Assembly: GCF_000758685.1 (NCBI RefSeq)
Contig: NZ_CP009286.1
Span: forward strand, 3,626,501-3,690,500
Direction: 5' to 3'
Source: Paenibacillus stellifer
Lineage (GTDB): Bacteria; Bacillota; Bacilli; Paenibacillales; Paenibacillaceae
DNA: 64,000 nt
A program made the translations under genes and the position numbers. The notes under the pieces are model-generated. The model made no database searches, was not told where the DNA came from, and worked only from the letters and a program-made list of their open reading frames with translations. Of the stretch, positions 1 through 64,000 are shown piece by piece (positions within the stretch are counted from its first letter, which is position 1; the number at the start of each line of letters is the position of its first letter).

Positions 1-717
1 GGCTTGCTCGACGTTGCTGATAAACTGCTCTTTCGACAGATTGGAGTGGATGTCGCCGAGATCGATGTCCTGCGGGATGCTGTGCCGGTTCATATTCTCC
101 CTCGGTCCATCCTTGTGAAGCTCATCGGCCAGCGCTTCCAGATTGTCGTTCAGCTTGGCATAATTCGCACGGATGTCATCGTCGCTGTCGCCGTCCTTGA
201 TATGAAGGTTGCCAACCAGCAGTATTTGCTGTTTCACATGATCGAACACGATGATCCGGTCGCAGAACATGAAGCGGATGTCGTCCATCTTCAGATCGTC
301 GCTGGCATGCGCCGGCAGCTTCTCATAATATTGCAGCAGATCGTAACCGAAGAATCCGATCGCCCCACCTGTGAACGGCGGCATATCCTGAAGCTTCGGG
401 CTCCGATAAGAGCGGAGCAGCGTCTTGAGCTCTTCGATCGGCTTGCCTTTCAACTGCTTCTTCTCTCCGCCGATTTCGATGTTGATAACCCCTTTTTTAC
501 CGGATATCAGCAGAAACGGATCGCTTCCGATGAATGAGTAGCGTGCCCACTGGATTCCCCCCTCCACGCTTTCCAGCAGAAAGGCGTTGCGGCGGTTGGC
601 GAAGCGCTGAAAGATCCGGATCGGCGTCTCCATATCGGCCAGCACTCGCTTGACCACGGGAATCAGATTGTACTGCCTGGCGAGGGACACCACTTGCTCT
701 ACGCTGGGACTGGTCAT
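1..717 (-). CDS. trpE: Anthranilate synthase component I, N-terminal part (runs off the window)
   Basis: This is the first 239 codons of TrpE, the chorismate-using subunit that with TrpG makes anthranilate for tryptophan synthesis. The N-terminal domain is recognisable, including the tryptophan-pocket stretch LLESVEGG and the GGAIGFFGYD segment. The ATG at 717 has the Shine-Dalgarno sequence GGAGG ten bases upstream. The gene follows a leader with a TRAP-type binding site and an intrinsic terminator, so transcription should be attenuated by tryptophan. It lies downstream of aroH on the same strand. The C-terminal catalytic half is outside the window. Confidence 0.95.
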   Translation of the reverse strand, partial: MTSPSVEQVVSLARQYNLIPVVKRVLADMETPIRIFQRFANRRNAFLLESVEGGIQWARYSFIGSDPFLLISGKKGVINIEIGGEKKQLKGKPIEELKTLLRSYRSPKLQDMPPFTGGAIGFFGYDLLQYYEKLPAHASDDLKMDDIRFMFCDRIIVFDHVKQQILLVGNLHIKDGDSDDDIRANYAKLNDNLEALADELHKDGPRENMNRHSIPQDIDLGDIHSNLSKEQFISNVEQA

Positions 718-765
718 TTGTCGTTCCTCCTTGGAATCTGAAATCATAAACGGCTCTAAATGCAG

Positions 766-790
766 AAAAACCTCTACCGAAGTAGAGGTT
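766..790 (-). terminator. Attenuator terminator in the trpE leader
   Basis: A perfect 9-bp stem (AACCTCTAC with GTAGAGGTT) closes on a TTCG tetraloop and runs into five T residues on the minus strand. It sits about 50 bases before the trpE start, where an attenuator terminator is expected. Its 5' arm can alternatively pair with part of the TRAP site (see the regulatory entry at 946-998). Confidence 0.9.
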
Positions 791-926
791 TAGTTAGGCA
801 AGCGTATAAAAGAGCGGGGATGATGGCATATACTCGAAAAATACGCGCAAAAGGATTAAGCAGCATCCTCCGCGCCCTGCGAACCTGTGTCCACATTCTA
901 AGCGCGGAGATCCCCTCACGGATCAT
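774..926 (-). CDS. Possible 50-codon leader peptide in the trp attenuator region
   Basis: An ATG at 926 opens a 50-codon frame that ends in a TAG inside the 3' arm of the attenuator hairpin. It starts 19 bases after the last TRAP triplet. The product would be basic and hydrophobic, with a single Trp, so it is not a classic Trp-codon-rich leader. Only a weak GGGA lies upstream of the start. A strong stem (868-875 with 902-909) falls inside the frame. It may be a chance frame, but a ribosome reaching its stop would sit on the terminator. Confidence 0.25.
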   Translation of the reverse strand: MIREGISALRMWTQVRRARRMLLNPFARIFRVYAIIPALLYACLTKPLLR

Positions 927-945
927 CCGTTCCAATTCCCAAATA

Positions 946-998
946 CTCGTCTCTTCTCAGCTCATCTAAACTGTTCTAAACTCTGCTTCACTCGTCTG
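946..998 (-). promoter_or_regulatory. TRAP binding site: eleven NAG triplets at 5-nt period in the trp leader
   Basis: On the minus strand, triplets start at 998, 993, 988, 983, 978, 973, 968, 963, 958, 953 and 948. They read CAG, GAG, AAG, GAG, TAG, CAG, TAG, GAG, GAG, GAG, GAG, each separated by exactly two bases. TRAP is known as an 11-subunit ring that binds about eleven (G/U/A)AG repeats with 2-3 nt spacers. Bases 989-976 are complementary, apart from one mismatch and one bulge, to 793-779, the 5' arm and flank of the leader terminator. The site therefore overlaps a long-range antiterminator, and bound TRAP would favour termination. The protein gene, mtrB, is at 11314-11562. Confidence 0.9.
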
Positions 999-1003
999 AT
1001 ATC

Positions 1004-1033
1004 ACTATACATGATAGCTATGCTCTTTTACAA
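1004..1033 (-). promoter_or_regulatory. Sigma-A-type promoter of the trp leader
   Basis: TTGTAA at 1033-1028 and TATAGT at 1009-1004 are separated by 18 bp on the minus strand. Transcription should start near 997, so the TRAP triplets begin at, or a base or two before, the transcript 5' end. A short GTTCCG/CGGAAC hairpin without a T run lies between the aroH stop and this promoter and is at best a weak terminator. Confidence 0.7.
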
Positions 1034-1080
1034 CCCCATTATTTCAGGAGGGCAGGTTCCGCACTCAAGCCGGAACTCTG

Positions 1081-1452
1081 TTATTTGCTTTCCGTCAAGT
1101 CGGGACGAAGACGCTGCGCCTCGTTCAAATAGACGTGGCGGATCTCCTTCTGGCTCTTCTCGGTATTGACCTGGACCATCAGCCGGATGCATTTCGGCAG
1201 GCTGCCTTTGACCGGAATTTCAATGGCGCACATCAAGGGAACAAGCTCCCAGCCCTCGATCTCCCGAATCGCCTTGGCCGGAAAAGCCGCATCCAGATCT
1301 GTCGTCATTGTGATCCATACGCTGCAGATGTCTTCGGCAACCAGGTCGTTGCGTTCCACCATTTCTCGCAGCAGCAGTACGGTCTCGCGAAGAATTTCCT
1401 CTCCATCGTTGCGGGTGACTGTCGTCGCGCCGCGGATGCCCCGGTTCACCAT
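1081..1452 (-). CDS. aroH: Chorismate mutase, AroH class
   Basis: This 123-residue protein matches the monofunctional AroH-type chorismate mutase, which converts chorismate to prephenate for Phe and Tyr synthesis. The N-terminal RGATTV motif and the Arg in the CIRLMVQVN segment are typical of the trimeric AroH fold, and the length is normal. Its start overlaps the end of aroB by 7 nt, so the two are translationally coupled. It is the last gene of the aroC-aroB-aroH unit, just ahead of the trp promoter. Confidence 0.93.
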   Translation of the reverse strand: MVNRGIRGATTVTRNDGEEILRETVLLLREMVERNDLVAEDICSVWITMTTDLDAAFPAKAIREIEGWELVPLMCAIEIPVKGSLPKCIRLMVQVNTEKSQKEIRHVYLNEAQRLRPDLTESK

Positions 1453-2549
1453 GGGCTTCCCTCCTTCTTCAGCTGGCCGACAACCTCTCTGATAACGGAT
1501 TCCTCGACGCCTTCAACAATACTCACGGCACCGATCTCATCCGGCACGATAAATGTAATCCGGCCTTCCTTGAATTTCTTGTCATGCATCATGGCTTCAA
1601 TGATATCATCCACACTGTACTGTGCGGGCAGCGTTACTGGAAGCTCCAGAGCCGTCAGCATCGACACCGTCTCCTCGTAGAGCGACTGCGGACGGCCCAG
1701 CTTGGCCGCCACGAGCGCGGAGCCCGCCATTCCGATGGAGATGGCTTCCCCATGCAGGAACGTGCCATAGCCGCCGACCGCCTCGATCGCATGTCCGATC
1801 GTGTGGCCCAGATTCAGAATCGCGCGGAGTCCGTGCTCCCGCTCGTCTTCGCCGACCACATCCGCTTTGATCGCGCACCCGCGTTCCAAGGCATAGCCCA
1901 GCGCTTCCGGCTGAAGTGACAGCAGCTCAGCCGCATGCTCGCGGCACCAGTAGGCGAACTCGCGGTCCAGAATGAGACCATGCTTGATGACCTCCGCCAG
2001 CCCCGAACGCACATCACGCGGCGGAAGCGTCGCCAGCGTATCAAGGTCGTAAACGACCATCTTGGGCTGATAGAACGCTCCGATCATGTTCTTGGCAAGG
2101 GGATGGTTCACCGCCACTTTGCCGCCTACGCTGCTGTCATGCGCCAGAATCGTCGTCGGAATCTGCAGGAAGCCGATGCCGCGCATATAGGTCGCGGCGA
2201 CAAAGCCAGCCAAATCTCCGACAACCCCGCCGCCGAGCGCCAGCACGGCGGAATGGCGATCCAGTCCGGCCTTGATAGCGGTCGTCATGACCTCCTCATA
2301 GACGGTCAGCGATTTCGAGGCTTCCCCGGCCGGGATGATATGGGTAACAACCTTGTAGCCGCCTTCTTCCAGCTTGGCTGTCAGTCCGTCCAAATACAGC
2401 GGAGCCACCGAGTTGTCGCTGACCACAAGCAGCGAACTTCGGACCGGAAATCCGGCCTCCCCGCATAATTCAGCGATTCCGTCCAGCAGACCGGAGCCGA
2501 TCACGATCGGATACGAGCGCTCACCGAGCGATACCTGAATTCTCCGCAT
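1446..2549 (-). CDS. aroB: 3-dehydroquinate synthase
   Basis: AroB makes 3-dehydroquinate from DAHP, the second step of the shikimate pathway, using NAD and a divalent metal. The 367-residue protein shows the nucleotide-binding GGGVVGDLAGFVAATYMRG block, and metal-ligand regions around LGHTIGHAIE and the HGEAISIGM segment. I chose the ATG at 2549, one base after the aroC stop and preceded by GGAGAG. The open frame extends further upstream only because it runs inside aroC. Confidence 0.96.
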   Translation of the reverse strand: MRRIQVSLGERSYPIVIGSGLLDGIAELCGEAGFPVRSSLLVVSDNSVAPLYLDGLTAKLEEGGYKVVTHIIPAGEASKSLTVYEEVMTTAIKAGLDRHSAVLALGGGVVGDLAGFVAATYMRGIGFLQIPTTILAHDSSVGGKVAVNHPLAKNMIGAFYQPKMVVYDLDTLATLPPRDVRSGLAEVIKHGLILDREFAYWCREHAAELLSLQPEALGYALERGCAIKADVVGEDEREHGLRAILNLGHTIGHAIEAVGGYGTFLHGEAISIGMAGSALVAAKLGRPQSLYEETVSMLTALELPVTLPAQYSVDDIIEAMMHDKKFKEGRITFIVPDEIGAVSIVEGVEESVIREVVGQLKKEGSPW

Positions 2550-2550
2550 A

Positions 2551-3720
2551 TTAATAGCTCTCCACTTGGGCCAGGTAATTGTTGTAATTGGCCCGGATTT
2601 CTTCCATGGAATCTCCGCCGAACTTGTCCAGGAACGCCTTGGCCAATTCCCAGGCGACCACGTTCTCCATGACCACACATGCGGCAGGGACCGCACAGGC
2701 GTCGGAACGCTCGACCTGAGCCGTGAACGGCTCCTTCGTATCGATGTCCACGCTCTGCAGCGGTTTGTACAGCGTCGGAATCGGCTTCATGACGCCGCGG
2801 ACCACAACGGGCATGCCGTTCGTCATGCCGCCTTCGAAGCCGCCGAGCCGGTTGCTGCCCCGGTGGTAGCCCCGGGCCGGATCGTACAGGATCTCGTCAT
2901 GGACCTGGGAGCCGCGCAGGGTTCCCGCCTCAAAGCCGATGCCGATTTCAACGCCCTTGAACGCGTTGATCGACATGACCGCTCCGGCAATGGCGCTGTC
3001 CAGCTTGCGGTCATACTGCACATAGGTGCCGAGCCCGACCGGCAGTCCGACCGCGATGCATTCCACGATTCCTCCGATGGAATCGCCTTCTTCCTTGATC
3101 TGGTCAATGTAGGCTTCCATCTTCTTCTCGGTTTCCTTGTCCGTTACGCGGACGGAAGACTCCTCCGTACGGGCAATCAGCTCGTCAATCGGCAAATCGC
3201 TGACAGGAGCCTCGATCTCACCGATCCGGATGACCTGACCGGCGATCTTCACGCCGAACGCTTCAAGGAACTGACGCGCCACAGCGCCGCAGGCTACACG
3301 CGCAGCCGTTTCGCGGGCGCTGGAACGCTCCAGCACATTGCGCAAATCCGTCTGATTGTATTTCAGGCCGCCGTTCAGATCCGCATGGCCGGGACGCGGC
3401 CGATTCACGCGACGCTTCTCTTCGTCCGAACCGGGAATCGGCTCGATATTCATAATATTACGCCAGTGGGTCCAGTCGTTGTTCTTCACAACAAGCGCTA
3501 CGGGAGCGCCAGTCGTCTTCCCGTGGCGGACACCGCCGACAATTTGCGCTGTATCCTTCTCGATCTGCATCCGGCGGCCCCGGCCGTATCCCTTCTGCCG
3601 CCGCTGAAGCTGAAAATTCAGTTCCTCAAAATTCAAAGTAAGATTGCTTGGCAGACCTTCGATTATCGCCGTCAGCTGGGGACCGTGCGTCTCCCCTGCC
3701 GTTAAATAACGTAAACTCAT
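2551..3720 (-). CDS. aroC: Chorismate synthase
   Basis: This enzyme converts EPSP to chorismate with reduced FMN. The 389-residue protein begins [14 protein letters not shown], and carries the family signatures [18 protein letters not shown] and GGMTNGMP. It heads the aroC-aroB-aroH unit under its own promoter at 3783-3812. Chorismate made here feeds three routes represented in this window: TrpE, AroH and MqnA (menaquinone). It corresponds to the gene called aroF in B. subtilis. Confidence 0.97.
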
Positions 3721-3782
3721 GCTGCGTTCCCCCTTCGCGCTTTCAAACTGTAAACTGCTAAAATCCGTAATGACCTTTGCTC

Positions 3783-3812
3783 ATTATAGTATAGGGAAAT
3801 CCATTTTGACAA
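3783..3812 (-). promoter_or_regulatory. Sigma-A promoter for aroC-aroB-aroH
   Basis: TTGTCA at 3812-3807 and a perfect TATAAT at 3788-3783 are spaced by 18 bp on the minus strand, about 65 bases before the chorismate synthase start. No TRAP-like triplet series or T-box motif is visible between it and the gene. Confidence 0.75.
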
Positions 3813-3847
3813 GAATGCGAAGAGCAGGCCGACCTCATGTTCCTGAA

Positions 3848-3895
3848 CGACAAACGCCGCCCGAAACTCCGGTTACGGAGCGGGGCGGCGTGTGG
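3848..3895 (-). terminator. Hairpin terminator downstream of the 53-residue protein gene
   Basis: A GC-rich 9-bp outer stem (ACGCCGCCC with GGGCGGCGT) encloses a second CTCCG/CGGAG hairpin and is followed by TTTGT on the minus strand. It separates the cheR-side genes from the aro operon. The T run is short. Confidence 0.55.
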
Positions 3896-3951
3896 CGGCC
3901 TGCATACTCGATCTATAAGCATCCGGCCAGAAGTGAAGGCGGGCATCGCCC

Positions 3952-4113
3952 TCAGCTACCGATCACCCGGTCATGCAGCTTGTACGGGTTCCTTGCTTCC
4001 TCCTGCCGAAGCAGCTGCAGCAGCTGAGCTTCCTCGACACCGAGAATTTGACCGCATTCCTTGACGGTTATATAGCCGCGCCGGTATGCGTCGAAGACCT
4101 TGACTTTGTCCAT
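3952..4113 (-). CDS. Small helix-turn-helix-like protein of unknown function (53 aa)
   Basis: The ATG at 4113 is preceded by AAAGG and gives a 53-residue protein. The sequence has a short basic helix (YRRGYITVKE) followed by CGQILGVEEAQLLQLL, which reads like a minimal helix-turn-helix. I do not recognise a named family. It lies downstream of cheR on the same strand and is closed by a terminator-like hairpin. The longer upstream extension of the frame is unlikely because it has no ribosome binding site. Confidence 0.6.
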   Translation of the reverse strand: MDKVKVFDAYRRGYITVKECGQILGVEEAQLLQLLRQEEARNPYKLHDRVIGS

Positions 4114-4231
4114 GGGGTACAACCTTTCGCCTTTAAACTCGATTCTATGACTAGTATCTCTGCCAAAGAACGAAAGTATACCTCTCCACCTCCACACCCG
4201 CATCAAGCATCAGGCTGGTTCTGGCCGAAGC

Positions 4232-5032
4232 TTATTTTTTGCGGTAGAAGAAAGTCTCCGTCGATTCGAATCCGTACTTGCCCGGTGTAAAAATCTGCTC
4301 CGTGCTGCCGACGAACAAATATCCGCCCGGGCGGAGACTGGCCGAAAATTTGTGATACAGCTTATCCTTCGCTTCTTCGGTGAAGTAGATCATAACGTTC
4401 CGGCAGATAATGAGATCAAAGCCGGTGTCAAACTTGTCCAGCAGCAGGTTCTGCTTGCGGAAATCAATATTCTTCTTGAACGTATCGCTGATCTCGTACA
4501 TGGCGCCCTGCGGTGTGAAATACCGGGACACGACATCCCGCGGGACATCCTTAAGCGAACGCTCCAGGTACAATCCCTGCTTGGCCTTCGCCAGCGCTCC
4601 GTCGTCAATGTCGCTTGCCACGATGCTGCAGTCCGCGAGGATTTTTTTGTCTGCCAGTATAGTAGCGAGCGTGTAAGGCTCTTCGCCGGTCGAACAGGCC
4701 GCGCTCCACAGCTTAAGCCGCTTGCTGCGGGTCAGAAGCTCCGGAAGGATTACATCGCGCAGCACTTCCCACCGGTTGGGGTTGCGCCAGAACTCGGAGA
4801 CGTTAATTGTCATCCGGTCCAGGAACTCGTAGAACAGCTCTTTGTCCTTCATCATGGCGGAGTAGAAGTCCGCGAAGGTGCGGTATCCGTTCTTCGTGCG
4901 GAGCGTTGTAAGCCGCCGCTTCATCTGGGCTTCCTTGTACTGCGACAGGTCTATGCCCGTGCTTTTGTTGACACTTTGAATAAATCCGATGTAATCCGGG
5001 TCCGCCGCTGTCAGTTCGCGTTCAGGCAACAT
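4232..5032 (-). CDS. cheR: Chemotaxis protein methyltransferase CheR
   Basis: CheR methylates glutamates on chemoreceptors using S-adenosylmethionine. The 266-residue protein has the N-terminal helical domain and then the SAM domain, with WSAACSTGEEPYTLA, the SDIDDGAL acidic loop and the DLIICRNVMIYF motif. Its place between ndk and the aro genes matches B. subtilis. A chemoreceptor that could be a substrate is encoded at 36762-38012. Confidence 0.95.
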   Translation of the reverse strand: MLPERELTAADPDYIGFIQSVNKSTGIDLSQYKEAQMKRRLTTLRTKNGYRTFADFYSAMMKDKELFYEFLDRMTINVSEFWRNPNRWEVLRDVILPELLTRSKRLKLWSAACSTGEEPYTLATILADKKILADCSIVASDIDDGALAKAKQGLYLERSLKDVPRDVVSRYFTPQGAMYEISDTFKKNIDFRKQNLLLDKFDTGFDLIICRNVMIYFTEEAKDKLYHKFSASLRPGGYLFVGSTEQIFTPGKYGFESTETFFYRKK

Positions 5033-5077
5033 TATGATCTACCCCCGTAAATAATTCCCCGTAATTAATGACCCGGT

Positions 5078-5521
5078 TCAGGTCCAGGCCGCAATAGCTT
5101 TGTTGTAATCATTCAGTTCGCCGGGAGCGAAGAAGTTCGCGATTTCTCTTTCTGCGCTCTCGGGTGAATCCGATCCGTGAATCAGGTTGAGAGGCGTATG
5201 GCTGGCAAAATCGCCGCGGATCGTACCGGGCAGCGCTTCGCCTACCTTGGTCTTTCCGATCAGCAGACGGGACAAAGCAATGACATCATCGGCTTCCCAA
5301 ACCATGGCGAACACAGGACCTGACGTAATAAAAGAGATAAGTCCCGGAAAGAAATCCTTGCCTTCATGCTCGGCATAGTGCCGTTTGGCTTGCTCCTCGG
5401 TGACCAATGTCAGTTTGGCAGCGACAAGCTTGAAGCCCTTGTCCTCCAAACGGGCTACGATACGGCCGATCAATCCACGCTGCACGCCGTCAGGTTTGAT
5501 CATCAAAAACGTCTTTTCCAT
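5078..5521 (-). CDS. ndk: Nucleoside diphosphate kinase
   Basis: Ndk moves the gamma phosphate between nucleoside di- and triphosphates through a phosphohistidine. The 147-residue protein starts [16 protein letters not shown] and contains the active-site NLIHGSDS motif with the catalytic His. The ATG at 5521 lies 8 bases after GGAGAG and gives the normal family length. It sits between hepT and cheR, as in B. subtilis. Confidence 0.96.
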
Positions 5522-5623
5522 GGTTAGCACTCTCCATTTCCAAATGCGATGATGGTCTTTTTTCGATATTTTATCAAAAACACTGGCGGCTGTTAACTTC
5601 TAATATCGGAATGAAACCGCTTT

Positions 5624-6592
5624 TCAATAAGCTCTCCCTGTCACAAAATAAGCAATCTCGCGCAAATTCCCTTTGGTTCGGTTGCTTGGAAGCTGATCGA
5701 GCACATGCAGCGCCTTGTTGATATAACGGGAGGCCAGTTCTTCTGACCGGGAAATCCCTTCTCCGGAAAGGATCAGATCGATGGCGCGGCCCACAGTGGC
5801 GCGGCCCGAACGGATCAGTTCCAGTTCCTCCAGAAGCTGCGAACGAAGCCGGCTGTCCTGCAGGGTGTAGATCACCGGAAGTGTGATGTTGCCTTGGCGC
5901 ATATCACTCCCCGGCGGCTTCCCGATCTGCTTCTCGGTTCCCGAGAGGTCGAGCAGATCATCGCGGATCTGGAAGGCCATGCCTACGTTGTAGCCATAGC
6001 TGTACAGCAGCCGCGCCGCCTCCGTGGGCGCTTCGGCGGCAAGGGCGCCGAGCTGGCAGCTGATGGCGATCAGGAGCGCCGTCTTGCGGCGGATGCGCCG
6101 CAAATAATGGCGGACGCTCTGCTCGCTGTTAAAGAAATCGCGGATCTGCTCCATTTCGCCGACAGACATTTCGACCATCGCCTTCGACAGAATCTGGTGG
6201 ATCCGGGGATTCGGCAGCTCGGCGGTGATACCCAGCGCCTTGGCATAGATATAATCGCCGGTGTACATGGCGATTTTGTCTCCCCATTTGGCTTTGACAG
6301 TCGGCTCGCCGCGCCGTGTGTCAGCGTCGTCGATGACGTCGTCGTGGACCAGCGACGCGCTGTGAATCAGCTCAAGCGGAATGGCGACCCGCTTCAGCTT
6401 GTCAAGGTCGTAGCGGCCGAATTTGCCGCCCATCAGCACGAAGACAGGGCGAAGCCGTTTGCCGCCTGCCTTCAAGAGATGCAGCGATGTCTCCTCAAGA
6501 AGCGCGTCATCTCCCTGAACGCTACGGTACAGCTCCTTCTCCAGCGCTTCCATATCCCGGTTCAGCAGACCGAACATTTGCAGTCGTTTCAT
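5624..6592 (-). CDS. hepT: Heptaprenyl diphosphate synthase component II (polyprenyl synthetase)
   Basis: This is the catalytic subunit of the two-part enzyme that builds the C35 menaquinone side chain from FPP and IPP. Both aspartate-rich motifs are present: DDVIDDADTRRG for the allylic substrate and RDDLLDL for IPP. The GGKRLRP motif is also seen. The start overlaps the end of mqnA by 4 nt. Its partner HepS is encoded at 9676-10539, and the genes between them modify the quinone ring. Confidence 0.93.
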   Translation of the reverse strand: MKRLQMFGLLNRDMEALEKELYRSVQGDDALLEETSLHLLKAGGKRLRPVFVLMGGKFGRYDLDKLKRVAIPLELIHSASLVHDDVIDDADTRRGEPTVKAKWGDKIAMYTGDYIYAKALGITAELPNPRIHQILSKAMVEMSVGEMEQIRDFFNSEQSVRHYLRRIRRKTALLIAISCQLGALAAEAPTEAARLLYSYGYNVGMAFQIRDDLLDLSGTEKQIGKPPGSDMRQGNITLPVIYTLQDSRLRSQLLEELELIRSGRATVGRAIDLILSGEGISRSEELASRYINKALHVLDQLPSNRTKGNLREIAYFVTGRAY

Positions 6593-7449
6593 TTCTTCAC
6601 CCGTGTCAGCAGATTGTCGTTCCAGAACTCCATTTTCACTTGCTGCGGCAGCAGTCCCAGCTCATGGGCATAGCGGAAATAGAGATTCAGTCCTTCCTGC
6701 TGCCTTTCCCCAAAATCATAACACAAATTGCGGAAATAACCGTACCAGTAGCCTTCGCTTCCCCCGATCTTCGCCACAGCGTCCATTGCGATGGGCTCCA
6801 GATCGCCAAGTCCCTTTCGCTTGCTCGCGGCAAAAGCTTCATTTATGCGCTGGATTCGTTCCGGTTCTTGCTCCGCAGCCCGCCGGCTGGCCGCCCACAC
6901 GGCGAAGGTCATTCCGCAGCCCGTCCACGATTTCCACAGCTCCCCGAGATCCGTCACCCGGTAGCGGGAGTTGCTCCAACCGGCCCTAATGGCATGATCC
7001 CCGATCAGCAGGCAGGCGTCCGCGGTCTTCATCATTTGCTCCAGATCGGGCTCTGCGGCAACATACTGCGGTCTTCCGCCCACTGCCTTTTCAAGCAGGA
7101 TCTTAAGCAGGTTGACCGAGGTGGCGGACGTATTCGTCACGGCTACCGTGCCCGATGCAGCTTCCTCCAGCGTTCCTTTTGAAAAGAGAAAGATCGAGCG
7201 AACAGGCCCATCCGAGCTGACGGACAGGTCCGGCAGCAGCAGCAGCCGGTCGCTCGCTTCCGCATAGGCGAAGGAGGAGAGCGCCCCGACATGGATTTCA
7301 CCCTCCGCCATCCCCCTGTTGAGACGTGAAGGCACTTCGCTCACCAGCGTAGCCGGGAAAGGAAGCGCCGAAGGATTAAAGTGATGATACACCGGCCAGG
7401 AGTTGGTATAGCTGATTTTGCCAATAACGGCAGGTTCTTCGTTCTTCAT
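6589..7449 (-). CDS. mqnA: Chorismate dehydratase MqnA (futalosine menaquinone pathway)
   Basis: MqnA turns chorismate into 3-enolpyruvyl-benzoate, the entry step of the futalosine route. The 286-residue protein has the family opening IGKISYTNSWPVYHHF, the VPSRLNRGM segment and GDHAIRAGW. Its fold is that of a periplasmic binding protein, but no signal peptide is present. It starts 5 nt after ubiX and overlaps hepT by 4 nt, so it belongs to the hepS-hepT transcription unit. B. subtilis, which uses the o-succinylbenzoate (men) route, lacks this gene here. Confidence 0.92.
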   Translation of the reverse strand: MKNEEPAVIGKISYTNSWPVYHHFNPSALPFPATLVSEVPSRLNRGMAEGEIHVGALSSFAYAEASDRLLLLPDLSVSSDGPVRSIFLFSKGTLEEAASGTVAVTNTSATSVNLLKILLEKAVGGRPQYVAAEPDLEQMMKTADACLLIGDHAIRAGWSNSRYRVTDLGELWKSWTGCGMTFAVWAASRRAAEQEPERIQRINEAFAASKRKGLGDLEPIAMDAVAKIGGSEGYWYGYFRNLCYDFGERQQEGLNLYFRYAHELGLLPQQVKMEFWNDNLLTRVKK

Positions 7450-7453
7450 GATG

Positions 7454-8056
7454 TCACTCTCCCCATCTGCGGAATAATGCGTGATCGATCCCGAAGCTGT
7501 CCAGCACCTTGCCGACCATGAAGTCGACCATGTCCTCCAGACTCTGCGGCCCGAAATAAAAAGCTGGCATGGCCGGAATCATCCGCACGCCCAGCCGGGA
7601 CAGTTTCAGCATATTTTCCAAATGGATGGCATGCAGCGGCGTCTCGCGGGGAACGAGTACTAGCGGGCGTCCTTCCTTGAGCATCACATCCGCCGCCCGG
7701 GTCATGAGATTGTCCGACGAGCCGTTCGCCACCGCCGAGAGCGTGCCCATGGAGCACGGCATGATGATCATGCCATGCGTCCGGAACGAGCCGCTCGCGA
7801 TAGAGGCGCCAATGTCCGCAATCGGATGATACTCTAGAGTCCCCTGCAAGCCGCCGAAGCGCTGATTCAGGACTCCCTCACGGTCGGTTACATCCCAGCC
7901 CAGCTCTTCCTTGATTACCCGCCAGCCCGCATTGCTGATGACCAGATGGACGGGGAAACCTAGCGACAGCAGATTCTCGGTAAGGCGAACGCCGTACACC
8001 GCTCCGCTGGCCCCCGTTATTCCGACGACAAAGCCTTTGGAGTTCGTTATATTCAT
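7454..8056 (-). CDS. UbiX-family flavin prenyltransferase
   Basis: UbiX-type enzymes prenylate FMN to make the cofactor of UbiD decarboxylases. The 200-residue protein has the N-terminal VGITGASGAVYGVRL FMN-binding motif, the PCSMGTLSA segment and LVPRETPLH, all diagnostic. In futalosine-pathway genomes a UbiX/UbiD pair acts late in menaquinone synthesis, and the context between ubiA and mqnA fits that. No UbiD gene is visible in the window. The start overlaps the end of ubiA by 4 nt. Confidence 0.9.
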   Translation of the reverse strand: MNITNSKGFVVGITGASGAVYGVRLTENLLSLGFPVHLVISNAGWRVIKEELGWDVTDREGVLNQRFGGLQGTLEYHPIADIGASIASGSFRTHGMIIMPCSMGTLSAVANGSSDNLMTRAADVMLKEGRPLVLVPRETPLHAIHLENMLKLSRLGVRMIPAMPAFYFGPQSLEDMVDFMVGKVLDSFGIDHALFRRWGE

Positions 8057-8928
8057 CTGTAAGTCTGCACCACCAAGTCAATCAGGGTAAAAGAGAACAC
8101 CACGATGCTCAGCACGCCGTTCATGGTGAAGAACGCAGTTTGAAGGCGGCTCAGGTCGCTCGGCGATACGATGTTGTGTTCATAGAACAAAATGATATAA
8201 GCGATAATCATGCCTGCGATGTACCACCAGCTTAAGTGCGCCATGAACAGCAGGGAAATAAATCCGACGCCGGTCAGGAAATGAAACACCTTCGCGATTC
8301 GAAGCGCCCCCGCCACACCGAAGCGGACCGGGATGGAATAAAGGCCCTCCTTGACGTCGAAGTCGACGTCCTGGCAGGAATAAATAACGTCAAATCCGGC
8401 CGTCCAGAAGACGATCGTGAAATAGAAGACCATGGCTGTCATATCCACCTTGCCGGTTACGGCGACCCAGCCGCCGAGCGGTGCAAGCGCTATGGTCAAG
8501 CCGAGGATAAGGTGACAGGCCCAGGTGAAGCGTTTCGTGAAGGAATAGAAGACAAGCAAAAAGACCGCGATCGGCAACAGCTTGGCCGAGAGCGGGTTCA
8601 GCTTCGAAGCGGCCCAGAACAGCAAAAGGAAAGAAATAGCAACAAAGATGACCACTTCACCCGCTTTGAGCAGCCCTGCCGGGATAGCTCTTCCGGATGT
8701 TCGGGGATTCTTGGCGTCGCTCACCCGGTCGATCAGCCGGTTAAGGCCCATCGCCGCACTGCGCGCGCCGAACATCGCCACCAGTATCCACCCGATATCC
8801 CGCCATGTCGGAAGCCCGCCGGTTACGACGCTTGATCCGAGCAGCGCGCCCATAAATGCGAAGGGAAGGGCAAATACTGTATGTTCGAACTTGATCATTT
8901 GCAGAAAAATGCCGATTTTCTTAAACAT
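8053..8928 (-). CDS. UbiA-family prenyltransferase (MqnP-like), integral membrane
   Basis: This polytopic membrane enzyme attaches the polyprenyl chain to the aromatic ring. The 291-residue protein shows the NRLIDRVSDAKNPRT motif (Asp-rich Mg/diphosphate site) and the second CQDVDFDVKEGLYSIP motif. About eight hydrophobic segments are spread along it. Its position between menG and ubiX, beside mqnA, suggests the futalosine-pathway prenyltransferase rather than MenA. The ATG at 8928 has AGGAG 7 bases upstream and overlaps menG by 8 nt. Confidence 0.88.
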   Translation of the reverse strand: MFKKIGIFLQMIKFEHTVFALPFAFMGALLGSSVVTGGLPTWRDIGWILVAMFGARSAAMGLNRLIDRVSDAKNPRTSGRAIPAGLLKAGEVVIFVAISFLLLFWAASKLNPLSAKLLPIAVFLLVFYSFTKRFTWACHLILGLTIALAPLGGWVAVTGKVDMTAMVFYFTIVFWTAGFDVIYSCQDVDFDVKEGLYSIPVRFGVAGALRIAKVFHFLTGVGFISLLFMAHLSWWYIAGMIIAYIILFYEHNIVSPSDLSRLQTAFFTMNGVLSIVVFSFTLIDLVVQTYR

Positions 8929-9667
8929 CCTGATTCTCCTTGATCCCAATATGTAAAGCTGCGATGCCTCCGGTCAAGGGATAGGATTCCACGCTCTGGA
9001 GTCCCGTATCGCGGAAGATTTGCTCCAGCGCCTTCCGGTCAGGGAACAGCGCGAGCGATTCGGGAAGCCACTTGTACTGCTGATAACTCTTGGCGAACAA
9101 TTTGCCCATCATAGGCAGCAGACGTGTAAGATAGAAATAATAAATGCCTTTAAACGGCTGCACAGTAGGCTTGGACAGCTCCAGACAGACCACCATGCCT
9201 CCGGGCTTCACCACCCGCTGCATTTCGCGGAGCACCTGAACAGGGTCCGGAACATTGCGCAGGCCGAAGCCGATCGTCGCGTAGTCGAAGGAATTATTTC
9301 CGAAGGGAAGCTTCATGGCGTTGCCCTGGACGAGTGAAACCCGATCCGAAAGTCCATGCTCGTTCACCTTCTTGCGGCCTACTTCCAGCATGCCTTCACT
9401 GAAATCGAGGCCCACAACGCTCCCGGTGCCGCTCTTCTCTGCAAGCGAAATCGTCCAGTCGCAGGTGCCGCAGCACAGATCGACGGACGTATCTCCGCAG
9501 CGTACGCCCATCTTGTCCATGGCGAACCGCCTCCAGGCTTTATGTCGCCGGAAGCTGAGAATATCGTTCATAATGTCATATTTGCCGGCGATCTTCTCGA
9601 ATACGGAATGAACGTACTGCTCCTTCGGCTTCGTTCCGTTTCCGCCGGCCGTTGTCGTCTTGTTCAT
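8921..9667 (-). CDS. menG: Demethylmenaquinone methyltransferase
   Basis: MenG/UbiE performs the last C-methylation of menaquinone with SAM. The 248-residue protein carries VFEKIAGKYDIMN at the N terminus, the SAM motif VDLCCGTCDWT and GFGLRNVPDP, which are hallmark UbiE/MenG sequences. It lies 8 nt after hepS and overlaps the ubiA start, in the same operon. B. subtilis also places it between hepS and hepT, where it is called menH or gerCB. Confidence 0.94.
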   Translation of the reverse strand: MNKTTTAGGNGTKPKEQYVHSVFEKIAGKYDIMNDILSFRRHKAWRRFAMDKMGVRCGDTSVDLCCGTCDWTISLAEKSGTGSVVGLDFSEGMLEVGRKKVNEHGLSDRVSLVQGNAMKLPFGNNSFDYATIGFGLRNVPDPVQVLREMQRVVKPGGMVVCLELSKPTVQPFKGIYYFYLTRLLPMMGKLFAKSYQQYKWLPESLALFPDRKALEQIFRDTGLQSVESYPLTGGIAALHIGIKENQDV

Positions 9668-9675
9668 GCAGTTGA

Positions 9676-10539
9676 TTAGGCCTCCCCCGCGGCTAGTCCC
9701 GAAATTTTATGCTGCAGAAGAAAGCGGTCTAGCGTAGTCCGCAGCTCCCGGATCAGCATCTCATCCTTGAGTTCCTTAAGCACCTCTTGAATGGCATCAA
9801 TCGCCTGATGCAGCTTGTCGGTAAGCAGGGAATCGCATTTATACTTCATCTTCAGCTTCTTCCAGTCTTTGTTCTCCAGCTTCCGCTCCCGCAGCTGCCG
9901 TCTTTCTTCCTCGGTGCCCGATTCGAGCAGATGCCAAAAACTATAGCCTTCAAGCCCCAGTTCCGGCAATTCTCCCCGCTTCAGTTCCAGGGCAACAGTC
10001 TCGCACTGGGTAAATTCCGCCAGCAGCCTGCGCCAAGGCTCCACGAGTGTCTGATCAATCAAGGGTGTAAAAGACAGGAACAAGCTCATGTTGAGCTGAA
10101 GCGCACTCTGCAAGTAGGCTTCGGCAGTAAACATCAGTTCCTTGGCTTTGATATACATCTGAGCCTTCAGTACGTTGAAATTGGCGATGGCTGCGCTGAG
10201 AGAGCCAACCATGCCGATTTCTCCGCCGCCTGCAAGCAGACGATAGAACCAGCTGCTGAAAAAATCGCCGGCCAGCACCTTCAGCTGGCGGGAGCGCATG
10301 GCCTCCTCATTCCGGGACCCGGCTTCGTCAACGGACTCATGCGTATCCAGTCCGAGCTGCACCAGTGCGGTTACGAGTGCGTACAGCTCAGCGTCCGGCT
10401 GCCTGCGGGAGGCATGGTTCAGAAAAGTGTAGAGTAAAGATCCGCGGGCGTCCGAAAGCGGCGGCAGTTCCGTATGCCGCCGGATCATGTCGTAGTCCGT
10501 ATAAGATTTAGCCAGTTGCGGTATGCGGTACGGTTTCAT
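9676..10539 (-). CDS. hepS: Heptaprenyl diphosphate synthase component I
   Basis: HepS is the non-catalytic subunit that must join HepT for C35 prenyl diphosphate synthesis. The 287-residue helical protein contains LDTHESVD and the LLAGGGEIGMVGSLSAAIA stretch typical of the family. The ATG at 10539 follows GGAGG by 5 bases. The open frame reaches further upstream through the promoter region, but that part is not translated. It is the first gene of the menaquinone operon. Confidence 0.88.
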   Translation of the reverse strand: MKPYRIPQLAKSYTDYDMIRRHTELPPLSDARGSLLYTFLNHASRRQPDAELYALVTALVQLGLDTHESVDEAGSRNEEAMRSRQLKVLAGDFFSSWFYRLLAGGGEIGMVGSLSAAIANFNVLKAQMYIKAKELMFTAEAYLQSALQLNMSLFLSFTPLIDQTLVEPWRRLLAEFTQCETVALELKRGELPELGLEGYSFWHLLESGTEEERRQLRERKLENKDWKKLKMKYKCDSLLTDKLHQAIDAIQEVLKELKDEMLIRELRTTLDRFLLQHKISGLAAGEA

Positions 10540-10574
10540 TTCAGCCTCCGAGCCCAAATTAATATTGACCGATC

Positions 10575-10604
10575 GATTGTTCACAATCTTGACTATTATA
10601 GCAT
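10575..10604 (-). promoter_or_regulatory. Extended -10 promoter for the hepS operon with an adjacent inverted repeat
   Basis: On the minus strand TGCTATAAT (10603-10595) is a full extended -10 element. No convincing -35 is seen. Directly downstream, at 10588-10575, lies the inverted repeat GATTGT-GA-ACAATC, roughly at the transcription start, where a repressor could sit. The promoter is well supported; the operator role is inference. Confidence 0.55.
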
Positions 10605-10670
10605 ATGTTAAGAGGCCGCGCACGGCCCGGTATTGTCTCATCCAGCCTTACACTACTTCTATTACCCGGT

Positions 10671-11216
10671 TCAGGGAACGATGAACTGATTTTTCCACAG
10701 GCTGGTTTCGCTTATCCGCAGTGCGGATTTCAAGGAAGGTGGCAGTGGGATATTTCCGGCGTTCTCCAGTTCCTCGAGCAGTTCGGGAGTCAGCTCCGAA
10801 CGCCTCGCATCGGCAGCCAGCAGAAGCCGCGAAGAGCCGATCCAGCGGTCTTCGGCCATAATCCGCAACAGGACCTGATTGGCGTTCTCGGTGTTCCGGA
10901 AGGCGAAAGAGAGCGCATTCGACATGTCGGCGTACACATCCCCCGGTCGAACAGCAGTGTCGGTTACTTTCAAGTCCAGGGATAGTACGCCCTCTTCCCA
11001 GCTCACGCTCCCGATCGGCAGGTGAAAGGAAATGCTTCCTAATGCATCCACCAGATTGCCCTCCCCCAGCACCAGCTTGTCAGTCCGCTGCGAGAAGGTC
11101 TCCACCGTGCCGGAAGCAGCCTTGGGCGATGACTGAAGAATCTCCATCCGGGGGAGCAGCAGAGCCGAAGCCGCTGTAACAACAAGAGCTGCTCCGATCC
11201 ACCATGAACGGTTCAC
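10671..11216 (-). CDS. Membrane-anchored hypothetical protein between mtrB and hepS (181 aa)
   Basis: I do not recognise a family. The GTG at 11216 follows GGGGGAG at normal spacing. Residues 1-23 form an uncleaved signal anchor (WWIGAALVVTAASALLL), and the rest is an acidic, probably extracytoplasmic domain ending in a Trp-containing tail. It lies downstream of the mtrB terminator and ends just upstream of the hepS promoter, so it may be a single-gene unit. Confidence 0.75.
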   Translation of the reverse strand: MNRSWWIGAALVVTAASALLLPRMEILQSSPKAASGTVETFSQRTDKLVLGEGNLVDALGSISFHLPIGSVSWEEGVLSLDLKVTDTAVRPGDVYADMSNALSFAFRNTENANQVLLRIMAEDRWIGSSRLLLAADARRSELTPELLEELENAGNIPLPPSLKSALRISETSLWKNQFIVP

Positions 11217-11287
11217 CGCGACTCCCCCTTCCGTGTTGCCTACGCAGACGCTGTGCCTGGACGCGGGCCTATATCCTCTTATATGTT

Positions 11288-11310
11288 AAAAAAAAGCAGG
11301 CTATGCCTGC
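11288..11310 (-). terminator. Intrinsic terminator of mtrB
   Basis: A GCAGGC/GCCTGC stem with a 3-base loop is followed by eight T residues on the minus strand. It begins 3 bases after the mtrB stop codon. Confidence 0.9.
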
Positions 11311-11313
11311 CGG

Positions 11314-11562
11314 TCAGATCCCGCTCTCGATTTGGCCGTGCTTCGTCATAATCTCGGCTCTGCCGCGGATCTTCATTGCCGAGGTGTGATCGGTAAACTG
11401 GGCGATATATACTTCGCCTTTGTCCAGCTTCTCCGTGTGATGAAATCGGGTGTCCAGCCCTCGTGTAAGCCCCATAACCTGAACGCCATTCTCCTTCGCC
11501 TTGATAACGATATAATCACTGTCCGACGGATCGGGCAGTCCCTCATTTCTGCTTTCGCTCAT
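11314..11562 (-). CDS. mtrB: Tryptophan RNA-binding attenuation protein TRAP
   Basis: The 82-residue protein aligns along its length with B. subtilis MtrB. TRAP forms an 11-subunit ring that binds tryptophan, then wraps NAG-repeat RNA to force termination of trp transcripts. The GLTRG.DTRFHH tryptophan-binding loop is conserved. So are Lys45, Lys64 and Arg66, which match the known RNA-contacting KKR motif (Lys37, Lys56, Arg58 in B. subtilis). I chose the ATG at 11562, nine bases after AGGAGG; the longer frame runs back into the hup terminator. Unlike B. subtilis there is no folE (mtrA) in front of it. Its evident target is the leader at 946-998. Confidence 0.95.
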
Positions 11563-11601
11563 CCCTGTACCCTCCTTATGGAAAAACCTGCATGATCGCA
11601 A

Positions 11602-11634
11602 TGTAAAAACAAATGCCGCCTGAGAGGGCGGCAT
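11602..11634 (-). terminator. Intrinsic terminator of hup
   Basis: An 8-bp stem, ATGCCGCC with GGCGGCAT, closes on a 6-base loop and is followed by TTGTTTTT on the minus strand. It lies 40 bases past the HU stop and 40 bases before the mtrB start. mtrB has no strong promoter of its own that I can see, so partial read-through from hup may drive it. Confidence 0.88.
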
Positions 11635-11673
11635 GGTTGTTGTTCTGGAATATAGAAGACATATGTAGAAATC

Positions 11674-11946
11674 TTATTTAATTCCGTCTTTAAGCGCTTT
11701 GCCCGGTTTGAATGCCGGAACCTTGCTCGAAGGAATTTCGATTTCTTCACCGGTCTGCGGATTGCGGCCTTTGCGTGCTGAACGCTCGCGCACTTCGAAG
11801 TTTCCAAATCCGACCAGCTGCACTTTGTCCCCGTTCTGAAGAGCTTCCGTAATTGCTTCGAATACGGCGTCCACAGCTTTGGTTACATCCTTCTTGGGAA
11901 GTTCGGTTGCTTCCGTCACTTGGTTGATCAAATCAGATTTATTCAT
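11674..11946 (-). CDS. hup: DNA-binding protein HU
   Basis: HU is the small nucleoid protein that bends DNA without sequence preference. The 90-residue protein starts [10 protein letters not shown] and has the [27 protein letters not shown]-contact arm region (positions about 46-69). Length and sequence are typical of Bacillales HBsu. The start has GGGAGG upstream. It sits between spoIVA and mtrB, as in B. subtilis, and has its own promoter. Confidence 0.97.
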
Positions 11947-12071
11947 TTCTTCTCACCTCCCTGGCTAATTCTCCGATATTGTTCACTGTTTCCGTTTCAG
12001 CGTAAAATATACGTGATTATTGCGTTTTGTGGAGCGTGGACCGCATCCATACCCGGATGCGCAACAAATTT

Positions 12072-12100
12072 ATAGTAATACAGGCTCTCCATAATTTCAA
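12072..12100 (-). promoter_or_regulatory. Sigma-A promoter for hup
   Basis: TTGAAA at 12100-12095 and TACTAT at 12077-12072 are 17 bp apart on the minus strand, about 125 bases upstream of the HU start. The rest of the 12101-12222 gap shows nothing recognisable. Confidence 0.65.
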
Positions 12101-12222
12101 GCGTTCTGAAAAAAACAAGCTGAAATGATTCCCTCGCCCGTCCTAATCTTCCTGAACCGGACAGACCAACAGACGGGCGGTCAGACGGATTTTAACCGGG
12201 AGCCCTTTCCGCTCATGCCAAT

Positions 12223-12246
12223 AAACGGGGTCGCTGGACCCCGTTT
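12223..12246 (-). terminator. Terminator hairpin after spoIVA
   Basis: A perfect 10-bp stem, AAACGGGGTC with GACCCCGTTT, has a 4-base loop. It is flanked by A and T residues on either side, so it could work in both directions. It lies 33 bases past the spoIVA stop. Confidence 0.8.
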
Positions 12247-12278
12247 TCGTCACACTTTTATATGACAGTGGCTATACT

Positions 12279-13757
12279 TTAGAGAATGATGGCGATCAGT
12301 CCGCCGGAGCCCTCGTTGATGATGCGTCCCAGCGTCTCCTGCAGCTTGTAGCGCGCGTTGTCGGGCATCATTGCGATTTTGCCCTGGATGCCTTCCCGGA
12401 CGATGCTGTGCAGCGAGCGGCCGAATATATCCGACTCCCAGATCTTGATCGGATCGTTCTCGAAATCCTGCATCAAATAGCGGACCAGCTCCTCACTCTG
12501 CTTCTCGGTGCCGATGATCGGCGAGAACTCCGATTCGACATCGACGCGGATCATATGGATCGAAGGAGCCGTCGCCTTCAGGCGTACACCGAAACGCGTT
12601 CCCTGCCGGATCAGCTCCGGTTCGTCGAGCGCCATCTCAGCCAGGGACGGTGCAGCGATGCCGTAACCGGTCGTCTTGACCATCTCCAGCGCTTCGGAGA
12701 ACCGGTCGTATTCCCGCTTGGCATGTGCGAATTCCTGCATCAGTTGAAGCAGGTGGTCCTTGCCCCGGATCTCGACGCCTACGACTTCCATCAGCACCCG
12801 GTCATACAGCTCTTCCGGAGCGAACAGATCGATCTCGGCGACGCCCTGGCCCATGTTCATGCCGCTAAGTCCCGCTCTGTCGATGAAATCGTACTCGGTG
12901 AACTGGGAGACGAGCCGGTCGACATCACGCAGGCGGCGGATATCCTTGACCGTATCACGGACCGAATTCTCATAGCTGCTCCGCAGCCAGTGATTCTCCG
13001 GAAGCACCATGACCCAGCTCGGCAGATTCACATTCACTTCATGAACCGGGAATTCATAGAGCACTTCGCGCAGCACGCCGGTTACGTCATCCTCGCTCAT
13101 GGTAGCCGCGCTGAGCGTCATTACCGGTATATCATATTTGGCTGCCAGTTCGCTGCGCAGCGACTGAGTCTCCTCGGCTTTGGGATGCGTGGAGTTGATT
13201 ACCAGGACGAAGGGCTTGCCGACTTCCTTCAGCTCCGCAACAACCCGTTCTTCCGATTCAACATACGAGCCGCGCGGAATTTCCGCAACGCTGCCGTCGG
13301 TCGTGACGACAACGCCAAGCGTCGAATGCTCCTGGATTACCTTGCGCGTGCCGATCTCGGCCGCTTCCTGGAACGGAATCGGCTCCTCGAACCACGGAGT
13401 GGAGATCATCCGGGGACCGTTCTCATCCTCATATCCCTTCGCTCCCTCAACCGCATACCCGACACAGTCGACGAGCCGGACATTCACTTCCAGACCCTCT
13501 GCCACCTTGATCTGCACCGCGTTGTTAGGAACAAATTTGGGTTCCGTGGTCATGATCGTCTTGCCGGCTGCGCTTTGAGGCAGCTCATCCACTGCGCGGA
13601 CGCGGTCCGCCTCGCTCGTAATGTTGGGCAGGACGATCGTTTCCATAAAGCGTTTGATAAACGTTGATTTACCTGTGCGGACCGCGCCGACGACTCCCAG
13701 ATAGATGTCCCCGCCGGTACGTTCGGCAATGTCCTTGAAAATATCCACTTTTTCCAA
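12279..13757 (-). CDS. spoIVA: Stage IV sporulation protein A (coat basement-layer ATPase)
   Basis: SpoIVA hydrolyses ATP to polymerise around the forespore and anchor the coat and cortex. The TTG start at 13757 follows GAGGAGGG by 7 bases and gives 492 residues, the same length as the B. subtilis protein. Residues 1-20 (EKVDIFKDIAERTGGDIY) match the conserved N terminus, and the Walker A motif GAVRTGKST is at about 24-32. The longer upstream frame has no ribosome binding site. It should be expressed in the mother cell during sporulation. Confidence 0.97.
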   Translation of the reverse strand: MEKVDIFKDIAERTGGDIYLGVVGAVRTGKSTFIKRFMETIVLPNITSEADRVRAVDELPQSAAGKTIMTTEPKFVPNNAVQIKVAEGLEVNVRLVDCVGYAVEGAKGYEDENGPRMISTPWFEEPIPFQEAAEIGTRKVIQEHSTLGVVVTTDGSVAEIPRGSYVESEERVVAELKEVGKPFVLVINSTHPKAEETQSLRSELAAKYDIPVMTLSAATMSEDDVTGVLREVLYEFPVHEVNVNLPSWVMVLPENHWLRSSYENSVRDTVKDIRRLRDVDRLVSQFTEYDFIDRAGLSGMNMGQGVAEIDLFAPEELYDRVLMEVVGVEIRGKDHLLQLMQEFAHAKREYDRFSEALEMVKTTGYGIAAPSLAEMALDEPELIRQGTRFGVRLKATAPSIHMIRVDVESEFSPIIGTEKQSEELVRYLMQDFENDPIKIWESDIFGRSLHSIVREGIQGKIAMMPDNARYKLQETLGRIINEGSGGLIAIIL

Positions 13758-13962
13758 AAGAGATCCCTCCTCATATACTTCCGAAGAAAAATGCCTGAAG
13801 AGCATCGGCTTCGCGCTTGCCGCCGGTATTCATCGCCTGCATGGCCTCGTGTTCTGTAGACCGGCGTATGGCCTTCGGCGGAAGCTTGACCGCCCGGGTC
13901 CGCAAGGCCCGCTTCCAGCCCCGGCTGAGCCGAACGCTCGGACATGCATTTGGACTAGTATC

Positions 13963-13990
13963 ATCATATGTACCCGCTGAGGATTTATGA
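13963..13990 (-). promoter_or_regulatory. Possible sigma-E promoter for spoIVA
   Basis: On the minus strand TCATAAA (13990-13984) and CATATGAT (13970-13963) are 13 bp apart. This roughly fits the sigma-E pattern of an ATA-containing -35 and a CATA...T -10. It would leave a leader of about 200 nt. Otherwise the gap 13758-14135 holds nothing I can identify. Confidence 0.3.
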
Positions 13991-14137
13991 CCTGCCGTCC
14001 GCGCAATTTCGTTGCGGTTTCTTCGTGATGCATGCTGGCGCGGCAGACCTTTGCCGGCATCCGGAAGCTTTCTCATCATCTGTATGCGGGCCGATTCTCT
14101 ATTAGAACTTTTCCCTTGTCTTTACTCTCTCAATTAA

Positions 14138-14170
14138 TAAAAGCGCCTGCCCCAACCGGGACAAGCGCTG
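14138..14170 (-). terminator. Terminator downstream of the ferredoxin gene
   Basis: A 12-bp stem (AGCGCTTGTCCC with GGGGCAGGCGCT, including wobble pairs) with a 4-base loop is followed by TTTATT on the minus strand, about 55 bases after the ferredoxin stop. Confidence 0.7.
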
Positions 14171-14222
14171 TGGATCTATTCAAAAAAAATACCGCCTTAC
14201 ACTCTGCCTCCGGCGTGAGGAG

Positions 14223-14591
14223 TCACCATAAGCGGTCCTCTTCGCCCTTCTTGGCCTCCTCCAGCCTCTTGCGGATGGCGGCCTTGAGCGGGTCTTCCGG
14301 AACGCTCACGACCGCTTCTCCTGCAAGTTTGGCCTGGCAGGCAAGACGGATTCCGTCATCCAGCAGTCCGCCCAGCTTCCGCCGTTCGGCCTCTCCTGGA
14401 GGGCTAAGAGAAGACGCCGACCCGTCTTCTATATGAACCTTGCACATCAAACAGCCGGCTTTGCCTCCGCAGCGTGTTGCGATATGTATGCCCGCCCGCC
14501 GCGCGGCGTCCAGAATCGTAACACCGTTTGGCACATTTGCGCTTTTTCCCGAGGGCAGAAACGTTATGGGAGAGACATGTTGCGGTTTCAA
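14223..14591 (-). CDS. 2Fe-2S ferredoxin
   Basis: This is an electron-transfer protein of the plant/adrenodoxin ferredoxin fold. Four cysteines hold the cluster: the C-x5-C-x2-C array in RCGGKAGCLMC and the distal one in RLACQAK. The N-terminal ubiquitin-like part (ITFLPSGKSANVPNGVTILDAARRAG) and the cluster loop are in the usual order. The likely start is the TTG at 14591, behind AAGGAGG, giving 122 residues with a charged tail. Its redox partner is unknown. It lies between a nucleotidyltransferase-like gene and spoIVA. Confidence 0.85.
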   Translation of the reverse strand: MKPQHVSPITFLPSGKSANVPNGVTILDAARRAGIHIATRCGGKAGCLMCKVHIEDGSASSLSPPGEAERRKLGGLLDDGIRLACQAKLAGEAVVSVPEDPLKAAIRKRLEEAKKGEEDRLW

Positions 14592-14629
14592 TGTTCCCTT
14601 GGACCTCCTTACTCTTGTTGTTAGTCTCA

Positions 14630-15253
14630 CTATGAGCATTGTGCAGAGATGCCGAGAAGTTCCCGAATTGTCCAGGCGTGAGCGGCCTCCAGCTCATTTC
14701 GCCCGATCAGAAGCTCTACCAGCGGTAAATGCGCCGGAAGATTTCTTTTCATAACCGCTGCAATAGCCTCGTACCGGTCACTTCGTCCCCGCAGCACATT
14801 GAAGATCAGTTCATGGGCCAGCGGCATCAGGAGGATGCCTCCCGTTCCCGGATACTTCCCGGCAGCCGCATAAGCTCGCAGCAGTCCCGTTTCCACCCGG
14901 TAGACCGATTGTCCGCAGCATACCTTGAACCCGCAGATAAGCTCCAGCGGATAGCTATCAATCACATAATGCCCCATCAGAGAATAACAGCCTCGGCTGT
15001 AGTCCTCGGACAATTCGCCCGCAGCATATGGATGCAGAGCTTCATGCAGCTTGTCCGCCTCCGCAATCTCTGTGTACAAATCGATATCATGCGGCGCGGC
15101 CTTCAGCGGTACATCCTGCAGCAGCAGGCCACAGCTTCCTCCCAGCAGCCATGTCGGTCCTTCTTGCCTTCCGTCGGCAGACAGGGCCGAGACCGTCTCC
15201 TCCAGAGCGAGGAGCAGCTCGGCAGAGATTCCTAAAGCCTCCAACAAAATCAT
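14630..15253 (-). CDS. Nucleotidyltransferase-fold protein of unknown substrate
   Basis: The protein has the nucleotidyltransferase signature GGS at residues 38-40 followed by D-I-D at 56-58. Lincosamide and other small-molecule nucleotidyltransferases share this pattern. The length (207 residues from the ATG, or 216 from a TTG at 15280 with GGAG upstream) fits that superfamily. Five cysteines in the middle are unusual. The substrate cannot be told from sequence; antibiotic, tRNA and protein targets all occur in the fold. Confidence 0.7.
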   Translation of the reverse strand: MILLEALGISAELLLALEETVSALSADGRQEGPTWLLGGSCGLLLQDVPLKAAPHDIDLYTEIAEADKLHEALHPYAAGELSEDYSRGCYSLMGHYVIDSYPLELICGFKVCCGQSVYRVETGLLRAYAAAGKYPGTGGILLMPLAHELIFNVLRGRSDRYEAIAAVMKRNLPAHLPLVELLIGRNELEAAHAWTIRELLGISAQCS

Positions 15254-15392
15254 ACGCCTCCATTCCTGTACGAAATCCAAGTCGACTCCACATCAGAAAT
15301 CACTCAAGGCAAACCGGAATGGAATGGCTTACGAAATCAAAGCTGCGCCTTCCGGCTGACCTTGAAGCATAATTGCGAAGGCAGGAAAGGAC

Positions 15393-15545
15393 CTATTGGC
15401 GCTCACTAGACTCTTGGTCCGGATACGGGCGAAGATAGTCAGCAATACGACTATGCCCAAATATAACTTCTTCCGGAGACAGCCGATCTCTGTACATCGG
15501 ATTCTGGCTGTCTGAGTCCTTTCTACCCGCTGGAATGTTGTCCAT
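15393..15545 (-). CDS. Possible small acidic protein (50 aa)
   Basis: The frame from ATG 15545 gives a polar 50-residue protein (ending YLRPYPDQESSERQ). No ribosome binding site precedes it. A perfect TATAAT lies immediately upstream (15552-15547), so the start, or the gene, is doubtful. I recognise no family. Confidence 0.3.
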   Translation of the reverse strand: MDNIPAGRKDSDSQNPMYRDRLSPEEVIFGHSRIADYLRPYPDQESSERQ

Positions 15546-15561
15546 ATTATAACATAAGTTC

Positions 15562-15607
15562 AAAAAAAAGAGCATCAGTGCCGGTATAGACACTCCTGCT
15601 CTTTTTT
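15562..15607. terminator. Bidirectional terminator after spoVIF
   Basis: AAAAAAGAGCA and TGCTCTTTTTT form the arms of a hairpin with T runs in both directions. It lies 14 bases past the spoVIF stop. Confidence 0.85.
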
Positions 15608-15620
15608 ACAAAGGCGACAG

Positions 15621-15896
15621 CTATTTTTTGATCATTAATTTCATCAGGCCTTCAATACCGCTTGGATTTGATCCGGTCTTCTTCACCGCTTGAATGATTT
15701 CCTTGACCGTGTCCTCGCTGACCGGCACCTTGGCCATGGCGGAGACCTGCTTGATCAATTGGCGGAGCTGGGCATCACTCTGCAGCGTTCCCGGCTTGAC
15801 CGTGCTTGCCAGCTTCTTGACAGCACCTTCCGTGATGTTTTTGCCCGTCTTCTTATTGATGGCGTTCAAGGCATCCTTGGAAAAATTTCGGCTCAT
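15621..15896 (-). CDS. spoVIF: Stage VI sporulation protein F
   Basis: The 91-residue helical protein matches the SpoVIF family, which in B. subtilis stabilises the late coat regulator GerR. Recognisable parts are the N-terminal INKKTGKNITE segment and the central LIKQVSAMAKVPVSEDTVKEIIQ. It is a single gene between gpsA and a terminator. Assignment rests on family resemblance and the neighbouring sporulation genes. Confidence 0.8.
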   Translation of the reverse strand: MSRNFSKDALNAINKKTGKNITEGAVKKLASTVKPGTLQSDAQLRQLIKQVSAMAKVPVSEDTVKEIIQAVKKTGSNPSGIEGLMKLMIKK

Positions 15897-16015
15897 TTCT
15901 CATCCCTCCTCCGTCAATCCCCGATACAGCATATGAGGATATTCCGCAAAAGGTGATGGGCGGACTACAGGTAACTGTCACCGCCTAGATCCTGTTGTGG
16001 CTGGATGCCCTGCTA

Positions 16016-17056
16016 TCAAGTATGCCACTGCTCCCAGGTTTCCTGGGTGATCTTCTCCAGTTCCGCTTTGGGATCGCGTCCCATCAGAGCCTCTACGGCG
16101 TCCCGGGGGCTGCGTCCCTGAAACAGCACATGGTAGATCTGATCCGTAATCGGCATCTGCACGCCAAGCTTGGTCGCAATGGAATAGGCCGCTTGAGTCG
16201 TGCGAATCCCTTCGACAACCATTCCCATGGAGTCGAGCACCTCTTGCAGAGGACAGCCTTGACCGAGCATTGAGCCCGCCCGCCAGTTGCGGCTGTGCTG
16301 GCTCGTCGCCGTTACCACCAGGTCTCCGATACCGGCCAGACCGGCAAAGGTCATGGGATTAGCCCCCAGTTCCTGGCCAATCCGGGAAATCTCGGCGATG
16401 CCGCGCGTGATCAGCGCCGCTTTGGCGTTGTCTCCATAACCGAGGCCGTCAGACATTCCCGCTCCAAGGGCGATAATATTTTTCAAGGCTCCGGCCAGCT
16501 CCACGCCAACGAGATCCCGGTTCGTATAGACCCGGAAATCATTGTTCATGAACAAATCCTGGGCTCTTACGGCTTCCTTCTCGCTCTGCGAAGCGACTAC
16601 AACGGTTGTCGGACAGTGGCGGACGACTTCCTCCGCATGGCTTGGACCTGAGAGGACGACGATTCGTCCTTCATCACAGCCAAGCTCCTCCGCGATTACG
16701 GTCGACATCCGCTTCATCGTCTCAGTCTCGAAGCCCTTGGTCGCATGCACGCACAGCATGTCTTCCTTCCAGTACGCTTTCAGGCTGCGGCTTACCTCAC
16801 GCATCCCCGACGACGGAGCGACGATCACAACGGCTTTGGCGCCGGTTACCGCTTCCTCCATCGAGGTTGTAGCCACAATATTGTCCGGAAGAACAATGCC
16901 GGGAAGATAATGATCATTTGTATGCTTGAGGTTGATTTCTTCAGCTTGGCCGGGATTGCGCGTCCACATATGGACCTGTGGATGATTAGCCGCCAGGACA
17001 GTGGCAAGAGCCGTTCCCCAACTGCCCGCAACCAGCAGGGCTACTTTGTCAGACAA
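16016..17056 (-). CDS. gpsA: NAD(P)H-dependent glycerol-3-phosphate dehydrogenase
   Basis: GpsA reduces dihydroxyacetone phosphate to sn-glycerol-3-phosphate for phospholipid synthesis. The N-terminal Rossmann segment VAGSWGTALA and the catalytic-domain Lys in LAGALKNIIALGAG are present. The TTG at 17056 follows AGGGGGG by 7 bases and gives 346 residues. The first glycine of the usual GAGSWGTAL is Val here. The start lies inside the end of plsY (8-nt overlap), whose product uses the glycerol phosphate. Confidence 0.95.
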   Translation of the reverse strand: MSDKVALLVAGSWGTALATVLAANHPQVHMWTRNPGQAEEINLKHTNDHYLPGIVLPDNIVATTSMEEAVTGAKAVVIVAPSSGMREVSRSLKAYWKEDMLCVHATKGFETETMKRMSTVIAEELGCDEGRIVVLSGPSHAEEVVRHCPTTVVVASQSEKEAVRAQDLFMNNDFRVYTNRDLVGVELAGALKNIIALGAGMSDGLGYGDNAKAALITRGIAEISRIGQELGANPMTFAGLAGIGDLVVTATSQHSRNWRAGSMLGQGCPLQEVLDSMGMVVEGIRTTQAAYSIATKLGVQMPITDQIYHVLFQGRSPRDAVEALMGRDPKAELEKITQETWEQWHT

Positions 17057-17666
17057 CGCGTTTCCCCCCTTTGGCTTTCGTACCGATCTTGTTCTCACGT
17101 CGCTGCGCGATTTTGACGATATTGCTCCGGTGACGCCAGAAAGCGAATACGGCAATAATCAAACTCGTCCAGAGCACCGGATAGGTAAACCCGGTCAGGA
17201 GCAGAAAAAGCGGCGTTAGAGCCACGAAAATCAGGGAACCCAGCGATACGTAACGAGTGATGAAGATCGATAGAATCGCGATAATTCCGGCGTACAGTGC
17301 GGGAAAGAAGCACAGCGTCGCCATGACACCGATTGTGGTGGCAATGCCCTTGCCGCCTCTGAAGTGGAAGTAGACGGGCCAGTTATGCCCGACAATTGCA
17401 GCAACGCCGCAGACAGCGGCAACCCAGCTGCCCCAGCCGCCGCTCCAGACGCCGAGCCATACGGCAGCGATGCCTTTGGCGACGTCAAGAGCCAGAACGA
17501 GAATGGCAGGTCCCTTGCCAAGGACCCGCAGCGTGTTGGTCGCCCCGGCATTGCCGCTGCCGTACTGGCGAATGTCGATTCCCTTAAGCAGCTTGGCCAG
17601 CAGAACACTGAAGCTGATGGATCCGAGCAGATAGCTAACTACGATGGTTATCCATTCAAACACCAC
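17049..17666 (-). CDS. plsY: Acyl-phosphate:glycerol-3-phosphate acyltransferase
   Basis: PlsY is the membrane acyltransferase that makes lysophosphatidate from acyl phosphate. The 205-residue protein has about five transmembrane segments. It carries the family motifs GSGNAGATNTLR (about 37-48), GHNWPVYFHFRGGKG and the second-half SLGSL. It lies 11 nt after der and overlaps gpsA, so enzyme and substrate supply are co-transcribed. Confidence 0.96.
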   Translation of the reverse strand: MVFEWITIVVSYLLGSISFSVLLAKLLKGIDIRQYGSGNAGATNTLRVLGKGPAILVLALDVAKGIAAVWLGVWSGGWGSWVAAVCGVAAIVGHNWPVYFHFRGGKGIATTIGVMATLCFFPALYAGIIAILSIFITRYVSLGSLIFVALTPLFLLLTGFTYPVLWTSLIIAVFAFWRHRSNIVKIAQRRENKIGTKAKGGKRVV

Positions 17667-17677
17667 AATTCTCTCCC

Positions 17678-19000
17678 CTATTCCTCGTCGGATTTGCGCC
17701 GTGTAAAGATACGGATCGGCGTACCCTCAAAATTAAACGCTCCGCGGATTTTATTCTCCAGGTAGCGTTCATAGGAGAAATGCATTAGCGAAGGATCGTT
17801 GACGAACACCACGATCGTCGGCGGTTTGACAGCCACCTGGGTCACGTAGTTGATGCGCAGGCGCCGGCCCTTGTCGGTCGGCGGCGGGTTGATTGCCACA
17901 GCATCCGAGACGACATCGTTTAGCAGATGAGTCGCGATGCGCAGCGAATGCTGCTGGGCGGCATGCTGCACCACGGGAAGGAGCTTGTGCAGCCGCTGCT
18001 TCGTCAGCGCTGACAGAAAGACGATCGGCGCATAGGTCATGAACAGGAAATGATCGCGGATCTTCGTTTCGAACTGGTGCATCGTCTTGTCGTCCTTTTC
18101 AATCGCATCCCATTTGTTGACGACGAAGAGAGAGGCTTTCCCGGCGTCATGGGCATATCCGGCAATATGTTTATCCTGGTCGATAATGCCTTCCTCGCCA
18201 TTGATGACAACCAGCACGACGTCAGCGCGTTCGATTGCCCGCATCGCCCGCATCACGCTGTACTTCTCTGTTGACTCATATACTTTGCCGCGCTTGCGCA
18301 TGCCGGCCGTGTCAATCAGAACATACTTCTGCCCATCCCGTTCGAACGGTGTATCGATTGCATCCCGCGTAGTCCCCGCGATGTCGCTGACAATAACGCG
18401 ATCTTCACCGAGAATCGCGTTAACCAGCGAGGATTTGCCGACATTCGGCCGTCCGATCAGCGCAACGCGGATAACATCGTCGTCATATACATCATCCTCA
18501 AGCTCAGGAAGGCGCGCCGTCACCTCATCCAGCAGGTCGCCGATTCCGGTTCCATGGCTGCCCGAAATGCCGATCGGATCGCCAAAGCCAAGGCTGTAGA
18601 ACTCGTAAATATCCTCTGCGCGTTGCATATTATCCACTTTATTGATAGCGAGAACGACAGGCTTGCCCGAACGGAACAAAATCTGCGCAACCTCTTCGTC
18701 CGCATTCGTCAGCCCGCTCTTCGCTTCACACATGAACACGATGAGATCGGCTTCCTCGATCGCAAGCTCGGCTTGCACCCGGATTGATCTCAGAATTGTA
18801 TCCTCTCCGTCAATCTCGATACCGCCCGTATCAATAACACTAAAAGCTTTTCCGTTCCATTCCGACACGCCGTATATCCGATCGCGCGTAATGCCAGGCT
18901 TATCTTCTACAATAGCCAGCCGATCGCCGATCAGCCGGTTAAAAATGGTCGATTTCCCCACATTTGGCCTTCCTACAATGGCCACAACGGGTCTTGCCAT
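17678..19000 (-). CDS. der: GTPase Der (EngA), ribosome assembly
   Basis: Der is an essential tandem GTPase that helps 50S subunit maturation. The 440-residue protein has two G domains, each with GRPNVGKS (about residues 10 and 182), and a C-terminal KH-like domain. NKVD and NKWD are the matching G4 motifs. Start, length and context with plsY and gpsA are standard. Confidence 0.98.
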
Positions 19001-19071
19001 GGTACATTCCTCCTGTCTGCCTTACGTTTCCCATCATAGCAAAAAAGCTTACCTTTGGCTAACATCCTAAC

Positions 19072-19109
19072 ATGAAAACGGCGAACCCTGTGATTAAGGG
19101 TTCGCCGTT
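19072..19109 (-). terminator. Terminator after rpsA
   Basis: A 12-bp stem, AACGGCGAACCC with GGGTTCGCCGTT, is followed by TTTTC on the minus strand and lies 50 bases past the rpsA stop. Confidence 0.85.
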
Positions 19110-19159
19110 CAGTATACCCGTTATGCGGCCCATCATAAGCCGATGATCATATCAGGCTT

Positions 19160-20434
19160 TTATTTTTCCTTGAATTTGTCCAGCTTGTCGCCAAAGCGCT
19201 CAGCCAGCGTGAAGCTGAGACCTTGATTGCTAAGCGAAACGTTAGGATTGTCGAGCACTTCCTTAGGCGCACGTTCTCTGCTGCGCTCAGGCTTTGGAGC
19301 CTGTGCAGGAGCTTCTTCCGTTTCCTTGATGCTCAAGCTGACGCGTTTCTCGGACGGATTGAAATCGAGAACCTTAACCTGAACTTCCTGTCCTTCTTTA
19401 AGTACTTCATGCGGAGTGCCGATGTGCTTGTGGGAAATTTGCGAGATATGCACAAGGCCTTCTACGCCCGGCAGCAGCTCGACGAATGCGCCGAAGTTAA
19501 CAAGGCGCTTCACTTCGCCGGTCACGATGTCGCCGATATGGATTTTGTCGGAAGCGGTGTCCCAAGGACCAGGTGCGGCTGCTTTGATGCTCAGGCTGAT
19601 TTTGCCTTTCTCCGGATCAACCTTCAGCACCTTCACGCGCACTTTGTCTCCTTCGGAGATCACGTCGGAAGGCTTATCTACATGCGTCCAGGCGATTTCG
19701 GATACATGAACCAGTCCGTCTACTCCGCCTACATCGACGAATGCGCCGAATTGGGTCAGACGCTGTACAGTACCTTCGATGATTTGTCCTTCGGAGAGTT
19801 CGGACATAATTCTCTGCTTGTTGGCTTCGAATTCCTCTTCCAGAACTTCTTTCGCGGACAGAATCACTTTACCGTTCTCACGGTCCAGTTCCTTCACTTT
19901 AACGCGAAGCGTACGTCCCTTGTAATCGCTGAAATCTTCAACGAAGTGACGTTCGACCATGGAAGCCGGGATAAATCCGCGGGCGCCAACGTCAGCTACC
20001 AGACCGCCTTTGACAACGTCGGCAACGGTAACTTCGAACGCTTCTTGGGAGTTATAGTATTTCTCAAGATCATCCCAGGATTTCTCGCTGTCCACTGCAC
20101 GTTTGGACAGAATGAGGCTTTCCTTGTTGTCGTTGATGCTGACAACCTTGCATTCCACTTCTTGACCTACTTCGACAGCTGCTGCGGCATTGTCGAGTTG
20201 GACGGAAGACAGTTCGCGAATCGGAATAACGCCGTCATATTTATATCCAATGCTTACATAAGCTTGGTTATCTTCGATTTTGACGATCGTTCCTTTCACG
20301 GTGTCGCCTTTTTTGATGGAAATGATTTGCTCCAGTTCGTCCTGGGTGGCCATTTCCTCTTGGTTCTCAGCAGCGGCATCTACCGTTGCTTCTGCGGATT
20401 CCGCAGCTTCCTGATTTCTTATTTCTTCAGACAT
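19160..20434 (-). CDS. rpsA: Ribosomal protein S1 homologue (four S1 domains)
   Basis: The 424-residue protein consists of an acidic N terminus and four S1 RNA-binding domains, at about residues 35-105, 120-185, 205-275 and 290-360. GAFVDVGGVDGLVHVSEI and GAFVELLPGVEGLVHISQI are typical repeats. It corresponds to YpfD of B. subtilis, shorter than the six-domain E. coli S1. It follows plsC on the same strand. A Pro/Arg-rich linker precedes the C-terminal tail. Confidence 0.93.
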   Translation of the reverse strand: MSEEIRNQEAAESAEATVDAAAENQEEMATQDELEQIISIKKGDTVKGTIVKIEDNQAYVSIGYKYDGVIPIRELSSVQLDNAAAAVEVGQEVECKVVSINDNKESLILSKRAVDSEKSWDDLEKYYNSQEAFEVTVADVVKGGLVADVGARGFIPASMVERHFVEDFSDYKGRTLRVKVKELDRENGKVILSAKEVLEEEFEANKQRIMSELSEGQIIEGTVQRLTQFGAFVDVGGVDGLVHVSEIAWTHVDKPSDVISEGDKVRVKVLKVDPEKGKISLSIKAAAPGPWDTASDKIHIGDIVTGEVKRLVNFGAFVELLPGVEGLVHISQISHKHIGTPHEVLKEGQEVQVKVLDFNPSEKRVSLSIKETEEAPAQAPKPERSRERAPKEVLDNPNVSLSNQGLSFTLAERFGDKLDKFKEK

Positions 20435-20611
20435 GTGATTACCCTCCTCGATTCAAAACCCCATTTATTTAAACCCGCGCCTTTAGCAGGGTTCAAAACG
20501 CACTTCATGAAGACAGGACCCGCTTTGATTGCATACTTACCTATTATGTTCCAAAAAATGACGGCTATGCCGTCTTCCAGCTTCAGCCTATCCTTCATAC
20601 CGAAGTCCCTG

Positions 20612-21196
20612 CTATTTGCCGCTGGGCTTGCCGGTTTGAAGCATTTCGCGAATACGGGCCATAATGAGGTCGGTTACCGCTTCCGCCGAATCACTGCCTC
20701 CGTCAAACCCGCTCAGATCGATTGGAGCGCCATACACCACGGTCATCCGGCGAAAAGGCTTGTAACTGCCAATTATCGCAGCCGGGACAACCGCCGCACC
20801 GCTGCGGAGCGCAAAGGTAGCCGCGCCCTTCTTGGCAATGCCGCTGTCGCTGTTTCTCGTCCCTTCCGGGAATATGCCCATTACCTGCCCTCCACGGAGC
20901 AGTTTGAGCGCCGTTTTAATGGATTCCTTGCTCACGCCGCCGCGTTTGACCGGGAAAGCGCCAAGCTGCCGGATCAACCAGCCCAGAACGGGAACGTTAA
21001 ACAGCTCCGCCTTGGCCATATAGTTGACTTTGCGCTTCAGCATAATGCCCATCGTCATCGGGTCCAGGTTGCTTGTATGGTTGCCACACAACAGCACCCC
21101 GCCTTCGTCGGGAACGTTCTCCCTTCCGATAAGCTTAAGCGGAAACAAAATGGCATAGATCAAGCGAAGCAATCCTCGGCAAATGACATAAATCAT
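20612..21196 (-). CDS. plsC: 1-acyl-sn-glycerol-3-phosphate acyltransferase
   Basis: PlsC adds the second acyl chain to make phosphatidic acid. The 194-residue protein has the NHTSNLDP acyltransferase motif (HX4D-like), FPEGTRNSD and the VVPAAI segment. It has one N-terminal membrane-associated stretch. The start overlaps the cmk stop by 4 nt (ATGA), so the two are coupled, as in other Bacillota. Confidence 0.94.
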   Translation of the reverse strand: MIYVICRGLLRLIYAILFPLKLIGRENVPDEGGVLLCGNHTSNLDPMTMGIMLKRKVNYMAKAELFNVPVLGWLIRQLGAFPVKRGGVSKESIKTALKLLRGGQVMGIFPEGTRNSDSGIAKKGAATFALRSGAAVVPAAIIGSYKPFRRMTVVYGAPIDLSGFDGGSDSAEAVTDLIMARIREMLQTGKPSGK

Positions 21197-21879
21197 AAAT
21201 GATTTCTCTCCCCGCGGGCATAAGATCTGCAGTGGGACACAATGGTCTCCACAACCTGAAGTATATCCATGGACGTCGTATCCAGCAAAACGCTGTCCTC
21301 GGCGCGCCGCAGAGGCGATATTTCCCGATTCTGATCGAGAAAATCGCGCTGGGCGATATCGTTCTCAAGCTGCTTAAGACTCACCTGTTCCTTGTCCTTC
21401 AGCTCTTTGTAGCGGCGGAGAGCCCGTTCCTCCACAGTGGCCGTCATGAAAATCTTCACTTCGGCATCAGGCAGAACGGTCGTGCCGATGTCGCGGCCGT
21501 CCATTACAACGCCTTTGGCAAGCGCCATCTCGCGCTGCAATTGGCTTAGTCTCGTGCGGATGCACTCCACTTTAGCGTATTGCGATACCATGCCGCTGAC
21601 CTGGAGGGTGCGGATATGAGGAGTTGCGTCTTCCCCGTTGATCATCACGCTCTGCGTATCCTTGCCGGGTATTAATTCAATCACCATATTACGTACGGTT
21701 TGAAGCACGTTATCGTGATCTTCCGGCTTAATGCCTTCGCGGAGCATATACCACGTAACCGCCCGGTACATGGCTCCCGTGTCGACATAAATGTAGGAAA
21801 GCTCCTGTGCAACCATTCGGGCTACTGTGCTCTTGCCTGCCCCGGCAGGTCCGTCGATGGCGACATTAATTCTGTCCAA
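21193..21879 (-). CDS. cmk: Cytidylate kinase
   Basis: Cmk phosphorylates CMP and dCMP. The protein has the P-loop GPAGAGKST near the N terminus and the DGRDIGT motif. The start is uncertain: TTG at 21879 (behind AGGGG) gives 228 residues, close to the family length. TTG at 21903, behind GGAGG, would add eight. No ATG is available in a suitable place. It leads the cmk-plsC pair. Confidence 0.94.
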   Translation of the reverse strand: MDRINVAIDGPAGAGKSTVARMVAQELSYIYVDTGAMYRAVTWYMLREGIKPEDHDNVLQTVRNMVIELIPGKDTQSVMINGEDATPHIRTLQVSGMVSQYAKVECIRTRLSQLQREMALAKGVVMDGRDIGTTVLPDAEVKIFMTATVEERALRRYKELKDKEQVSLKQLENDIAQRDFLDQNREISPLRRAEDSVLLDTTSMDILQVVETIVSHCRSYARGERNHL

Positions 21880-21997
21880 AGTATGTGTCCCCTGCCTAGC
21901 CAAAGGGGCATTCCTCCTCAAAGTAAAGCCAAGAACGCGCTTGGCCGCTGTTTTTTTCCTGAGTGTACCGGCAATTTCAATTAATCGATACCTTCAA

Positions 21998-22019
21998 GAA
22001 AAAAGCAGGCATTGCCTGC
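21998..22019 (-). terminator. Terminator downstream of the PilZ gene
   Basis: GCAGGC/GCCTGC with a 3-base loop is followed by six T residues on the minus strand, about 145 bases after the PilZ gene stop. The AT-rich stretch 22020-22164 shows nothing else. Confidence 0.8.
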
Positions 22020-22164
22020 GACTTATAAAATTATACCACAGTTTGTACGGCAGTGCAAAATGGCATAGATTTTAATAACCGTCCAGAAACGGGTAAATTA
22101 GCGCATATTTCGAATAAACATGGGGGAATTTGCCGAAAAATCGCGATAAACTCCGGGGAAATGC

Positions 22165-22833
22165 CTATCTGTTCCGAAAATCGAACTGCCGCTCGAAGCA
22201 GTAGCGGATAATTTTCTGCCGCTCGCCGTCTGAAATGTTGGTGAACTTCACCATGGCCAAATTCCGGCCGTTCTCAAGCTCCTTCATGCGAACGATCTCG
22301 GCTCCGAAACCCGCATGCTCGCCCGCGCCGCTCCGGTAAGGAATGAGCAGCCAGCATTGAAGCTGTTCTCCCACATTCAGCTTAATCTTGCCGTCCGTCC
22401 AGAACGACAGACCGCCTCCGCTCACATCTTCGGTCCGGACCAGGAAGCGCTCGCCTCCCTGTGTCTTGCACGCAAGTTCCAGTTCTCCGCTGACGCGCAG
22501 AAAGCTGCGTCTTTGGACCTTGACGATGGAGTCCTCGTCTGGCTTCCGGATGCGGACCATGCGGATCACATCATCCTTAAAGCCCAATACATGGGTATAA
22601 AAATAGTTCTTGATGCCTTCTCCTGTCAAGAAATAGACCGACAGCTCATCGCCGATATGCAGCTTCTTGAGCCTGCCGGTATTCTCACCCAACGGAATTT
22701 CAATCAGGAACGATTCCTCTTCCATCTCGGCGATTCGAGACCGGTATTCAATTTCCTCTTCGGATGCGTCGCTGGACGCAATCCGTATGTATAGATGATC
22801 GTTGATTTTGGGATACAAGCCTGTCACCGCCAT
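22165..22833 (-). CDS. PilZ-domain c-di-GMP receptor (YpfA/MotI-like flagellar brake)
   Basis: The protein has an N-terminal YcgR-type domain and a C-terminal PilZ domain. The two c-di-GMP contact motifs are present: RRSFLR (RxxxR) near residue 107 and DVSGGG. In B. subtilis the homologue YpfA (MotI or DgrA) slows flagella by binding MotA when c-di-GMP is high. Its place between ypeB and cmk matches B. subtilis. No clear ribosome binding site marks the ATG at 22833; a TTG six bases upstream is the alternative. Confidence 0.88.
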   Translation of the reverse strand: MAVTGLYPKINDHLYIRIASSDASEEEIEYRSRIAEMEEESFLIEIPLGENTGRLKKLHIGDELSVYFLTGEGIKNYFYTHVLGFKDDVIRMVRIRKPDEDSIVKVQRRSFLRVSGELELACKTQGGERFLVRTEDVSGGGLSFWTDGKIKLNVGEQLQCWLLIPYRSGAGEHAGFGAEIVRMKELENGRNLAMVKFTNISDGERQKIIRYCFERQFDFRNR

Positions 22834-22911
22834 ATTCAAATATTCTATAGCAGATTATACCATGGCTTGCGGATGCATGGGTGAGAAAAAAACTGATCCC
22901 TTTGTTCCATT

Positions 22912-22952
22912 AAAAGAGACGCCAGTGCCCCGTTGCCGGTGACTGCCGTCTC
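22912..22952 (-). terminator. Terminator after ypeB
   Basis: Arms GAGACGGCAGT and ACTGGCGTCTC (one mismatch) flank a 15-base loop and run into TTTTAAT on the minus strand, 35 bases past the ypeB stop. Confidence 0.75.
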
Positions 22953-22986
22953 TAGCTTGATCAGATGCTGATCCTAGACTAATGCT

Positions 22987-24342
22987 TTACTGCTGCTCTA
23001 GTCCCGCCTCCGTGCTGCGGATTTCTTCAATTGATTCTTCCAGTCCGCTGTCCGCGTTGAGGTAAATCCGGTAGCGGGAGCCGTTGATTTTACCGCCGAA
23101 TTCGTAAGTCAGAACTTCCTTACCTTCATCGTTCTCGATCAGAGCCAGTCGCTCGTACTGCTCTTTGAATTCGGAATTGAGCTTCTTCCGGGCCTGCGCG
23201 AGAGACAAGGACGGCTTGCTCAGCTTGCGGGCGGTTTGGTGTTCATTGACATAATCGCTGGCCTGGAAGCCTGTCACTTCACCGTTGTCCAGTCCCGAAC
23301 GAACCGTAATTTTCTCCGGATAGATCAGCACGCCGTCCTGTTTGGAGACAAAGGTGAAGCTGCCCATGTTGTCGTAACGGTCCGCGCTCACAGGAGTCAT
23401 GTTCGCATAGCCTTTGCGTGCAAGAAACTCTGCCGCCTTGCCGGCAGCCTGGTCCATGGATACCCGGGCCGCTCCGACCTCACGGCTGGTATGATAGGAG
23501 ATCAGCTGTCCGCCTCGGACTGTAAAGTCCATGCTTACCGTTTCCTTCGAACCGGTCACTTTCGCTGTATAGGAAGCCCATTCGGTATCTTTACCGTTCT
23601 CGGTAACCTGAACCTTGGCCCCTGTTCCGGCATCCGCGAATTGAAGAGCCTTCCGGCCCACCTCTTCGGCGGATACGGGCGGCGCATTCAGCTTCTTGAC
23701 AGAACGCTTGTCGTACACACTTGCCACCGAGGGACCGAAGTCGAGCTCGGGATACGCGCTGACACGTTTATCCACGGTCTTGAAACCGTCGATGATCGTG
23801 TTGTCCTCCGCCTTTTTCTCCGAGGCCAGAGCACTCTCCACATCCATCCAGCGGAGACGATTCGTGATGACTTTGTTGCGGACACCCTGCAGATCCTTCG
23901 AGATTTCACCTGAGTTCTTATACAGCGCCTTCAGGTTCTTTATCTCCCCGTCGGTCAGCGGCTGGGTTTTGAGATCGCGGATCGCGGTTTTGTAAGAGAA
24001 TCTGGAGATTTTCGACAGAAACTCCTCGGTCTTGCTGAACGGAAGCAGCGTAAGCGGAAGCTGGTTGATTTCATTTTGAGCCTCGCTGGTCATCCGCCAT
24101 ACATTCGTCATACACTTGCGATGCATCCCGTCCGAAGCCGCACCGACAGCCAGCATATTGCCCAGCTCGCCATGCAGCTTTTCCATATGGTAGGACAGAT
24201 CATGAAAGGAGCGCTGGTACTGGTTCTCAGCCTTGATCAGAATCGAATTTTTCTCCTTGTTCTCCTGGTACCCCCATACAAGAGCGCCCAGCAGGAGAAT
24301 GGCGGTGACGGGGAACATAACGGCACTCAATCTTTTGTACAT
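22987..24342 (-). CDS. ypeB: Spore germination protein YpeB
   Basis: YpeB is needed for the cortex-lytic enzyme SleB to accumulate in the spore. The 451-residue protein has an N-terminal membrane anchor (residues about 7-25), a helical region and two or three PepSY-like repeats in the C-terminal half. Length matches B. subtilis YpeB (450). In Bacillus it is the second gene of sleB-ypeB. Here no sleB precedes it; only 130 bases separate it from an unrelated small gene. Confidence 0.9.
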   Translation of the reverse strand: MYKRLSAVMFPVTAILLLGALVWGYQENKEKNSILIKAENQYQRSFHDLSYHMEKLHGELGNMLAVGAASDGMHRKCMTNVWRMTSEAQNEINQLPLTLLPFSKTEEFLSKISRFSYKTAIRDLKTQPLTDGEIKNLKALYKNSGEISKDLQGVRNKVITNRLRWMDVESALASEKKAEDNTIIDGFKTVDKRVSAYPELDFGPSVASVYDKRSVKKLNAPPVSAEEVGRKALQFADAGTGAKVQVTENGKDTEWASYTAKVTGSKETVSMDFTVRGGQLISYHTSREVGAARVSMDQAAGKAAEFLARKGYANMTPVSADRYDNMGSFTFVSKQDGVLIYPEKITVRSGLDNGEVTGFQASDYVNEHQTARKLSKPSLSLAQARKKLNSEFKEQYERLALIENDEGKEVLTYEFGGKINGSRYRIYLNADSGLEESIEEIRSTEAGLEQQ

Positions 24343-24458
24343 AGACGTAAGGACTCCCTTCCAAATCGCTTGTTGCCCTTAGTGTGACTAAAGGAAGGAA
24401 GTCTTATGCATAGCAGGAATCGCAGGGAAAGCCAAAATTCCGATACGGTTTCACAATA

Positions 24459-24488
24459 AAAGAGCAGACGCCTGCTACGCCTGCTCTT
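24459..24488 (-). terminator. Terminator overlapping the end of the small Cys-rich gene
   Basis: AAGAGCAG and CTGCTCTT pair across a 14-base loop and are followed by TTATTG on the minus strand. The TAG stop of the small gene falls inside the hairpin. Confidence 0.75.
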
Positions 24489-24654
24489 CGATCAGAAAAT
24501 CTTCGGTGCAGCTGCACAGACACTGCTTGAACCCGGTCTGGATGACGCCATGATTCTTGATGCCTCGCAGAACATAGCTTTCTCCGCACCGTCTGCAGAT
24601 GATTCTTACTTTGACACGCAAATAAAAGACACCCCGCTTCCGAGTGAATTTCAA
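24475..24654 (-). CDS. Small Cys-rich, zinc-ribbon-like protein (59 aa)
   Basis: From the TTG at 24654 a 59-residue protein is encoded with a C-x2-C pair (ICRRCGE) and a second C-x-C-x-C group (KQCLCSCTE). The spacing resembles a small zinc ribbon. It is basic at the N terminus and acidic at the C terminus. The start is uncertain because only a poor GGAAGAA lies upstream. The terminator directly after it and its position behind prsW support a real gene. I do not recognise the family. Confidence 0.55.
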   Translation of the reverse strand: MKFTRKRGVFYLRVKVRIICRRCGESYVLRGIKNHGVIQTGFKQCLCSCTEDFLIEEQA

Positions 24655-24691
24655 ATGGAAATTCTTCCCGGTTACAGTGTGTCCATCATCA

Positions 24692-25387
24692 TTACATATT
24701 AACCTCTTCCTCCCGCTTCAAGAGCCGGAAAGGCGACAGGCTGTTGGCTTTGGCCACCTTGATCATTCCCCCGTACCAGAGGAAAGCCATGAGAGGCACG
24801 ATAAACCAGATCCAATAGCTCGCCATCGTATTCAGAATGAAATCATAGATGCCGTGCCAGATCCAGGGCAGAAGAAGCGATACGGCCAAAATTATGCCTC
24901 TGCGCTTTCCCTTCGAGAACTTCGCTCTGCCCAAATGATATCCCATCACAACGCCGAACATGGCATGGCCCGATACCGGCAGCAACGCCCGGAGAAACAT
25001 CGAGCCGATCGACGCATGGCTGTACCAGGCGTACATGACGTTCTCAATCGTTGCGAATCCGAGCGAAATCGCCACCGCGTACAGAATGCCGTCATAAGGC
25101 TCGTCAAACTCGGTATGGTTGAAGATGAGATGATAGAGCACGAACCACTTCAGGAACTCTTCAACCCCGGCCGATACGAGAAACGATTCTATATATGGTC
25201 CCGGATGAAGCCCAAGGGTCAGACCTCTCTGTATAATCATGACCGGAACAACGATCAAGAGACCGAGCAGGAACACCTTCAGCACCAAATGAAGAGGCTC
25301 CGCGTCGTACTTGTCCTTCAAATAAAAGTAGACCAGCAGAGCAAGTCCCGGTGCCACTGCCGACGAAACCACCGATAACCAAAGCAC
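24692..25387 (-). CDS. prsW: PrsW-family intramembrane metalloprotease
   Basis: PrsW performs site-1 cleavage of the anti-sigma factor RsiW in B. subtilis. The 231-residue protein has about seven transmembrane segments and the family motifs GVEEFLKW, ENVMY, HAMFG and HGIYD, which carry the metal ligands. No sigW/rsiW pair is in the window, so its substrate here is unknown. It is separated from mecA by about 120 bases. Confidence 0.9.
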   Translation of the reverse strand: MLWLSVVSSAVAPGLALLVYFYLKDKYDAEPLHLVLKVFLLGLLIVVPVMIIQRGLTLGLHPGPYIESFLVSAGVEEFLKWFVLYHLIFNHTEFDEPYDGILYAVAISLGFATIENVMYAWYSHASIGSMFLRALLPVSGHAMFGVVMGYHLGRAKFSKGKRRGIILAVSLLLPWIWHGIYDFILNTMASYWIWFIVPLMAFLWYGGMIKVAKANSLSPFRLLKREEEVNM

Positions 25388-25505
25388 CGAACACTCACTC
25401 CTTCAATAAATATAAAGCAAGAGGCCGGTCCATATCCCAAATGACAGGCATGGCCGGCACGTTACCAATATCCGGAAATACGGCGTTACACCGTCTTTCC
25501 TTCCA

Positions 25506-26117
25506 TTATTCCTGACGCTTAAAGAACGTGCAAATCTGCTGTACAGCATTCTCTGCCATGACAGTCTTGCCATATTCGTCCAGAACAGCTTCCGTCACTG
25601 GTGACGAATCGCCGAATTCCGCCAATACCGCTACCAGCGAAGCCAAAGGCTGTTCCTCAAACTCCTTGGGATCGAAATAAAGGTAGTACTTATCGTTATA
25701 GGAATAGAGCTTGCCCGCAGATGTGATGCTGTTCACAAGCACATGAGCCGCTTCTATCACAACCTCAAAATCACGGAAGGCGTATACGATGGAGTCTGCT
25801 TGTTCAAGCGTGACTTCCATCTCATATATTTCGTCAGGCAGTTCTTCTTCTCCGGAAGCGCCGTAATGGTGATCGTATTTACCTCGGGTGACAATGACGA
25901 CCATACCCTGCGCGGGCAGAGCGAAGACTTCCACGGCGAGAGGACCGGTGGCGTCAAATCCGAGTTCTGTGTATGCCTGGTCCATCATTTCCGTAAAGAG
26001 GTCATGAACCTTGGGGACTTCCTGCCACATGTCTTCCTTCTGGATCCCCCGTTCGCTCAGGTCGTCAAAAGTGAGGAAAATCCGTATCTTATCTTGACTT
26101 AAACGTTCTATTCTCAT
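25506..26117 (-). CDS. mecA: Adaptor protein MecA
   Basis: MecA delivers substrates such as ComK to the ClpC ATPase. The 203-residue protein starts MRIERLSQDKIRIFLT and has the N-terminal substrate domain, an acidic linker and the C-terminal ClpC-binding domain (FRDFEVVIEAAH onward). I chose ATG 26117 with GGAGG upstream; the open frame continues 54 codons further through non-coding DNA. The location matches B. subtilis ypbH (mecB) rather than mecA, so it could be either paralogue. Confidence 0.9.
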   Translation of the reverse strand: MRIERLSQDKIRIFLTFDDLSERGIQKEDMWQEVPKVHDLFTEMMDQAYTELGFDATGPLAVEVFALPAQGMVVIVTRGKYDHHYGASGEEELPDEIYEMEVTLEQADSIVYAFRDFEVVIEAAHVLVNSITSAGKLYSYNDKYYLYFDPKEFEEQPLASLVAVLAEFGDSSPVTEAVLDEYGKTVMAENAVQQICTFFKRQE

Positions 26118-26263
26118 GACAGGATCCTCCTTTTGAAAGCTCAGCTTAAGAATAGTGTATGATGAGTCCCAAGTAATGAGCCAAAAATAGTTTCTTAGTC
26201 GATTATATGTATGTATGTTACCATTTTGACGAGATAAATGCACGTAAATATGTGGGGACGGGT

Positions 26264-26310
26264 TTAAAAAAAGAATCATTTTGGCGACATGGAATCTCCA
26301 AAATGATTCT
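26264..26310 (-). terminator. Terminator after the 117-residue protein gene
   Basis: AGAATCATTTTGG and CCAAAATGATTCT form a 13-bp stem with a 13-base loop and are followed by TTTTTTT on the minus strand. Confidence 0.9.
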
Positions 26311-26326
26311 GCCCGCAGATTAAAGG

Positions 26327-26680
26327 TTACAAGCCCGGTACAGTTGCATGGGTTTCCCTGAGAATTTTCTCCACATCTTGCTTCACATCCGGATTGCTGC
26401 GGATCAAATCCTTCAGCATACCGAGATCGGCGTCTTTAGAACGCGCCTGAGATGTATGGTCCGATTTGCCTGGTGCTGCGCTTTCCGGTTTTTTGGCATG
26501 ATTAAGGTCATCGGACCCGCCTCCGAAGCTGGTTGCCGCCATGTTCATGATCTTGTGTTTGGCTCGGTCCGCAGCGCCGGATTGGCTCAGTAATGGTACA
26601 AACATATTCCGTTTACGGGACATCATGACGCTCGCTGCGGCTCCGAACACCACGCCGAGGAAAAATGACGAAGTCTTCAC
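26327..26680 (-). CDS. Hypothetical membrane-anchored protein (117 aa)
   Basis: The GTG at 26680 lies 8 bases after AAGGAGG. Residues 4-20 (SSFFLGVVFGAAASVMM) form one hydrophobic segment followed by the basic stop SRKRN. The rest is polar and low in complexity until a C-terminal helix (DLIRSNPDVKQDVEKILRET). I recognise no family. It is a single-gene unit closed by a strong terminator. Confidence 0.75.
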   Translation of the reverse strand: MKTSSFFLGVVFGAAASVMMSRKRNMFVPLLSQSGAADRAKHKIMNMAATSFGGGSDDLNHAKKPESAAPGKSDHTSQARSKDADLGMLKDLIRSNPDVKQDVEKILRETHATVPGL

Positions 26681-26774
26681 ATCTCTAACCTCCTTGTATG
26701 ATAAAATCATGACTAGTGTTTGCGGAACGGGTGTGCCTCATTCAATCCAAACACAGGAAAGCGAGATGAAATAA

Positions 26775-27743
26775 GTGGTTAAACAGACAGCAGTTCTGCT
26801 TGCGGCGGCCTTTCTGCTGGCCTCTTGCAGCAGCGGCGGAGACAGCGCCGCAGTTAATCCGGGCAGCAGTTCCGGGGTCGCGTCAAGCGCTCCCGGAGCG
26901 GCTGCTGCGGCATCGCCGGACGGAAGCGCGCTCCCCTCTCCGTCACCGATCGCCTCCGCATTGGCGACCTCGGCTTCGGGACAGGGTACGGCGGCATCCC
27001 CTTCGCCATCGGCATCCGGGCAGCCAGCTTCCGGGCCGGTGGACACAGCTTCCGCATCATCCGAACCCGTGGCTTCCGGCGGAGTCGGTGAAGCTGTGAA
27101 GCTTCAGTATCATATGAACAAAAACTATGATATCAAGCCGAACGATGAAAGCGTGAATAAGAAAATCGTGCTGCTGACGTTCGATGACGGGCCGAAGGAA
27201 GCCAAGATGATCAACTCCATCTTCGACACACTGGATAAGCATCATGCCAAAGCGATATTTTTCGTCAATGGTTACCGGGTCAAGGAGCATCCCGAGCTGC
27301 TGAAGCTTATTCAGGAACGGGGCGGCATTATCGGCAACCACAGCTGGGATCATATCGTGCTGAAGGACAAATCCTATGCAGAGGTCAAGAAACAGATTGA
27401 AGATGTGCAGCAGATTGTCAAGGAAGTGACCGGCGAAACGCCGGTATTCTTCAGACCTCCCCACGGAGCGGGCGGCGATGTTGGCAAGAATGTCGCGGCA
27501 GAGAACGGCATGCTCTACATGACATGGTCCAACGGTTCGCTTGACTGGACGCTGTCCGAGAAGGAGGCCGGCAAGACCGGCAAGATCATCAAAAACGTCA
27601 CGGACCAGCTTCATTCCGGAAGCAATATTCTTATGCACGAGCTCCCTTGGACAACGGAGGCGCTGGACCAGCTGTTGACCACCCTGGAGGGCAAAGGCTA
27701 TGGTTTCGTCGACCCTCGCAGTATAGAGCTTAAAATGAGATGA
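26775..27743 (+). CDS. Polysaccharide deacetylase lipoprotein (NodB domain)
   Basis: The protein is exported and lipid-anchored: residues 1-17 are a signal peptide ending in the lipobox LLASC, with Cys18. A long Ser/Pro/Ala linker (about 19-105) leads to a NodB deacetylase domain. Catalytic motifs are TFDDGP, NHSWDH and RPPHG. Such enzymes remove acetyl groups from peptidoglycan or chitin-like glycans; the substrate here is not known. The start is a GTG with a weak ribosome binding site. Confidence 0.9.
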   Translation: MVKQTAVLLAAAFLLASCSSGGDSAAVNPGSSSGVASSAPGAAAAASPDGSALPSPSPIASALATSASGQGTAASPSPSASGQPASGPVDTASASSEPVASGGVGEAVKLQYHMNKNYDIKPNDESVNKKIVLLTFDDGPKEAKMINSIFDTLDKHHAKAIFFVNGYRVKEHPELLKLIQERGGIIGNHSWDHIVLKDKSYAEVKKQIEDVQQIVKEVTGETPVFFRPPHGAGGDVGKNVAAENGMLYMTWSNGSLDWTLSEKEAGKTGKIIKNVTDQLHSGSNILMHELPWTTEALDQLLTTLEGKGYGFVDPRSIELKMR

Positions 27744-27766
27744 AATGAGAACAAGCGCACATTAAG

Positions 27767-27807
27767 AAGTCCCTGCAAGCCGGCACTCCGGTATGCAGGG
27801 ACTTTTA
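27767..27807. terminator. Terminator between converging deacetylase and phosphoesterase genes
   Basis: AAGTCCCTGCA and TGCAGGGACTT form an 11-bp stem followed by TTATG on the plus strand. It lies between convergent genes and could serve both. Confidence 0.75.
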
Positions 27808-27822
27808 TGTAACGGTGAGCTG

Positions 27823-28659
27823 TTATGACAGCACTACACGGCGGCGCAGCGTCAGCACATTGATTTCGGCGGGACTCCGGAAGCGCAGCGGCAGATGGGC
27901 CGTTCCGAAGCCGCGGCTGATGAATACCTTGGCGAGTCCTCCTGACCCGTCGCGCCTCGCCCAATCGTACATGCCGGCTGAATACGTATGATAGAAGGTT
28001 TCGACATGTCTGCGGCCGATCAGTGGAACAAGGACCTGCCCGCCATGCGTATGTCCAGCCAGCACCAAATCCGCGGGAACCGTGCTTCTTGTCATCAACC
28101 ACATCGGATCATGGACCAGAATGATCCGAAAGGCCCCTTCGCTGCCGGAAGGCAGCTCCGGAAGCGGTGCATAGTCGATCTTGCCGCCGGATCTCGGATA
28201 ATCGACTCCGGTCAGCCAGAATTTCTCTCCATTCGAGTCCAGCTGCACGTTCTCATCCACCAGCAGCCGGATTCCCCGGCCACGAATGATTGAATCCACC
28301 TTGGCAATCTCGGCTTTGTAATCATGGTTGCCGTGAACGGCAAAGATTGGTGCGACGGGAGCTAGCAGCTCCAGATTCGATTCCAGCCTGTGCAGCGGCG
28401 CATTCTTCTCCGTCATGTCGCCGCCCAGCAGCACAAGATTGACTCCCTTGCCAAGACGTGACGGAAGACTCTTCGGAAGACGCCTTCTATGAATATCCGT
28501 CACCAGCAAAATGCGGAAGCCATCCAGCGCTGCGGGCAGGTTGTCCAACACGATGTCGGTCTCGACGATCCGTCGGCCGAATGCCGATACGACCATACTC
28601 GACGCAACGGCTACGATACCCGCTCCTGCAGCCGCCACATAAGGCCAGGCGGTCACCAT
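27823..28659 (-). CDS. Metallophosphoesterase (YpbG-like)
   Basis: The protein has one N-terminal hydrophobic segment and a calcineurin-type phosphoesterase domain. Metal-binding motifs appear in order: TDIH, GDMTE, GNHDY and HTHGGQ. It corresponds by position to B. subtilis ypbG. ATG 28659 is used here; a GTG at 28695 inside the preceding gene would add 12 residues. Neither has a strong ribosome binding site, so coupling to the upstream gene is likely. Confidence 0.88.
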   Translation of the reverse strand: MVTAWPYVAAAGAGIVAVASSMVVSAFGRRIVETDIVLDNLPAALDGFRILLVTDIHRRRLPKSLPSRLGKGVNLVLLGGDMTEKNAPLHRLESNLELLAPVAPIFAVHGNHDYKAEIAKVDSIIRGRGIRLLVDENVQLDSNGEKFWLTGVDYPRSGGKIDYAPLPELPSGSEGAFRIILVHDPMWLMTRSTVPADLVLAGHTHGGQVLVPLIGRRHVETFYHTYSAGMYDWARRDGSGGLAKVFISRGFGTAHLPLRFRSPAEINVLTLRRRVVLS

Positions 28660-29057
28660 AGCGTTCGCAGCGGGGGCGCGCCCTTGATGCCCCACACCAA
28701 TAAAAAAGCAAGCAGAACGAAAAACAGAACGTTCAGCGTGTTGACGAACAGTTTGGCCAGCCGCACCCGTTCGGACCTGTAAGTCGCTGAACGTGAAGGT
28801 GCAGTCTGCTCCTCCTCCCTGCCTGCCTTAGGCCGTGCGGCGCGACTACCACCCCGCGCAGTGGCGGCTGTAGTTCGCCGACCCGCAGGCGCAGGCTTCC
28901 CCGAGGATGTTTTTTTGCGTGTGCGGGATAAAACTGGCGCCGACTTTTCTTTTTTCGGCTCCGTCTTTACGTTCGCCGCGGTCTTCCGCCCGCCGGAAGA
29001 TCGTTCCCGTGTTTTTTTCTTTTGTCGGGATTTGACCCGGCTCAGCTCCTCGCTCAT
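28653..29057 (-). CDS. Very basic hypothetical protein with C-terminal membrane anchor (134 aa)
   Basis: The ATG at 29057 overlaps the CPBP protease stop (ATGA) and has AGGAGGG upstream. About 100 residues are Lys, Arg, Ser and Thr rich without clear fold. A single transmembrane helix follows near the C terminus (LNVLFFVLLAFLLVWGI). It therefore looks like a cytoplasmic, nucleic-acid-binding-like tail held at the membrane. I recognise no family. It overlaps the start of the phosphoesterase gene. Confidence 0.75.
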   Translation of the reverse strand: MSEELSRVKSRQKKKTRERSSGGRKTAANVKTEPKKEKSAPVLSRTRKKTSSGKPAPAGRRTTAATARGGSRAARPKAGREEEQTAPSRSATYRSERVRLAKLFVNTLNVLFFVLLAFLLVWGIKGAPPLRTLW

Positions 29058-29647
29058 GACTCCCTCCTGTAACGGATCACCAGTCCTGATAGCAGGTCGA
29101 TGACGAAATGACACAGTATCGGCGCCCAAAGGGTGCCGGACCATACATAAATCATCCCCAATCCATAGCTGCTGGCGAACACCCAGCCTGTCGGTATCCA
29201 ATGCCTCAAATAACGGACATGGATAACGGCGAAGAGGATGCTGGTCCAATAAGGACCGATTGCATATTGAATGGCTCCGCGAAACAACAATTCCTCGCAC
29301 ACCGCCACCAGAATTGCGATCAGCGCGATATGCCAGACGGGACGGTTCCGGAACAGCCGATCATTAATGCCTCCATCGTCCATCGCCTCATCGGGGACAA
29401 TATAGGTTAACACAAAGTCCACAATTAGCATAATGACCGCAAGACCTAGGCCCCAGGCCAAAAAATGAAGATTGTCAGGAAATTTTAACAATTGAATCGG
29501 ATTTCTTTTCTGAAATAATATCCAGACCAATCCGATAATAAGAGTAATGCCTTGCGTCAGGTAGAGATTGATGAGCAACAGCCGGTCGGTCAGCTGATCA
29601 GGGGTCGCCTTTTTGACCTTGATGTCGCCAAATTTGAATTTTTTCAT
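29054..29647 (-). CDS. CPBP-family intramembrane metalloprotease (YpbD-like)
   Basis: The 197-residue membrane protein has the CPBP (Abi, Rce1-like) motifs: EELLFRG in transmembrane helix three or four and HFVIDL near the C terminus. Members cleave prenylated or membrane substrates or protect against bacteriocins; the role here is unknown. It heads a three-gene run with the basic protein and the phosphoesterase, the same region as ypbD-ypbG in B. subtilis. Confidence 0.88.
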   Translation of the reverse strand: MKKFKFGDIKVKKATPDQLTDRLLLINLYLTQGITLIIGLVWILFQKRNPIQLLKFPDNLHFLAWGLGLAVIMLIVDFVLTYIVPDEAMDDGGINDRLFRNRPVWHIALIAILVAVCEELLFRGAIQYAIGPYWTSILFAVIHVRYLRHWIPTGWVFASSYGLGMIYVWSGTLWAPILCHFVIDLLSGLVIRYRRES

Positions 29648-29729
29648 AATTACCTGCCTGTTCTTTATGATGAATAATTCCTGCGCAAGCTGTTTGCACG
29701 AAATTGCCCGTTAAAGGAGCCGACGCTTT

Positions 29730-30626
29730 ATGAAACGCAGTACCTCACGCACTTCAATGCTGTACACAATGGGATTTCTGTTCTGTCTGATCGCGGCGTT
29801 CGCCGTGTTCTTTCTGGGCGTGAAGATTGGAGCCGATAAAGCCGAAGCGCAATACGCCCAAAAAAATCCGAACAGTGTTGCCCATGATCCTAACGCCTTG
29901 TATCAGGAGTCGGATCTTGTCACATTCTATCATAGCGTATTTTCCCCTTATCGGGAATTCAAGCGGGAATGGAACGATAAGGTCGATCGTCTGGCATCCG
30001 GTTCGGCCAGTCCCTCACAGACGCTGAGCAGCCTCCGCAAGCTTGCGGATGAGACCAGCTCCCAGGTGACGGAAACGGCGCTATTCGCCAATTCACCGCT
30101 GCTGGAGCAGGGACAGCTTAACATTCTCAAGAGCCTTCGGCTCTTCTCCGAAGCCGCGGACAAAGCGACCTCCGCAGGCTCTGCCGCGACCGCCAAAGAG
30201 CTGAGAACCGGAGAGCTTGCTCAAGGTGCGGTGAAATACGGCCTTACGGGACAGAATAACTATTACTCCGCCATGCTGAGCTGGGGCGCGGGAAGCAGCT
30301 CTTCGATTCCTTCCGATATCGGGAATCCGAAGGTCATTTCGTTTGCCGAGTGGAAGAAGATGCCCCTTCTGCTCAAGAACGCCAACATCGCACAGATTTT
30401 GCTGAATCGCGGAATCTTCGCGGATTACGACCCGCAGGACGTTACGGCCAAAATAGACAGCCTGGTCAATACGGGAAGCACCGAGTCGCTTAACCTGACG
30501 AATGTGCAGGGCGCAATCACGCTGCTGGTTTCTACCGGCGCGCTGTCCGAGCAGGAGTTCTCCAAGTGGCGGCTGCAATATTACGCCAAGGAGACACTGC
30601 CCCAGCTTCCGTTCTTTTTCGACTGA
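29730..30626 (+). CDS. Hypothetical membrane-anchored protein (298 aa)
   Basis: The ATG at 29730 follows AAAGGAG. Residues 11-31 (LYTMGFLFCLIAAFAVFFLGV) form a signal anchor, leaving a large extracytoplasmic, helix-rich domain. No catalytic motif is visible and I do not recognise a family. It lies just upstream of the serA T-box and is transcribed in the same direction, though serA has its own promoter. Confidence 0.8.
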   Translation: MKRSTSRTSMLYTMGFLFCLIAAFAVFFLGVKIGADKAEAQYAQKNPNSVAHDPNALYQESDLVTFYHSVFSPYREFKREWNDKVDRLASGSASPSQTLSSLRKLADETSSQVTETALFANSPLLEQGQLNILKSLRLFSEAADKATSAGSAATAKELRTGELAQGAVKYGLTGQNNYYSAMLSWGAGSSSSIPSDIGNPKVISFAEWKKMPLLLKNANIAQILLNRGIFADYDPQDVTAKIDSLVNTGSTESLNLTNVQGAITLLVSTGALSEQEFSKWRLQYYAKETLPQLPFFFD

Positions 30627-30669
30627 ACCGGCAACAAGCATCATACCATAATGTGAGCGTAAAATCCTA

Positions 30670-30699
30670 TTGACACATCTAGCACGGCCATGTTACATT
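30670..30699 (+). promoter_or_regulatory. Sigma-A promoter of the serA T-box transcript
   Basis: TTGACA (30670-30675) and TACATT (30694-30699) are 18 bp apart and start the T-box leader about 20 bases upstream of its first helix. Confidence 0.7.
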
Positions 30700-30705
30700 A
30701 TGAAA

Positions 30706-30985
30706 AATTAATCAAGCAAATGCGATGATGGAACAAAGATACTGAAGGTCTTCAGAGAGCCGGCGGGTGGTGCAAGCCGGTGGCGGACAGCTGTCTTTAG
30801 CGCTCCTGAGATATTGTGTCGAAACTAACAGTAGGCACAATCGGGTCACTCCGTTACCAGTGTTCCTGTCTTGATCGGCAGGATAATGAGGCTGCATCTG
30901 TAATGGATGCGGTGAATTAGGGTGGTACCACGACAACTCTCGTCCCTTACTGTGGAAGCAGTATGCGGTCGGGAGTTTTTTGCTG
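30706..30985 (+). ncRNA. T-box riboswitch upstream of serA, probable Ser specifier
   Basis: The conserved T-box core AGGGTGGTACCACG is at 30919-30932. Stem I is recognisable from its distal AGAGAGCCGG...GCAAGCCGG part and the CTCCTGAG motif on its 3' side. The likely specifier codon just before that motif is AGC (30799-30801), a serine codon, which fits serine synthesis. A terminator (AACTCTCG with CGGGAGTT, then TTTT) lies at 30935-30982 and competes with the antiterminator containing the core. Uncharged tRNA-Ser should turn on serA. Confidence 0.92.
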
Positions 30986-31099
30986 GTTAAGTCTGGATTT
31001 TGACTAGCGGATGATTCCCTCTTCTTTCCGGCAGAGCTTTAGACTGCCCCTTTGCCGCGACACCGCATCAGCGTTTGTACGGTAGAAGGAAAGGCACTT

Positions 31100-31141
31100 T
31101 TTAGGTAATCCGGAGATCCCTATTTGGACATCTCCCCTAAA
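31100..31141 (+). promoter_or_regulatory. Two-tier hairpin just ahead of the serA ribosome binding site
   Basis: TTTAGG pairs with CCTAAA and, nested inside, GGAGAT pairs with ATCTCC, leaving a 12-base loop. It lies after the T-box terminator and about 20 bases before the serA ribosome binding site AAGGAGG. There is no T run, so it is not a terminator. A role in RNA stability or translation is only inferred. Confidence 0.45.
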
Positions 31142-31178
31142 TATTAAGCTTCATCATCTAAGGAGGAAAAAGAAAATC

Positions 31179-32771
31179 ATGTTCAAAATTTTGGTATCGG
31201 ACCCGATCAGCGATCTCGGGATTCAGCAGCTGACGGACGCAAGCGATGTAACGGTTGACAAGAAGACAGGACTCAGCGAGGATGAGCTCGTCGCCATTAT
31301 CGGCGAATATGATGGCCTCCTTGTTCGTTCCCAGACTACCGTCACTCCCAAAATCATCGAAGCCGGAGCCAAGTTGAAGGTCATCGGCCGTGCAGGCGTG
31401 GGCGTTGACAATATTAATCTTGAAGCTGCAACCAAGCGCGGTATCGTTGTTATCAATGCCCCGGACGGCAACACCATTACTACGTGTGAACATGCTTTCG
31501 CCATGATGATGGCTCTTGCCCGCCATATCCCGCAAGCGTATGCCAAGACCATTACAGGCGTATGGGACAAGAAATCGTACCTCGGCGTTGAGCTTCGCAA
31601 CAAAACTCTCGGCGTTCTCGGAATGGGCCGAATCGGAAGCGAAGTTGCCAAACGCGCCAAAGCGTTCGGCATGAATATTCTGGCCTACGATCCATTCCTG
31701 ACCGAAGATCGTGCAGAAAAGCTTGAAGTGAAAATCGCTACAGTGGATGACATTGTAAGAAACGCCGACTTTATTACGGTGCATACGCCGCTGACTCCGC
31801 AGACGAAGCATATGATCTCCCGTCCGCAGTTCGAGGTCATGAAGAAGGGTATGCGCATCGTGAACTGTGCACGCGGTGGAGTCATCGACGAAATGGCTCT
31901 GGTGGAAGCCCTTGATGCCGGCATCGTGGCAGGCGCAGCATTCGACGTATTCGAGAAGGAGCCGCCGCAAGCTGACCATCCGTTCCTGTCCAATCCGAAA
32001 ATTATCGTGACTCCGCACCTTGGTGCTTCGACGGTGGAAGCCCAGGAGAACGTGGCGATCGACGTATCCGAGCAGGTGCTCCATATCCTGCGGAGCGAAC
32101 CGTTTATCAACGCGGTCAACATTCCTCCGGTTGCTCCTAGCGTTATGAACAAGCTTCAGCCGTACTTCACGCTCGGCGAGAAGCTGGGCAGCTTCGCCGC
32201 TCAAATTACACACGGAGCCATTAAGGAGATCGTTGTGGAATTCGCAGGCGATCTGGCTGATGTCGATACCCAGCCTCTTAACCGGTACATCGTAAAGGGC
32301 GTACTCTCCCGTCATTTCGGAGGAGACGTGAACATCATCAACTCCATGCACCTGGCCAAGACAAGCGAAGTTAACGTCGTGGTCACCAAGGCTTCCAAGA
32401 CGAAGGGCTTCACCAACCTGATCTCCGTGAAGCTGATCGCCGACGGCGGCGAAGAGCGTGTCGTTGCAGGAACGCTGCTTCAGGGCTATGGCGAGCGCAT
32501 TGTTCAGCTCGGCAAGTTCCCGGTAGATATCTCGCCAGAAGGACATCAAATTCTGATTTCCCATAATGACAAACCGGGCATCATCGGTAATGTCGGCACC
32601 CTGCTCGGCCAGAGCGATGTGAACATCGCCTCCATGCAGGTCGGACGTATCGTTGTCGGTGGGGAAGCTATCATGCTGCTGACTGTAGACAAAGAAGTGC
32701 CGGCTGAGGTGCTTGTGAAGCTCGCCGCTCTTGCGGAAATTAACACCGCGACCGAAGTGGTGCTGGTTTAA
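31179..32771 (+). CDS. serA: D-3-phosphoglycerate dehydrogenase
   Basis: SerA oxidises 3-phosphoglycerate in the first step of serine synthesis. The 530-residue protein has the NAD-binding domain with GMGRIGSEVAKRA, the catalytic Arg, Glu and His of the D-2-hydroxyacid dehydrogenase family (NCARGGVIDE, TPHLGAST), an allosteric substrate-binding domain and a C-terminal ACT domain from about residue 457. The ATG follows AAGGAGG. Control is by the T-box upstream, with serine feedback possible through the ACT domain. Confidence 0.97.
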   Translation: MFKILVSDPISDLGIQQLTDASDVTVDKKTGLSEDELVAIIGEYDGLLVRSQTTVTPKIIEAGAKLKVIGRAGVGVDNINLEAATKRGIVVINAPDGNTITTCEHAFAMMMALARHIPQAYAKTITGVWDKKSYLGVELRNKTLGVLGMGRIGSEVAKRAKAFGMNILAYDPFLTEDRAEKLEVKIATVDDIVRNADFITVHTPLTPQTKHMISRPQFEVMKKGMRIVNCARGGVIDEMALVEALDAGIVAGAAFDVFEKEPPQADHPFLSNPKIIVTPHLGASTVEAQENVAIDVSEQVLHILRSEPFINAVNIPPVAPSVMNKLQPYFTLGEKLGSFAAQITHGAIKEIVVEFAGDLADVDTQPLNRYIVKGVLSRHFGGDVNIINSMHLAKTSEVNVVVTKASKTKGFTNLISVKLIADGGEERVVAGTLLQGYGERIVQLGKFPVDISPEGHQILISHNDKPGIIGNVGTLLGQSDVNIASMQVGRIVVGGEAIMLLTVDKEVPAEVLVKLAALAEINTATEVVLV

Positions 32772-32803
32772 GCTTTTACTGGTATCCATCTTAACTTAGA
32801 TGA

Positions 32804-32842
32804 AAGGGCTGAAAAGAAGCTATCCCCTTCTTTTCAGCCCTT
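32804..32842 (+). repeat. Long perfect hairpin after serA
   Basis: A 16-bp perfect stem (AAGGGCTGAAAAGAAG with its complement) encloses a 7-base loop, directly upstream of a second hairpin with a T run. It lacks its own T run, so it may act as a 3' stabiliser or an extra terminator element. Confidence 0.6.
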
Positions 32843-32851
32843 CAGGACGAC

Positions 32852-32889
32852 AAGTCCCGCTGCCCAGGCAGCGGGACTTTATCTTTTTC
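32852..32889 (+). terminator. Intrinsic terminator of serA
   Basis: AAGTCCCGCTGCC and GGCAGCGGGACTT form a 13-bp stem with a 2-base loop, followed by TATCTTTTT on the plus strand. Confidence 0.88.
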
Positions 32890-32897
32890 ACAACCAC

Positions 32898-33743
32898 TTA
32901 TTTCTGCTCCTCCAGCGAGAATACAGGAACCACTCTGCCATCAATATCGGTAAATCCATAGTCCAGCGCCAGCTGCCCGACCTGCTGAGGCTTGCCTGAA
33001 CGCTCCATGACACGGGGGTCGGCCGCCAGGGCGCTGACAGCCCTGCCGATATAGCGGGTGGATTCCGTGTCCTTGAGCGCCTCCACTTCTCGCCAGTGCT
33101 CCTCGTCCGTTCCGAACGCCTGCAGTACCAGCTCCGTCCGCATCCAGCCCGGGGAGAGCGGAAGGACCGTGATCCGGTCGGAGGCAAGCTCCTTGGCCAA
33201 GCTCTGCGCCATGCGGACCAGTGCATTCTTGGCCAGATCATAATAGAAATTAGTGATGTGCCGGTCTCTGTCCCAAAAGGTTGTATGCACAATCAGGCTC
33301 CCCGGATTATCCCTCATGAGCGGGACCGCGAACATATTTGTAAGAAGCTGCGCACGGACGCCGCTATCGAACATCGTATTCCAATGCTCCATAGGCTGCT
33401 CCCAGAACGGACGCTCATCGATACTCAGTTCATTCCCGCCCCACACGTTGTTGACCAGAATATCCAGCCTCCCCTTCTCGGAGGCGATTCGGCTGATAAG
33501 CCGCTCCGTGTCTTCGGGCCGCGTATGATCGCAGGGCACTGCTTCCGCCGCTCCGCCTGTGACGCGAATTTCTGAAACCGTAGTGTCGATATCACCCGGC
33601 CGGCCGCCGGTAGTGTTTCCTTTTACACTCCTGCCGGTTACGTATACGAAAGCTCCCGCCTCCGCCAATTCGAGCGCGATTCCCTTGCCGGCTCCCCGAC
33701 TGGCTCCTGTTACTAATGCTATTTTCCCCTGTAGTGGTCTCAT
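32898..33743 (-). CDS. Short-chain dehydrogenase/reductase of unknown substrate
   Basis: The 281-residue protein is a classical SDR. It has the cofactor motif TGASRGAGKGIA, the NNVWGG segment (in place of NNAG), and a YxxxK active site in FYYDLAKNALVRM. A serine counterpart lies in the preceding LIVHTTFWDRD region but is not obvious. Its gene diverges from the WYL regulator at 35668, with an IS110 element now between them. Such pairs are often regulator and target. Confidence 0.88.
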   Translation of the reverse strand: MRPLQGKIALVTGASRGAGKGIALELAEAGAFVYVTGRSVKGNTTGGRPGDIDTTVSEIRVTGGAAEAVPCDHTRPEDTERLISRIASEKGRLDILVNNVWGGNELSIDERPFWEQPMEHWNTMFDSGVRAQLLTNMFAVPLMRDNPGSLIVHTTFWDRDRHITNFYYDLAKNALVRMAQSLAKELASDRITVLPLSPGWMRTELVLQAFGTDEEHWREVEALKDTESTRYIGRAVSALAADPRVMERSGKPQQVGQLALDYGFTDIDGRVVPVFSLEEQK

Positions 33744-33839
33744 GGATAAAACCTCCCACTATAAATTAATAAAATCTCTTGTTTACTCACTCTTTCTCGG
33801 ATTTTCACTCATTGACAGATCGAGAGATGGAGAATTCAT

Positions 33840-35560
33840 GTAAGGATGACATTATTTTCTGGAGGAGCCGGTGGCGGGAATAGAGGTCGGGGGATTATTT
33901 CCAACCCTTAGATAATTCCTCTGATCGCACCTTGGATATCCACACCTTCTTTTGACGGCTTACCCTCCCATGTCACGCTGGGTCTTAGCCCTTACATTCC
34001 TTCGTTCTGCCTCTCAAAAGGTGGACGCCGTTTCTTGCTCCTTTACAGGGTCGTTGCCCTTATGGAATAATTCCTACGGCTGCTCCGTGCTTCCGTTGTC
34101 TTGGCTCATTCCGGTCCGGCGGTAAACATGAATTCGGTTTGGCTTAAGCTGCCATCTGTAACTGAGCCTGACGCACCGGCCCTAACACGTCGTTTGCGTT
34201 GTACGGAACCTGCTTGGTTCCGAGCGTATGAAGCACGCGAATGAGCTTCCCACACAAGGCTACAAGGGATTGCTTTTTCTTGAGCGGATTTTGACTTCGC
34301 TTGGTGAAATACTGGTGCAGTGCCTTAAACTCGGCGTTCTTTGCCACCATGGGCATCACCGCCCGGAACAGCAGCGCCCTTAGGCGTGCGCGTCCACGTT
34401 TAGTAATACTGGATTTGCCCTTTTTCTTTCCCGAACTGTTCTCCTTGAGGTTTAGTCCGGCGAGCCGAATAATCTGCTGTCCATGCTCGTAACCGCTCAG
34501 ATCCCCGACTTCGGCGAGAAACCCTGCCAACGTAACTACGGCTACGCCCGGAACGGTAAGCATCTCTTTCGTTCCCGGAATTTGAGCAAGGAGACGTTCC
34601 ACCTCGGCCAGAATCTCTTCGAGTTGTCTGGCGAACATCTCATACTGCTCCAGAAGCGTCTTGATCTCCACTTTCGCTCCGGGAAGTCCTTCCGTAAGCC
34701 CGATGGAACGCCTCGCCGTTTCCATGAGGTGCAGCGCTCGTTTCGCCCCTACGGCTCGTTTTACGTCTTTTTTCCACCGCTGGACAATGGCCTCTGTGCC
34801 CATCTCTACGATTTCTCCTGGCGTTGGAAACTCGCTAAGCGTAATGCGTGATGCCTTGCCTTCCCAGTCTTTGAAGACCTGCGTGTACTCCGGAAAAAAG
34901 CGGTCCAGCCAGTTCTGCACCCGTCTTTGCACCTGTCCGAAGTTCACCATGATCTTCTCCCGAAGATTCATGAGAATCCGCAGGTCGGCGTAAACGCTCG
35001 TTGGCAGTTTGGGCTCGCTGTACTTCCCGTTTCGCACCAAATCGGCAATGACCTTGGCATCTTTATAGTCATTTTTCGTGGGTGAATTGTCTTCCAGTTC
35101 TTTGCTTTTGTGTACGTGATGCGGATTCACAATGACCAAAGGAATGCCCTGCCGCCCTAAATATTCCGCCAGCGTAAACCAGTAGTGTCCGGTGGGCTCA
35201 ATACCGAAGAGGACGTCACTCTTGGCATGCTCCTGCTGAAGCTCCTTCATCCACTGAACCAGTTGCTCGAGTCCGGCACGGGTATTAGAGAACACACAAT
35301 CCTTACCCAGTTCGATCCCTCGAAAGTCTATGGCGCGAGCCACATGGGTATCTTTGGCGATATCTGCGCCGACCACGAGGGTATTTTCGGAAATTCGGGT
35401 GATTCGTTGATTCTGTTTCTTCGATTGTTTATACTTCATGATAGAGTGCCTCCTATGCTGAAATTGTTCTTTGGTCGGAACGTTTCCCAGTATACAGAAG
35501 GCGCTTTTTTCATTCAAACCTCAGATTAATTCATTACAGGAATGGCTCCCTTATCGGTAA
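33840..35560 (-). mobile_element. IS110-family insertion sequence (limits approximate)
   Basis: One IS110-type transposase gene (34144-35439) is flanked by about 300 bases of non-coding DNA on the downstream side (33840-34143) and about 120 on the upstream side. IS110 elements lack long terminal inverted repeats and make no or very short target duplications, so I cannot fix the ends from one copy. The flanking SDR and regulator genes both appear intact. The stretch 33744-33840 shows nothing else. Confidence 0.75.
34144..35439 (-). CDS. IS110-family transposase (DEDD type)
   Basis: The 431-residue protein has the N-terminal DEDD nuclease-fold domain: Asp in VVGADIAKD, Glu in FGIEPTGHYW, and Asp pair in NDYKDAKVIAD. 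The C-terminal Transposase_20 domain follows, with TVPGVAVVTLAGFLAEVGD and the SSGKKKGKSSITKRG segment containing the conserved serine. The ATG at 35439 follows AGGAGG. No stop or frameshift is present, so the element may be active. Confidence 0.95.
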   Translation of the reverse strand: MKYKQSKKQNQRITRISENTLVVGADIAKDTHVARAIDFRGIELGKDCVFSNTRAGLEQLVQWMKELQQEHAKSDVLFGIEPTGHYWFTLAEYLGRQGIPLVIVNPHHVHKSKELEDNSPTKNDYKDAKVIADLVRNGKYSEPKLPTSVYADLRILMNLREKIMVNFGQVQRRVQNWLDRFFPEYTQVFKDWEGKASRITLSEFPTPGEIVEMGTEAIVQRWKKDVKRAVGAKRALHLMETARRSIGLTEGLPGAKVEIKTLLEQYEMFARQLEEILAEVERLLAQIPGTKEMLTVPGVAVVTLAGFLAEVGDLSGYEHGQQIIRLAGLNLKENSSGKKKGKSSITKRGRARLRALLFRAVMPMVAKNAEFKALHQYFTKRSQNPLKKKQSLVALCGKLIRVLHTLGTKQVPYNANDVLGPVRQAQLQMAA

Positions 35561-35667
35561 TATCTCAAGATTAGCCTTAAATCATGTCAGCTATTGTCAT
35601 ATATTTAAGATATAATAAATCCAGACTCCGCAAAAAGACCGAATGTATAGAGGAGAGGTGATTACAG

Positions 35668-36633
35668 ATGAGCGCTTCACGATTGCTGACCATGCTGCTG
35701 CTGCTTCAGAACCGGGGTAAGCTTACCACCCGTGAGCTGTCACGTCTGCTCGAAATCTCGGAACGCACGGTACATCGGGATTTGGAGGCTCTATCGGCCG
35801 CGGGAATTCCTGTGTATGCCGAGAGGGGCCGCGCCGGGGGCTGGCAATTGACCCAAGGCTACCGGACAAGACTTACGGGCATGAAGCAGAGTGAACTGAC
35901 CGCCCTGCTGCTAGGAGCCGATTCTGCCCTTCTCGCCGATCTCGGGATTCTGGATGACTACGATGCCGCAGCCCGCAAGCTGGAAGCCGCAGCCCGGCCT
36001 GCCGCCGGCGAACAGACAAATCAGCCTGTGGATCATATTCACATCGACGGCCATTCGTGGGACCCCTCCTATGAACCCGTACCCTATCTGTCCCTGATCA
36101 GACAGGCGGTTCAGGAGAGCCGCAGGCTCCGTATGGAGTACGGACGAAACGGAGATGTGAAGGAACGGATCATAGAGCCGCTCGGCCTTATCGCCAAGAG
36201 AGGTGTCTGGTATGCCGCTGCTTCCTGTGACGGGGATATTCGCACGTACCGTATATCGCGGATGATCAGTGCCGAATTAACGGATGAAGTGTTCAGCCGT
36301 CCGGCTGATTTCGATCTGGAGTCCTATTGGGAGCAGTCCATCCGTGACTTTAAGGCAGCGCTCCCCAGCTTCGAAGCCGAGCTTCAAGTGCGGGAATCCG
36401 CTCTGAACGGATTGCAGAGCGAGCGGTATGTCAAAGTGCTGAAAGCCTGTCCCTCCACCGATCCTGAGTGGATGACCGTGACCGCCGAATTCGAAACCCC
36501 GGAATGGGCTGTCAAGATTGCGCTCTCTTATGGAACCGAAATGATCGCCATTGCTCCCCCTGAACTGAGAGAAAAGATCGCCACAACGGCCCGCGGCATA
36601 GCCGCTCTCTATCCCAGTGGCCTTATTGAGTGA
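35668..36633 (+). CDS. YafY-type transcriptional regulator (HTH and WYL domains)
   Basis: The 321-residue protein has a DeoR-like winged helix at the N terminus (LTTRELSRLLEISERTVHRDLEALSAAGIPV, shown here as the family pattern of HTH_11) and a WYL domain in the middle. WYL domains sense small ligands or nucleic acids. The ATG follows GAGAGG. It diverges from the SDR gene at 32898, its probable target, and the IS110 element now lies between them. Confidence 0.88.
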   Translation: MSASRLLTMLLLLQNRGKLTTRELSRLLEISERTVHRDLEALSAAGIPVYAERGRAGGWQLTQGYRTRLTGMKQSELTALLLGADSALLADLGILDDYDAAARKLEAAARPAAGEQTNQPVDHIHIDGHSWDPSYEPVPYLSLIRQAVQESRRLRMEYGRNGDVKERIIEPLGLIAKRGVWYAAASCDGDIRTYRISRMISAELTDEVFSRPADFDLESYWEQSIRDFKAALPSFEAELQVRESALNGLQSERYVKVLKACPSTDPEWMTVTAEFETPEWAVKIALSYGTEMIAIAPPELREKIATTARGIAALYPSGLIE

Positions 36634-36688
36634 TCAATCTATACCGTTTACCGGAACCCCGCAAACGATATAGATTGATCACATTTTA
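36631..36688 (+). terminator. Terminator of the WYL regulator gene
   Basis: TGATCAATCTATA and TATAGATTGATCA form a 13-bp stem with an inner CGTTT/AAACG pairing, then CATTTTA. The stop codon of the regulator lies at the foot of the stem. Confidence 0.75.
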
Positions 36689-36761
36689 CTGTAGACGAGG
36701 GAAGACTTTAGTCCTATACTGAAAATGATAACGCATACATATACTTAAGGGGGAACTTTAT

Positions 36762-38012
36762 ATGGCATGGTTGACCAAGCTTCCGCTCCGTCAGCGTATT
36801 GTGGCAGGCTGCTTTTTGGTCGCTGCGCTGTTCGCAGTACCGGTGTTGATCGTTTTTGCGATCGTAGGAAAGTTTGTTTGGGGCTTTCTCGTTATCGCCA
36901 TTCTTCTCGGCGTGACTTACCCGCTGTCGCGCGCAATAGAGAGAGCGCTTACATCATCCTTCGACGAGATCGCCAATGTCACGCACACGGTCTCAAAAGG
37001 AGACTTCACCGTCAAAGCAGATGAATCGGGCTCAGCCGGAGATCTAAGCCGCACCTTTAACAGCATGATTGACAAGCTGCGCGGCATCCTTGGAGAGGTG
37101 TCCCAGATTACCCGCCACGTGACCGATGCCAGCAGAGGCATTGAAGACAAGAACCATGAGCTCAAGATTGTCATGTCTCAGGTCGCGAGTTCCGCGAATG
37201 ATCTGGCGCTTGGTGCAAGCGAAATATCTTCCGATATTGCGGGGATGATGGATTCCGTTAAGGAAATTGAAGAGAAAGTTTCCAATTACACCCATGCTAG
37301 CAAAGAGATGCATCTTCGCTCCAATCAGACGCTGGCGTTGGTGGATAAAGGCCGCCAATCCATTGACGTTCAGGCTGAAGGCATGCGCCGTAATGTAGAA
37401 GCCACCCGGAAGGTTACCCAATCGATCGAAGCACTGACACAGAGCGCCAAAGGCATTTCGAACATTACGTCCACCATCTCCGAAATTGCAGAGCAGACGA
37501 ACCTCCTCTCTCTGAATGCTTCTATCGAAGCGGCGAGAGCCGGTGAACACGGACGAGGCTTCGCGGTAGTTGCCGAGGAAGTCCGCAAGCTTGCCGAGGA
37601 GTCGGCGGCGGCTGCCAAAGAGGTGTTCAAGCTGGTGCGGGCTATCGACGCGGACATCGCCCAGGCTGTAGATAATACCGCCATCAATGAAGAGATCGTA
37701 CATATTCAGAATGAACAAATCGTCGAATCTGGCGAAATCTTCTCCGAAATCGTGAATAGCGTCCGTTATATTACGGAACAAATCTCCGTCTTCTCAGCCG
37801 AAAGCGATCAAATGCTGGACAGCTCACAGCAAATTTCGGGAGCGATCCAGAACATCTCGGCAATCACCCAGCAATCGGCTGCGGGAACGCAGCAGGTGGC
37901 CGCTTCGATGAACGAGCAGATCCATGCGATCGCAAGCGTGGCCGAACAGACCGAGAAAATGACCGGAGCGGTCATCCGGCTGCAAAAAGCGATTCATGTA
38001 TTCAAGTTCTAA
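36762..38012 (+). CDS. Methyl-accepting chemotaxis protein without an external sensor domain
   Basis: The 416-residue protein has two closely spaced transmembrane helices (about 14-32 and 35-54), so there is almost no extracytoplasmic loop. A HAMP segment (about 55-110) and the signalling domain follow. The signalling hairpin tip is in [22 protein letters not shown]. It probably senses membrane or cytoplasmic signals. It is a single gene with its own terminator. CheR at 4232-5032 could methylate it. Confidence 0.92.
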
Positions 38013-38045
38013 GAGCGATCCAATTCTTCTTATATGCAAAAAAAC

Positions 38046-38098
38046 GAAGCAGTCCAGTATGCCATGAAAATGGCTGATTGGGACTGCTTCATTTTTAT
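38046..38098 (+). terminator. Terminator after the chemoreceptor gene
   Basis: GAAGCAGTCC and GGACTGCTTC form a 10-bp stem (25-base loop) followed by ATTTTTAT on the plus strand. The gap 38099-38231 shows nothing else. Confidence 0.85.
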
Positions 38099-38231
38099 AA
38101 AAGAATTAACGTATTATCTTAGGTTGTCTAGGCTGACGCCCCGCGAACAGACCGCTGTTCCAATCGAGTTCTCATTCCCCGGCAGCCGGACAACCCGTCT
38201 TGGTCTTAATCTGTTGTGAAAAAAGCGGCTG

Positions 38232-39740
38232 CTACCGCCCGTTCGGACGCTCGTGCTTCTCCCAGCCCATTGTCCGGTGGACAGCGTCCTGCCAGACGGC
38301 GTAACGCGCTTCCCGTTCTTCCTCCGCCATCAGCGGGACAAATGTCTGCTCTGCCTGATTAAAGCCCCGCAGCTCCTCCCGAGACCAGATGCCAGCTGCG
38401 AGCCCCGCCAGAAGAGCGGCTCCCAGCGCCGTCGTCTCGGCATGGGTCGTACGGGTCACCTCACTGCCCAGGATATCCGCCTGAAACTGCATCAGCAGGT
38501 CATTCCGGACTGCGCCGCCGTCGACCCTCAGGTCCGAGAGCGGCATCCCTGCATCCTTCTCCATCGCCCCGATCACATCACGCGACTGCAAAGCAAGCGA
38601 TTCCAGTGTTGCCCGCACCAGATGCGCCGATGTCGTACCGCGCGTCAGCCCGAAGACTGCCCCCCTTGCGTACATGTCCCAGTAAGGAGCACCAAGTCCG
38701 GTAAAGGCGGGAACCACCACGACGCCTCCCGTGTCCTCTACTTCGAGCGCCATCCTCTCCGAGTCCGCCGGGCTGCTGATCAGCCCCAGCCCTTCCTCCA
38801 GCCACTGCACCGCCGCGCCGGCAACGAATACGCTGCCTTCAAGCGCATAATACAGCTCATCTCCCATTCCCCAAGCGATGGTCGTCAGCAGACCGTGACC
38901 GGATGCAACGGCTTCCGTTCCCGTATTCATCAGGATGAAGCAGCCGGTTCCGTAAGTGTTCTTGGCGCTGCCCGCATCGAGACAAGTATGCCCGAACAGG
39001 GCGGCCTGCTGGTCCCCGAGCACGGACATGATCGGAATAGACGCTCCGAACCATTCCTCAAGCGCCGTGCCGAAGGACCCGCCGGACATCCGCACCTCAG
39101 GCAGTATGCCGGCTGGAATGTTCAATTCGGCCATCAGGCCCTGGTCCCATTCCATTCGGTGGAGATCATACAGCATTGTCCGGGAGGCGTTCGTGACGTC
39201 CGTTGCGTGGACGGCGCCGCCGGTCAGCTTCCAGATCAGCCAGGTGTCGATGGTTCCGGCAAGCAGCTCGCCCGCCTCGGCTCTCGCCCTGGCATCTTCG
39301 ACATGATCGAGTATCCAGGCGATCTTGGTCGCGGAGAAGTAGGCGTCACAGACCAGTCCGGTCTTGGCCGAAATTTCCCGCTCCAGCCCCTTCCGCTTCA
39401 GCTCCTCGCACATCTCGGCCGTTCTCCGGTCCTGCCAGACAATAGCCGGGTAGACCGGCCGGCCCGTCTGACGGTCCCAGACCAGCGCGGTCTCCCGCTG
39501 ATTCGTAATTCCGATCGCCGCAATCTGCGATGACTGAATACCCGCCCTTGCGATGGCATCTCTGCCCGCCCCCAGCTGCATCTCCCAGATCAGTTCCGGA
39601 TCATGTTCGACCCATCCCGGCTTCGGAAAATGCTGGGGAATCGCATACTGGCCCTGGCCCTGGTTGACAGCCGCTTCATCGAACACGATGGCCCGCGAGC
39701 TGGTCGTCCCTTGGTCCAGAGACAAAATAAAGCGGCTCAT
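38232..39740 (-). CDS. glpK: Glycerol kinase
   Basis: GlpK phosphorylates glycerol to sn-glycerol-3-phosphate. The 502-residue FGGY kinase begins SRFILSLDQGTTSSRAIVFD and has the substrate segment PGWVEHDP, GITNQRET and the ATP-binding GGAVRNDLLMQFQADIL. The ATG at 39740 has GGAGCGG just upstream. No glpF, glpD or glpP gene is adjacent, and no obvious catabolite-repression site was found nearby, so its regulation cannot be read from here. Confidence 0.95.
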   Translation of the reverse strand: MSRFILSLDQGTTSSRAIVFDEAAVNQGQGQYAIPQHFPKPGWVEHDPELIWEMQLGAGRDAIARAGIQSSQIAAIGITNQRETALVWDRQTGRPVYPAIVWQDRRTAEMCEELKRKGLEREISAKTGLVCDAYFSATKIAWILDHVEDARARAEAGELLAGTIDTWLIWKLTGGAVHATDVTNASRTMLYDLHRMEWDQGLMAELNIPAGILPEVRMSGGSFGTALEEWFGASIPIMSVLGDQQAALFGHTCLDAGSAKNTYGTGCFILMNTGTEAVASGHGLLTTIAWGMGDELYYALEGSVFVAGAAVQWLEEGLGLISSPADSERMALEVEDTGGVVVVPAFTGLGAPYWDMYARGAVFGLTRGTTSAHLVRATLESLALQSRDVIGAMEKDAGMPLSDLRVDGGAVRNDLLMQFQADILGSEVTRTTHAETTALGAALLAGLAAGIWSREELRGFNQAEQTFVPLMAEEEREARYAVWQDAVHRTMGWEKHERPNGR

Positions 39741-39877
39741 AAGACCGCTCCGCTCAGCCAAGCTCCCGTTAAACGGATGGGCTTCGATCGTATTAACTCA
39801 TGATGAGAGATGGGGTTTGGATTCATAGGGTTCCTCCTGTTTTGTTCCACGAAGAACAAGATTTAAGTGCCTATTTC

Positions 39878-39908
39878 AACAAAAAGCACCTCCAGTTCGA
39901 GAGGCGCT
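39878..39908 (-). terminator. Terminator of resDE
   Basis: AGCGCCTC and GAGGTGCT (one wobble pair) form an 8-bp stem with an 8-base loop followed by TTTTGTT on the minus strand, about 20 bases after the resE stop. Confidence 0.8.
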
Positions 39909-39926
39909 GACAGACAAAGTTTAAAT

Positions 39927-41366
39927 TTATGGTTTTTCGACAGGCAGGCGCATCGTGAAACAGGTGCCTTCACCGAGACGGCTGGCAGCGGAAATATGGC
40001 CGCCATGGGATTCCACGATATTCTTGACGATGGCAAGTCCAAGGCCTGTGCCTACGGACTCGCCCCGCACCCGCGCCTTGTCCGCCTTATAGAATCGCTC
40101 GAAGATAAAGGGCAGGTCTGCGGACGGAATGCCCGCTCCTTCATCGCGCACTTCGATCTCAATCTCCGAACGGTTCGACTGGGCGATCCAGTCGGCGACG
40201 ATATCGATCCGTTTCCCGGCTGGAGTATGGCGGAACGCATTGTCGAGCAGATTGGTGAGCACCTGCTCCAGCTTGTCTTCATCCCCATCGTGAAGCCACA
40301 GCTCGCTGCTCTTCCGAATACAGCGGAGATCGATATTCCGTTCCTTCGCCCGGACAGAGAACTTACGGTAAATACGCTCCAGCAGTTCACTCACGTTCAC
40401 GACCGCCCGGCTCATATCGGTATGGCCGGCTTCCATGCGGGCCAAATCCAGAAGATCTTTGACCAGCCTGCCCATCCGAAGCGACTCGTCGTGAATGACC
40501 TGGATCAGCTCGCTGCTCTCCTCCGGTGAGGCCGCCATTCCATCCAGCAGCGCCTCACTATAGCCCTGCATCATCGACAGCGGAGTGCGGATTTCATGGG
40601 AGACATTCGCCAGGAAATCCCTGCGCATCTTCTCAAGCCGCACCTCTTCGGTCACATCGCGAAGCACCGCCACCGCGCCTTGAATTTCATTGTCCGTATA
40701 CAGCGGCGCCATGTGCACGGACCATACGCCCTGCCGGACATGCACATTATCGCTGTAGTCGCCCCCGTCCTCCTGTGTCTTCAGGAAGAGCGGCCGCAGC
40801 GGAAGCGGAATTCCGGCAAGTCCGCCGGAGGTTTCAGGGAAAGCTTCTTCCCCTTCATGCTCCCATTTCAAATCGCTCCACTGCTCCAGAAGCTCCTGGC
40901 CATGGGGATTGGTCAGCACGATGGAGCCCTCGTTGTCGAACGTAATTACGGGATCACTCATGCTTCGGAGTACGCTGGACAGCAAGCTTTTTTCATGATT
41001 AAGGCTTCGGATGTTGCCCTCCAGCTCTGCGGCCATATGATTGAAGGAAGTAGCCAGCACTCCGATCTCGTCGCTTGTCACCACATTCACGCGGGTTCCA
41101 TACTCACCCTTGCGTATCGAGTTAGCCGCCTCGATGAGGCGCTGCATCGGCTGCGTAATCTTGGTGAACAGAAAGAGCGCGAAGACGGTTGTCATGGAGA
41201 ATCCGATCATGCCCGTGTACATATACAGCCGCTTGATCGCTCCCGAATTGGAAAATTTGCTGTCAATATACGGAAGCAGAAACAGCCCGAGCGTCATCAG
41301 CACAATCGCGACGAGACAAATAATCGTCACCCACAGCTTACCGACAAGGCTTCTCCAGAAATTCAC
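39927..41366 (-). CDS. resE: Sensor histidine kinase ResE
   Basis: ResE is the membrane kinase of the ResDE respiration system. The 479-residue protein has two transmembrane helices (about 10-30 and 45-65), HAMP, a PAS domain (about 130-230), HisKA with the phospho-acceptor in VSHEIRTPLS, and an HATPase domain with the N box LLDNAFRHTPAG and GTGLGLAIVK. It begins one base after resD. The short loop between the helices differs from the larger sensor loop of many ResE proteins, so signal input may be different. Confidence 0.9.
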   Translation of the reverse strand: MNFWRSLVGKLWVTIICLVAIVLMTLGLFLLPYIDSKFSNSGAIKRLYMYTGMIGFSMTTVFALFLFTKITQPMQRLIEAANSIRKGEYGTRVNVVTSDEIGVLATSFNHMAAELEGNIRSLNHEKSLLSSVLRSMSDPVITFDNEGSIVLTNPHGQELLEQWSDLKWEHEGEEAFPETSGGLAGIPLPLRPLFLKTQEDGGDYSDNVHVRQGVWSVHMAPLYTDNEIQGAVAVLRDVTEEVRLEKMRRDFLANVSHEIRTPLSMMQGYSEALLDGMAASPEESSELIQVIHDESLRMGRLVKDLLDLARMEAGHTDMSRAVVNVSELLERIYRKFSVRAKERNIDLRCIRKSSELWLHDGDEDKLEQVLTNLLDNAFRHTPAGKRIDIVADWIAQSNRSEIEIEVRDEGAGIPSADLPFIFERFYKADKARVRGESVGTGLGLAIVKNIVESHGGHISAASRLGEGTCFTMRLPVEKP

Positions 41367-42083
41367 TTACTTCGGGACCTCAAGCTTGTATCCGACGCCC
41401 CAGACCGTCGTGATCATCGCAGCTGACTCCGGCGACACCTTGTTCAGCTTCTCGCGCAATCGTTTGACATGAGTATCCACCGTACGGAGATCGCCGAAGA
41501 ACTCATAATTCCATACATCCTTCAGCAGTTCCTCGCGGGAGAACACCTTGTCCGGAGAGACGGCCAAATAGTGCAGCAGCTCATATTCCTTCGGGGTAAG
41601 GCTCACTTCCTGCCCGCCCGCTGTCACGCGATGCGCGTCATGCTCGATAATGAGATGGGGAAATACGATATTGTTGCTCGAATTCGTTTCTTTGGATAGA
41701 AAGGCGGTTGCCGAGGATCGTCGCATAATCGCTTTTACCCGGTAAATGACCTCGCGAGGACTGAACGGTTTGACAACATAGTCGTCGGCGCCCATTTCGA
41801 AGCCCTGAACGCGGTTGATTTCCTCGCCCTTGGCTGTGAGCATCAAGACCGGCGTCGATTTCACATCGCGCAGCCGGGTGAGAACCTCGATTCCGTCTAT
41901 TCCCGGGAGCATCACATCTAGCAGAATCAATCCGTAGTCCGCGGCTGTCGCTTTTCTCAGCGCAATTTCTCCGTCTTCCGCTTCGTCAATCTCATAGCCT
42001 TCCTTCTCCAGATACATTTTCAGCAGACGGCGGATACGCTCTTCATCGTCCACAACCAGAATTCTATTCAGATGTTCTGCCAT
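41367..42083 (-). CDS. resD: Response regulator ResD
   Basis: The 238-residue OmpR-type regulator has a receiver domain (acidic pair DDEER, phosphorylated Asp in LLDVMLPG, Lys in KPFSP) and a winged-helix DNA-binding domain ending in WGVGYKLEVPK. In B. subtilis ResD activates anaerobic and aerobic respiration genes and resABC itself. It is followed at once by resE. Upstream, where resC and resB should be, lies only decayed sequence. Confidence 0.92.
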   Translation of the reverse strand: MAEHLNRILVVDDEERIRRLLKMYLEKEGYEIDEAEDGEIALRKATAADYGLILLDVMLPGIDGIEVLTRLRDVKSTPVLMLTAKGEEINRVQGFEMGADDYVVKPFSPREVIYRVKAIMRRSSATAFLSKETNSSNNIVFPHLIIEHDAHRVTAGGQEVSLTPKEYELLHYLAVSPDKVFSREELLKDVWNYEFFGDLRTVDTHVKRLREKLNKVSPESAAMITTVWGVGYKLEVPK

Positions 42084-42157
42084 TTCACAACAACCCCTTC
42101 ATCGGATACAATACAAGATTGCTAGGATGGCTGCGTCTTATCGGCCGATCGGCCGGG

Positions 42158-42620
42158 TTAATCCGTACCCGCATAGAGCTGCAGACCGGTGATAACCAGA
42201 TTAACGCCAACCAGAGTAAACATGACAATCAACAAGCCGGGTACCGCCAGCCTGACCAAATTCCGCCCTGCCATCCGAGTGCCGGACGGTGATATGATTA
42301 GCGCTGTGAACAACCAGGTTACCTGTGCCCGGTCTTCCTTCGGATTCCGTCCCCGGAATCGCCTAGGCCGCCCTGTCCCAATCTGTGTCTAGATCAGGAG
42401 GCCCAGGAAAATGATCGGAAACCCGATAGCTATAGCCCGGCAGGTGAATTTATCGAGATCACTTTCGTTGGCGACATCAAATGTCAGGATCAGATATGCT
42501 CCCAAGGAGCTGACAGACCATAAGCCTCAACAGCCAATAGCGCCGCCAGTTGCCGGGAACCAAATTCACCGCGTTCAATGTACGCCCCGGGGTGATACCC
42601 TTCATCCAGGAGAGAGCCTC
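42158..42620 (-). pseudogene. resC: Decayed resC (cytochrome c assembly protein, CcsA/ResC type)
   Basis: Reading the minus strand in different frames recovers pieces in the order of a ResC protein: EAYGLSA, then YLILTFDV.....DLDKFT.RAIAIGFP, then NPKE....QVTWLFTALI (remains of WDPKETW), and last LAVPGLLIVMFTLVGVNLVITGLQLY before a TAA at 42158. At least two frameshifts and an in-frame TAG break it. System II cytochrome c assembly needs this protein with ResB. The identification rests on motif order and on the position between resA and resD. Confidence 0.65.
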
Positions 42621-43102
42621 GAACAAGGGCTTGTTCACTCCAAGAAATGACTCAAAACGCTCAATTTCGCAATGCTAAGTTGCCTCGATCGGAGGCATTT
42701 TATAACTGACTTTCTCTATTGTACTATCATTGCTCCCGGGATTGTCAACGATAACATTGGTCCGGGTAATCACCGTCATGCACCTTGCCCCACGGGAAGC
42801 GGAGGCGGAACCCGAAACCCCGTAATAATCTGACGTGCTGACAAAGAAAATCCTTGCCGTACACCTGCCGTTGGTATTCCGCAGAGCTTCCGTAGAGCTT
42901 CCGTCAATTTGCTGATTTTCTCCCAGAGCGCGTCCACTCGAAATTGACACCCCAAAATTTACCATCGACCTGACTCAGAGCCTGCCGCAATTCGGGTTCG
43001 CTGTACCCGGTTGGCTTCCGCTACACCCGGCCAGCTAACTCACTTCTACAAGTCACGTAGCTGCATGGGGAGGATACGCGTCTTCAGTATCTGTCCGGCT
43101 GC
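42621..43102 (-). pseudogene. Degenerate DNA in the place of resB
   Basis: No usable gene is present. A 96-codon open frame at 42675-42965 has no ribosome binding site and unlikely composition. In other frames short pieces such as AEYQRQVYG faintly resemble the ResB N-terminal region. I call it a probable resB remnant only because of its position between resA and the resC remains. Confidence 0.35.
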
Positions 43103-43627
43103 TCATGAAGAAACCAGCTTTTCAATCTCGGCATTCAGTGTACCCATGTCCAGCTGTCCGATATGAATATTGTCGATCCGGCCTTTTGCGTTAATAAAAA
43201 TAGTAGTCGGCAGCGGAGAAATGCCATAGCTGATCACTGCTGTGCGGTCCGGGTCGATCAATATCGGAAACTCTGCCCCCGCGCTCTTGGCAAAGTCCCG
43301 CACCGTCGCCCTGTCCTCGGCCACATTGATACCCACAATGACAACGTCTTCATTCTTCCATTTGTTCCACTGTGTCTGGAGGACAGGCATCTCCTTCACA
43401 CAAGGTGTGCACCATGAGCCCCAGAAGTTCAGCACGACCGCCTTGCCTTTGTATTCGTTCAGCGAATGCGTTCTTCCATCAAGCCCAAGCAGATCAAAAG
43501 ACGGCGCGCATCCGCCTTCCTCCGCTTTTCCGTTCCCGCCAAATATCGATGCGCCCACGGCGTAGCTTCCCAAGAGAACTGCCAGAGCCAGGATGATAAG
43601 TTGAATTTGCTTTCTTCCTATACTCAA
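43103..43627 (-). CDS. resA: Thiol-disulfide oxidoreductase ResA
   Basis: ResA reduces the disulfide of apocytochrome c outside the membrane so that haem can be attached. The 174-residue protein has an N-terminal signal anchor (about 8-27) and a thioredoxin fold with the GSWCTPC active site and the cis-Pro segment PLPTTIFI. The TTG start follows AGGGGGC. The gene is intact although its usual partners resB and resC are decayed. It may serve another thiol role, or be on the way to loss. Confidence 0.9.
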   Translation of the reverse strand: MSIGRKQIQLIILALAVLLGSYAVGASIFGGNGKAEEGGCAPSFDLLGLDGRTHSLNEYKGKAVVLNFWGSWCTPCVKEMPVLQTQWNKWKNEDVVIVGINVAEDRATVRDFAKSAGAEFPILIDPDRTAVISYGISPLPTTIFINAKGRIDNIHIGQLDMGTLNAEIEKLVSS

Positions 43628-43752
43628 AGCAATAGCCCCCTATGGACAGAATGTCCGTAATGACATTTTTCCTTATTTTCACCAGATGTGTGAACATCTT
43701 ATGAACATTATAACGAAAGCTGCCATACTTTTCCGGGGGCTATTTGTGAACA

Positions 43753-44511
43753 TTATGTGTCTTTGCGTGTGTTGTTGCCTTTGGAAAGACCGGCCTTGGC
43801 CATTTGCCGCAGCGATTCAATTTCTTCCTTAGTCAAATGCCGGTATGTCCCCCGCTTCAAATTCTGAAGCAGAAGATCGCCGAACGATATCCGCTTCAGC
43901 CGGATCACAGGATGGGAGATCGCCTCGAACATGCGCCGCACCTGTCGGTTTCTTCCTTCATGAATCGTGATGCTGATAACGGATTCCTTGCCATCTTCGT
44001 TGATATCCTTGTACTCTACTTCAGCCGGAGCGGTCATGCCGTCCTCCAGCTTGACGCCTTCCTTGAGCTTGTCCAGCGATGTGCCGTGCGGTACGCCCTT
44101 GACGGTCGCCAGATAAGTCTTCGGCACATGATGCTTCGGATGAGTCAGCAGATTTGCGAACTCGCCGTCGTTGGTCAGCAGCAGCAAACCCTCCGTATCA
44201 TAATCCAGGCGGCCGATCGGATAGACCCGCTCTTTGATTCCCTTCATGTAATCCGTGACGATCTTACGCCCCTTCGGGTCAGAAGCACTCGTGATGACGC
44301 CCTTCGGCTTGTTGAAGATAATGTAGATTTTATTTTCGCCCGAGATCGGTTTGCCCGATACCTTGATCACATCGTTGGCCGGGTCGGCCTTCGTGCCAAG
44401 AGCGGTCACTACCTCCCCGTTCACTTCTACTTTGCCTGCCAGAATAAGCTCTTCGCACTTGCGTCTGGACGCAACTCCGGCCTGTGCCAGTATTTTCTGC
44501 AATCTTTCCAT
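43753..44511 (-). CDS. rluB: Ribosomal large-subunit pseudouridine synthase B
   Basis: RluB modifies 23S rRNA helix 89 (pseudouridine 2605 in E. coli numbering). The 252-residue protein has an N-terminal S4 domain (MERLQKILAQAGVASRRKCEELI) and a catalytic domain with GRLDYDTEGLLLLTNDG, carrying the catalytic Asp, and EGRNRQVRRM. ATG 44511 is used rather than the GTG at 44526 because GAGGTGA sits 10 bases upstream. It lies between the amidase-like gene and resA, matching B. subtilis order. Confidence 0.95.
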   Translation of the reverse strand: MERLQKILAQAGVASRRKCEELILAGKVEVNGEVVTALGTKADPANDVIKVSGKPISGENKIYIIFNKPKGVITSASDPKGRKIVTDYMKGIKERVYPIGRLDYDTEGLLLLTNDGEFANLLTHPKHHVPKTYLATVKGVPHGTSLDKLKEGVKLEDGMTAPAEVEYKDINEDGKESVISITIHEGRNRQVRRMFEAISHPVIRLKRISFGDLLLQNLKRGTYRHLTKEEIESLRQMAKAGLSKGNNTRKDT

Positions 44512-44532
44512 TGTCGATTTGGTCACCTCAGC

Positions 44533-44871
44533 CTAATGATACCCATCGCCGGGGTAAAGCACAAGTTCATTCCATGGAAAAAAGAACCCCGGGCAGGAAT
44601 CGTCATGCGGCTTGACAACAGGCGGTGAGATGCAATACCTGGCGGACAGCTCCAGAATGAGCCGGCAGGCCGCAAAAGTCTGAGCTTCGGTGGCTCCGGG
44701 TACAGAAGCGTATCCGAAATCACCCTCGAGACAGAGATGGATATTCTCGGGATCAGTCAAGAGCGGCGCCGCGAATATAGTACCATCCGCGCCGATCCAG
44801 AAATCGAAACCCTTGCCGTTAATGGAGTGACAGACGGAGTGATGAATGACGAACCCTTTGTATGACGGCAT
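44533..44871 (-). CDS. Small N-acetylmuramoyl-L-alanine amidase-like protein (112 aa)
   Basis: The protein looks like a compact Amidase_2/PGRP fold. It has FVIHHSVC (first zinc His), a central LCLEGDFG and VKPHDDSCPGFFFPW, similar to the distal His and Cys-Pro-Gly of that family. It is shorter than usual and has no signal peptide, so it may act inside the cell or mother cell. ATG 44871 follows GGGGAG. It lies between rluB and spmB, where sporulation genes cluster. Confidence 0.7.
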   Translation of the reverse strand: MPSYKGFVIHHSVCHSINGKGFDFWIGADGTIFAAPLLTDPENIHLCLEGDFGYASVPGATEAQTFAACRLILELSARYCISPPVVKPHDDSCPGFFFPWNELVLYPGDGYH

Positions 44872-44943
44872 GCCTATCTCCCCTTCCCGCCGGATGCTGT
44901 GCATTAGCATATGTCAGTATCGGCACCGGTGTGAATGTCTCGA

Positions 44944-44982
44944 CACAAAAGCCAGCCGCCAGTGTGCAGCGGGCGGCTGGCT
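44944..44982 (-). terminator. Terminator after spmB
   Basis: AGCCAGCCGCC and GGCGGCTGGCT form an 11-bp stem with an 11-base loop followed by TTTGTG on the minus strand. The remaining GC-rich stretch 44983-45196 contains nothing I recognise. Confidence 0.7.
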
Positions 44983-45196
44983 GTGGCAGGAGGCGGCAAG
45001 AGCAGAAACGGCGGCGCAGGCGGGCTAAGACGGATGTTGCCGATCATCTATGAGCCAGGAGTGCTGACGATAGCAGGCGATGTGGCGGGACACGTTAAGG
45101 GTAGCGAGACGAATTAAGGTCAGCGTGACACATCGCGGACAGTAATCCGCGCCCAATCCGCAGACCCATCACGCTCGCGTGCAGGTGTGGCGTTCG

Positions 45197-45730
45197 CTAC
45201 CCGTACACGATGAGGCAGACTGCGACCGCCGCTGCAAAGCCGACAAGGTCGGAGAACAGCCCGACCTTCAGGGCGTAGCGCCCGTTGCGGATGCCGACTG
45301 CTCCGAAGTAGACGGTCAGCACGTACAGCGTGGTGTCCGTGCTTCCCTGAATCGTGGAGGCGATGCGACCGATCATTGAGTCCGGGCCGTAGACCCGGAT
45401 GAGTTCTGTAGTGTAAGCGAGCGAACCGGTTCCGGTGAGCGGGCGCAGAAGCCCGAGCGGCAGCACCTCCGGCGGGACACCGAGCTGGCGCATGAGCGGC
45501 GTCAGGAAGCTCATCAAATAATCCAGCGCTCCGGAAGCCCGGAAGACGCTGATTGCCACCATCATCCCCACCAGAGGGGGGATGATGCCGACGGCTGTGC
45601 CGAAGCCCTCCTTCGCACCGTCGACGAATGATTCGTAGACGGGAACCTTGCGGGCGTAGGCATAAAGAGGAATAAAGGCGATCAGGACCGGGATCGCCCA
45701 GGTGGACACGAGGGTAATCAGCTCGTACAC
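45197..45730 (-). CDS. spmB: Spore maturation protein B
   Basis: SpmB is a membrane protein needed for spore core dehydration. The 177-residue protein has four to five transmembrane helices and the Gate-like domain pattern (EGFGTAVGIIPPLVGMMVAI). It follows spmA by 42 bases in the order dac-spmA-spmB known from B. subtilis. The product probably acts in the forespore membrane with SpmA. Confidence 0.93.
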   Translation of the reverse strand: MYELITLVSTWAIPVLIAFIPLYAYARKVPVYESFVDGAKEGFGTAVGIIPPLVGMMVAISVFRASGALDYLMSFLTPLMRQLGVPPEVLPLGLLRPLTGTGSLAYTTELIRVYGPDSMIGRIASTIQGSTDTTLYVLTVYFGAVGIRNGRYALKVGLFSDLVGFAAAVAVCLIVYG

Positions 45731-45772
45731 GGACAGGCCTCCTTTCGCTGGATTGGCTTGACAGCCGCCCTG

Positions 45773-46480
45773 CTATCCCGTCTTGGTCGGCCGCGAAGCG
45801 GCGCCGCTTGTTGGCGGCAGAGCGGCGTGGCTGCCCGGCTGCGATGCGGGTCCGCCCGCGTCATGCAGCCCCAGCGATGGCGGAGTCCCGGGAGGCCTCC
45901 GCAGCAGTTCGAGCCGACGGCACAGCCGGTCGGCCAAGATTGCGGCGAGCGTGGCGACGAATGTGGCCGCGAGTGTCGTTCCGACGATGCCGGCGGGCTC
46001 GGTCGATCCGTAATTCAGGCGGATCGCGATCAGCGTCGCCGGAATGAGCGTAATGCTGGCGGTATTGAGCGCCAGCAGGGTGCACATCGCCGGCGTGGCG
46101 GTGTGCTTGTCAGGGTTCAGCGTCTGCAATTCCTGCATCGCCTTGATGCCCATCGGCGTCGCGGCGTTGCCGAGACCGAGCAGATTGGCGCTCATGTTGG
46201 AGAGGATGTACCCGATGGCCGGATGGCCCTTCGGCACATCGGGGAACAGGAAGCGGACGACCGGGCCGAGCGCCTTCGCAATCAGCCGCAGCAGACCGCC
46301 ATCCTCGGCTATTCGCATCATGCCAAGCCAGAAGGCGAGTACACTGATCAACCCGAAGCTGACCGTCACACCGGTCTTGGCGCCGTCGAAGACCGCCGCC
46401 GTGAAGTCGTCCATGCGCCCGGTCACTGCGGCGAAGATGAAGCCGATGAGAATCATGCCGAGCCAGATGGCGTTAATCAC
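45773..46480 (-). CDS. spmA: Spore maturation protein A with extended C terminus
   Basis: SpmA is the partner of SpmB in spore dehydration. The GTG at 46480 follows GGAGGGGG and opens a 235-residue membrane protein with ILSNMSANLLGLGNAATPMGIKAM, typical of the family. Usual SpmA proteins have about 196 residues. Here a Pro/Ser/Ala-rich, GC-rich tail of about 35-40 residues follows the last helix. The start overlaps the carboxypeptidase gene by 8 nt. Confidence 0.92.
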   Translation of the reverse strand: MINAIWLGMILIGFIFAAVTGRMDDFTAAVFDGAKTGVTVSFGLISVLAFWLGMMRIAEDGGLLRLIAKALGPVVRFLFPDVPKGHPAIGYILSNMSANLLGLGNAATPMGIKAMQELQTLNPDKHTATPAMCTLLALNTASITLIPATLIAIRLNYGSTEPAGIVGTTLAATFVATLAAILADRLCRRLELLRRPPGTPPSLGLHDAGGPASQPGSHAALPPTSGAASRPTKTG

Positions 46481-47666
46481 GGGCTTCACCCCCTCCACGG
46501 AACGGGTCGAACAGCGCCTTAAGCGCGCTTCCCGCCGCCTGAAGCCAGGTACCCGCCTGATGTGGAACCGCCGCAGTCTCACGGCCTGCCGCCGACTGGC
46601 TCACCTTTGGCAGGTGGCCTTCTTCATACATCGGCACCCTGCCAATCTCCTGTCCGCCAAGCTTCAGAACAAGCACTCCGCGAAGGCCGAAGTTCAGGTC
46701 ACTGCCGCTTGCGGCTTTCGAATTCAACACCAGCTCCTTCACAATCCGCTCTTCCTCACCGGGCCCGAACGGATAGGAGAACTGAAGGCTTGCCTCCAGC
46801 GGATATCCCTCCACCCGGTCGCCGCGTTCGACGACCGTTCGCAGCGGAAATCGGTTAAACCCGAAATTCAGCAGCGAGGCGTGGTCGTTCCAGTCATTCC
46901 CATCGTTCAGCGTTACCGCCACAAGCTGCTGCCCGTTCCGCGTCGCGGAGCTTACCAGGCAGCGCAGCGCTTTTTTCGTATAGCCCGTTTTGACGCCGTC
47001 AGCTCCTTCATACAACCGGAGCATTTTGTTTTTGTTAAGCCACTTGTAATCCCATTTGTCATTGGGGTTGTCGGCCGTCTTCACCTGCGTCTTCACGATT
47101 TCCTTGAATACCGGGTTATGCATGGCATATGCCGTCAGTACCGCGAGATCGTTCGCAGTGGAATAATGCTCCTTGGCATCGAGGCCATGCGGATTCTCGA
47201 AATGGGTATGGTTAAGTCCAAGCTCCTCCGCCTTGGCATTCATCAACATGACAAAGCCGGCCTCCGATCCGCCCACATGCTCGGCGATGGCTGTCGCCGC
47301 GTCGTTGCCCGAGCGAAGCATCAGCCCGTACAGCATATTCTCCAGCGTCATCTGCTCGCCCTGCTTCAGAAACAGCGACGAGCCTTCCTTGGCATAAGCG
47401 TTCCGGCCGACCGTCACCTTGCTGCTTAAATCCCCGTATTCGATCGCTACTATCGCCGTCATAATCTTGGTCAGACTTGCGATCAGCATCGGCTCGTCTC
47501 CATGATTGCTGTACAGAATCCGTCCGGATTCCACATCAATTAGCGCGGCTGCCTTGGCATGGGTTGATACCTCCACCTCTTCCGCATGAGCGCCCGCGAA
47601 CGGCACCAGCAGCAGCAGTCCGCACAGAATCCAAATAAGGGACATCCTTAATTGTATGTTCTTCAT
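46473..47666 (-). CDS. D-alanyl-D-alanine carboxypeptidase (DacB/DacF type)
   Basis: The enzyme trims D-Ala from peptidoglycan stem peptides, here most likely in the spore cortex. The 397-residue protein has a signal peptide (about 1-28, ending AHA), then the serine-hydrolase motifs SLTK (active Ser), SGN and KTG in order, and a C-terminal beta domain. The ATG at 47666 follows GGAGG by 6 bases. The gene is first in the dac-spmA-spmB unit, which in B. subtilis makes it dacB. Confidence 0.93.
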   Translation of the reverse strand: MKNIQLRMSLIWILCGLLLLVPFAGAHAEEVEVSTHAKAAALIDVESGRILYSNHGDEPMLIASLTKIMTAIVAIEYGDLSSKVTVGRNAYAKEGSSLFLKQGEQMTLENMLYGLMLRSGNDAATAIAEHVGGSEAGFVMLMNAKAEELGLNHTHFENPHGLDAKEHYSTANDLAVLTAYAMHNPVFKEIVKTQVKTADNPNDKWDYKWLNKNKMLRLYEGADGVKTGYTKKALRCLVSSATRNGQQLVAVTLNDGNDWNDHASLLNFGFNRFPLRTVVERGDRVEGYPLEASLQFSYPFGPGEEERIVKELVLNSKAASGSDLNFGLRGVLVLKLGGQEIGRVPMYEEGHLPKVSQSAAGRETAAVPHQAGTWLQAAGSALKALFDPFRGGGEARD

Positions 47667-47827
47667 GCTCAACCTCCGGCTCCTAACCCCATTTTGTACA
47701 AGTGTATGCCAGTCCGGTTAGCGGTATGTCCCATACTGCCCGGAACTCAAGAAAATCTTAAGAGATTCTTTAGAAAGGCTCCACGTTCCTATTAAGAAGT
47801 TGCGGCTATCATTGGGGTGTAGACAAC

Positions 47828-48123
47828 ATGAAGCACCAAATGACGAAAGGACTGATACACTTTGCCCAATGCATCAAAACCGCAGCAGCTGCCCGAGCTA
47901 ATCATTGTCCGCGCCTTCTGTATTTTGGGGTTATTCTCATCCACGCTACTTCTTACGCCACGGTTCAGTTCGAAGAATCGCGATACTTCTTCTTCTACAA
48001 CTTTCTGAACATCTTCATGAAATTTGCGGTTCCCGCATTTCTCGCACTGAACGCATTCGTTCTGTTCTACAACTACGGAGGAAGACGAGTCACCCTGCAG
48101 ATGACCGCAACGTTCTACAAACG
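47828..48123 (+). pseudogene. N-terminal fragment of an acyltransferase-3 family protein
   Basis: The first part of the frame reads like the start of an OafA-type membrane acyltransferase: LLYFGVILIHATSYATVQFEE with the key His, then FFFYNFLNIFMKFAVPAFLALNAFVLFYNY in two stretches. Only the first two helices of about ten remain. After that the sequence becomes unrelated and joins a response-regulator fragment. Confidence 0.6.
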
Positions 48124-48249
48124 CCGACGCTGATGGTCCATATTCGAAAAATCCGCGAAAAAATCGAGCTGGACCCGCGAAATCCGGAGTACATCAAGAT
48201 GGTCTGGGGGGTCGGCTACAAAATGGAAAAAGGGAGAGGGAACGATTGA
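48124..48249 (+). pseudogene. C-terminal fragment of an OmpR-family response regulator, with the first codons of a kinase gene
   Basis: About 40 codons (VHIRKIREKIELDPRNPEY then MVWGVGYKME) are the end of an OmpR-type winged helix. The TGA stop overlaps a TTG start (48246) of MTIRKLPG, which looks like the first residues of the cognate histidine kinase gene. The rest of both genes is gone. Confidence 0.65.
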
Positions 48250-48480
48250 CGATACGGAAATTGCCGGGAACCCTGCCCTGGAAAATGAATGCAAGAACGG
48301 TTACTCTTTCGACCGGAAGCTGCTCTGTTCAGTTCAGGGTCGGCAGCAAGACAGCCATCGTTAACGGGACAAGTCGCGAGCTTAAGTCTGCCCCGCTTCT
48401 CCTGAGCGGAAAGGCACTGGTGCCCTTATCGTTCGTTGCGGAAGCCTTCGGAGATTCGGTGCACATCCTTTTTAATAAAA
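48246..48480 (+). pseudogene. Fragment of a copper amine oxidase N-terminal-like domain
   Basis: After about ten kinase-like codons the frame continues as VGSKTAIVNGTSREL...LLSGKALVPLSFVAEAFGD. This is the stalk-type copper amine oxidase N-domain common in Paenibacillus surface proteins. Only one repeat unit is left, and it is followed at once by a terminator. The parent gene is not in the window. Confidence 0.65.
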
Positions 48481-48483
48481 CAG

Positions 48484-48533
48484 GAAGGGTCTGCCACAGC
48501 GGCATCAGCTGTTGGACAGACCCTTCTCTTTTT
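48484..48533. terminator. Terminator at the end of the fragment patch
   Basis: AAGGGTCTG and CAGACCCTT pair across a 23-base loop, followed by CTCTTTTT on the plus strand. In the other direction it lies 60 bases past the ytfJ stop and is followed by CCTGTTTTATT, so it may also end ytfJ. Confidence 0.75.
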
Positions 48534-48594
48534 GCATGCATGAGATACTTCGTCACTTCGAACCTTGTTCGAGGTTTAATGCTTAATAACGGGC

Positions 48595-49101
48595 TTACGG
48601 TCTGGATGACGTATAATGAACGTCGCCGGCTTCAGTCACGGGCGTCGCAGGGATAGTCGGGTTATATGGCGCTGCTCCGGGCACGGCCCCCGTATTAATC
48701 CCGTTTGTCTGGAACATGGTCTGGATCTTGTCGATGAGACCCGGAGTAGCATCGATAATCTTCTCAAAGATATGAGTCTGGTTGTCCAGCGGCACGATAT
48801 GCACACCCTCCCGGCCAACGACCAGAAAAGCAATTGGACGGATCGAGACGCCGCCGCCGCTGCCGCCGCCGAACGGAAGCATCTTCACGCCGCCATTTTG
48901 CCCCTGTGCATGCTTATCGTCTTCTTCCACATGGAAATCGCTGCCACCGGCCGCAAAGCCGAAAGCGACCTTGCTGATCGGCAGAATGATGCTGCCATCT
49001 TTCGTTTCAACCGGTTCGCCGACGATCGTATTCACGTCCACCATGGCCTTGATGTTCTCCATCGCGGTCTGCATCAGACCCTGAATGGGATGCTCAGACA
49101 T
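48595..49101 (-). CDS. ytfJ: GerW/YtfJ-family sporulation protein
   Basis: YtfJ (GerW) is a forespore protein needed for normal germination in B. subtilis. The 168-residue protein has the family segments PIQGLMQTAMENIKAMVDVN and VGEPV, then a Gly-rich GGGSGGGVSIRP and PIAFLVVG. A disordered, Pro/Thr-rich tail ends it. It follows a DUF2953 gene on the same strand, the usual ytfI-ytfJ order. Confidence 0.92.
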   Translation of the reverse strand: MSEHPIQGLMQTAMENIKAMVDVNTIVGEPVETKDGSIILPISKVAFGFAAGGSDFHVEEDDKHAQGQNGGVKMLPFGGGSGGGVSIRPIAFLVVGREGVHIVPLDNQTHIFEKIIDATPGLIDKIQTMFQTNGINTGAVPGAAPYNPTIPATPVTEAGDVHYTSSRP

Positions 49102-49230
49102 ATTGTTCCCTCCACTTGTTCAAGTTGACTTCGAGCTGTCTGAGCTTTAGTCTCTCCAAAGTGAAGATGAGTATGTACCGGGCAGGAGCGAAATAACTCC
49201 GCTAAGTGGAGCATTGTCATCTTTGCCCAT

Positions 49231-49953
49231 TTAATGCTGCTCTTTCAACTCCTTGGCCCAGCTGCCCCTGCGGGCAATCTTAAGCAGCTCCCACCATTGC
49301 CGTACCCCCTGATCCTCCCGGATCACGCGAAGCGCAAGCCGAAAGCCCGCGTACACGGCATAGCCGGCGGAGAACTGTCCGGCGCAGTCCACTTTGGTCA
49401 GGTAGCAAATTTGATCGACGAAGCGCGGAACTACAAAGAGCCTCGGCTTTTCCTTCAGTCGGATGATTTGCGAAATCCAGCCGATCAGCGTCCATTTCAA
49501 GGCCCACAAAGCACCGGCAGCCGTAGCCGTTCCCGCTGCGTCTCCGAGCGAGAAATCGGTGGACCAATCAAGCTTGGTGATTTTCACATGCGTCAGGGTT
49601 TCGGCAGTCCATGTTTTGAGTCCGCGTGTCGCGGCAAGAGCCCTTTTCCCGAAATCCATCCATTCGCTGACATCTTTCCTGTCAATATTTCGCTCCTTAT
49701 CATCTGCCGAGACGGAAGGAGCAACACCGGTCTTCTCCAGCTTCACGTGAAGTCCGCGCCGAATCCCCTCGAATATGAACCCTGGAACGGTATAATGGTA
49801 TTTCACCAATCCGTACAGGGCGATAATCTGAATCTCAAGGCGTTCATCGGGTCCCCGCTTCTGGAACTTCAGGGCAAAACGAATATGCGAAAAGAGCACC
49901 AGCACGATGACGGCCAGCAGCAGTACAGCGATAATGAGCAGCCAGAGCTTCAC
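49231..49953 (-). CDS. DUF2953 protein (YtfI-like)
   Basis: The 240-residue protein has one N-terminal transmembrane helix (about 3-22) and a DUF2953 domain, recognisable by the TAETLTHVKITKLDWSTDF and GDAAGTA segments. Its function is unknown. It lies just upstream of ytfJ, with which it is usually paired in sporulating Bacillota, so a role in spores is inferred. Confidence 0.85.
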   Translation of the reverse strand: MKLWLLIIAVLLLAVIVLVLFSHIRFALKFQKRGPDERLEIQIIALYGLVKYHYTVPGFIFEGIRRGLHVKLEKTGVAPSVSADDKERNIDRKDVSEWMDFGKRALAATRGLKTWTAETLTHVKITKLDWSTDFSLGDAAGTATAAGALWALKWTLIGWISQIIRLKEKPRLFVVPRFVDQICYLTKVDCAGQFSAGYAVYAGFRLALRVIREDQGVRQWWELLKIARRGSWAKELKEQH

Positions 49954-50086
49954 GGATTAACCCCCAAGCCATCTACATAATAGGATCACTTGGATTAGTA
50001 TGGCAGACTTGGGCTGGGATAATTCGATAATAATAACCTGAATCAAAGTCATGTCGAAGCAATTGCCGAACCCGTTCTAATAAAAA

Positions 50087-50208
50087 AACCGCAGACCCAT
50101 ACGTGTTCAAGTCCGAAAGCATGGAATCAGCCCGGCGTTCGGCGGTAGCCCGAACTACGCCTCCAGAATTCCACACATTCATGCTGCGAACGTACTTGGT
50201 CTGCGGTT
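50087..50208 (-). terminator. Large nested hairpin with T run downstream of scpB
   Basis: An 11-bp closing stem (AACCGCAGACC with GGTCTGCGGTT) encloses about 100 bases. Within it GCAT/ATGC plus GGAAT/ATTCC form a second helix with an 8-base bulge, and GTTCGG/CCGAAC a third. On the minus strand the last arm runs into TTTTTTTATT, so it probably terminates scpA-scpB transcripts. It is far larger and more structured than a normal terminator. The flanks 49954-50086 and 50209-50244 show nothing else. Confidence 0.65.
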
Positions 50209-50244
50209 ACATGGTGATGGCAGGCGCAATCAATCTCCTGCTTG

Positions 50245-50850
50245 TCAGGACTGCTCCACTTCATCCAGCGTCATCTGCTGGGCATCCAGCTTGTTGAAAA
50301 GCAGCTGTGTTTCCTCTTCCAGATTGTCGCTCACATCGGAGGCGGACGGCTCAGGAAGCTCCTTCAGGCTGGCAAGGCCGAAGGTCTCCAGAAAAGACTT
50401 CGTCGTGCCGTACAGAATCGGCCGCCCGATCGCCTCGGCCCGGCCAACCTCTTGAATCAGGTCCTTGTTAACCAGCGTCTGGAGAGCTCGTTCCGCCTTG
50501 ACACCGCGAATCTCCTCGATTTCGACCCGGGTAATCGGCTGGCGGTAAGCGACAATTGACAGCGTTTCAAGTGCCGCCTGCGACAGGGATGCCCGCGACG
50601 GCGAGTAAGCAAGCCGCTCGAAATAGTGCGCATGCTCCGGCAAGGTCGCAAGCCGGAAATTGCCGGCGATCTGCACGACCTGAAGACCGCGGTGCTGGTT
50701 CGCAAGATCGCTTCTGAGCTCCTCCAACGCTTCGGCTGCCAGATCAGGCCGCTGCTCGGTTATATCGGCGATCTGCCGGACTGACAGCCCTTCTTCACCA
50801 GCCAGAAACAGCAGACCCTCAATAATTGATTTCAGACTCTTGTAGTCCAT
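50245..50850 (-). CDS. scpB: Segregation and condensation protein B
   Basis: ScpB is the winged-helix dimer that joins ScpA and Smc in the bacterial condensin. The 201-residue protein shows IIEGLLFLAGEEGLS at the start and the SIVAYRQPITRVEIEEIRGV segment typical of the family. The start overlaps scpA by 32 nt, so the two are translated together. An acidic tail ends it. Confidence 0.95.
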   Translation of the reverse strand: MDYKSLKSIIEGLLFLAGEEGLSVRQIADITEQRPDLAAEALEELRSDLANQHRGLQVVQIAGNFRLATLPEHAHYFERLAYSPSRASLSQAALETLSIVAYRQPITRVEIEEIRGVKAERALQTLVNKDLIQEVGRAEAIGRPILYGTTKSFLETFGLASLKELPEPSASDVSDNLEEETQLLFNKLDAQQMTLDEVEQS

Positions 50851-51610
50851 CTGTGATATCCGCCCCTCTCCACTCCATCACGATGTCGTCAAACAGCTTC
50901 TCCTGATAGCACAGAATCGCTTTCATCTTCATCAGCTCCAAAATCGCGAGAAAGGTCGCCACGATCTCATGTCTCACCATAGTATCGTTCAAGAGCGACG
51001 AGAAACGGAGCCTTCCGCCCTTTCCGGTTCGCTGAAGCGCCTCGGACACATCCCGGATCCGGTCCTTGACCGAGATTTCATCTCGCGTTACCCGGGCATA
51101 CGAAGTGCGCCTTGCCGCTTTGCCGAGCGCCTTGCGGAATGCTGCGATCAGGTCGGAGGCATGCAGTCCCATGATGGGATTATCCTCCTGCGATGGTGCG
51201 AATGGCGCCAAATCATCCGGCTCCTTCGTGAAGATAAGCGAGCGTTCGCTCTCCATATCCATCAGCTGCGAGGCGATGCTCTTGATTTTGCGGTACTCGA
51301 TCAGCCGCTCGACGAGCTCTGCCCGCGGGTCATATTCTTCTTCATCGTAATATTCGAAATCTTCGAAATCGATGACCGGCGGTTTGGGGAGCAGCAGCTT
51401 GCTCTTGATGGAGAGCAGAGTCGCGGCCATCACCAGAAACTCGCTGGTTACTTCCAGCTCCAGTTCCTGCATGGTCTGAAGATACTCCATATATTGCTCG
51501 GTGATCTCGCTGACCGGAATGTCCTGGATGTCGATTTCCGCCTTGTCGATCAAATGCAGCAATAAATCCAGCGGGCCCTCAAACGTCTCCAGCTTGTACA
51601 ATACAGTCAC
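50819..51610 (-). CDS. scpA: Segregation and condensation protein A
   Basis: ScpA is the kleisin that bridges the Smc heads. The GTG at 51610 follows GGGAGG by 8 bases and gives 263 residues with the N-terminal YKLETFEGPLDLLLHLI, which binds the Smc neck, and a C-terminal winged helix (VATFLAILELMKM). The acidic middle (EDFEYYDEEEYD) is normal. The open frame extends about 49 codons upstream through non-coding DNA. Confidence 0.95.
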   Translation of the reverse strand: MTVLYKLETFEGPLDLLLHLIDKAEIDIQDIPVSEITEQYMEYLQTMQELELEVTSEFLVMAATLLSIKSKLLLPKPPVIDFEDFEYYDEEEYDPRAELVERLIEYRKIKSIASQLMDMESERSLIFTKEPDDLAPFAPSQEDNPIMGLHASDLIAAFRKALGKAARRTSYARVTRDEISVKDRIRDVSEALQRTGKGGRLRFSSLLNDTMVRHEIVATFLAILELMKMKAILCYQEKLFDDIVMEWRGADITDGLQESEINY

Positions 51611-51645
51611 GAGGCAACCTCCCGCTAAGTGTCCTTTAATGATAT

Positions 51646-51683
51646 CGAAAAAAGCAAAATGCAGCGCCCGGAAACCGGACGCT
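51646..51683 (-). terminator. Terminator of the rib operon
   Basis: AGCGTCCGG and CCGGGCGCT (one wobble pair) form a 9-bp stem with a 3-base loop, followed by GCATTTTGCTTTTTTC on the minus strand, about 100 bases past ribH. Confidence 0.75.
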
Positions 51684-51785
51684 ACATAAGGTAGATACGC
51701 TCGAATGAGATTCGTTTCCCTACATATAAATAAGCACGATTGGAACGGATTCGTCAATAGCGGGATTACTCTTTTCTCAGGAGAC

Positions 51786-52256
51786 TTAGATTAATTTGCT
51801 CAAATTTGCCATTTCAATCGCGGATACTGCCGCATCCCAGCCCTTGTTGCCGGCTTTGGTGCCTGCACGTTCAACCGCTTGTTCGATATTCTCGGTTGTC
51901 AGCACTCCGAAGATTGTCGGAACGCCCGTCTTCAGGTTGATGGCGGCAACTCCCTTGGATACCTCGTTGCACACGTAGTCGTAATGGGTCGTAGAGCCGC
52001 GGATAACGGTGCCCAGCGTTACGACGGCGTCATACTTGCCGCTTTCGGCCATTTTCTGCGCGATCAGCGGAATTTCGAATACGCCCGGAACCCAGGCTAC
52101 GGAAATCTCATCATCCTTCACGCCATGACGCTTGAACGCGTCCAGCGCGCCTGTCAGCAGCTTGCTAGTAATAAATTCATTGAAACGTCCAACGACGATT
52201 CCGTACTTCAAACCTTCCGATACTAAATGTCCTTCAAAAATATGCGGCATACTCAT
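51786..52256 (-). CDS. ribH: 6,7-dimethyl-8-ribityllumazine synthase
   Basis: RibH condenses the pyrimidine from RibD with the butanone phosphate from RibBA, and forms a 60-subunit capsid in Bacillus. The 156-residue protein has [25 protein letters not shown] and [15 protein letters not shown] with the active-site His. ATG 52256 with AAAGGG upstream is preferred; ATG 52250 is the alternative. It is the last gene of ribD-ribE-ribBA-ribH. Confidence 0.96.
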
Positions 52257-52298
52257 CCACAACCCTTTCCTTATTAAATAGTAGTTTTATGATTTGGC

Positions 52299-53549
52299 TT
52301 ATGATTTGGCACTTTCGTTCTGCTCGAGATCGTCGAATTTCAGCAGATGTCCGAGCTTCACTTGCTTGGTGTGCAGGTACTTGGTGTTGTCCTCGTTCTC
52401 CGGCATCTGGATCGGCACCCGCTCCACAACTTCGAGGCCATAGCCTTCGAGACCCTTGATCTTTCTCGGGTTGTTGGTCATCAGATTGATGCGCCGGACC
52501 CCGAGATCCTTCAGAATCTGCGCTCCGATGCCGTAATCGCGAAGATCGGCGGGAAAGCCGAGCTTCAGATTCGCATCCACCGTATCAAGCCCCTCTTCCT
52601 GCAGCTTGTAGGCGCGAAGCTTGTTGATCAGCCCGATGCCGCGTCCTTCCTGGCGCATGTAGAGCAGAACTCCCCGTCCCGCCGCCTCAATCTGGCGCAG
52701 CGCCGCTTCGAACTGCGGTCCGCAGTCGCAGCGGTGGGAATGGAACACGTCGCCGGTCAGGCATTCGGAATGGACACGGACGAGAACCGGCTCGTCTCCG
52801 GAAATGTCGCCCTTCACAAGCGCGACATGCTCCTTGTCGTCAACCTCGTTCGTGTAGGCGATCGCCTGGAACACTCCGAAGTCGGTAGGCATGCGGACGG
52901 CCACCTCGCGCGTAACCAGATTCTCCTTCTCATTGCGGTAATGGATCATGTCCGCAATGCTGATCAGCTTCAGATCATGCTTCTTCGCGATTTCATGAAG
53001 ATCGGGAAGCCGGGCCATAGTGCCGTCCTCCTTCACGACCTCGCAGATGACCGCGGCAGGATACGAGCCGCACATCCGGGCCAGGTCAACCGCCGCTTCG
53101 GTGTGTCCGGAACGGCGAAGCACGCCGCCTTTCTTCGCGATCAGCGGGAACATATGCCCCGGCCGCCGGAAATCAGCCGGCTTCGCATTCGGGTCCATGA
53201 TCGCCTTCGCTGTCAGCGACCGCTCATAAGCGGATATCCCTGTTGTCGTATCCTTGTAGTCGACCGACACCGTAAAGGCTGTGCCGTGGTAATCGGTGTT
53301 CTGGTTCACCATCGGCTTCAAATCAAGCTCCGCAGCCCGCTCCGCCGTAATCGGCAGGCAGACCAGCCCGCGTCCTTCAGTGATCATGAAATTGATCACG
53401 TCGGGCGTTGCTTTTTCCGCCAGTGCGATAAAATCGCCTTCGTTCTCGCGGTCCTCGTCATCCACTACGATGACTACCTTGCCGCGCATCAGGTCATAAA
53501 TAGCCTCTTCGACCGTATTCAGCCGAATCTCTCCTTGCTGCTGACTCAT
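52299..53549 (-). CDS. ribBA: Bifunctional DHBP synthase / GTP cyclohydrolase II
   Basis: The 416-residue fusion makes both precursors of riboflavin. The N-terminal RibB domain has [13 protein letters not shown] and the GHTEAAVDL region; the C-terminal RibA domain has [18 protein letters not shown] with the zinc cysteines and GRGIGL. ATG 53549 lies 8 bases after GGAGG; ATG 53555 is too close to it. It stands between ribE and ribH. Confidence 0.97.
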
Positions 53550-53576
53550 GGTCATTCCCTCCTCAATGCCTGCCTG

Positions 53577-54254
53577 TTATAGAAATCCGTTCGCTGCCAG
53601 AAAATCGCTGCTGATCCGCGAGCCTCCGCCCCGTCCATTCTCCTCATCATTCTGTGAGGAAGAACCGTAGCGAAGCAGATGATCCACATATTTGCCCAGA
53701 ACATCGCATTCGATGTTGACGCTTGCGCCCGTCCTTTTATGGGCGAGCACGGTCTGCTCGAGCGTATGCGGTATGATCGATACCGTAAACGCCGAGGCAG
53801 GCGTAGCGACAACGGTTAAGCTGATGCCATCAATCGTGATGGAGCCTTTCGGAATTATATATTTGAAGAGCGAGGGACTATCCGGGGCAATCTCGAAGAC
53901 CACGGCGTTCTGGTCGCGCTTGATGCTGCGGATCGTTCCCGTCCCGTCGACATGGCCCTGTACGATATGGCCCCCAAATCTGCCGCCCGCCGCCATGGCG
54001 CGCTCCAGATTGAGCGGACTGCCCGCCTTGAGCTCCTTCAGATTGCTGTTGCGGTATGTCTGAGGCATCACATCGGCGGTGAAGCTTCGCTGACCGACCG
54101 AGGTCGCCGTCAGGCAGACACCGTTCACCGCCACGCTGTCGCCGATCTTCAAATCATTCATAATCAGCGAAGCGTCGATATGAAGCATCATGACTTCGCC
54201 GCTGGAAGATACGCCCCGCAAAGCGCCGACTTCCTCAATTAGTCCCGTGAACAT
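53577..54254 (-). CDS. ribE: Riboflavin synthase
   Basis: The enzyme dismutates two lumazine molecules to riboflavin. The 225-residue protein has two similar lumazine-binding domains, starting MFTGLIEEVG and, in the second half, HIVQGHVDGTG. The VNGVCLT and IDGISLT motifs mark the two repeats. The length is normal and the gene is in frame within the rib operon. Confidence 0.96.
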   Translation of the reverse strand: MFTGLIEEVGALRGVSSSGEVMMLHIDASLIMNDLKIGDSVAVNGVCLTATSVGQRSFTADVMPQTYRNSNLKELKAGSPLNLERAMAAGGRFGGHIVQGHVDGTGTIRSIKRDQNAVVFEIAPDSPSLFKYIIPKGSITIDGISLTVVATPASAFTVSIIPHTLEQTVLAHKRTGASVNIECDVLGKYVDHLLRYGSSSQNDEENGRGGGSRISSDFLAANGFL

Positions 54255-54354
54255 AACAAGCTTCCCTCCTTAAGCCTTTCCTGCTCCGCATCTCACGGGC
54301 GCCAACGGCAATCGTTCAAGGGCCGCCAGCCCTCATGCGCGCTTCCCGGCTTTA

Positions 54355-55467
54355 TCAGGCGTTGCCGCTGGATGCCGGACGGCCGGTGATGCATACATTG
54401 TCGCCGAGCACTTCCACCTCGACCTGCTCCAGCGTGACTGCATCCTTCATCAGCGCCACGCCGTCCCAAGAGAACGCGGACGGCGCTTCGGCCCGGCCGC
54501 CGACGATCTTCGGAGCGAAGAACAGCGTCACCCGGTCCACAAGACCCTGCTCCAGCATCGCGCCGTTCAGCTCGCCGCCGCCCTCCAGCAGCACCGAGCC
54601 GATCTCCAGCTCGCCAAGAGCCTTCATCGCAGCAGTGAGATCCACACGCGGCCCCGCTCCGCACCTGAGCACCTTGACTCCCGCAGCCGTTAGCGCAGCT
54701 TCCTTCGCAGGGTCGGCCGAGTCTGCTGCGATCACAATCGTCGGAGCTTGCCCATCCGCCACCACTGCGGCGTCCAGCGGAGTGCGGAGCTTCGAGTCGA
54801 TGACAATCCGTACCGGATTGATTCCCGGAACCTCGGTCCGCGTCGTGAGCGAGGGATTGTCTGCCAGCACGGTGCCCACGCCAACCATGATGCCCTGATG
54901 GCGATGTCTCAATGTATGTACGATAGCACGCGCTTCCTCATTTGAAATCCACTTGCTGTCGCCCGTACGCGTTCCGATTTTGCCATCCAGCGTGCTTGCG
55001 CTTTTCAGCGTGACAAAAGGCTTGCGGGTCAGTATATATTTAATGAACCTCTCGTTCAGCCTCAATGCACGTTCTTTGAGCAGCCCGACCTCTACCTCAA
55101 TCCCCGCACTCCGCAGCATGGCAATACCCCGGCCAGCCACTTGGGGATTGGGGTCTTCGCAGGCCACCACAACCCGGGCAACTCCTTCGGTGATCAGCCG
55201 CTCGCTGCAGGGGGGCGTGATGCCATAATGACTGCAGGGCTCCAGCGTTACATACGCGGTGCCGCCCTTTGCCTGTTCGCCCGCCATATTGAGCGCATGA
55301 ACCTCGGCGTGACCCGTTCCCCGCTTGAGATGTGTGCCCAGTCCAACGACCGCTCCATCCTTAACGACAACACAGCCGACGACGGGATTTATTCCTGTCT
55401 GTCCCTGAGCTCGCTCGGCCATATCCAGCGCAAGCGACATATAGAATTCGTCGTTCATTACCTGCAT
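54355..55467 (-). CDS. ribD: Bifunctional pyrimidine deaminase/reductase RibD
   Basis: RibD carries out the second and third steps of riboflavin synthesis. The deaminase domain (about 1-150) has GHAEVHAL and PCSHYGITPPC, which bind zinc. The reductase domain (about 150-365) follows with SLDGKI-like STLDGKIGT and VLLEGGGELNG. ATG 55467 with GGAGG 7 bases upstream is chosen. It is the first gene after the FMN riboswitch. A second, stand-alone reductase of this fold is at 62170-62832. Confidence 0.95.
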   Translation of the reverse strand: MQVMNDEFYMSLALDMAERAQGQTGINPVVGCVVVKDGAVVGLGTHLKRGTGHAEVHALNMAGEQAKGGTAYVTLEPCSHYGITPPCSERLITEGVARVVVACEDPNPQVAGRGIAMLRSAGIEVEVGLLKERALRLNERFIKYILTRKPFVTLKSASTLDGKIGTRTGDSKWISNEEARAIVHTLRHRHQGIMVGVGTVLADNPSLTTRTEVPGINPVRIVIDSKLRTPLDAAVVADGQAPTIVIAADSADPAKEAALTAAGVKVLRCGAGPRVDLTAAMKALGELEIGSVLLEGGGELNGAMLEQGLVDRVTLFFAPKIVGGRAEAPSAFSWDGVALMKDAVTLEQVEVEVLGDNVCITGRPASSGNA

Positions 55468-55521
55468 GACCATTCCTCCACTCGGTGTTCATCCTTCCAC
55501 AGCAAAAACCGCCAGATCTGC

Positions 55522-55563
55522 GAAAAACCCATCCGCTTCTCCTTTAGGGAGCAACGGATGGGT
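55522..55563 (-). terminator. Riboswitch-controlled terminator of the rib leader
   Basis: ACCCATCCG and CGGATGGGT form a 9-bp stem with an inner CTCC/GGAG pairing, then TTTTCG on the minus strand. It lies between the FMN aptamer and ribD, where the expression platform is expected. Confidence 0.88.
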
Positions 55564-55699
55564 ATGTGAGAGTATCATGAAATTCCAAGCCGGATGCCAG
55601 ACGTCTATCGGGCTGGGGGTCTTTGTGATTTATCGCACAATTGATGAGCGGACATGACACAGCAGACCTCCTGCTCGAATGGCAGGCAATCGGCTAAAC

Positions 55700-55862
55700 T
55701 CTCCTTCTTCCATCCAGACTATACTGTCGGTCCCGGAATTGCACCAGGTCCACCGTCCGCATTGATTGCGGTCCGGGTAGCGGACTGAGAAACTAGCTAC
55801 GCTGATGCGTCATCTGTTTCATCACCGCCGGTAGGGAATTTCACCCTGCCCTGAAGGATTAT
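55700..55862 (-). ncRNA. FMN riboswitch (RFN element)
   Basis: The minus strand carries the conserved RFN blocks: CAGGGCAGGGTGAAATTCC, ACCGGCGGTGAT, the GGACCGACAGTATAGTC-like block and GGATGGAAGAAGGAG at the end. FMN binding should favour the terminator at 55522-55563 and shut off riboflavin synthesis. A promoter (TTGTGT and TAATAT, 17 bp apart) lies upstream at 55926-55954. Confidence 0.96.
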
Positions 55863-55925
55863 TGCGTATTTAATTGGTTTCTTAGTGGTGATTTCCATCA
55901 TAAATATGGGTTCAACCTTGCGGTA

Positions 55926-55954
55926 ATATTACCACCAATGTTCTAAAAACACAA
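55926..55954 (-). promoter_or_regulatory. Likely sigma-A promoter of the rib operon
   Basis: TTGTGT at 55954-55949 and TAATAT at 55931-55926 are 17 bp apart, about 60 bases upstream of the FMN aptamer. Confidence 0.5.
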
Positions 55955-56031
55955 GCAACACGGCTGATCATTGGCAAATGGGAGTTTTAGACTAATTTAT
56001 TTCCAACGAAGTCGTCTCATTTTTTTGTTAC

Positions 56032-56322
56032 TCAATACACGGCTTCATCCAAAGCTGCTTGAGCTAATAAAAGAGCAGAGTCTAGCAAAGGAAGCGGACT
56101 GTTTTCAGAATTGATAAGCATAGGGAATTCAGTGCAATAAAACATAGTGGTTAACTCAGCACTGAGTCCTCCTAGTACACCGATTCGCTTCAACTTCTTG
56201 CTCACCTCTCTTTGCATCAAACTTCCATCATGAGCATTACTAATGCCGACACTACTAAGAAACATGGTTATGTTAACTTGGTATATTAAGAAAATGGAGT
56301 TATGCTCTATTGACTTGTCCAT
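56032..56322 (-). pseudogene. Fragment of an aspartate/glutamate racemase family gene
   Basis: The frame contains KRIGVLGGLSAE, resembling the N-terminal signature of the family, followed directly by YCTEFPMLIN..SPLPLLDSALLLAQAALDEA. That is the C-terminal active-site Cys region (GCTE is normal; here YCTE) and end of such racemases. The middle of about 150 residues is missing. No ribosome binding site is present. Confidence 0.55.
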
Positions 56323-56631
56323 TCATCCCACGTTCAGGTAAGCTTCCCCTTTCTCATGAACCGGGGGCAGTCCCCGATTCAACAACTCTGCAATCGTTTC
56401 TTTCAGGTAAAGGGTCTGCATTCTGGCCATCTCAATGGTCCGATAAATATGTGTGGTAATCTCCTCGAACTTGTCCTTTTTAATGTGAATTTGTTCAAGC
56501 TTAACCGGAGCACCGATACTAACAAACCAATTGGTTAACGCTTCGATGCCTGCTTGCGCAGTAGGAAGGCCGAATACATTTCGTGCAAATTGTTCATATC
56601 TTGTTGGGTTCATAGGCAGATGCCAATTCAT
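56323..56631 (-). pseudogene. C-terminal fragment of an iron-containing alcohol dehydrogenase
   Basis: The frame has NPTRYEQFARNVFG, then ALTNWFVSIGAPVKLEQI and KDKFEEITTHI. This is the last quarter of a BdhA/YugJ-type iron alcohol dehydrogenase. The metal and cofactor domains are absent. It abuts the racemase fragment on the same strand. Confidence 0.6.
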
Positions 56632-56701
56632 CCATGCGGATACACGACTGCGAGACCCGCCCCATGAGGTACATCGTACAAGGCCGAAAGAGAATGCTCA
56701 A

Positions 56702-56900
56702 TTAAATGGGTGTCATAGCGATTTCCTTCCACCCCGGCGAATTTGCTTCGTTCAAGGCTTGCGCGGCTGCCCAGGCAAATTCGCTTCTTGCTTCATAGGT
56801 ATTATCGGTAATTGGCACAAGTTCATCATAGATTTGGCTATGTTTGGGTCGTAGATTCGGGTGTATAATTACATTTACTTTTGAATGATAATCGGCAGAG
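56702..56900 (-). pseudogene. Unidentified protein fragment
   Basis: A minus-strand frame ends at 56702 and contains HPNLRPKHSQIYDELVPI, faintly like the end of an FGGY sugar kinase. The upstream part of the frame is antisense to an AraC fragment, so no genuine start exists. The identity is a guess. Confidence 0.25.
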
Positions 56901-56938
56901 TTCACTTTGAGCTTTGCTTGGAGGGGGGTTTTGGGCAG

Positions 56939-57315
56939 ATGGTTAATATCGAATCGATCTCTGTGCTTCACGATATTCTGGGCTATGCCAAACCTAAGCA
57001 TCCATTAATCACGTTGATTGATTACAATGCAGTGAATCCTCGTGATCCATATTACAACGTCTCGTTCAAGCTGAACCTCTTTGAAAAATAATGCCGAGTG
57101 CGAGCTGGTTTATGGCCAAAATATTACGACTTCCATGAAGGCAGCCTTATACACATACTGGAGACTGTTAACGGCTGCTTCTGACAACAAAAGACCCCAT
57201 CTATCTGATTGCCGAGAGGCTTGGGTTTGAACAACCATCCAGTTTCACCAAGTTTATAAAAATGCAGCTAGGTGTGAGTCCCGTTGACTATAGAAAGATG
57301 ATTGATTCATATTAA
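56939..57315 (+). pseudogene. Broken AraC-family regulator gene
   Basis: An N-terminal piece (56939-57091, MVNIESISVLHDILGYAKPKHPLI in two stretches) starts with ATG behind GGAGGGGGG and ends at a TAA. Downstream in another frame the C-terminal helix-turn-helix end is found at about 57185-57315 (IAERLGFEQPSSFTKFIK and GVSPVDYRKM). The central 150 or so residues are lost. A terminator follows. Confidence 0.65.
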
Positions 57316-57353
57316 AAGCCGGTTACACTGAATTTCAGAGTAACCGGCTTTTG
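57314..57353 (+). terminator. Terminator after the AraC remnant
   Basis: AAAAGCCGGTTAC and GTAACCGGCTTTT form a 13-bp stem with T residues on the plus strand. The following AT-rich gap 57354-57780 holds nothing I recognise. Confidence 0.85.
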
Positions 57354-57796
57354 CTATGAAAGGAGCAAACATGCATGGCAAATGTAATCGCCCTCGCCAG
57401 CCAAACAGGCGGCGCCCCCTTAACTCCCACTTCGTAAAATCTATTTTCCGCTCTTCAAGATAAGGCCTCCATCGAAAGCATTCTTCCTCAATTTTATATA
57501 AAATTGTCTTTATTTAGAAAAATATATATTTTTATGTCGTTTTTTTGGGTATTTTTCGAGGAATAACCGTCCTTTTATAGTAAATTATTACATCACCTGT
57601 TAGAAAAAATGCCCTTTCTTTTCGTCATCCACCAATGTGAAAATGGGTCTGATGGCGCGCCATTATTGGAAAGAAATGAAACTAATGATAATTACAGAAA
57701 ACACTCGTGAAATTTCCAATGTAAATTGTGTAAGTACCGACAATATTCCCCTTACTTTACGATTTTAATATGCTAGGATTAATCCCGTAGGTTGCG

Positions 57797-57806
57797 CAAA
57801 CGTTTG
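57797..57806. promoter_or_regulatory. LacI/GalR-type operator palindrome ahead of the sugar cluster
   Basis: CAAACGTTTG is a perfect 10-bp palindrome with a central CG, the usual core of LacI-family operators. It lies about 77 bases before the dehydrogenase start. No LacI-family gene is visible in the window. It could also be read by CcpA, but the flanks do not fit the cre consensus well. Confidence 0.45.
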
Positions 57807-57882
57807 TACTGACCTGTTTTATCTTGTAATGCCATGTCGCCTGATGACTGAAATTGGGAATGGAAAGGAGTCTTTTGTAGAG

Positions 57883-58963
57883 ATGAACACCGATGTTGCT
57901 GAAGTCACCCAAACACAAAAAATGCCCGTTTTAATCTGGAGTCAGGCGGGCAGGCTGGAGCTGTCGAGCCGTGAAATCCCGCAGATTCAACATCCTTCCG
58001 ATGTCAAAATCAAGATCCATATGACCGGTATTTGCGGAACCGACCTCGCGGTTATCACCGGCAAGGAGCCCGGAATCGGGGGGGTGATCCGGGGGCATGA
58101 AGCCGTCGGCATCGTGACGGAGACGGGACCGGAGGTCTCGCGTCTCAAGCCGGGCGACCGGGTCGTGATTGATCCCAACGAAAGCTGCGGGAAATGCCGG
58201 TTCTGCTTGCGGGGCAAGCGTAATCTCTGTGTCGGGCCTGACGGCCGCGGCATGCCGATCGCGGGACTTAACAAGGACGGAACTTTCGCCCCCTGGTTCG
58301 TTGACGCAGGAGTCGTTCGTACACAAGCTGCCGGAATCTGTGAGCTGGGAAGCTGCAGTCCTTACGGAACCGCTGGCTTGCGTCCTCCACAATTTCCGTG
58401 AAGCGGGAATCCGGGCGGGTGACCGTCTGCTCGTTCTCGGATCGGGCCCGATGGGACTGCTATGCCAGTATGTTGGCAAGCGGACAGGCTGCATCACAGT
58501 GGCTACGGAGGTAAGCGCCGAAAGGCTTACGATCGCCCGCTCTATCAGCGATTTTGCTTGCCCGCCCGACGAGCTTGACAAGGAACGGTTAGAACCGCTG
58601 CTGAACGATGTGAAATTCGATGTGGTCATCGACACAACGGGCACGCAGATGCTCATGGCTGAGCTATGGGTTGAACGCGGGGGAACCATCATTCCCTTCG
58701 GCATCAACAATCGCTACCGGCATACGCTTGCCCCCACCTTTTATGTGCAGAATGCGATCCGGATGCTTGGAGCAGGCGAGTATCTGGATACTTTTGAAGC
58801 GGCGCTGAGGTTTGTCGCAGACGTGCCGGAAATTTCATCACTGGTAACTCACCGTTACCCATTAGACGAATACGCTGAGGCTATTCAACAACTGCTTGGA
58901 CAGGCCGACGGCGGCGGGGATAATTTGTCGACTCCAATGATGAAAACCGTGTTTGTTTTCTGA
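57883..58963 (+). pseudogene. Zn-dependent medium-chain dehydrogenase with a +1 frameshift
   Basis: Two overlapping frames make up one protein of about 359 residues. The first has the catalytic zinc ligands in GICGTD and GHEAVG, and the structural four-Cys lobe CGKCRFCLRGKRNLC. The second has the Rossmann motif LGSGPMGLL and the C-terminal dimer part. They would join if one G near 58309 were removed. The gene resembles threonine/sorbitol dehydrogenases. A sequencing error, a recent mutation and programmed shifting are all possible. A ribosome binding site (AAAGGAG) lies 12 bases upstream of the ATG. Confidence 0.8.
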
Positions 58964-59020
58964 AACACGTTCGTTTTCTGAAAAGTTATTTGCACATACA
59001 TCAAAGGAGGCTTTCTGTTC

Positions 59021-61024
59021 ATGAGCAGTTCCAATCGAATTTTGAAGCAGATGCTCCGGTACTTTGCTGACCGGCAGTCGGTGGAAGCGGAGCCGATCTG
59101 GATACCGGCGCTATGGAACGAGTGCGGCTATGAGAAGGTGCTTGAAGCAAGCAACGGTGAAATCCTTGTCGAGCCGAATGAATTCATCGCCCGTCATTTG
59201 CAGTATTTGTATGACCTGTCCGCCGGATACCTTTACACAGACCACACGGACTTGGACAACAGTGTCATTTACTGCTCTCTGCTCCGCTATTCCTGCGCAT
59301 GGGATTATCACCATACCGGTGTGATTCAGTCCGGCACCTTTCTCAGATTCACTTTCCTGCTCCCGCTGCTGAAACGCATGGGCACCAATATTCTGTATCT
59401 GCTCCCGCTGACCCGGTACAGCGAGATGTACCGCAAGGGCGATCTTGGTTCTCCGTACGCCGTCTACTCCCTGTTCGCACTGGACGAACATCTGCATGAT
59501 CCTTTGCTTGACGGAATGGAGCATCTGACCTTGAACGACGAGCTTACAGCTCTTGTGGAGGCCTGCCATCTGCTGGATATCAAGGTAGTGCTTGATCTGA
59601 TTCCGAGGGTGATCGCACGGGATAACGCGCTGCTGGAGGAGCATCCCCACTGGATGTACTGGATCGATAAAGAGGCGTTCGCGGACTTTCGTCCGCCGGC
59701 CATTCCGGAGCTGGATTTCTTCACCGAATGCACGCCGGACAAGCTGGAGACGGTGTATCGAAGCGGGGAAACCATTGGCTTCCTTCAAAAATTCCGTCTG
59801 CCGCCGAACGAGCTGCAGCCTGCGCTCTGGGAAGAACTGAAGGAGCGGGCGCGCGTGACCGGAGAGCCTTTGCTCGAGCTGGTGGAAAGCGAGATGGGCA
59901 TCACTCCGGCCCCGGCGCATTCGGATTGGATCAACGATGTGCAGCCGATCTGGACGGACATTGCTTTTTACCGGCTGTACAAGGACTTTTCCCCGCAGGT
60001 TCGTCCGTTTCTGCCCCCGGATCAAGCGCCATATGTGCTGTTTGATACGATTAAATGCAATCTGTACCCCGGGGAAGAGCCGAATGCGGAATTATGGGAG
60101 CTGCTGATCGAAGCTGCCCGTTTCCAACTCAACACCTATGGGATTGACGGCTTTAGAATCGACATCGGGCATGTGCTGCCGGTTCCTCTGCTGGATTCGA
60201 TGTTCCGGACCATCAAGGAAATCAAGCCTTCCGCCATTCTGATCAGCGAGGATCTGTTCAACCGCAATCACCGCAAGGCGGCGCAGACCGGATACAATAT
60301 CATGCTCGGCAGCGGCTGGAATATCATGACGGATATCAGCGCCGAGAATATGCTTGGCTATCTGAAAGAATTGCCTGAGCTGCAGATCCATGTATTTGCC
60401 TGCTCGGAGACGGCTGATACTCCCCGGATTACAAGCCGTGGGGGCAAGAAGCTGTCCCGACTGATGACTATGTTCAATTTTTTTCTCCCGAACGGAATTC
60501 CTTACCTGACCACAGGTATGGAGATGTTCGAAGAGCAGCCGCTCAATTGCGGCCTTGGAGACAATACCGGGGGAGCGGATATCCCCAAAGCCTTTTTCAA
60601 CAATATGGCGATCAACTGGACGGCCGGACAGACCATGCTGCCGCTGCTCGAAGAGCTGAACCGGTTCAGAAAGGAACAGGCGGAGCTGCTGAAGCCGGAG
60701 TATTTTTTCATACCGGACCCCCAGGGAGATATTATTCTGTATGCCTATTATTATCGGAACCGGCTGCTTGCCTTCTGCTTTAATTTGAGTCCGGACAAGG
60801 AGCAGCAATTAAACACCGAGCTTATTCTTCCTTCATCCAAACAGACCGAGCTGCTGATCAACAGCTATCCGGGCAGGGGGAACCCCCGTAATGAAGACGG
60901 CGTGTACCGTTTGCAGCCGCATCAGGCTATCGCACTGTCGATGACGCAAATTTATTCATTCAGAGAGGAGAAGCACAATGAGCTATCGGGCAAATACGGC
61001 AGACTCACTGGTAGTGTGGCATGA
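59021..61024 (+). CDS. Divergent GH13-family enzyme, possibly GlgE-like, of unknown substrate
   Basis: The 667-residue protein has a TIM-barrel core of the alpha-amylase clan. The nucleophile is Asp381 in GFRIDIGH, the acid/base Glu410 in ILISED, and the third acid Asp466 in ADTPR. Region I lacks the usual DxVxNH: it reads LDLIPRV, and a HPHWMYW stretch follows, reminiscent of GlgE-type maltosyltransferases. The His before Asp466 is replaced by Ala. There is no signal peptide, so it acts in the cytoplasm. The ATG follows AAAGGAGG. The next gene starts inside its 3' end. Confidence 0.85.
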   Translation: MSSSNRILKQMLRYFADRQSVEAEPIWIPALWNECGYEKVLEASNGEILVEPNEFIARHLQYLYDLSAGYLYTDHTDLDNSVIYCSLLRYSCAWDYHHTGVIQSGTFLRFTFLLPLLKRMGTNILYLLPLTRYSEMYRKGDLGSPYAVYSLFALDEHLHDPLLDGMEHLTLNDELTALVEACHLLDIKVVLDLIPRVIARDNALLEEHPHWMYWIDKEAFADFRPPAIPELDFFTECTPDKLETVYRSGETIGFLQKFRLPPNELQPALWEELKERARVTGEPLLELVESEMGITPAPAHSDWINDVQPIWTDIAFYRLYKDFSPQVRPFLPPDQAPYVLFDTIKCNLYPGEEPNAELWELLIEAARFQLNTYGIDGFRIDIGHVLPVPLLDSMFRTIKEIKPSAILISEDLFNRNHRKAAQTGYNIMLGSGWNIMTDISAENMLGYLKELPELQIHVFACSETADTPRITSRGGKKLSRLMTMFNFFLPNGIPYLTTGMEMFEEQPLNCGLGDNTGGADIPKAFFNNMAINWTAGQTMLPLLEELNRFRKEQAELLKPEYFFIPDPQGDIILYAYYYRNRLLAFCFNLSPDKEQQLNTELILPSSKQTELLINSYPGRGNPRNEDGVYRLQPHQAIALSMTQIYSFREEKHNELSGKYGRLTGSVA

Positions 61025-62144
61025 ATTTGACGGTAAAGGAGATACCTCCATTCAGGTGCTGGAGGGCCTCTGCCAGTCATTCTCAAGCAGAACCGGTGTA
61101 TCCGTCATTCCGGAGGTCATGAATATTACGGATCTGGTCGCGAGATTGCGGCGGGTCGGCAGCAGTGGTGCCGGTCCCCATATGGCCTTGACACCGGCGG
61201 ATATGGCCGGCTATGCCCAAGAGGCTCTCTACTCGGAGATTCCCGAGGCATTCTGGTCTAGCGCGGAAGGGCTTGATCCCAAGATTCGATCCGCCATGCA
61301 GGTTGGCGGAGTCCAGTACGGCATCCCCGTTCTCACAGGCAACCATCTGGTTCTGTACTATAATCAGTCGATCTATGACGAAGCCCCCTCTTCATGGGAA
61401 GTCATTGACAATCTGGGGGGACCACTGCTGGAACGAGGAATCGTGCCGGTTGGGGCGGATTTGCGGGACCCCTATTATTTCATTCCTTTTTTGACCGCCA
61501 TGGGCGGCTGGCCGCTGAAGGACGGAAGTCCCGACCTGGGATCAAGCGAAATGGAGGAGGCTCTTCGCTTTACCCGCCTGCAATGCGAGCGGGGGCTGCT
61601 GGCCAGTCTGGACGGACCGACTTCGCTGCTTGACCGCTTCATCGAAGGTGAGGTTGGGGCGATCATCTGCGGTGAATGGATCTTCAATTATTTGGACCAG
61701 AACATGGGCGAACGCTTGGGCGTCGGTGCGCTTCCCTCCATTCTCGGCAAGCCTTCTCTTTCGATGACCTCTGCTATCGGTCTTGTCTTCCCCAACCATA
61801 CCCTGGAGTCGGAACAGCGGGATCATCTATTATCCTTCGCCGCTTACCTGGTGGGAGAAGAAGGTCAGCGGGAATGGGCTGAGCGGGTGCAGCGGATTCC
61901 GGTTCATTCCGGCGTACTGTCGGAGGTGAAAGCCTCCTCCTCGCCTGCCCGGGCCAAGCTGATCGAACAGTTGGCGAATACCCGCAGCATGCCGATCGAG
62001 CCCGTCATGCTGACGGTATGGAACGCAATGAAAGCCGGGCTGTCCAGACTTAGAGAAGAAGATCCCAAACGGCTTCTCCATACAATGGGAGAGTTTCTGC
62101 ATACCCAGTCGGAAGAACGGCTGGTAAATGACAATACCAAATAA
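60978..62144 (+). CDS. Solute-binding-protein-like protein without a signal peptide
   Basis: The 388-residue protein has the fold pattern of family 1 ABC sugar-binding proteins: VVWHEFDGKGDTS, the GIPVLTGNHLVLYYNQSIYD hinge part, and a WxxA-like ICGEWIF site. It has neither signal peptide nor lipobox, and begins 47 nt inside the upstream gene behind AGAGGAG. No ABC permease genes are adjacent. It should therefore be cytoplasmic, perhaps a sugar sensor or an accessory to the GH13 enzyme. That is inference. Confidence 0.8.
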   Translation: MSYRANTADSLVVWHEFDGKGDTSIQVLEGLCQSFSSRTGVSVIPEVMNITDLVARLRRVGSSGAGPHMALTPADMAGYAQEALYSEIPEAFWSSAEGLDPKIRSAMQVGGVQYGIPVLTGNHLVLYYNQSIYDEAPSSWEVIDNLGGPLLERGIVPVGADLRDPYYFIPFLTAMGGWPLKDGSPDLGSSEMEEALRFTRLQCERGLLASLDGPTSLLDRFIEGEVGAIICGEWIFNYLDQNMGERLGVGALPSILGKPSLSMTSAIGLVFPNHTLESEQRDHLLSFAAYLVGEEGQREWAERVQRIPVHSGVLSEVKASSSPARAKLIEQLANTRSMPIEPVMLTVWNAMKAGLSRLREEDPKRLLHTMGEFLHTQSEERLVNDNTK

Positions 62145-62169
62145 TCCTAGTTGAAAGAGGGCCGATAAA

Positions 62170-62832
62170 ATGAAAACCAGTATTTTCAGCCAAATCTCAA
62201 TAGACGGCAAGATTACGATGGGAGCCGGCCAGTCCAGTAAGCCGCTCTTCAGCCTGCTGGAGAACCAGGATATCGAATATATTCACAGCTTTCGCGGCCA
62301 GGTACAAGGTATTATGGTAGGAAAAAATACAATTCTGACCGACAATCCTATGCTTACGAACCGGTATGAGAAGAACAACGACCCTCTGCGGATTATTCCA
62401 ACTTCGCATATGGATATTCCGATGGACAGCCATGTATTTACCGACAATGGCAAAACGCTGGTGGTTACGACCGAGAACGGCAAAGACTCGGAGAAAATCG
62501 AGGTTCTGCGCGGACGCAGCAATAAAGAGGTGCTGGTCTGCGGAGAAGACAAGGTGGACTTCACGGAACTGTACCGGCAGCTTGAAACAAACTATGGCGT
62601 ATCCAGCCTGATGATTGAGGGCGGGGGTTTTCTGAATTGGCATGTGTTCGACCAGGATTTGGTGGATGAGATTATTTTGATGCAGCTGCCCATCATTATT
62701 GGAGGCGCCACGAACATTACTCTTGCAGACGGCGAGGGCTATCGAGATCTCGATTTAGCCAAAAAATTCAAGGTGGCAGAGGTCGTCCCGACCAAAAATT
62801 ATACGCTGCTCCGTTATCTAAAGGCGGTATAG
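62170..62832 (+). CDS. RibD C-terminal-like reductase (dihydrofolate reductase fold)
   Basis: The 220-residue protein is a stand-alone member of the RibD reductase family: SQISIDGKI near the start, the substrate segment VGKNTILTDNPMLTNR and the NADPH region SLMIEGGGFLNWHVF. It lacks the deaminase domain. Riboflavin synthesis is already covered by ribD at 54355, so this paralogue probably acts on another substrate in the cluster. It starts 25 bases after the preceding stop, behind AAAGAGGG. Confidence 0.88.
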   Translation: MKTSIFSQISIDGKITMGAGQSSKPLFSLLENQDIEYIHSFRGQVQGIMVGKNTILTDNPMLTNRYEKNNDPLRIIPTSHMDIPMDSHVFTDNGKTLVVTTENGKDSEKIEVLRGRSNKEVLVCGEDKVDFTELYRQLETNYGVSSLMIEGGGFLNWHVFDQDLVDEIILMQLPIIIGGATNITLADGEGYRDLDLAKKFKVAEVVPTKNYTLLRYLKAV

Positions 62833-62847
62833 AAGGAGAATCGATAG

Positions 62848-64000
62848 GTGAACAGTCATTTGAAAAGTGATTTTTACAACAATGTAATAAAAATTGCGGT
62901 CCCTGTGACCCTGCAGAGTCTAATCATGGCTCTGCTAACGCTGACCGACCAACTGATGGTCGGCCAGCTTGGCGATGTGGCGATCGCATCGGTGGGCATC
63001 TCCACCAAGATTTACGGCATTATATCCGTTGTGCTGGCAGGTCTCGCAACCGGTATTTCCATTTATGCGGCCCAGTTCTGGGGCAAGCGGGATGAGAAGA
63101 GCATTGCTCAATTAATGGGGATGGGTGTGACGGTCGGGCTGGTCTTTGCGATTCTTTTTACCGTGCCGGTGCATTTCGCTCCGAAATTTAATCTTGGATT
63201 ATTTACGACGGACCAGCGTGTTATCTCGGAAGGGGCGATATTTCTCCGAATCATCTCCTTAAGCTACATTCCGGCCATGCTGACGATGATCTATTCGGCC
63301 ATCTTGCGCTCGACCGGACGCGTCAAGCTGCCGATGATCGTCAGTATGTGTACGGTAGGCATTAACATTGTGCTCAACTACCTTCTGATCTACGGGAATT
63401 TCGGATTCCCTGAATTGGGACTGAAGGGCGCCGCGATATCGACCTTGACCGCCCGGATTGTGGAGTGTCTGTTTATTATCGGAGCCTCGTACAAGCTTCG
63501 CCTCCCCGGCATCGCGGACAGAAGCAACTGGTTCGGGGCATCTGGACAGCTTGCGGGCAAATTTTTCCGGACCACGTACCCGATTGTGCTGACCGAGCTG
63601 ATCTGGGTGCTGGGGGAAACGGTCTACGCTATTATTTACAGCCGCATGGGTACTGCGGAAATGACGGCCATGACGATAACCTTCCCGCTTCAGGGGCTCA
63701 GCATCGGACTACTGTCCGGCCTTTCGAGCGCTGCCGGCATTCTGATTGGCAACAAGCTCGGAGCGGACGAGGAAGAAACTGCGCTGGATTTCTCCCGAAG
63801 ATTCATTCTGCTCGGGATTGTCATATCGCTGGTGGCGGGAGTGCTGATTGCTGCAGCGGCACCGCTGTATGTGTCCATCTTTCAAATCTCCGACGAAGCG
63901 CACCAGATGGGTATCCGTCTCGTCTGGGTGTTTGCGGGATTCCTTTGGGTAAAAGTCTCCAATATGATTCTGGCCGGCGGCATTCTCCAAAGCGGAGGAG
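62848..64000 (+). CDS. MATE-family efflux transporter (runs off the window)
   Basis: The GTG at 62848 follows AAGGAG by 9 bases. The visible 384 residues show at least nine or ten transmembrane helices and the MATE pattern: LTDQLMVGQLGDVAIASVG at the N terminus, and a second similar half starting near TYPIVLTELIWVLGE. MATE proteins export drugs or secondary metabolites with Na or H exchange. Its place as the last visible gene of the sugar cluster suggests export of that product. The C terminus is outside the window. Confidence 0.92.
   Translation, partial: MNSHLKSDFYNNVIKIAVPVTLQSLIMALLTLTDQLMVGQLGDVAIASVGISTKIYGIISVVLAGLATGISIYAAQFWGKRDEKSIAQLMGMGVTVGLVFAILFTVPVHFAPKFNLGLFTTDQRVISEGAIFLRIISLSYIPAMLTMIYSAILRSTGRVKLPMIVSMCTVGINIVLNYLLIYGNFGFPELGLKGAAISTLTARIVECLFIIGASYKLRLPGIADRSNWFGASGQLAGKFFRTTYPIVLTELIWVLGETVYAIIYSRMGTAEMTAMTITFPLQGLSIGLLSGLSSAAGILIGNKLGADEEETALDFSRRFILLGIVISLVAGVLIAAAAPLYVSIFQISDEAHQMGIRLVWVFAGFLWVKVSNMILAGGILQSGG

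Follow-up and report, generated by a model that had tools for sequence, protein, structure and literature searches.

The trpE leader of Paenibacillus stellifer raises the question of how a TRAP attenuator could work when the binding site of the protein and the terminator are far apart. In the trp leader of Bacillus subtilis, the TRAP site and the terminator are close together, and a 5' stem-loop stands ahead of the triplet array; in P. stellifer, by contrast with this general background, 154 nt separate the array from the terminator. The P. stellifer leader has in common with the B. subtilis trpEDCFBA leader, as described in parts of PMC3913778, a NAG array of the kind read by TRAP, an antiterminator set against a terminator before trpE, and the mtrB gene, and the same parts count a 5' stem-loop in the B. 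subtilis leader. The trp leader of Bacillus halodurans is likewise controlled by TRAP and has 19 triplets and a 12-subunit ring (parts of PMC3184956), compared with 11 triplets in P. stellifer. We found no paper on the trp leader of Paenibacillus among the matches listed in a search of the open-licence literature, which is a weak negative. The mtrB gene is named among the IAA genes of P. polymyxa in a part of PMC7773762 that does not mention attenuation.

In this study, the window is the whole 64-kb stretch of P. stellifer DNA that was analysed. Read along the minus strand, it carries aroC-like and aroB-like genes (recognised by eye), aroH, the leader, and trpE (Table 1). The mtrB gene, which encodes TRAP, lies in the same region approximately 10 kb upstream of the leader. 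The PF02081 domain covers residues 38-104 of the mtrB frame, and the true start is probably internal to this frame. Alignment with solved TRAP proteins showed that the RNA-contact residues Phe32, Glu36, Lys37, Asp39, Lys56, and Arg58 are kept (the contact list is from a part of PMC3184956, and the positions were assigned by hand). All 100 genomes examined from the genus, and all 118 of the family sample, carried the gene. In contrast to the B. subtilis system, anti-TRAP had no match in the P. stellifer genome. Position 15 of MtrB is Lys and position 72 is Ser in the alignment (numbered by hand). A ring size of 11 for this TRAP is not settled, because a possible 12-mer has been predicted for Paenibacillus TRAP from Lys15 together with Thr72 (PMC3184956, in part), and the protein here has Lys15 but Ser72. 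The longest triplet run was exactly 12 in 19 of 120 family leaders and longer in 5, and it is 11 in the window. Leader L104 (genus g6) has 17 uninterrupted triplets at a spacing of 5-6 before trpE, which is more than a single TRAP ring could occupy.

Table 1. Features of the P. stellifer trp region, with positions in the window
Feature	Position	Strand	Basis
trpE, N-terminal part (anthranilate synthase component I)	1..717	-	PF04715
trpE start codon ATG	717-715	-	sequence
Shine-Dalgarno-like AAGGAGG ahead of trpE	732-726	-	sequence
Intrinsic terminator hairpin AAACCTCTAC-TTCG-GTAGAGGTTT, then TTCT	768..791	-	fold; terminators before trpE in relatives
Predicted antiterminator 3' strand, including the terminator 5' arm and first loop bases	780..816	-	fold
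Insert between array and terminator-proximal strand	817..945	-	fold
Strong hairpin inside the insert (866-911 in the original prediction)	868..909	-	fold
Predicted TRAP-type binding site, 11 NAG triplets, exact 5-nt period	946..998	-	sequence; relatives
Predicted extended antiterminator 5' strand, within triplets 6-11	948..969	-	18 pairs with 794-816, fold
Predicted antiterminator 5' strand facing the terminator arm, triplets 3-5	976..988	-	12 pairs with 780-793, fold
Predicted sigma-70-like promoter, TTGTAA (starts 1033), 18 nt, TATAGT (ends 1004)	1004..1033	-	consensus match only
aroH (chorismate mutase, CM_1), gene upstream of the trpE leader	1081..1452	-	PF07736
mtrB, encodes TRAP	11314..11634	-	PF02081, E 1.8e-40; solved TRAP homologues

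The array reads CAG, GAG, AAG, GAG, TAG, CAG, TAG, GAG, GAG, GAG, GAG from its first triplet (998-996) to its last (948-946), and every spacer is 2 nt. This agrees with a TRAP-regulated trp leader, for which some 11 or 12 NAG repeats with spacers of 2-3 nt are expected ahead of trpE. The next-longest run of triplets at the exact period in the window has 4. A pattern of five consecutive triplets gave 17 matches in the P. stellifer genome, 7 of which were windows of the trpE-leader array itself, and the reversed pattern gave 25; runs of five triplets are therefore chance-like. Beyond this array, a search for other TRAP targets in the genome found just runs of five or six triplets. At L004:1501-1522, five NAG triplets overlap the start of an uncharacterised frame of the P. 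stellifer genome, which may be chance.

The promoter prediction matches the consensus at 9 of 12 positions, with 1 found compared with 0.3 expected in shuffles. The array begins 5 nt past the predicted -10 box, which would place the transcript start close to the first triplet. The original prediction had described eleven NAG triplets of exact period that begin at the predicted transcript start, and both points held. A TATANT sequence was found no more than 12 nt from the array in 84 of 120 family leaders. With the array at the start predicted from the promoter, there would be no room in P. stellifer for a 5' stem-loop of the B. subtilis type. Some other leaders have sequence ahead of the array: in L079, extra sequence separates it from a promoter-like TATAGT, and in L050, L068, L069, and L082 it is preceded by a stretch resembling an inverted repeat (by eye). 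Judged from sequence, these may perhaps be like the B. subtilis 5' stem-loop.

The terminator hairpin has a predicted energy of -12.3 kcal/mol, and its TTCG loop, its place before trpE, and its distance of about 150 bases from the array agree with the original prediction. It was absent from the output of one terminator scanner, probably because its rule demands 5 T among the 8 bases that follow the full stem, and only 4 are present here. T-box leaders are amino-acid-responsive switches between terminator and antiterminator, which makes them resemble a TRAP leader; the P. stellifer trpE leader had no Rfam T-box match. The only T-box match of the window is at 30716-30950 on the plus strand (RF00230, 106 bits); a serA-like frame at 31179-32771 (recognised by eye) follows 228 nt downstream. 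It is perhaps a serine T-box, because of this frame downstream. An FMN riboswitch is at 55698-55862 on the minus strand (RF00050, 105 bits).

The leader was folded up to the terminator loop to predict the antiterminator. The original prediction paired 989-976 with 793-779 in 14 pairs with one mismatch and one bulge. In our fold, 988-986 pair with 780-782, and 984-976 with 784-793; the mismatch and the bulge were recovered, and the pairs number 12 instead of 14. The predicted antiterminator is also larger than had been claimed, because 18 further pairs join 969-948 to 794-816. It totals 30 pairs with the array, so that most of the array is engaged with terminator-proximal RNA and its 5' triplets face the terminator arm, unlike in B. 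subtilis. An antiterminator that shares bases with both the array and the terminator was thus found in the predicted fold, and the fit tests described below point to it as well.

In prefix folding, the arm was paired with the array at a probability of 0.79 until the 3' arm of the terminator was made. At equilibrium, the finished terminator had a probability of 0.96 with the array free and 0.95 with the array blocked. Antitermination would have to be kinetic, because the finished terminator wins at equilibrium even with a free array. Blocking the array added 6.2 kcal/mol of bias towards the terminator (from 5.9 to 12.1).

A scan of genome contigs gave at least 80 trpE loci, 79 of Paenibacillus and 1 of Bacillus sp., and triplet arrays were found ahead of them. 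Together with 40 more leaders fetched from 18 other genera of the family, which we infer to be Paenibacillaceae, 80 loci and the P. stellifer window made 121 leaders, among which 3 pairs were taken as duplicates. The terminator was placed by script in 120 of 121; L097, in which the script found no terminator and the eye finds a comparable hairpin whose T run is broken, was dropped from the counts. The arm motif (A/G)(C/T)CTCTAC fitted 76 of the 80 loci and placed no terminator in L021, L024, L026, and L079, where the later script did; the terminator position of L130 was reset by hand from a motif. The arm types of the 120 leaders were CTCTAC (94), CTCC(T/C)GC (15), CTCTG (4), CATGCG (3), and others (4), and an uninterrupted run of at least 6 triplets was present in 110. 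At 80% array likeness, 56 of the 120 leaders were non-redundant; they represent 17 labelled genera (g1 via P. stellifer) and probably all 19 via close kin. In leaders L111-L113 of genus g8, the insert is very long, exceeding 400 nt in L111 and L113, and the arm is the unusual AGCCTTCATGCG. The letters AAGCC(T/C) after their array repeat the start of the arm, possibly as another switch layout.

Pairing between arm and array was then compared in the 56 leaders, which share ancestry, so that the p values are optimistic. The ensemble pairing of the arm with the array was 10.13 bases in native leaders and 6.96 with a shuffled 3' part, and it was higher in 51 of 56 (Wilcoxon 6.6e-9). When the array letters were shuffled with every AG kept, it fell to 8.42 (native higher in 45 of 56, 1.0e-6). 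A similar pattern held for the 45-nt stretch that precedes the arm, with 20.09 bases compared with 17.94 for shuffled 3' parts (37 of 56, 0.0097) and 14.91 for shuffled array letters (50 of 56, 1.7e-8). In 48 of the 56 leaders, chosen by hand, the own 3' part was compared with foreign ones after removal of row and column effects. The own part was better for the arm in 42 (8.4e-9) and for the upstream part in 33 (0.003), and the gains in P. stellifer were +5.0 and +3.4 bases, respectively. These three ensemble tests indicate that the pairing exceeds the mere meeting of a purine-rich array and a pyrimidine-rich arm. Blocking the array favoured the terminator by a family median of 5.7 kcal/mol, and by more than 1 in 52 of 56 leaders.

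Other tests of the pairing were negative or weak. Of the 56 leaders, 5 (L014, L016, L017, L020, and L111) did not exceed their shuffled 3' parts in arm-array pairing, and 11 did not exceed shuffled array letters. In a clade of 23 leaders, RNAalifold did not predict the long-range helix, and 78.6% of cells were paired compared with 79.3% in shuffles, with 34-52% in slid control helices; the helix there was often invariant or broken and not covarying. The type of arm showed no significant association with k-mers of the array (p 0.15, 0.22, and 0.76). An early swap test that left out the arm gave a weak result overall and no effect for the pair of leaders of the window (z -0.02). When the arm and the array were swapped as isolated strands, p was 0.0105, and the type-by-type means mostly track the stickiness of the arm. 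Uninterrupted complementarity was uninformative, with 6-bp matches common in shuffles. Thus, of the covariation and conservation looked for in relatives, compensating changes within the 23-sequence clade did not exceed shuffles, and a clear leader-specific fit was obtained across leaders. This fit across the family, together with mtrB nearby, bears out the proposal of array-terminator pairing in a TRAP-type leader.

The distance between array and terminator also sets the family apart. From 102 mtrB-bearing genomes outside the family, 46 were picked, and 34 had a TrpE match; the best 20 of these 34 gave leaders L131-L150. An AG-dense array was present ahead of trpE in 20 of 20 and a terminator in 19 of 20 (positions entered by hand), and the genomes concerned also encode mtrB. 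Between the AG-dense array and the terminator arm lie 8-76 nt in these 19 TRAP-type leaders, which represent other families of the class, and 73-417 nt in the 56 family leaders, the shortest gaps being three of 73-80 nt. In P. stellifer, the array does not adjoin the terminator. In 17 close-set leaders (L132 and L137 were omitted, and the hairpin of L133 scored poorly, -2.4), blocking the array favoured the terminator by 3.3 kcal/mol, compared with the family median given above; the equilibrium bias towards the finished terminator was common to the close-set leaders too. The part of the array with which the arm pairs is shifted towards the 5' end in the family (mean centroid 18 nt, n = 55) relative to the close-set leaders (41 nt, n = 17; p 2.2e-5). 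Stronger terminators in the family were considered and rejected: the T-tract score was 5.15 vs 4.90 (p 0.09), and the median hairpin energies of -13.8 and -12.5 kcal/mol are not a clear difference.

We believe that the leader is likely a tryptophan-responsive TRAP attenuator with a long-range antiterminator that would be blocked by TRAP bound at the 5' end. It is unlikely, but to be weighed most seriously among the alternatives, that TRAP binds the array and controls the operon otherwise, by early action on polymerase, pausing, or mRNA stability, and that the match of array and arm is a by-product of purines and pyrimidines. B. subtilis TRAP can terminate transcription without the attenuator hairpin (PMC3913778, in part), and the simple k-mer and within-clade tests reported here were negative. 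However, a leader-specific fit survives composition-keeping shuffles and swaps between leaders, and direct action may need a closeness that is absent from the 56 family leaders, bar the three shortest gaps.

The insert offers another reading, in which it encodes a leader peptide or acts as a regulatory RNA in its own right, and the terminator responds to insert and TRAP alike. We consider this improbable. The 104-nt core of the P. stellifer insert is more folded than shuffles (z -2.2), and inserts across the family show a tendency in this direction (mean z -1.57; z below -2 in 17 of the 53 inserts scored, short ones among the 56 leaders being left out). The P. stellifer insert also holds an open frame of 53 codons from TTG, with its stop inside the terminator and one Trp codon. 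Against this reading, the start of the frame was shared only with P. sinensis among 76 relatives (two best frames each), no Rfam family reached the gathering threshold in the P. stellifer leader or in 20 chosen relatives, and the length of the insert varies widely across the family; a leader peptide and a known RNA were both rejected as candidates. Among 23 aligned relatives, a set that does not include the P. stellifer leader, the insert shows poor conservation. The strong hairpin, predicted as stems 909-900/868-877 and 895-889/878-884, had been proposed to bring the distant halves of the switch together. It is present in the fold and kept in that of the closest relative, P. sinensis (L009), with few stem letters changed. 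The other leaders whose folds were examined have different inserts, so that the hairpin is not a general device. That TRAP mainly represses trpE translation through a structure hiding the ribosome-binding site, with termination minor, is very improbable, because, although the B. subtilis leader does have such a structure (PMC3913778, in part), the ribosome-binding site here is beyond the terminator, approximately 215 nt from the array.

By analogy with the known TRAP family, the attenuator with a long-range antiterminator may work as follows. RNA polymerase would start at the array. When tryptophan is scarce, TRAP would be off, and the array would stay free while the insert of approximately 130 nt is transcribed. 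The free array could then zip onto RNA within the 5' arm of the terminator and immediately before it, and this helix would delay the terminator, so that trpE is transcribed. When tryptophan is plentiful, TRAP would wrap the array as it emerges and block the long-range helix; the terminator would then fold, and transcription would stop. In contrast to the close-set leaders, TRAP would be far from polymerase at termination and would act only by withholding the antiterminator strand. The binding of TRAP, the response to tryptophan, the kinetics, and the direction of control are all taken from this analogy.

We also speculated, with more doubt than confidence, that the leader is a zipper with a built-in delay. 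TRAP would never contact the terminating polymerase, and the insert of 73-417 nt would be a timer that lets TRAP wrap the array before the partner of the zipper exists, in place of the 5' stem-loop and pausing of B. subtilis. That the insert acts as a timer is conjectural.

Whether TRAP causes termination by unmasking the terminator or by a more direct action is debated (PMC3913778, in part). TRAP sites up to approximately 400 nt before the terminator would separate the two models, and this layout disfavours an effect that depends on closeness. The more direct role that has been argued for TRAP in B. subtilis (PMC3913778, in part) is less likely here because TRAP would bind far from the terminator, and for this reason the leaders of the family would be a clean test of the mechanism of termination by TRAP. 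The family suggests that the site of a ring protein and its terminator can drift apart and yet stay matched by base pairing, and that the 2-nt spacers, which TRAP hardly reads, may carry a second code.
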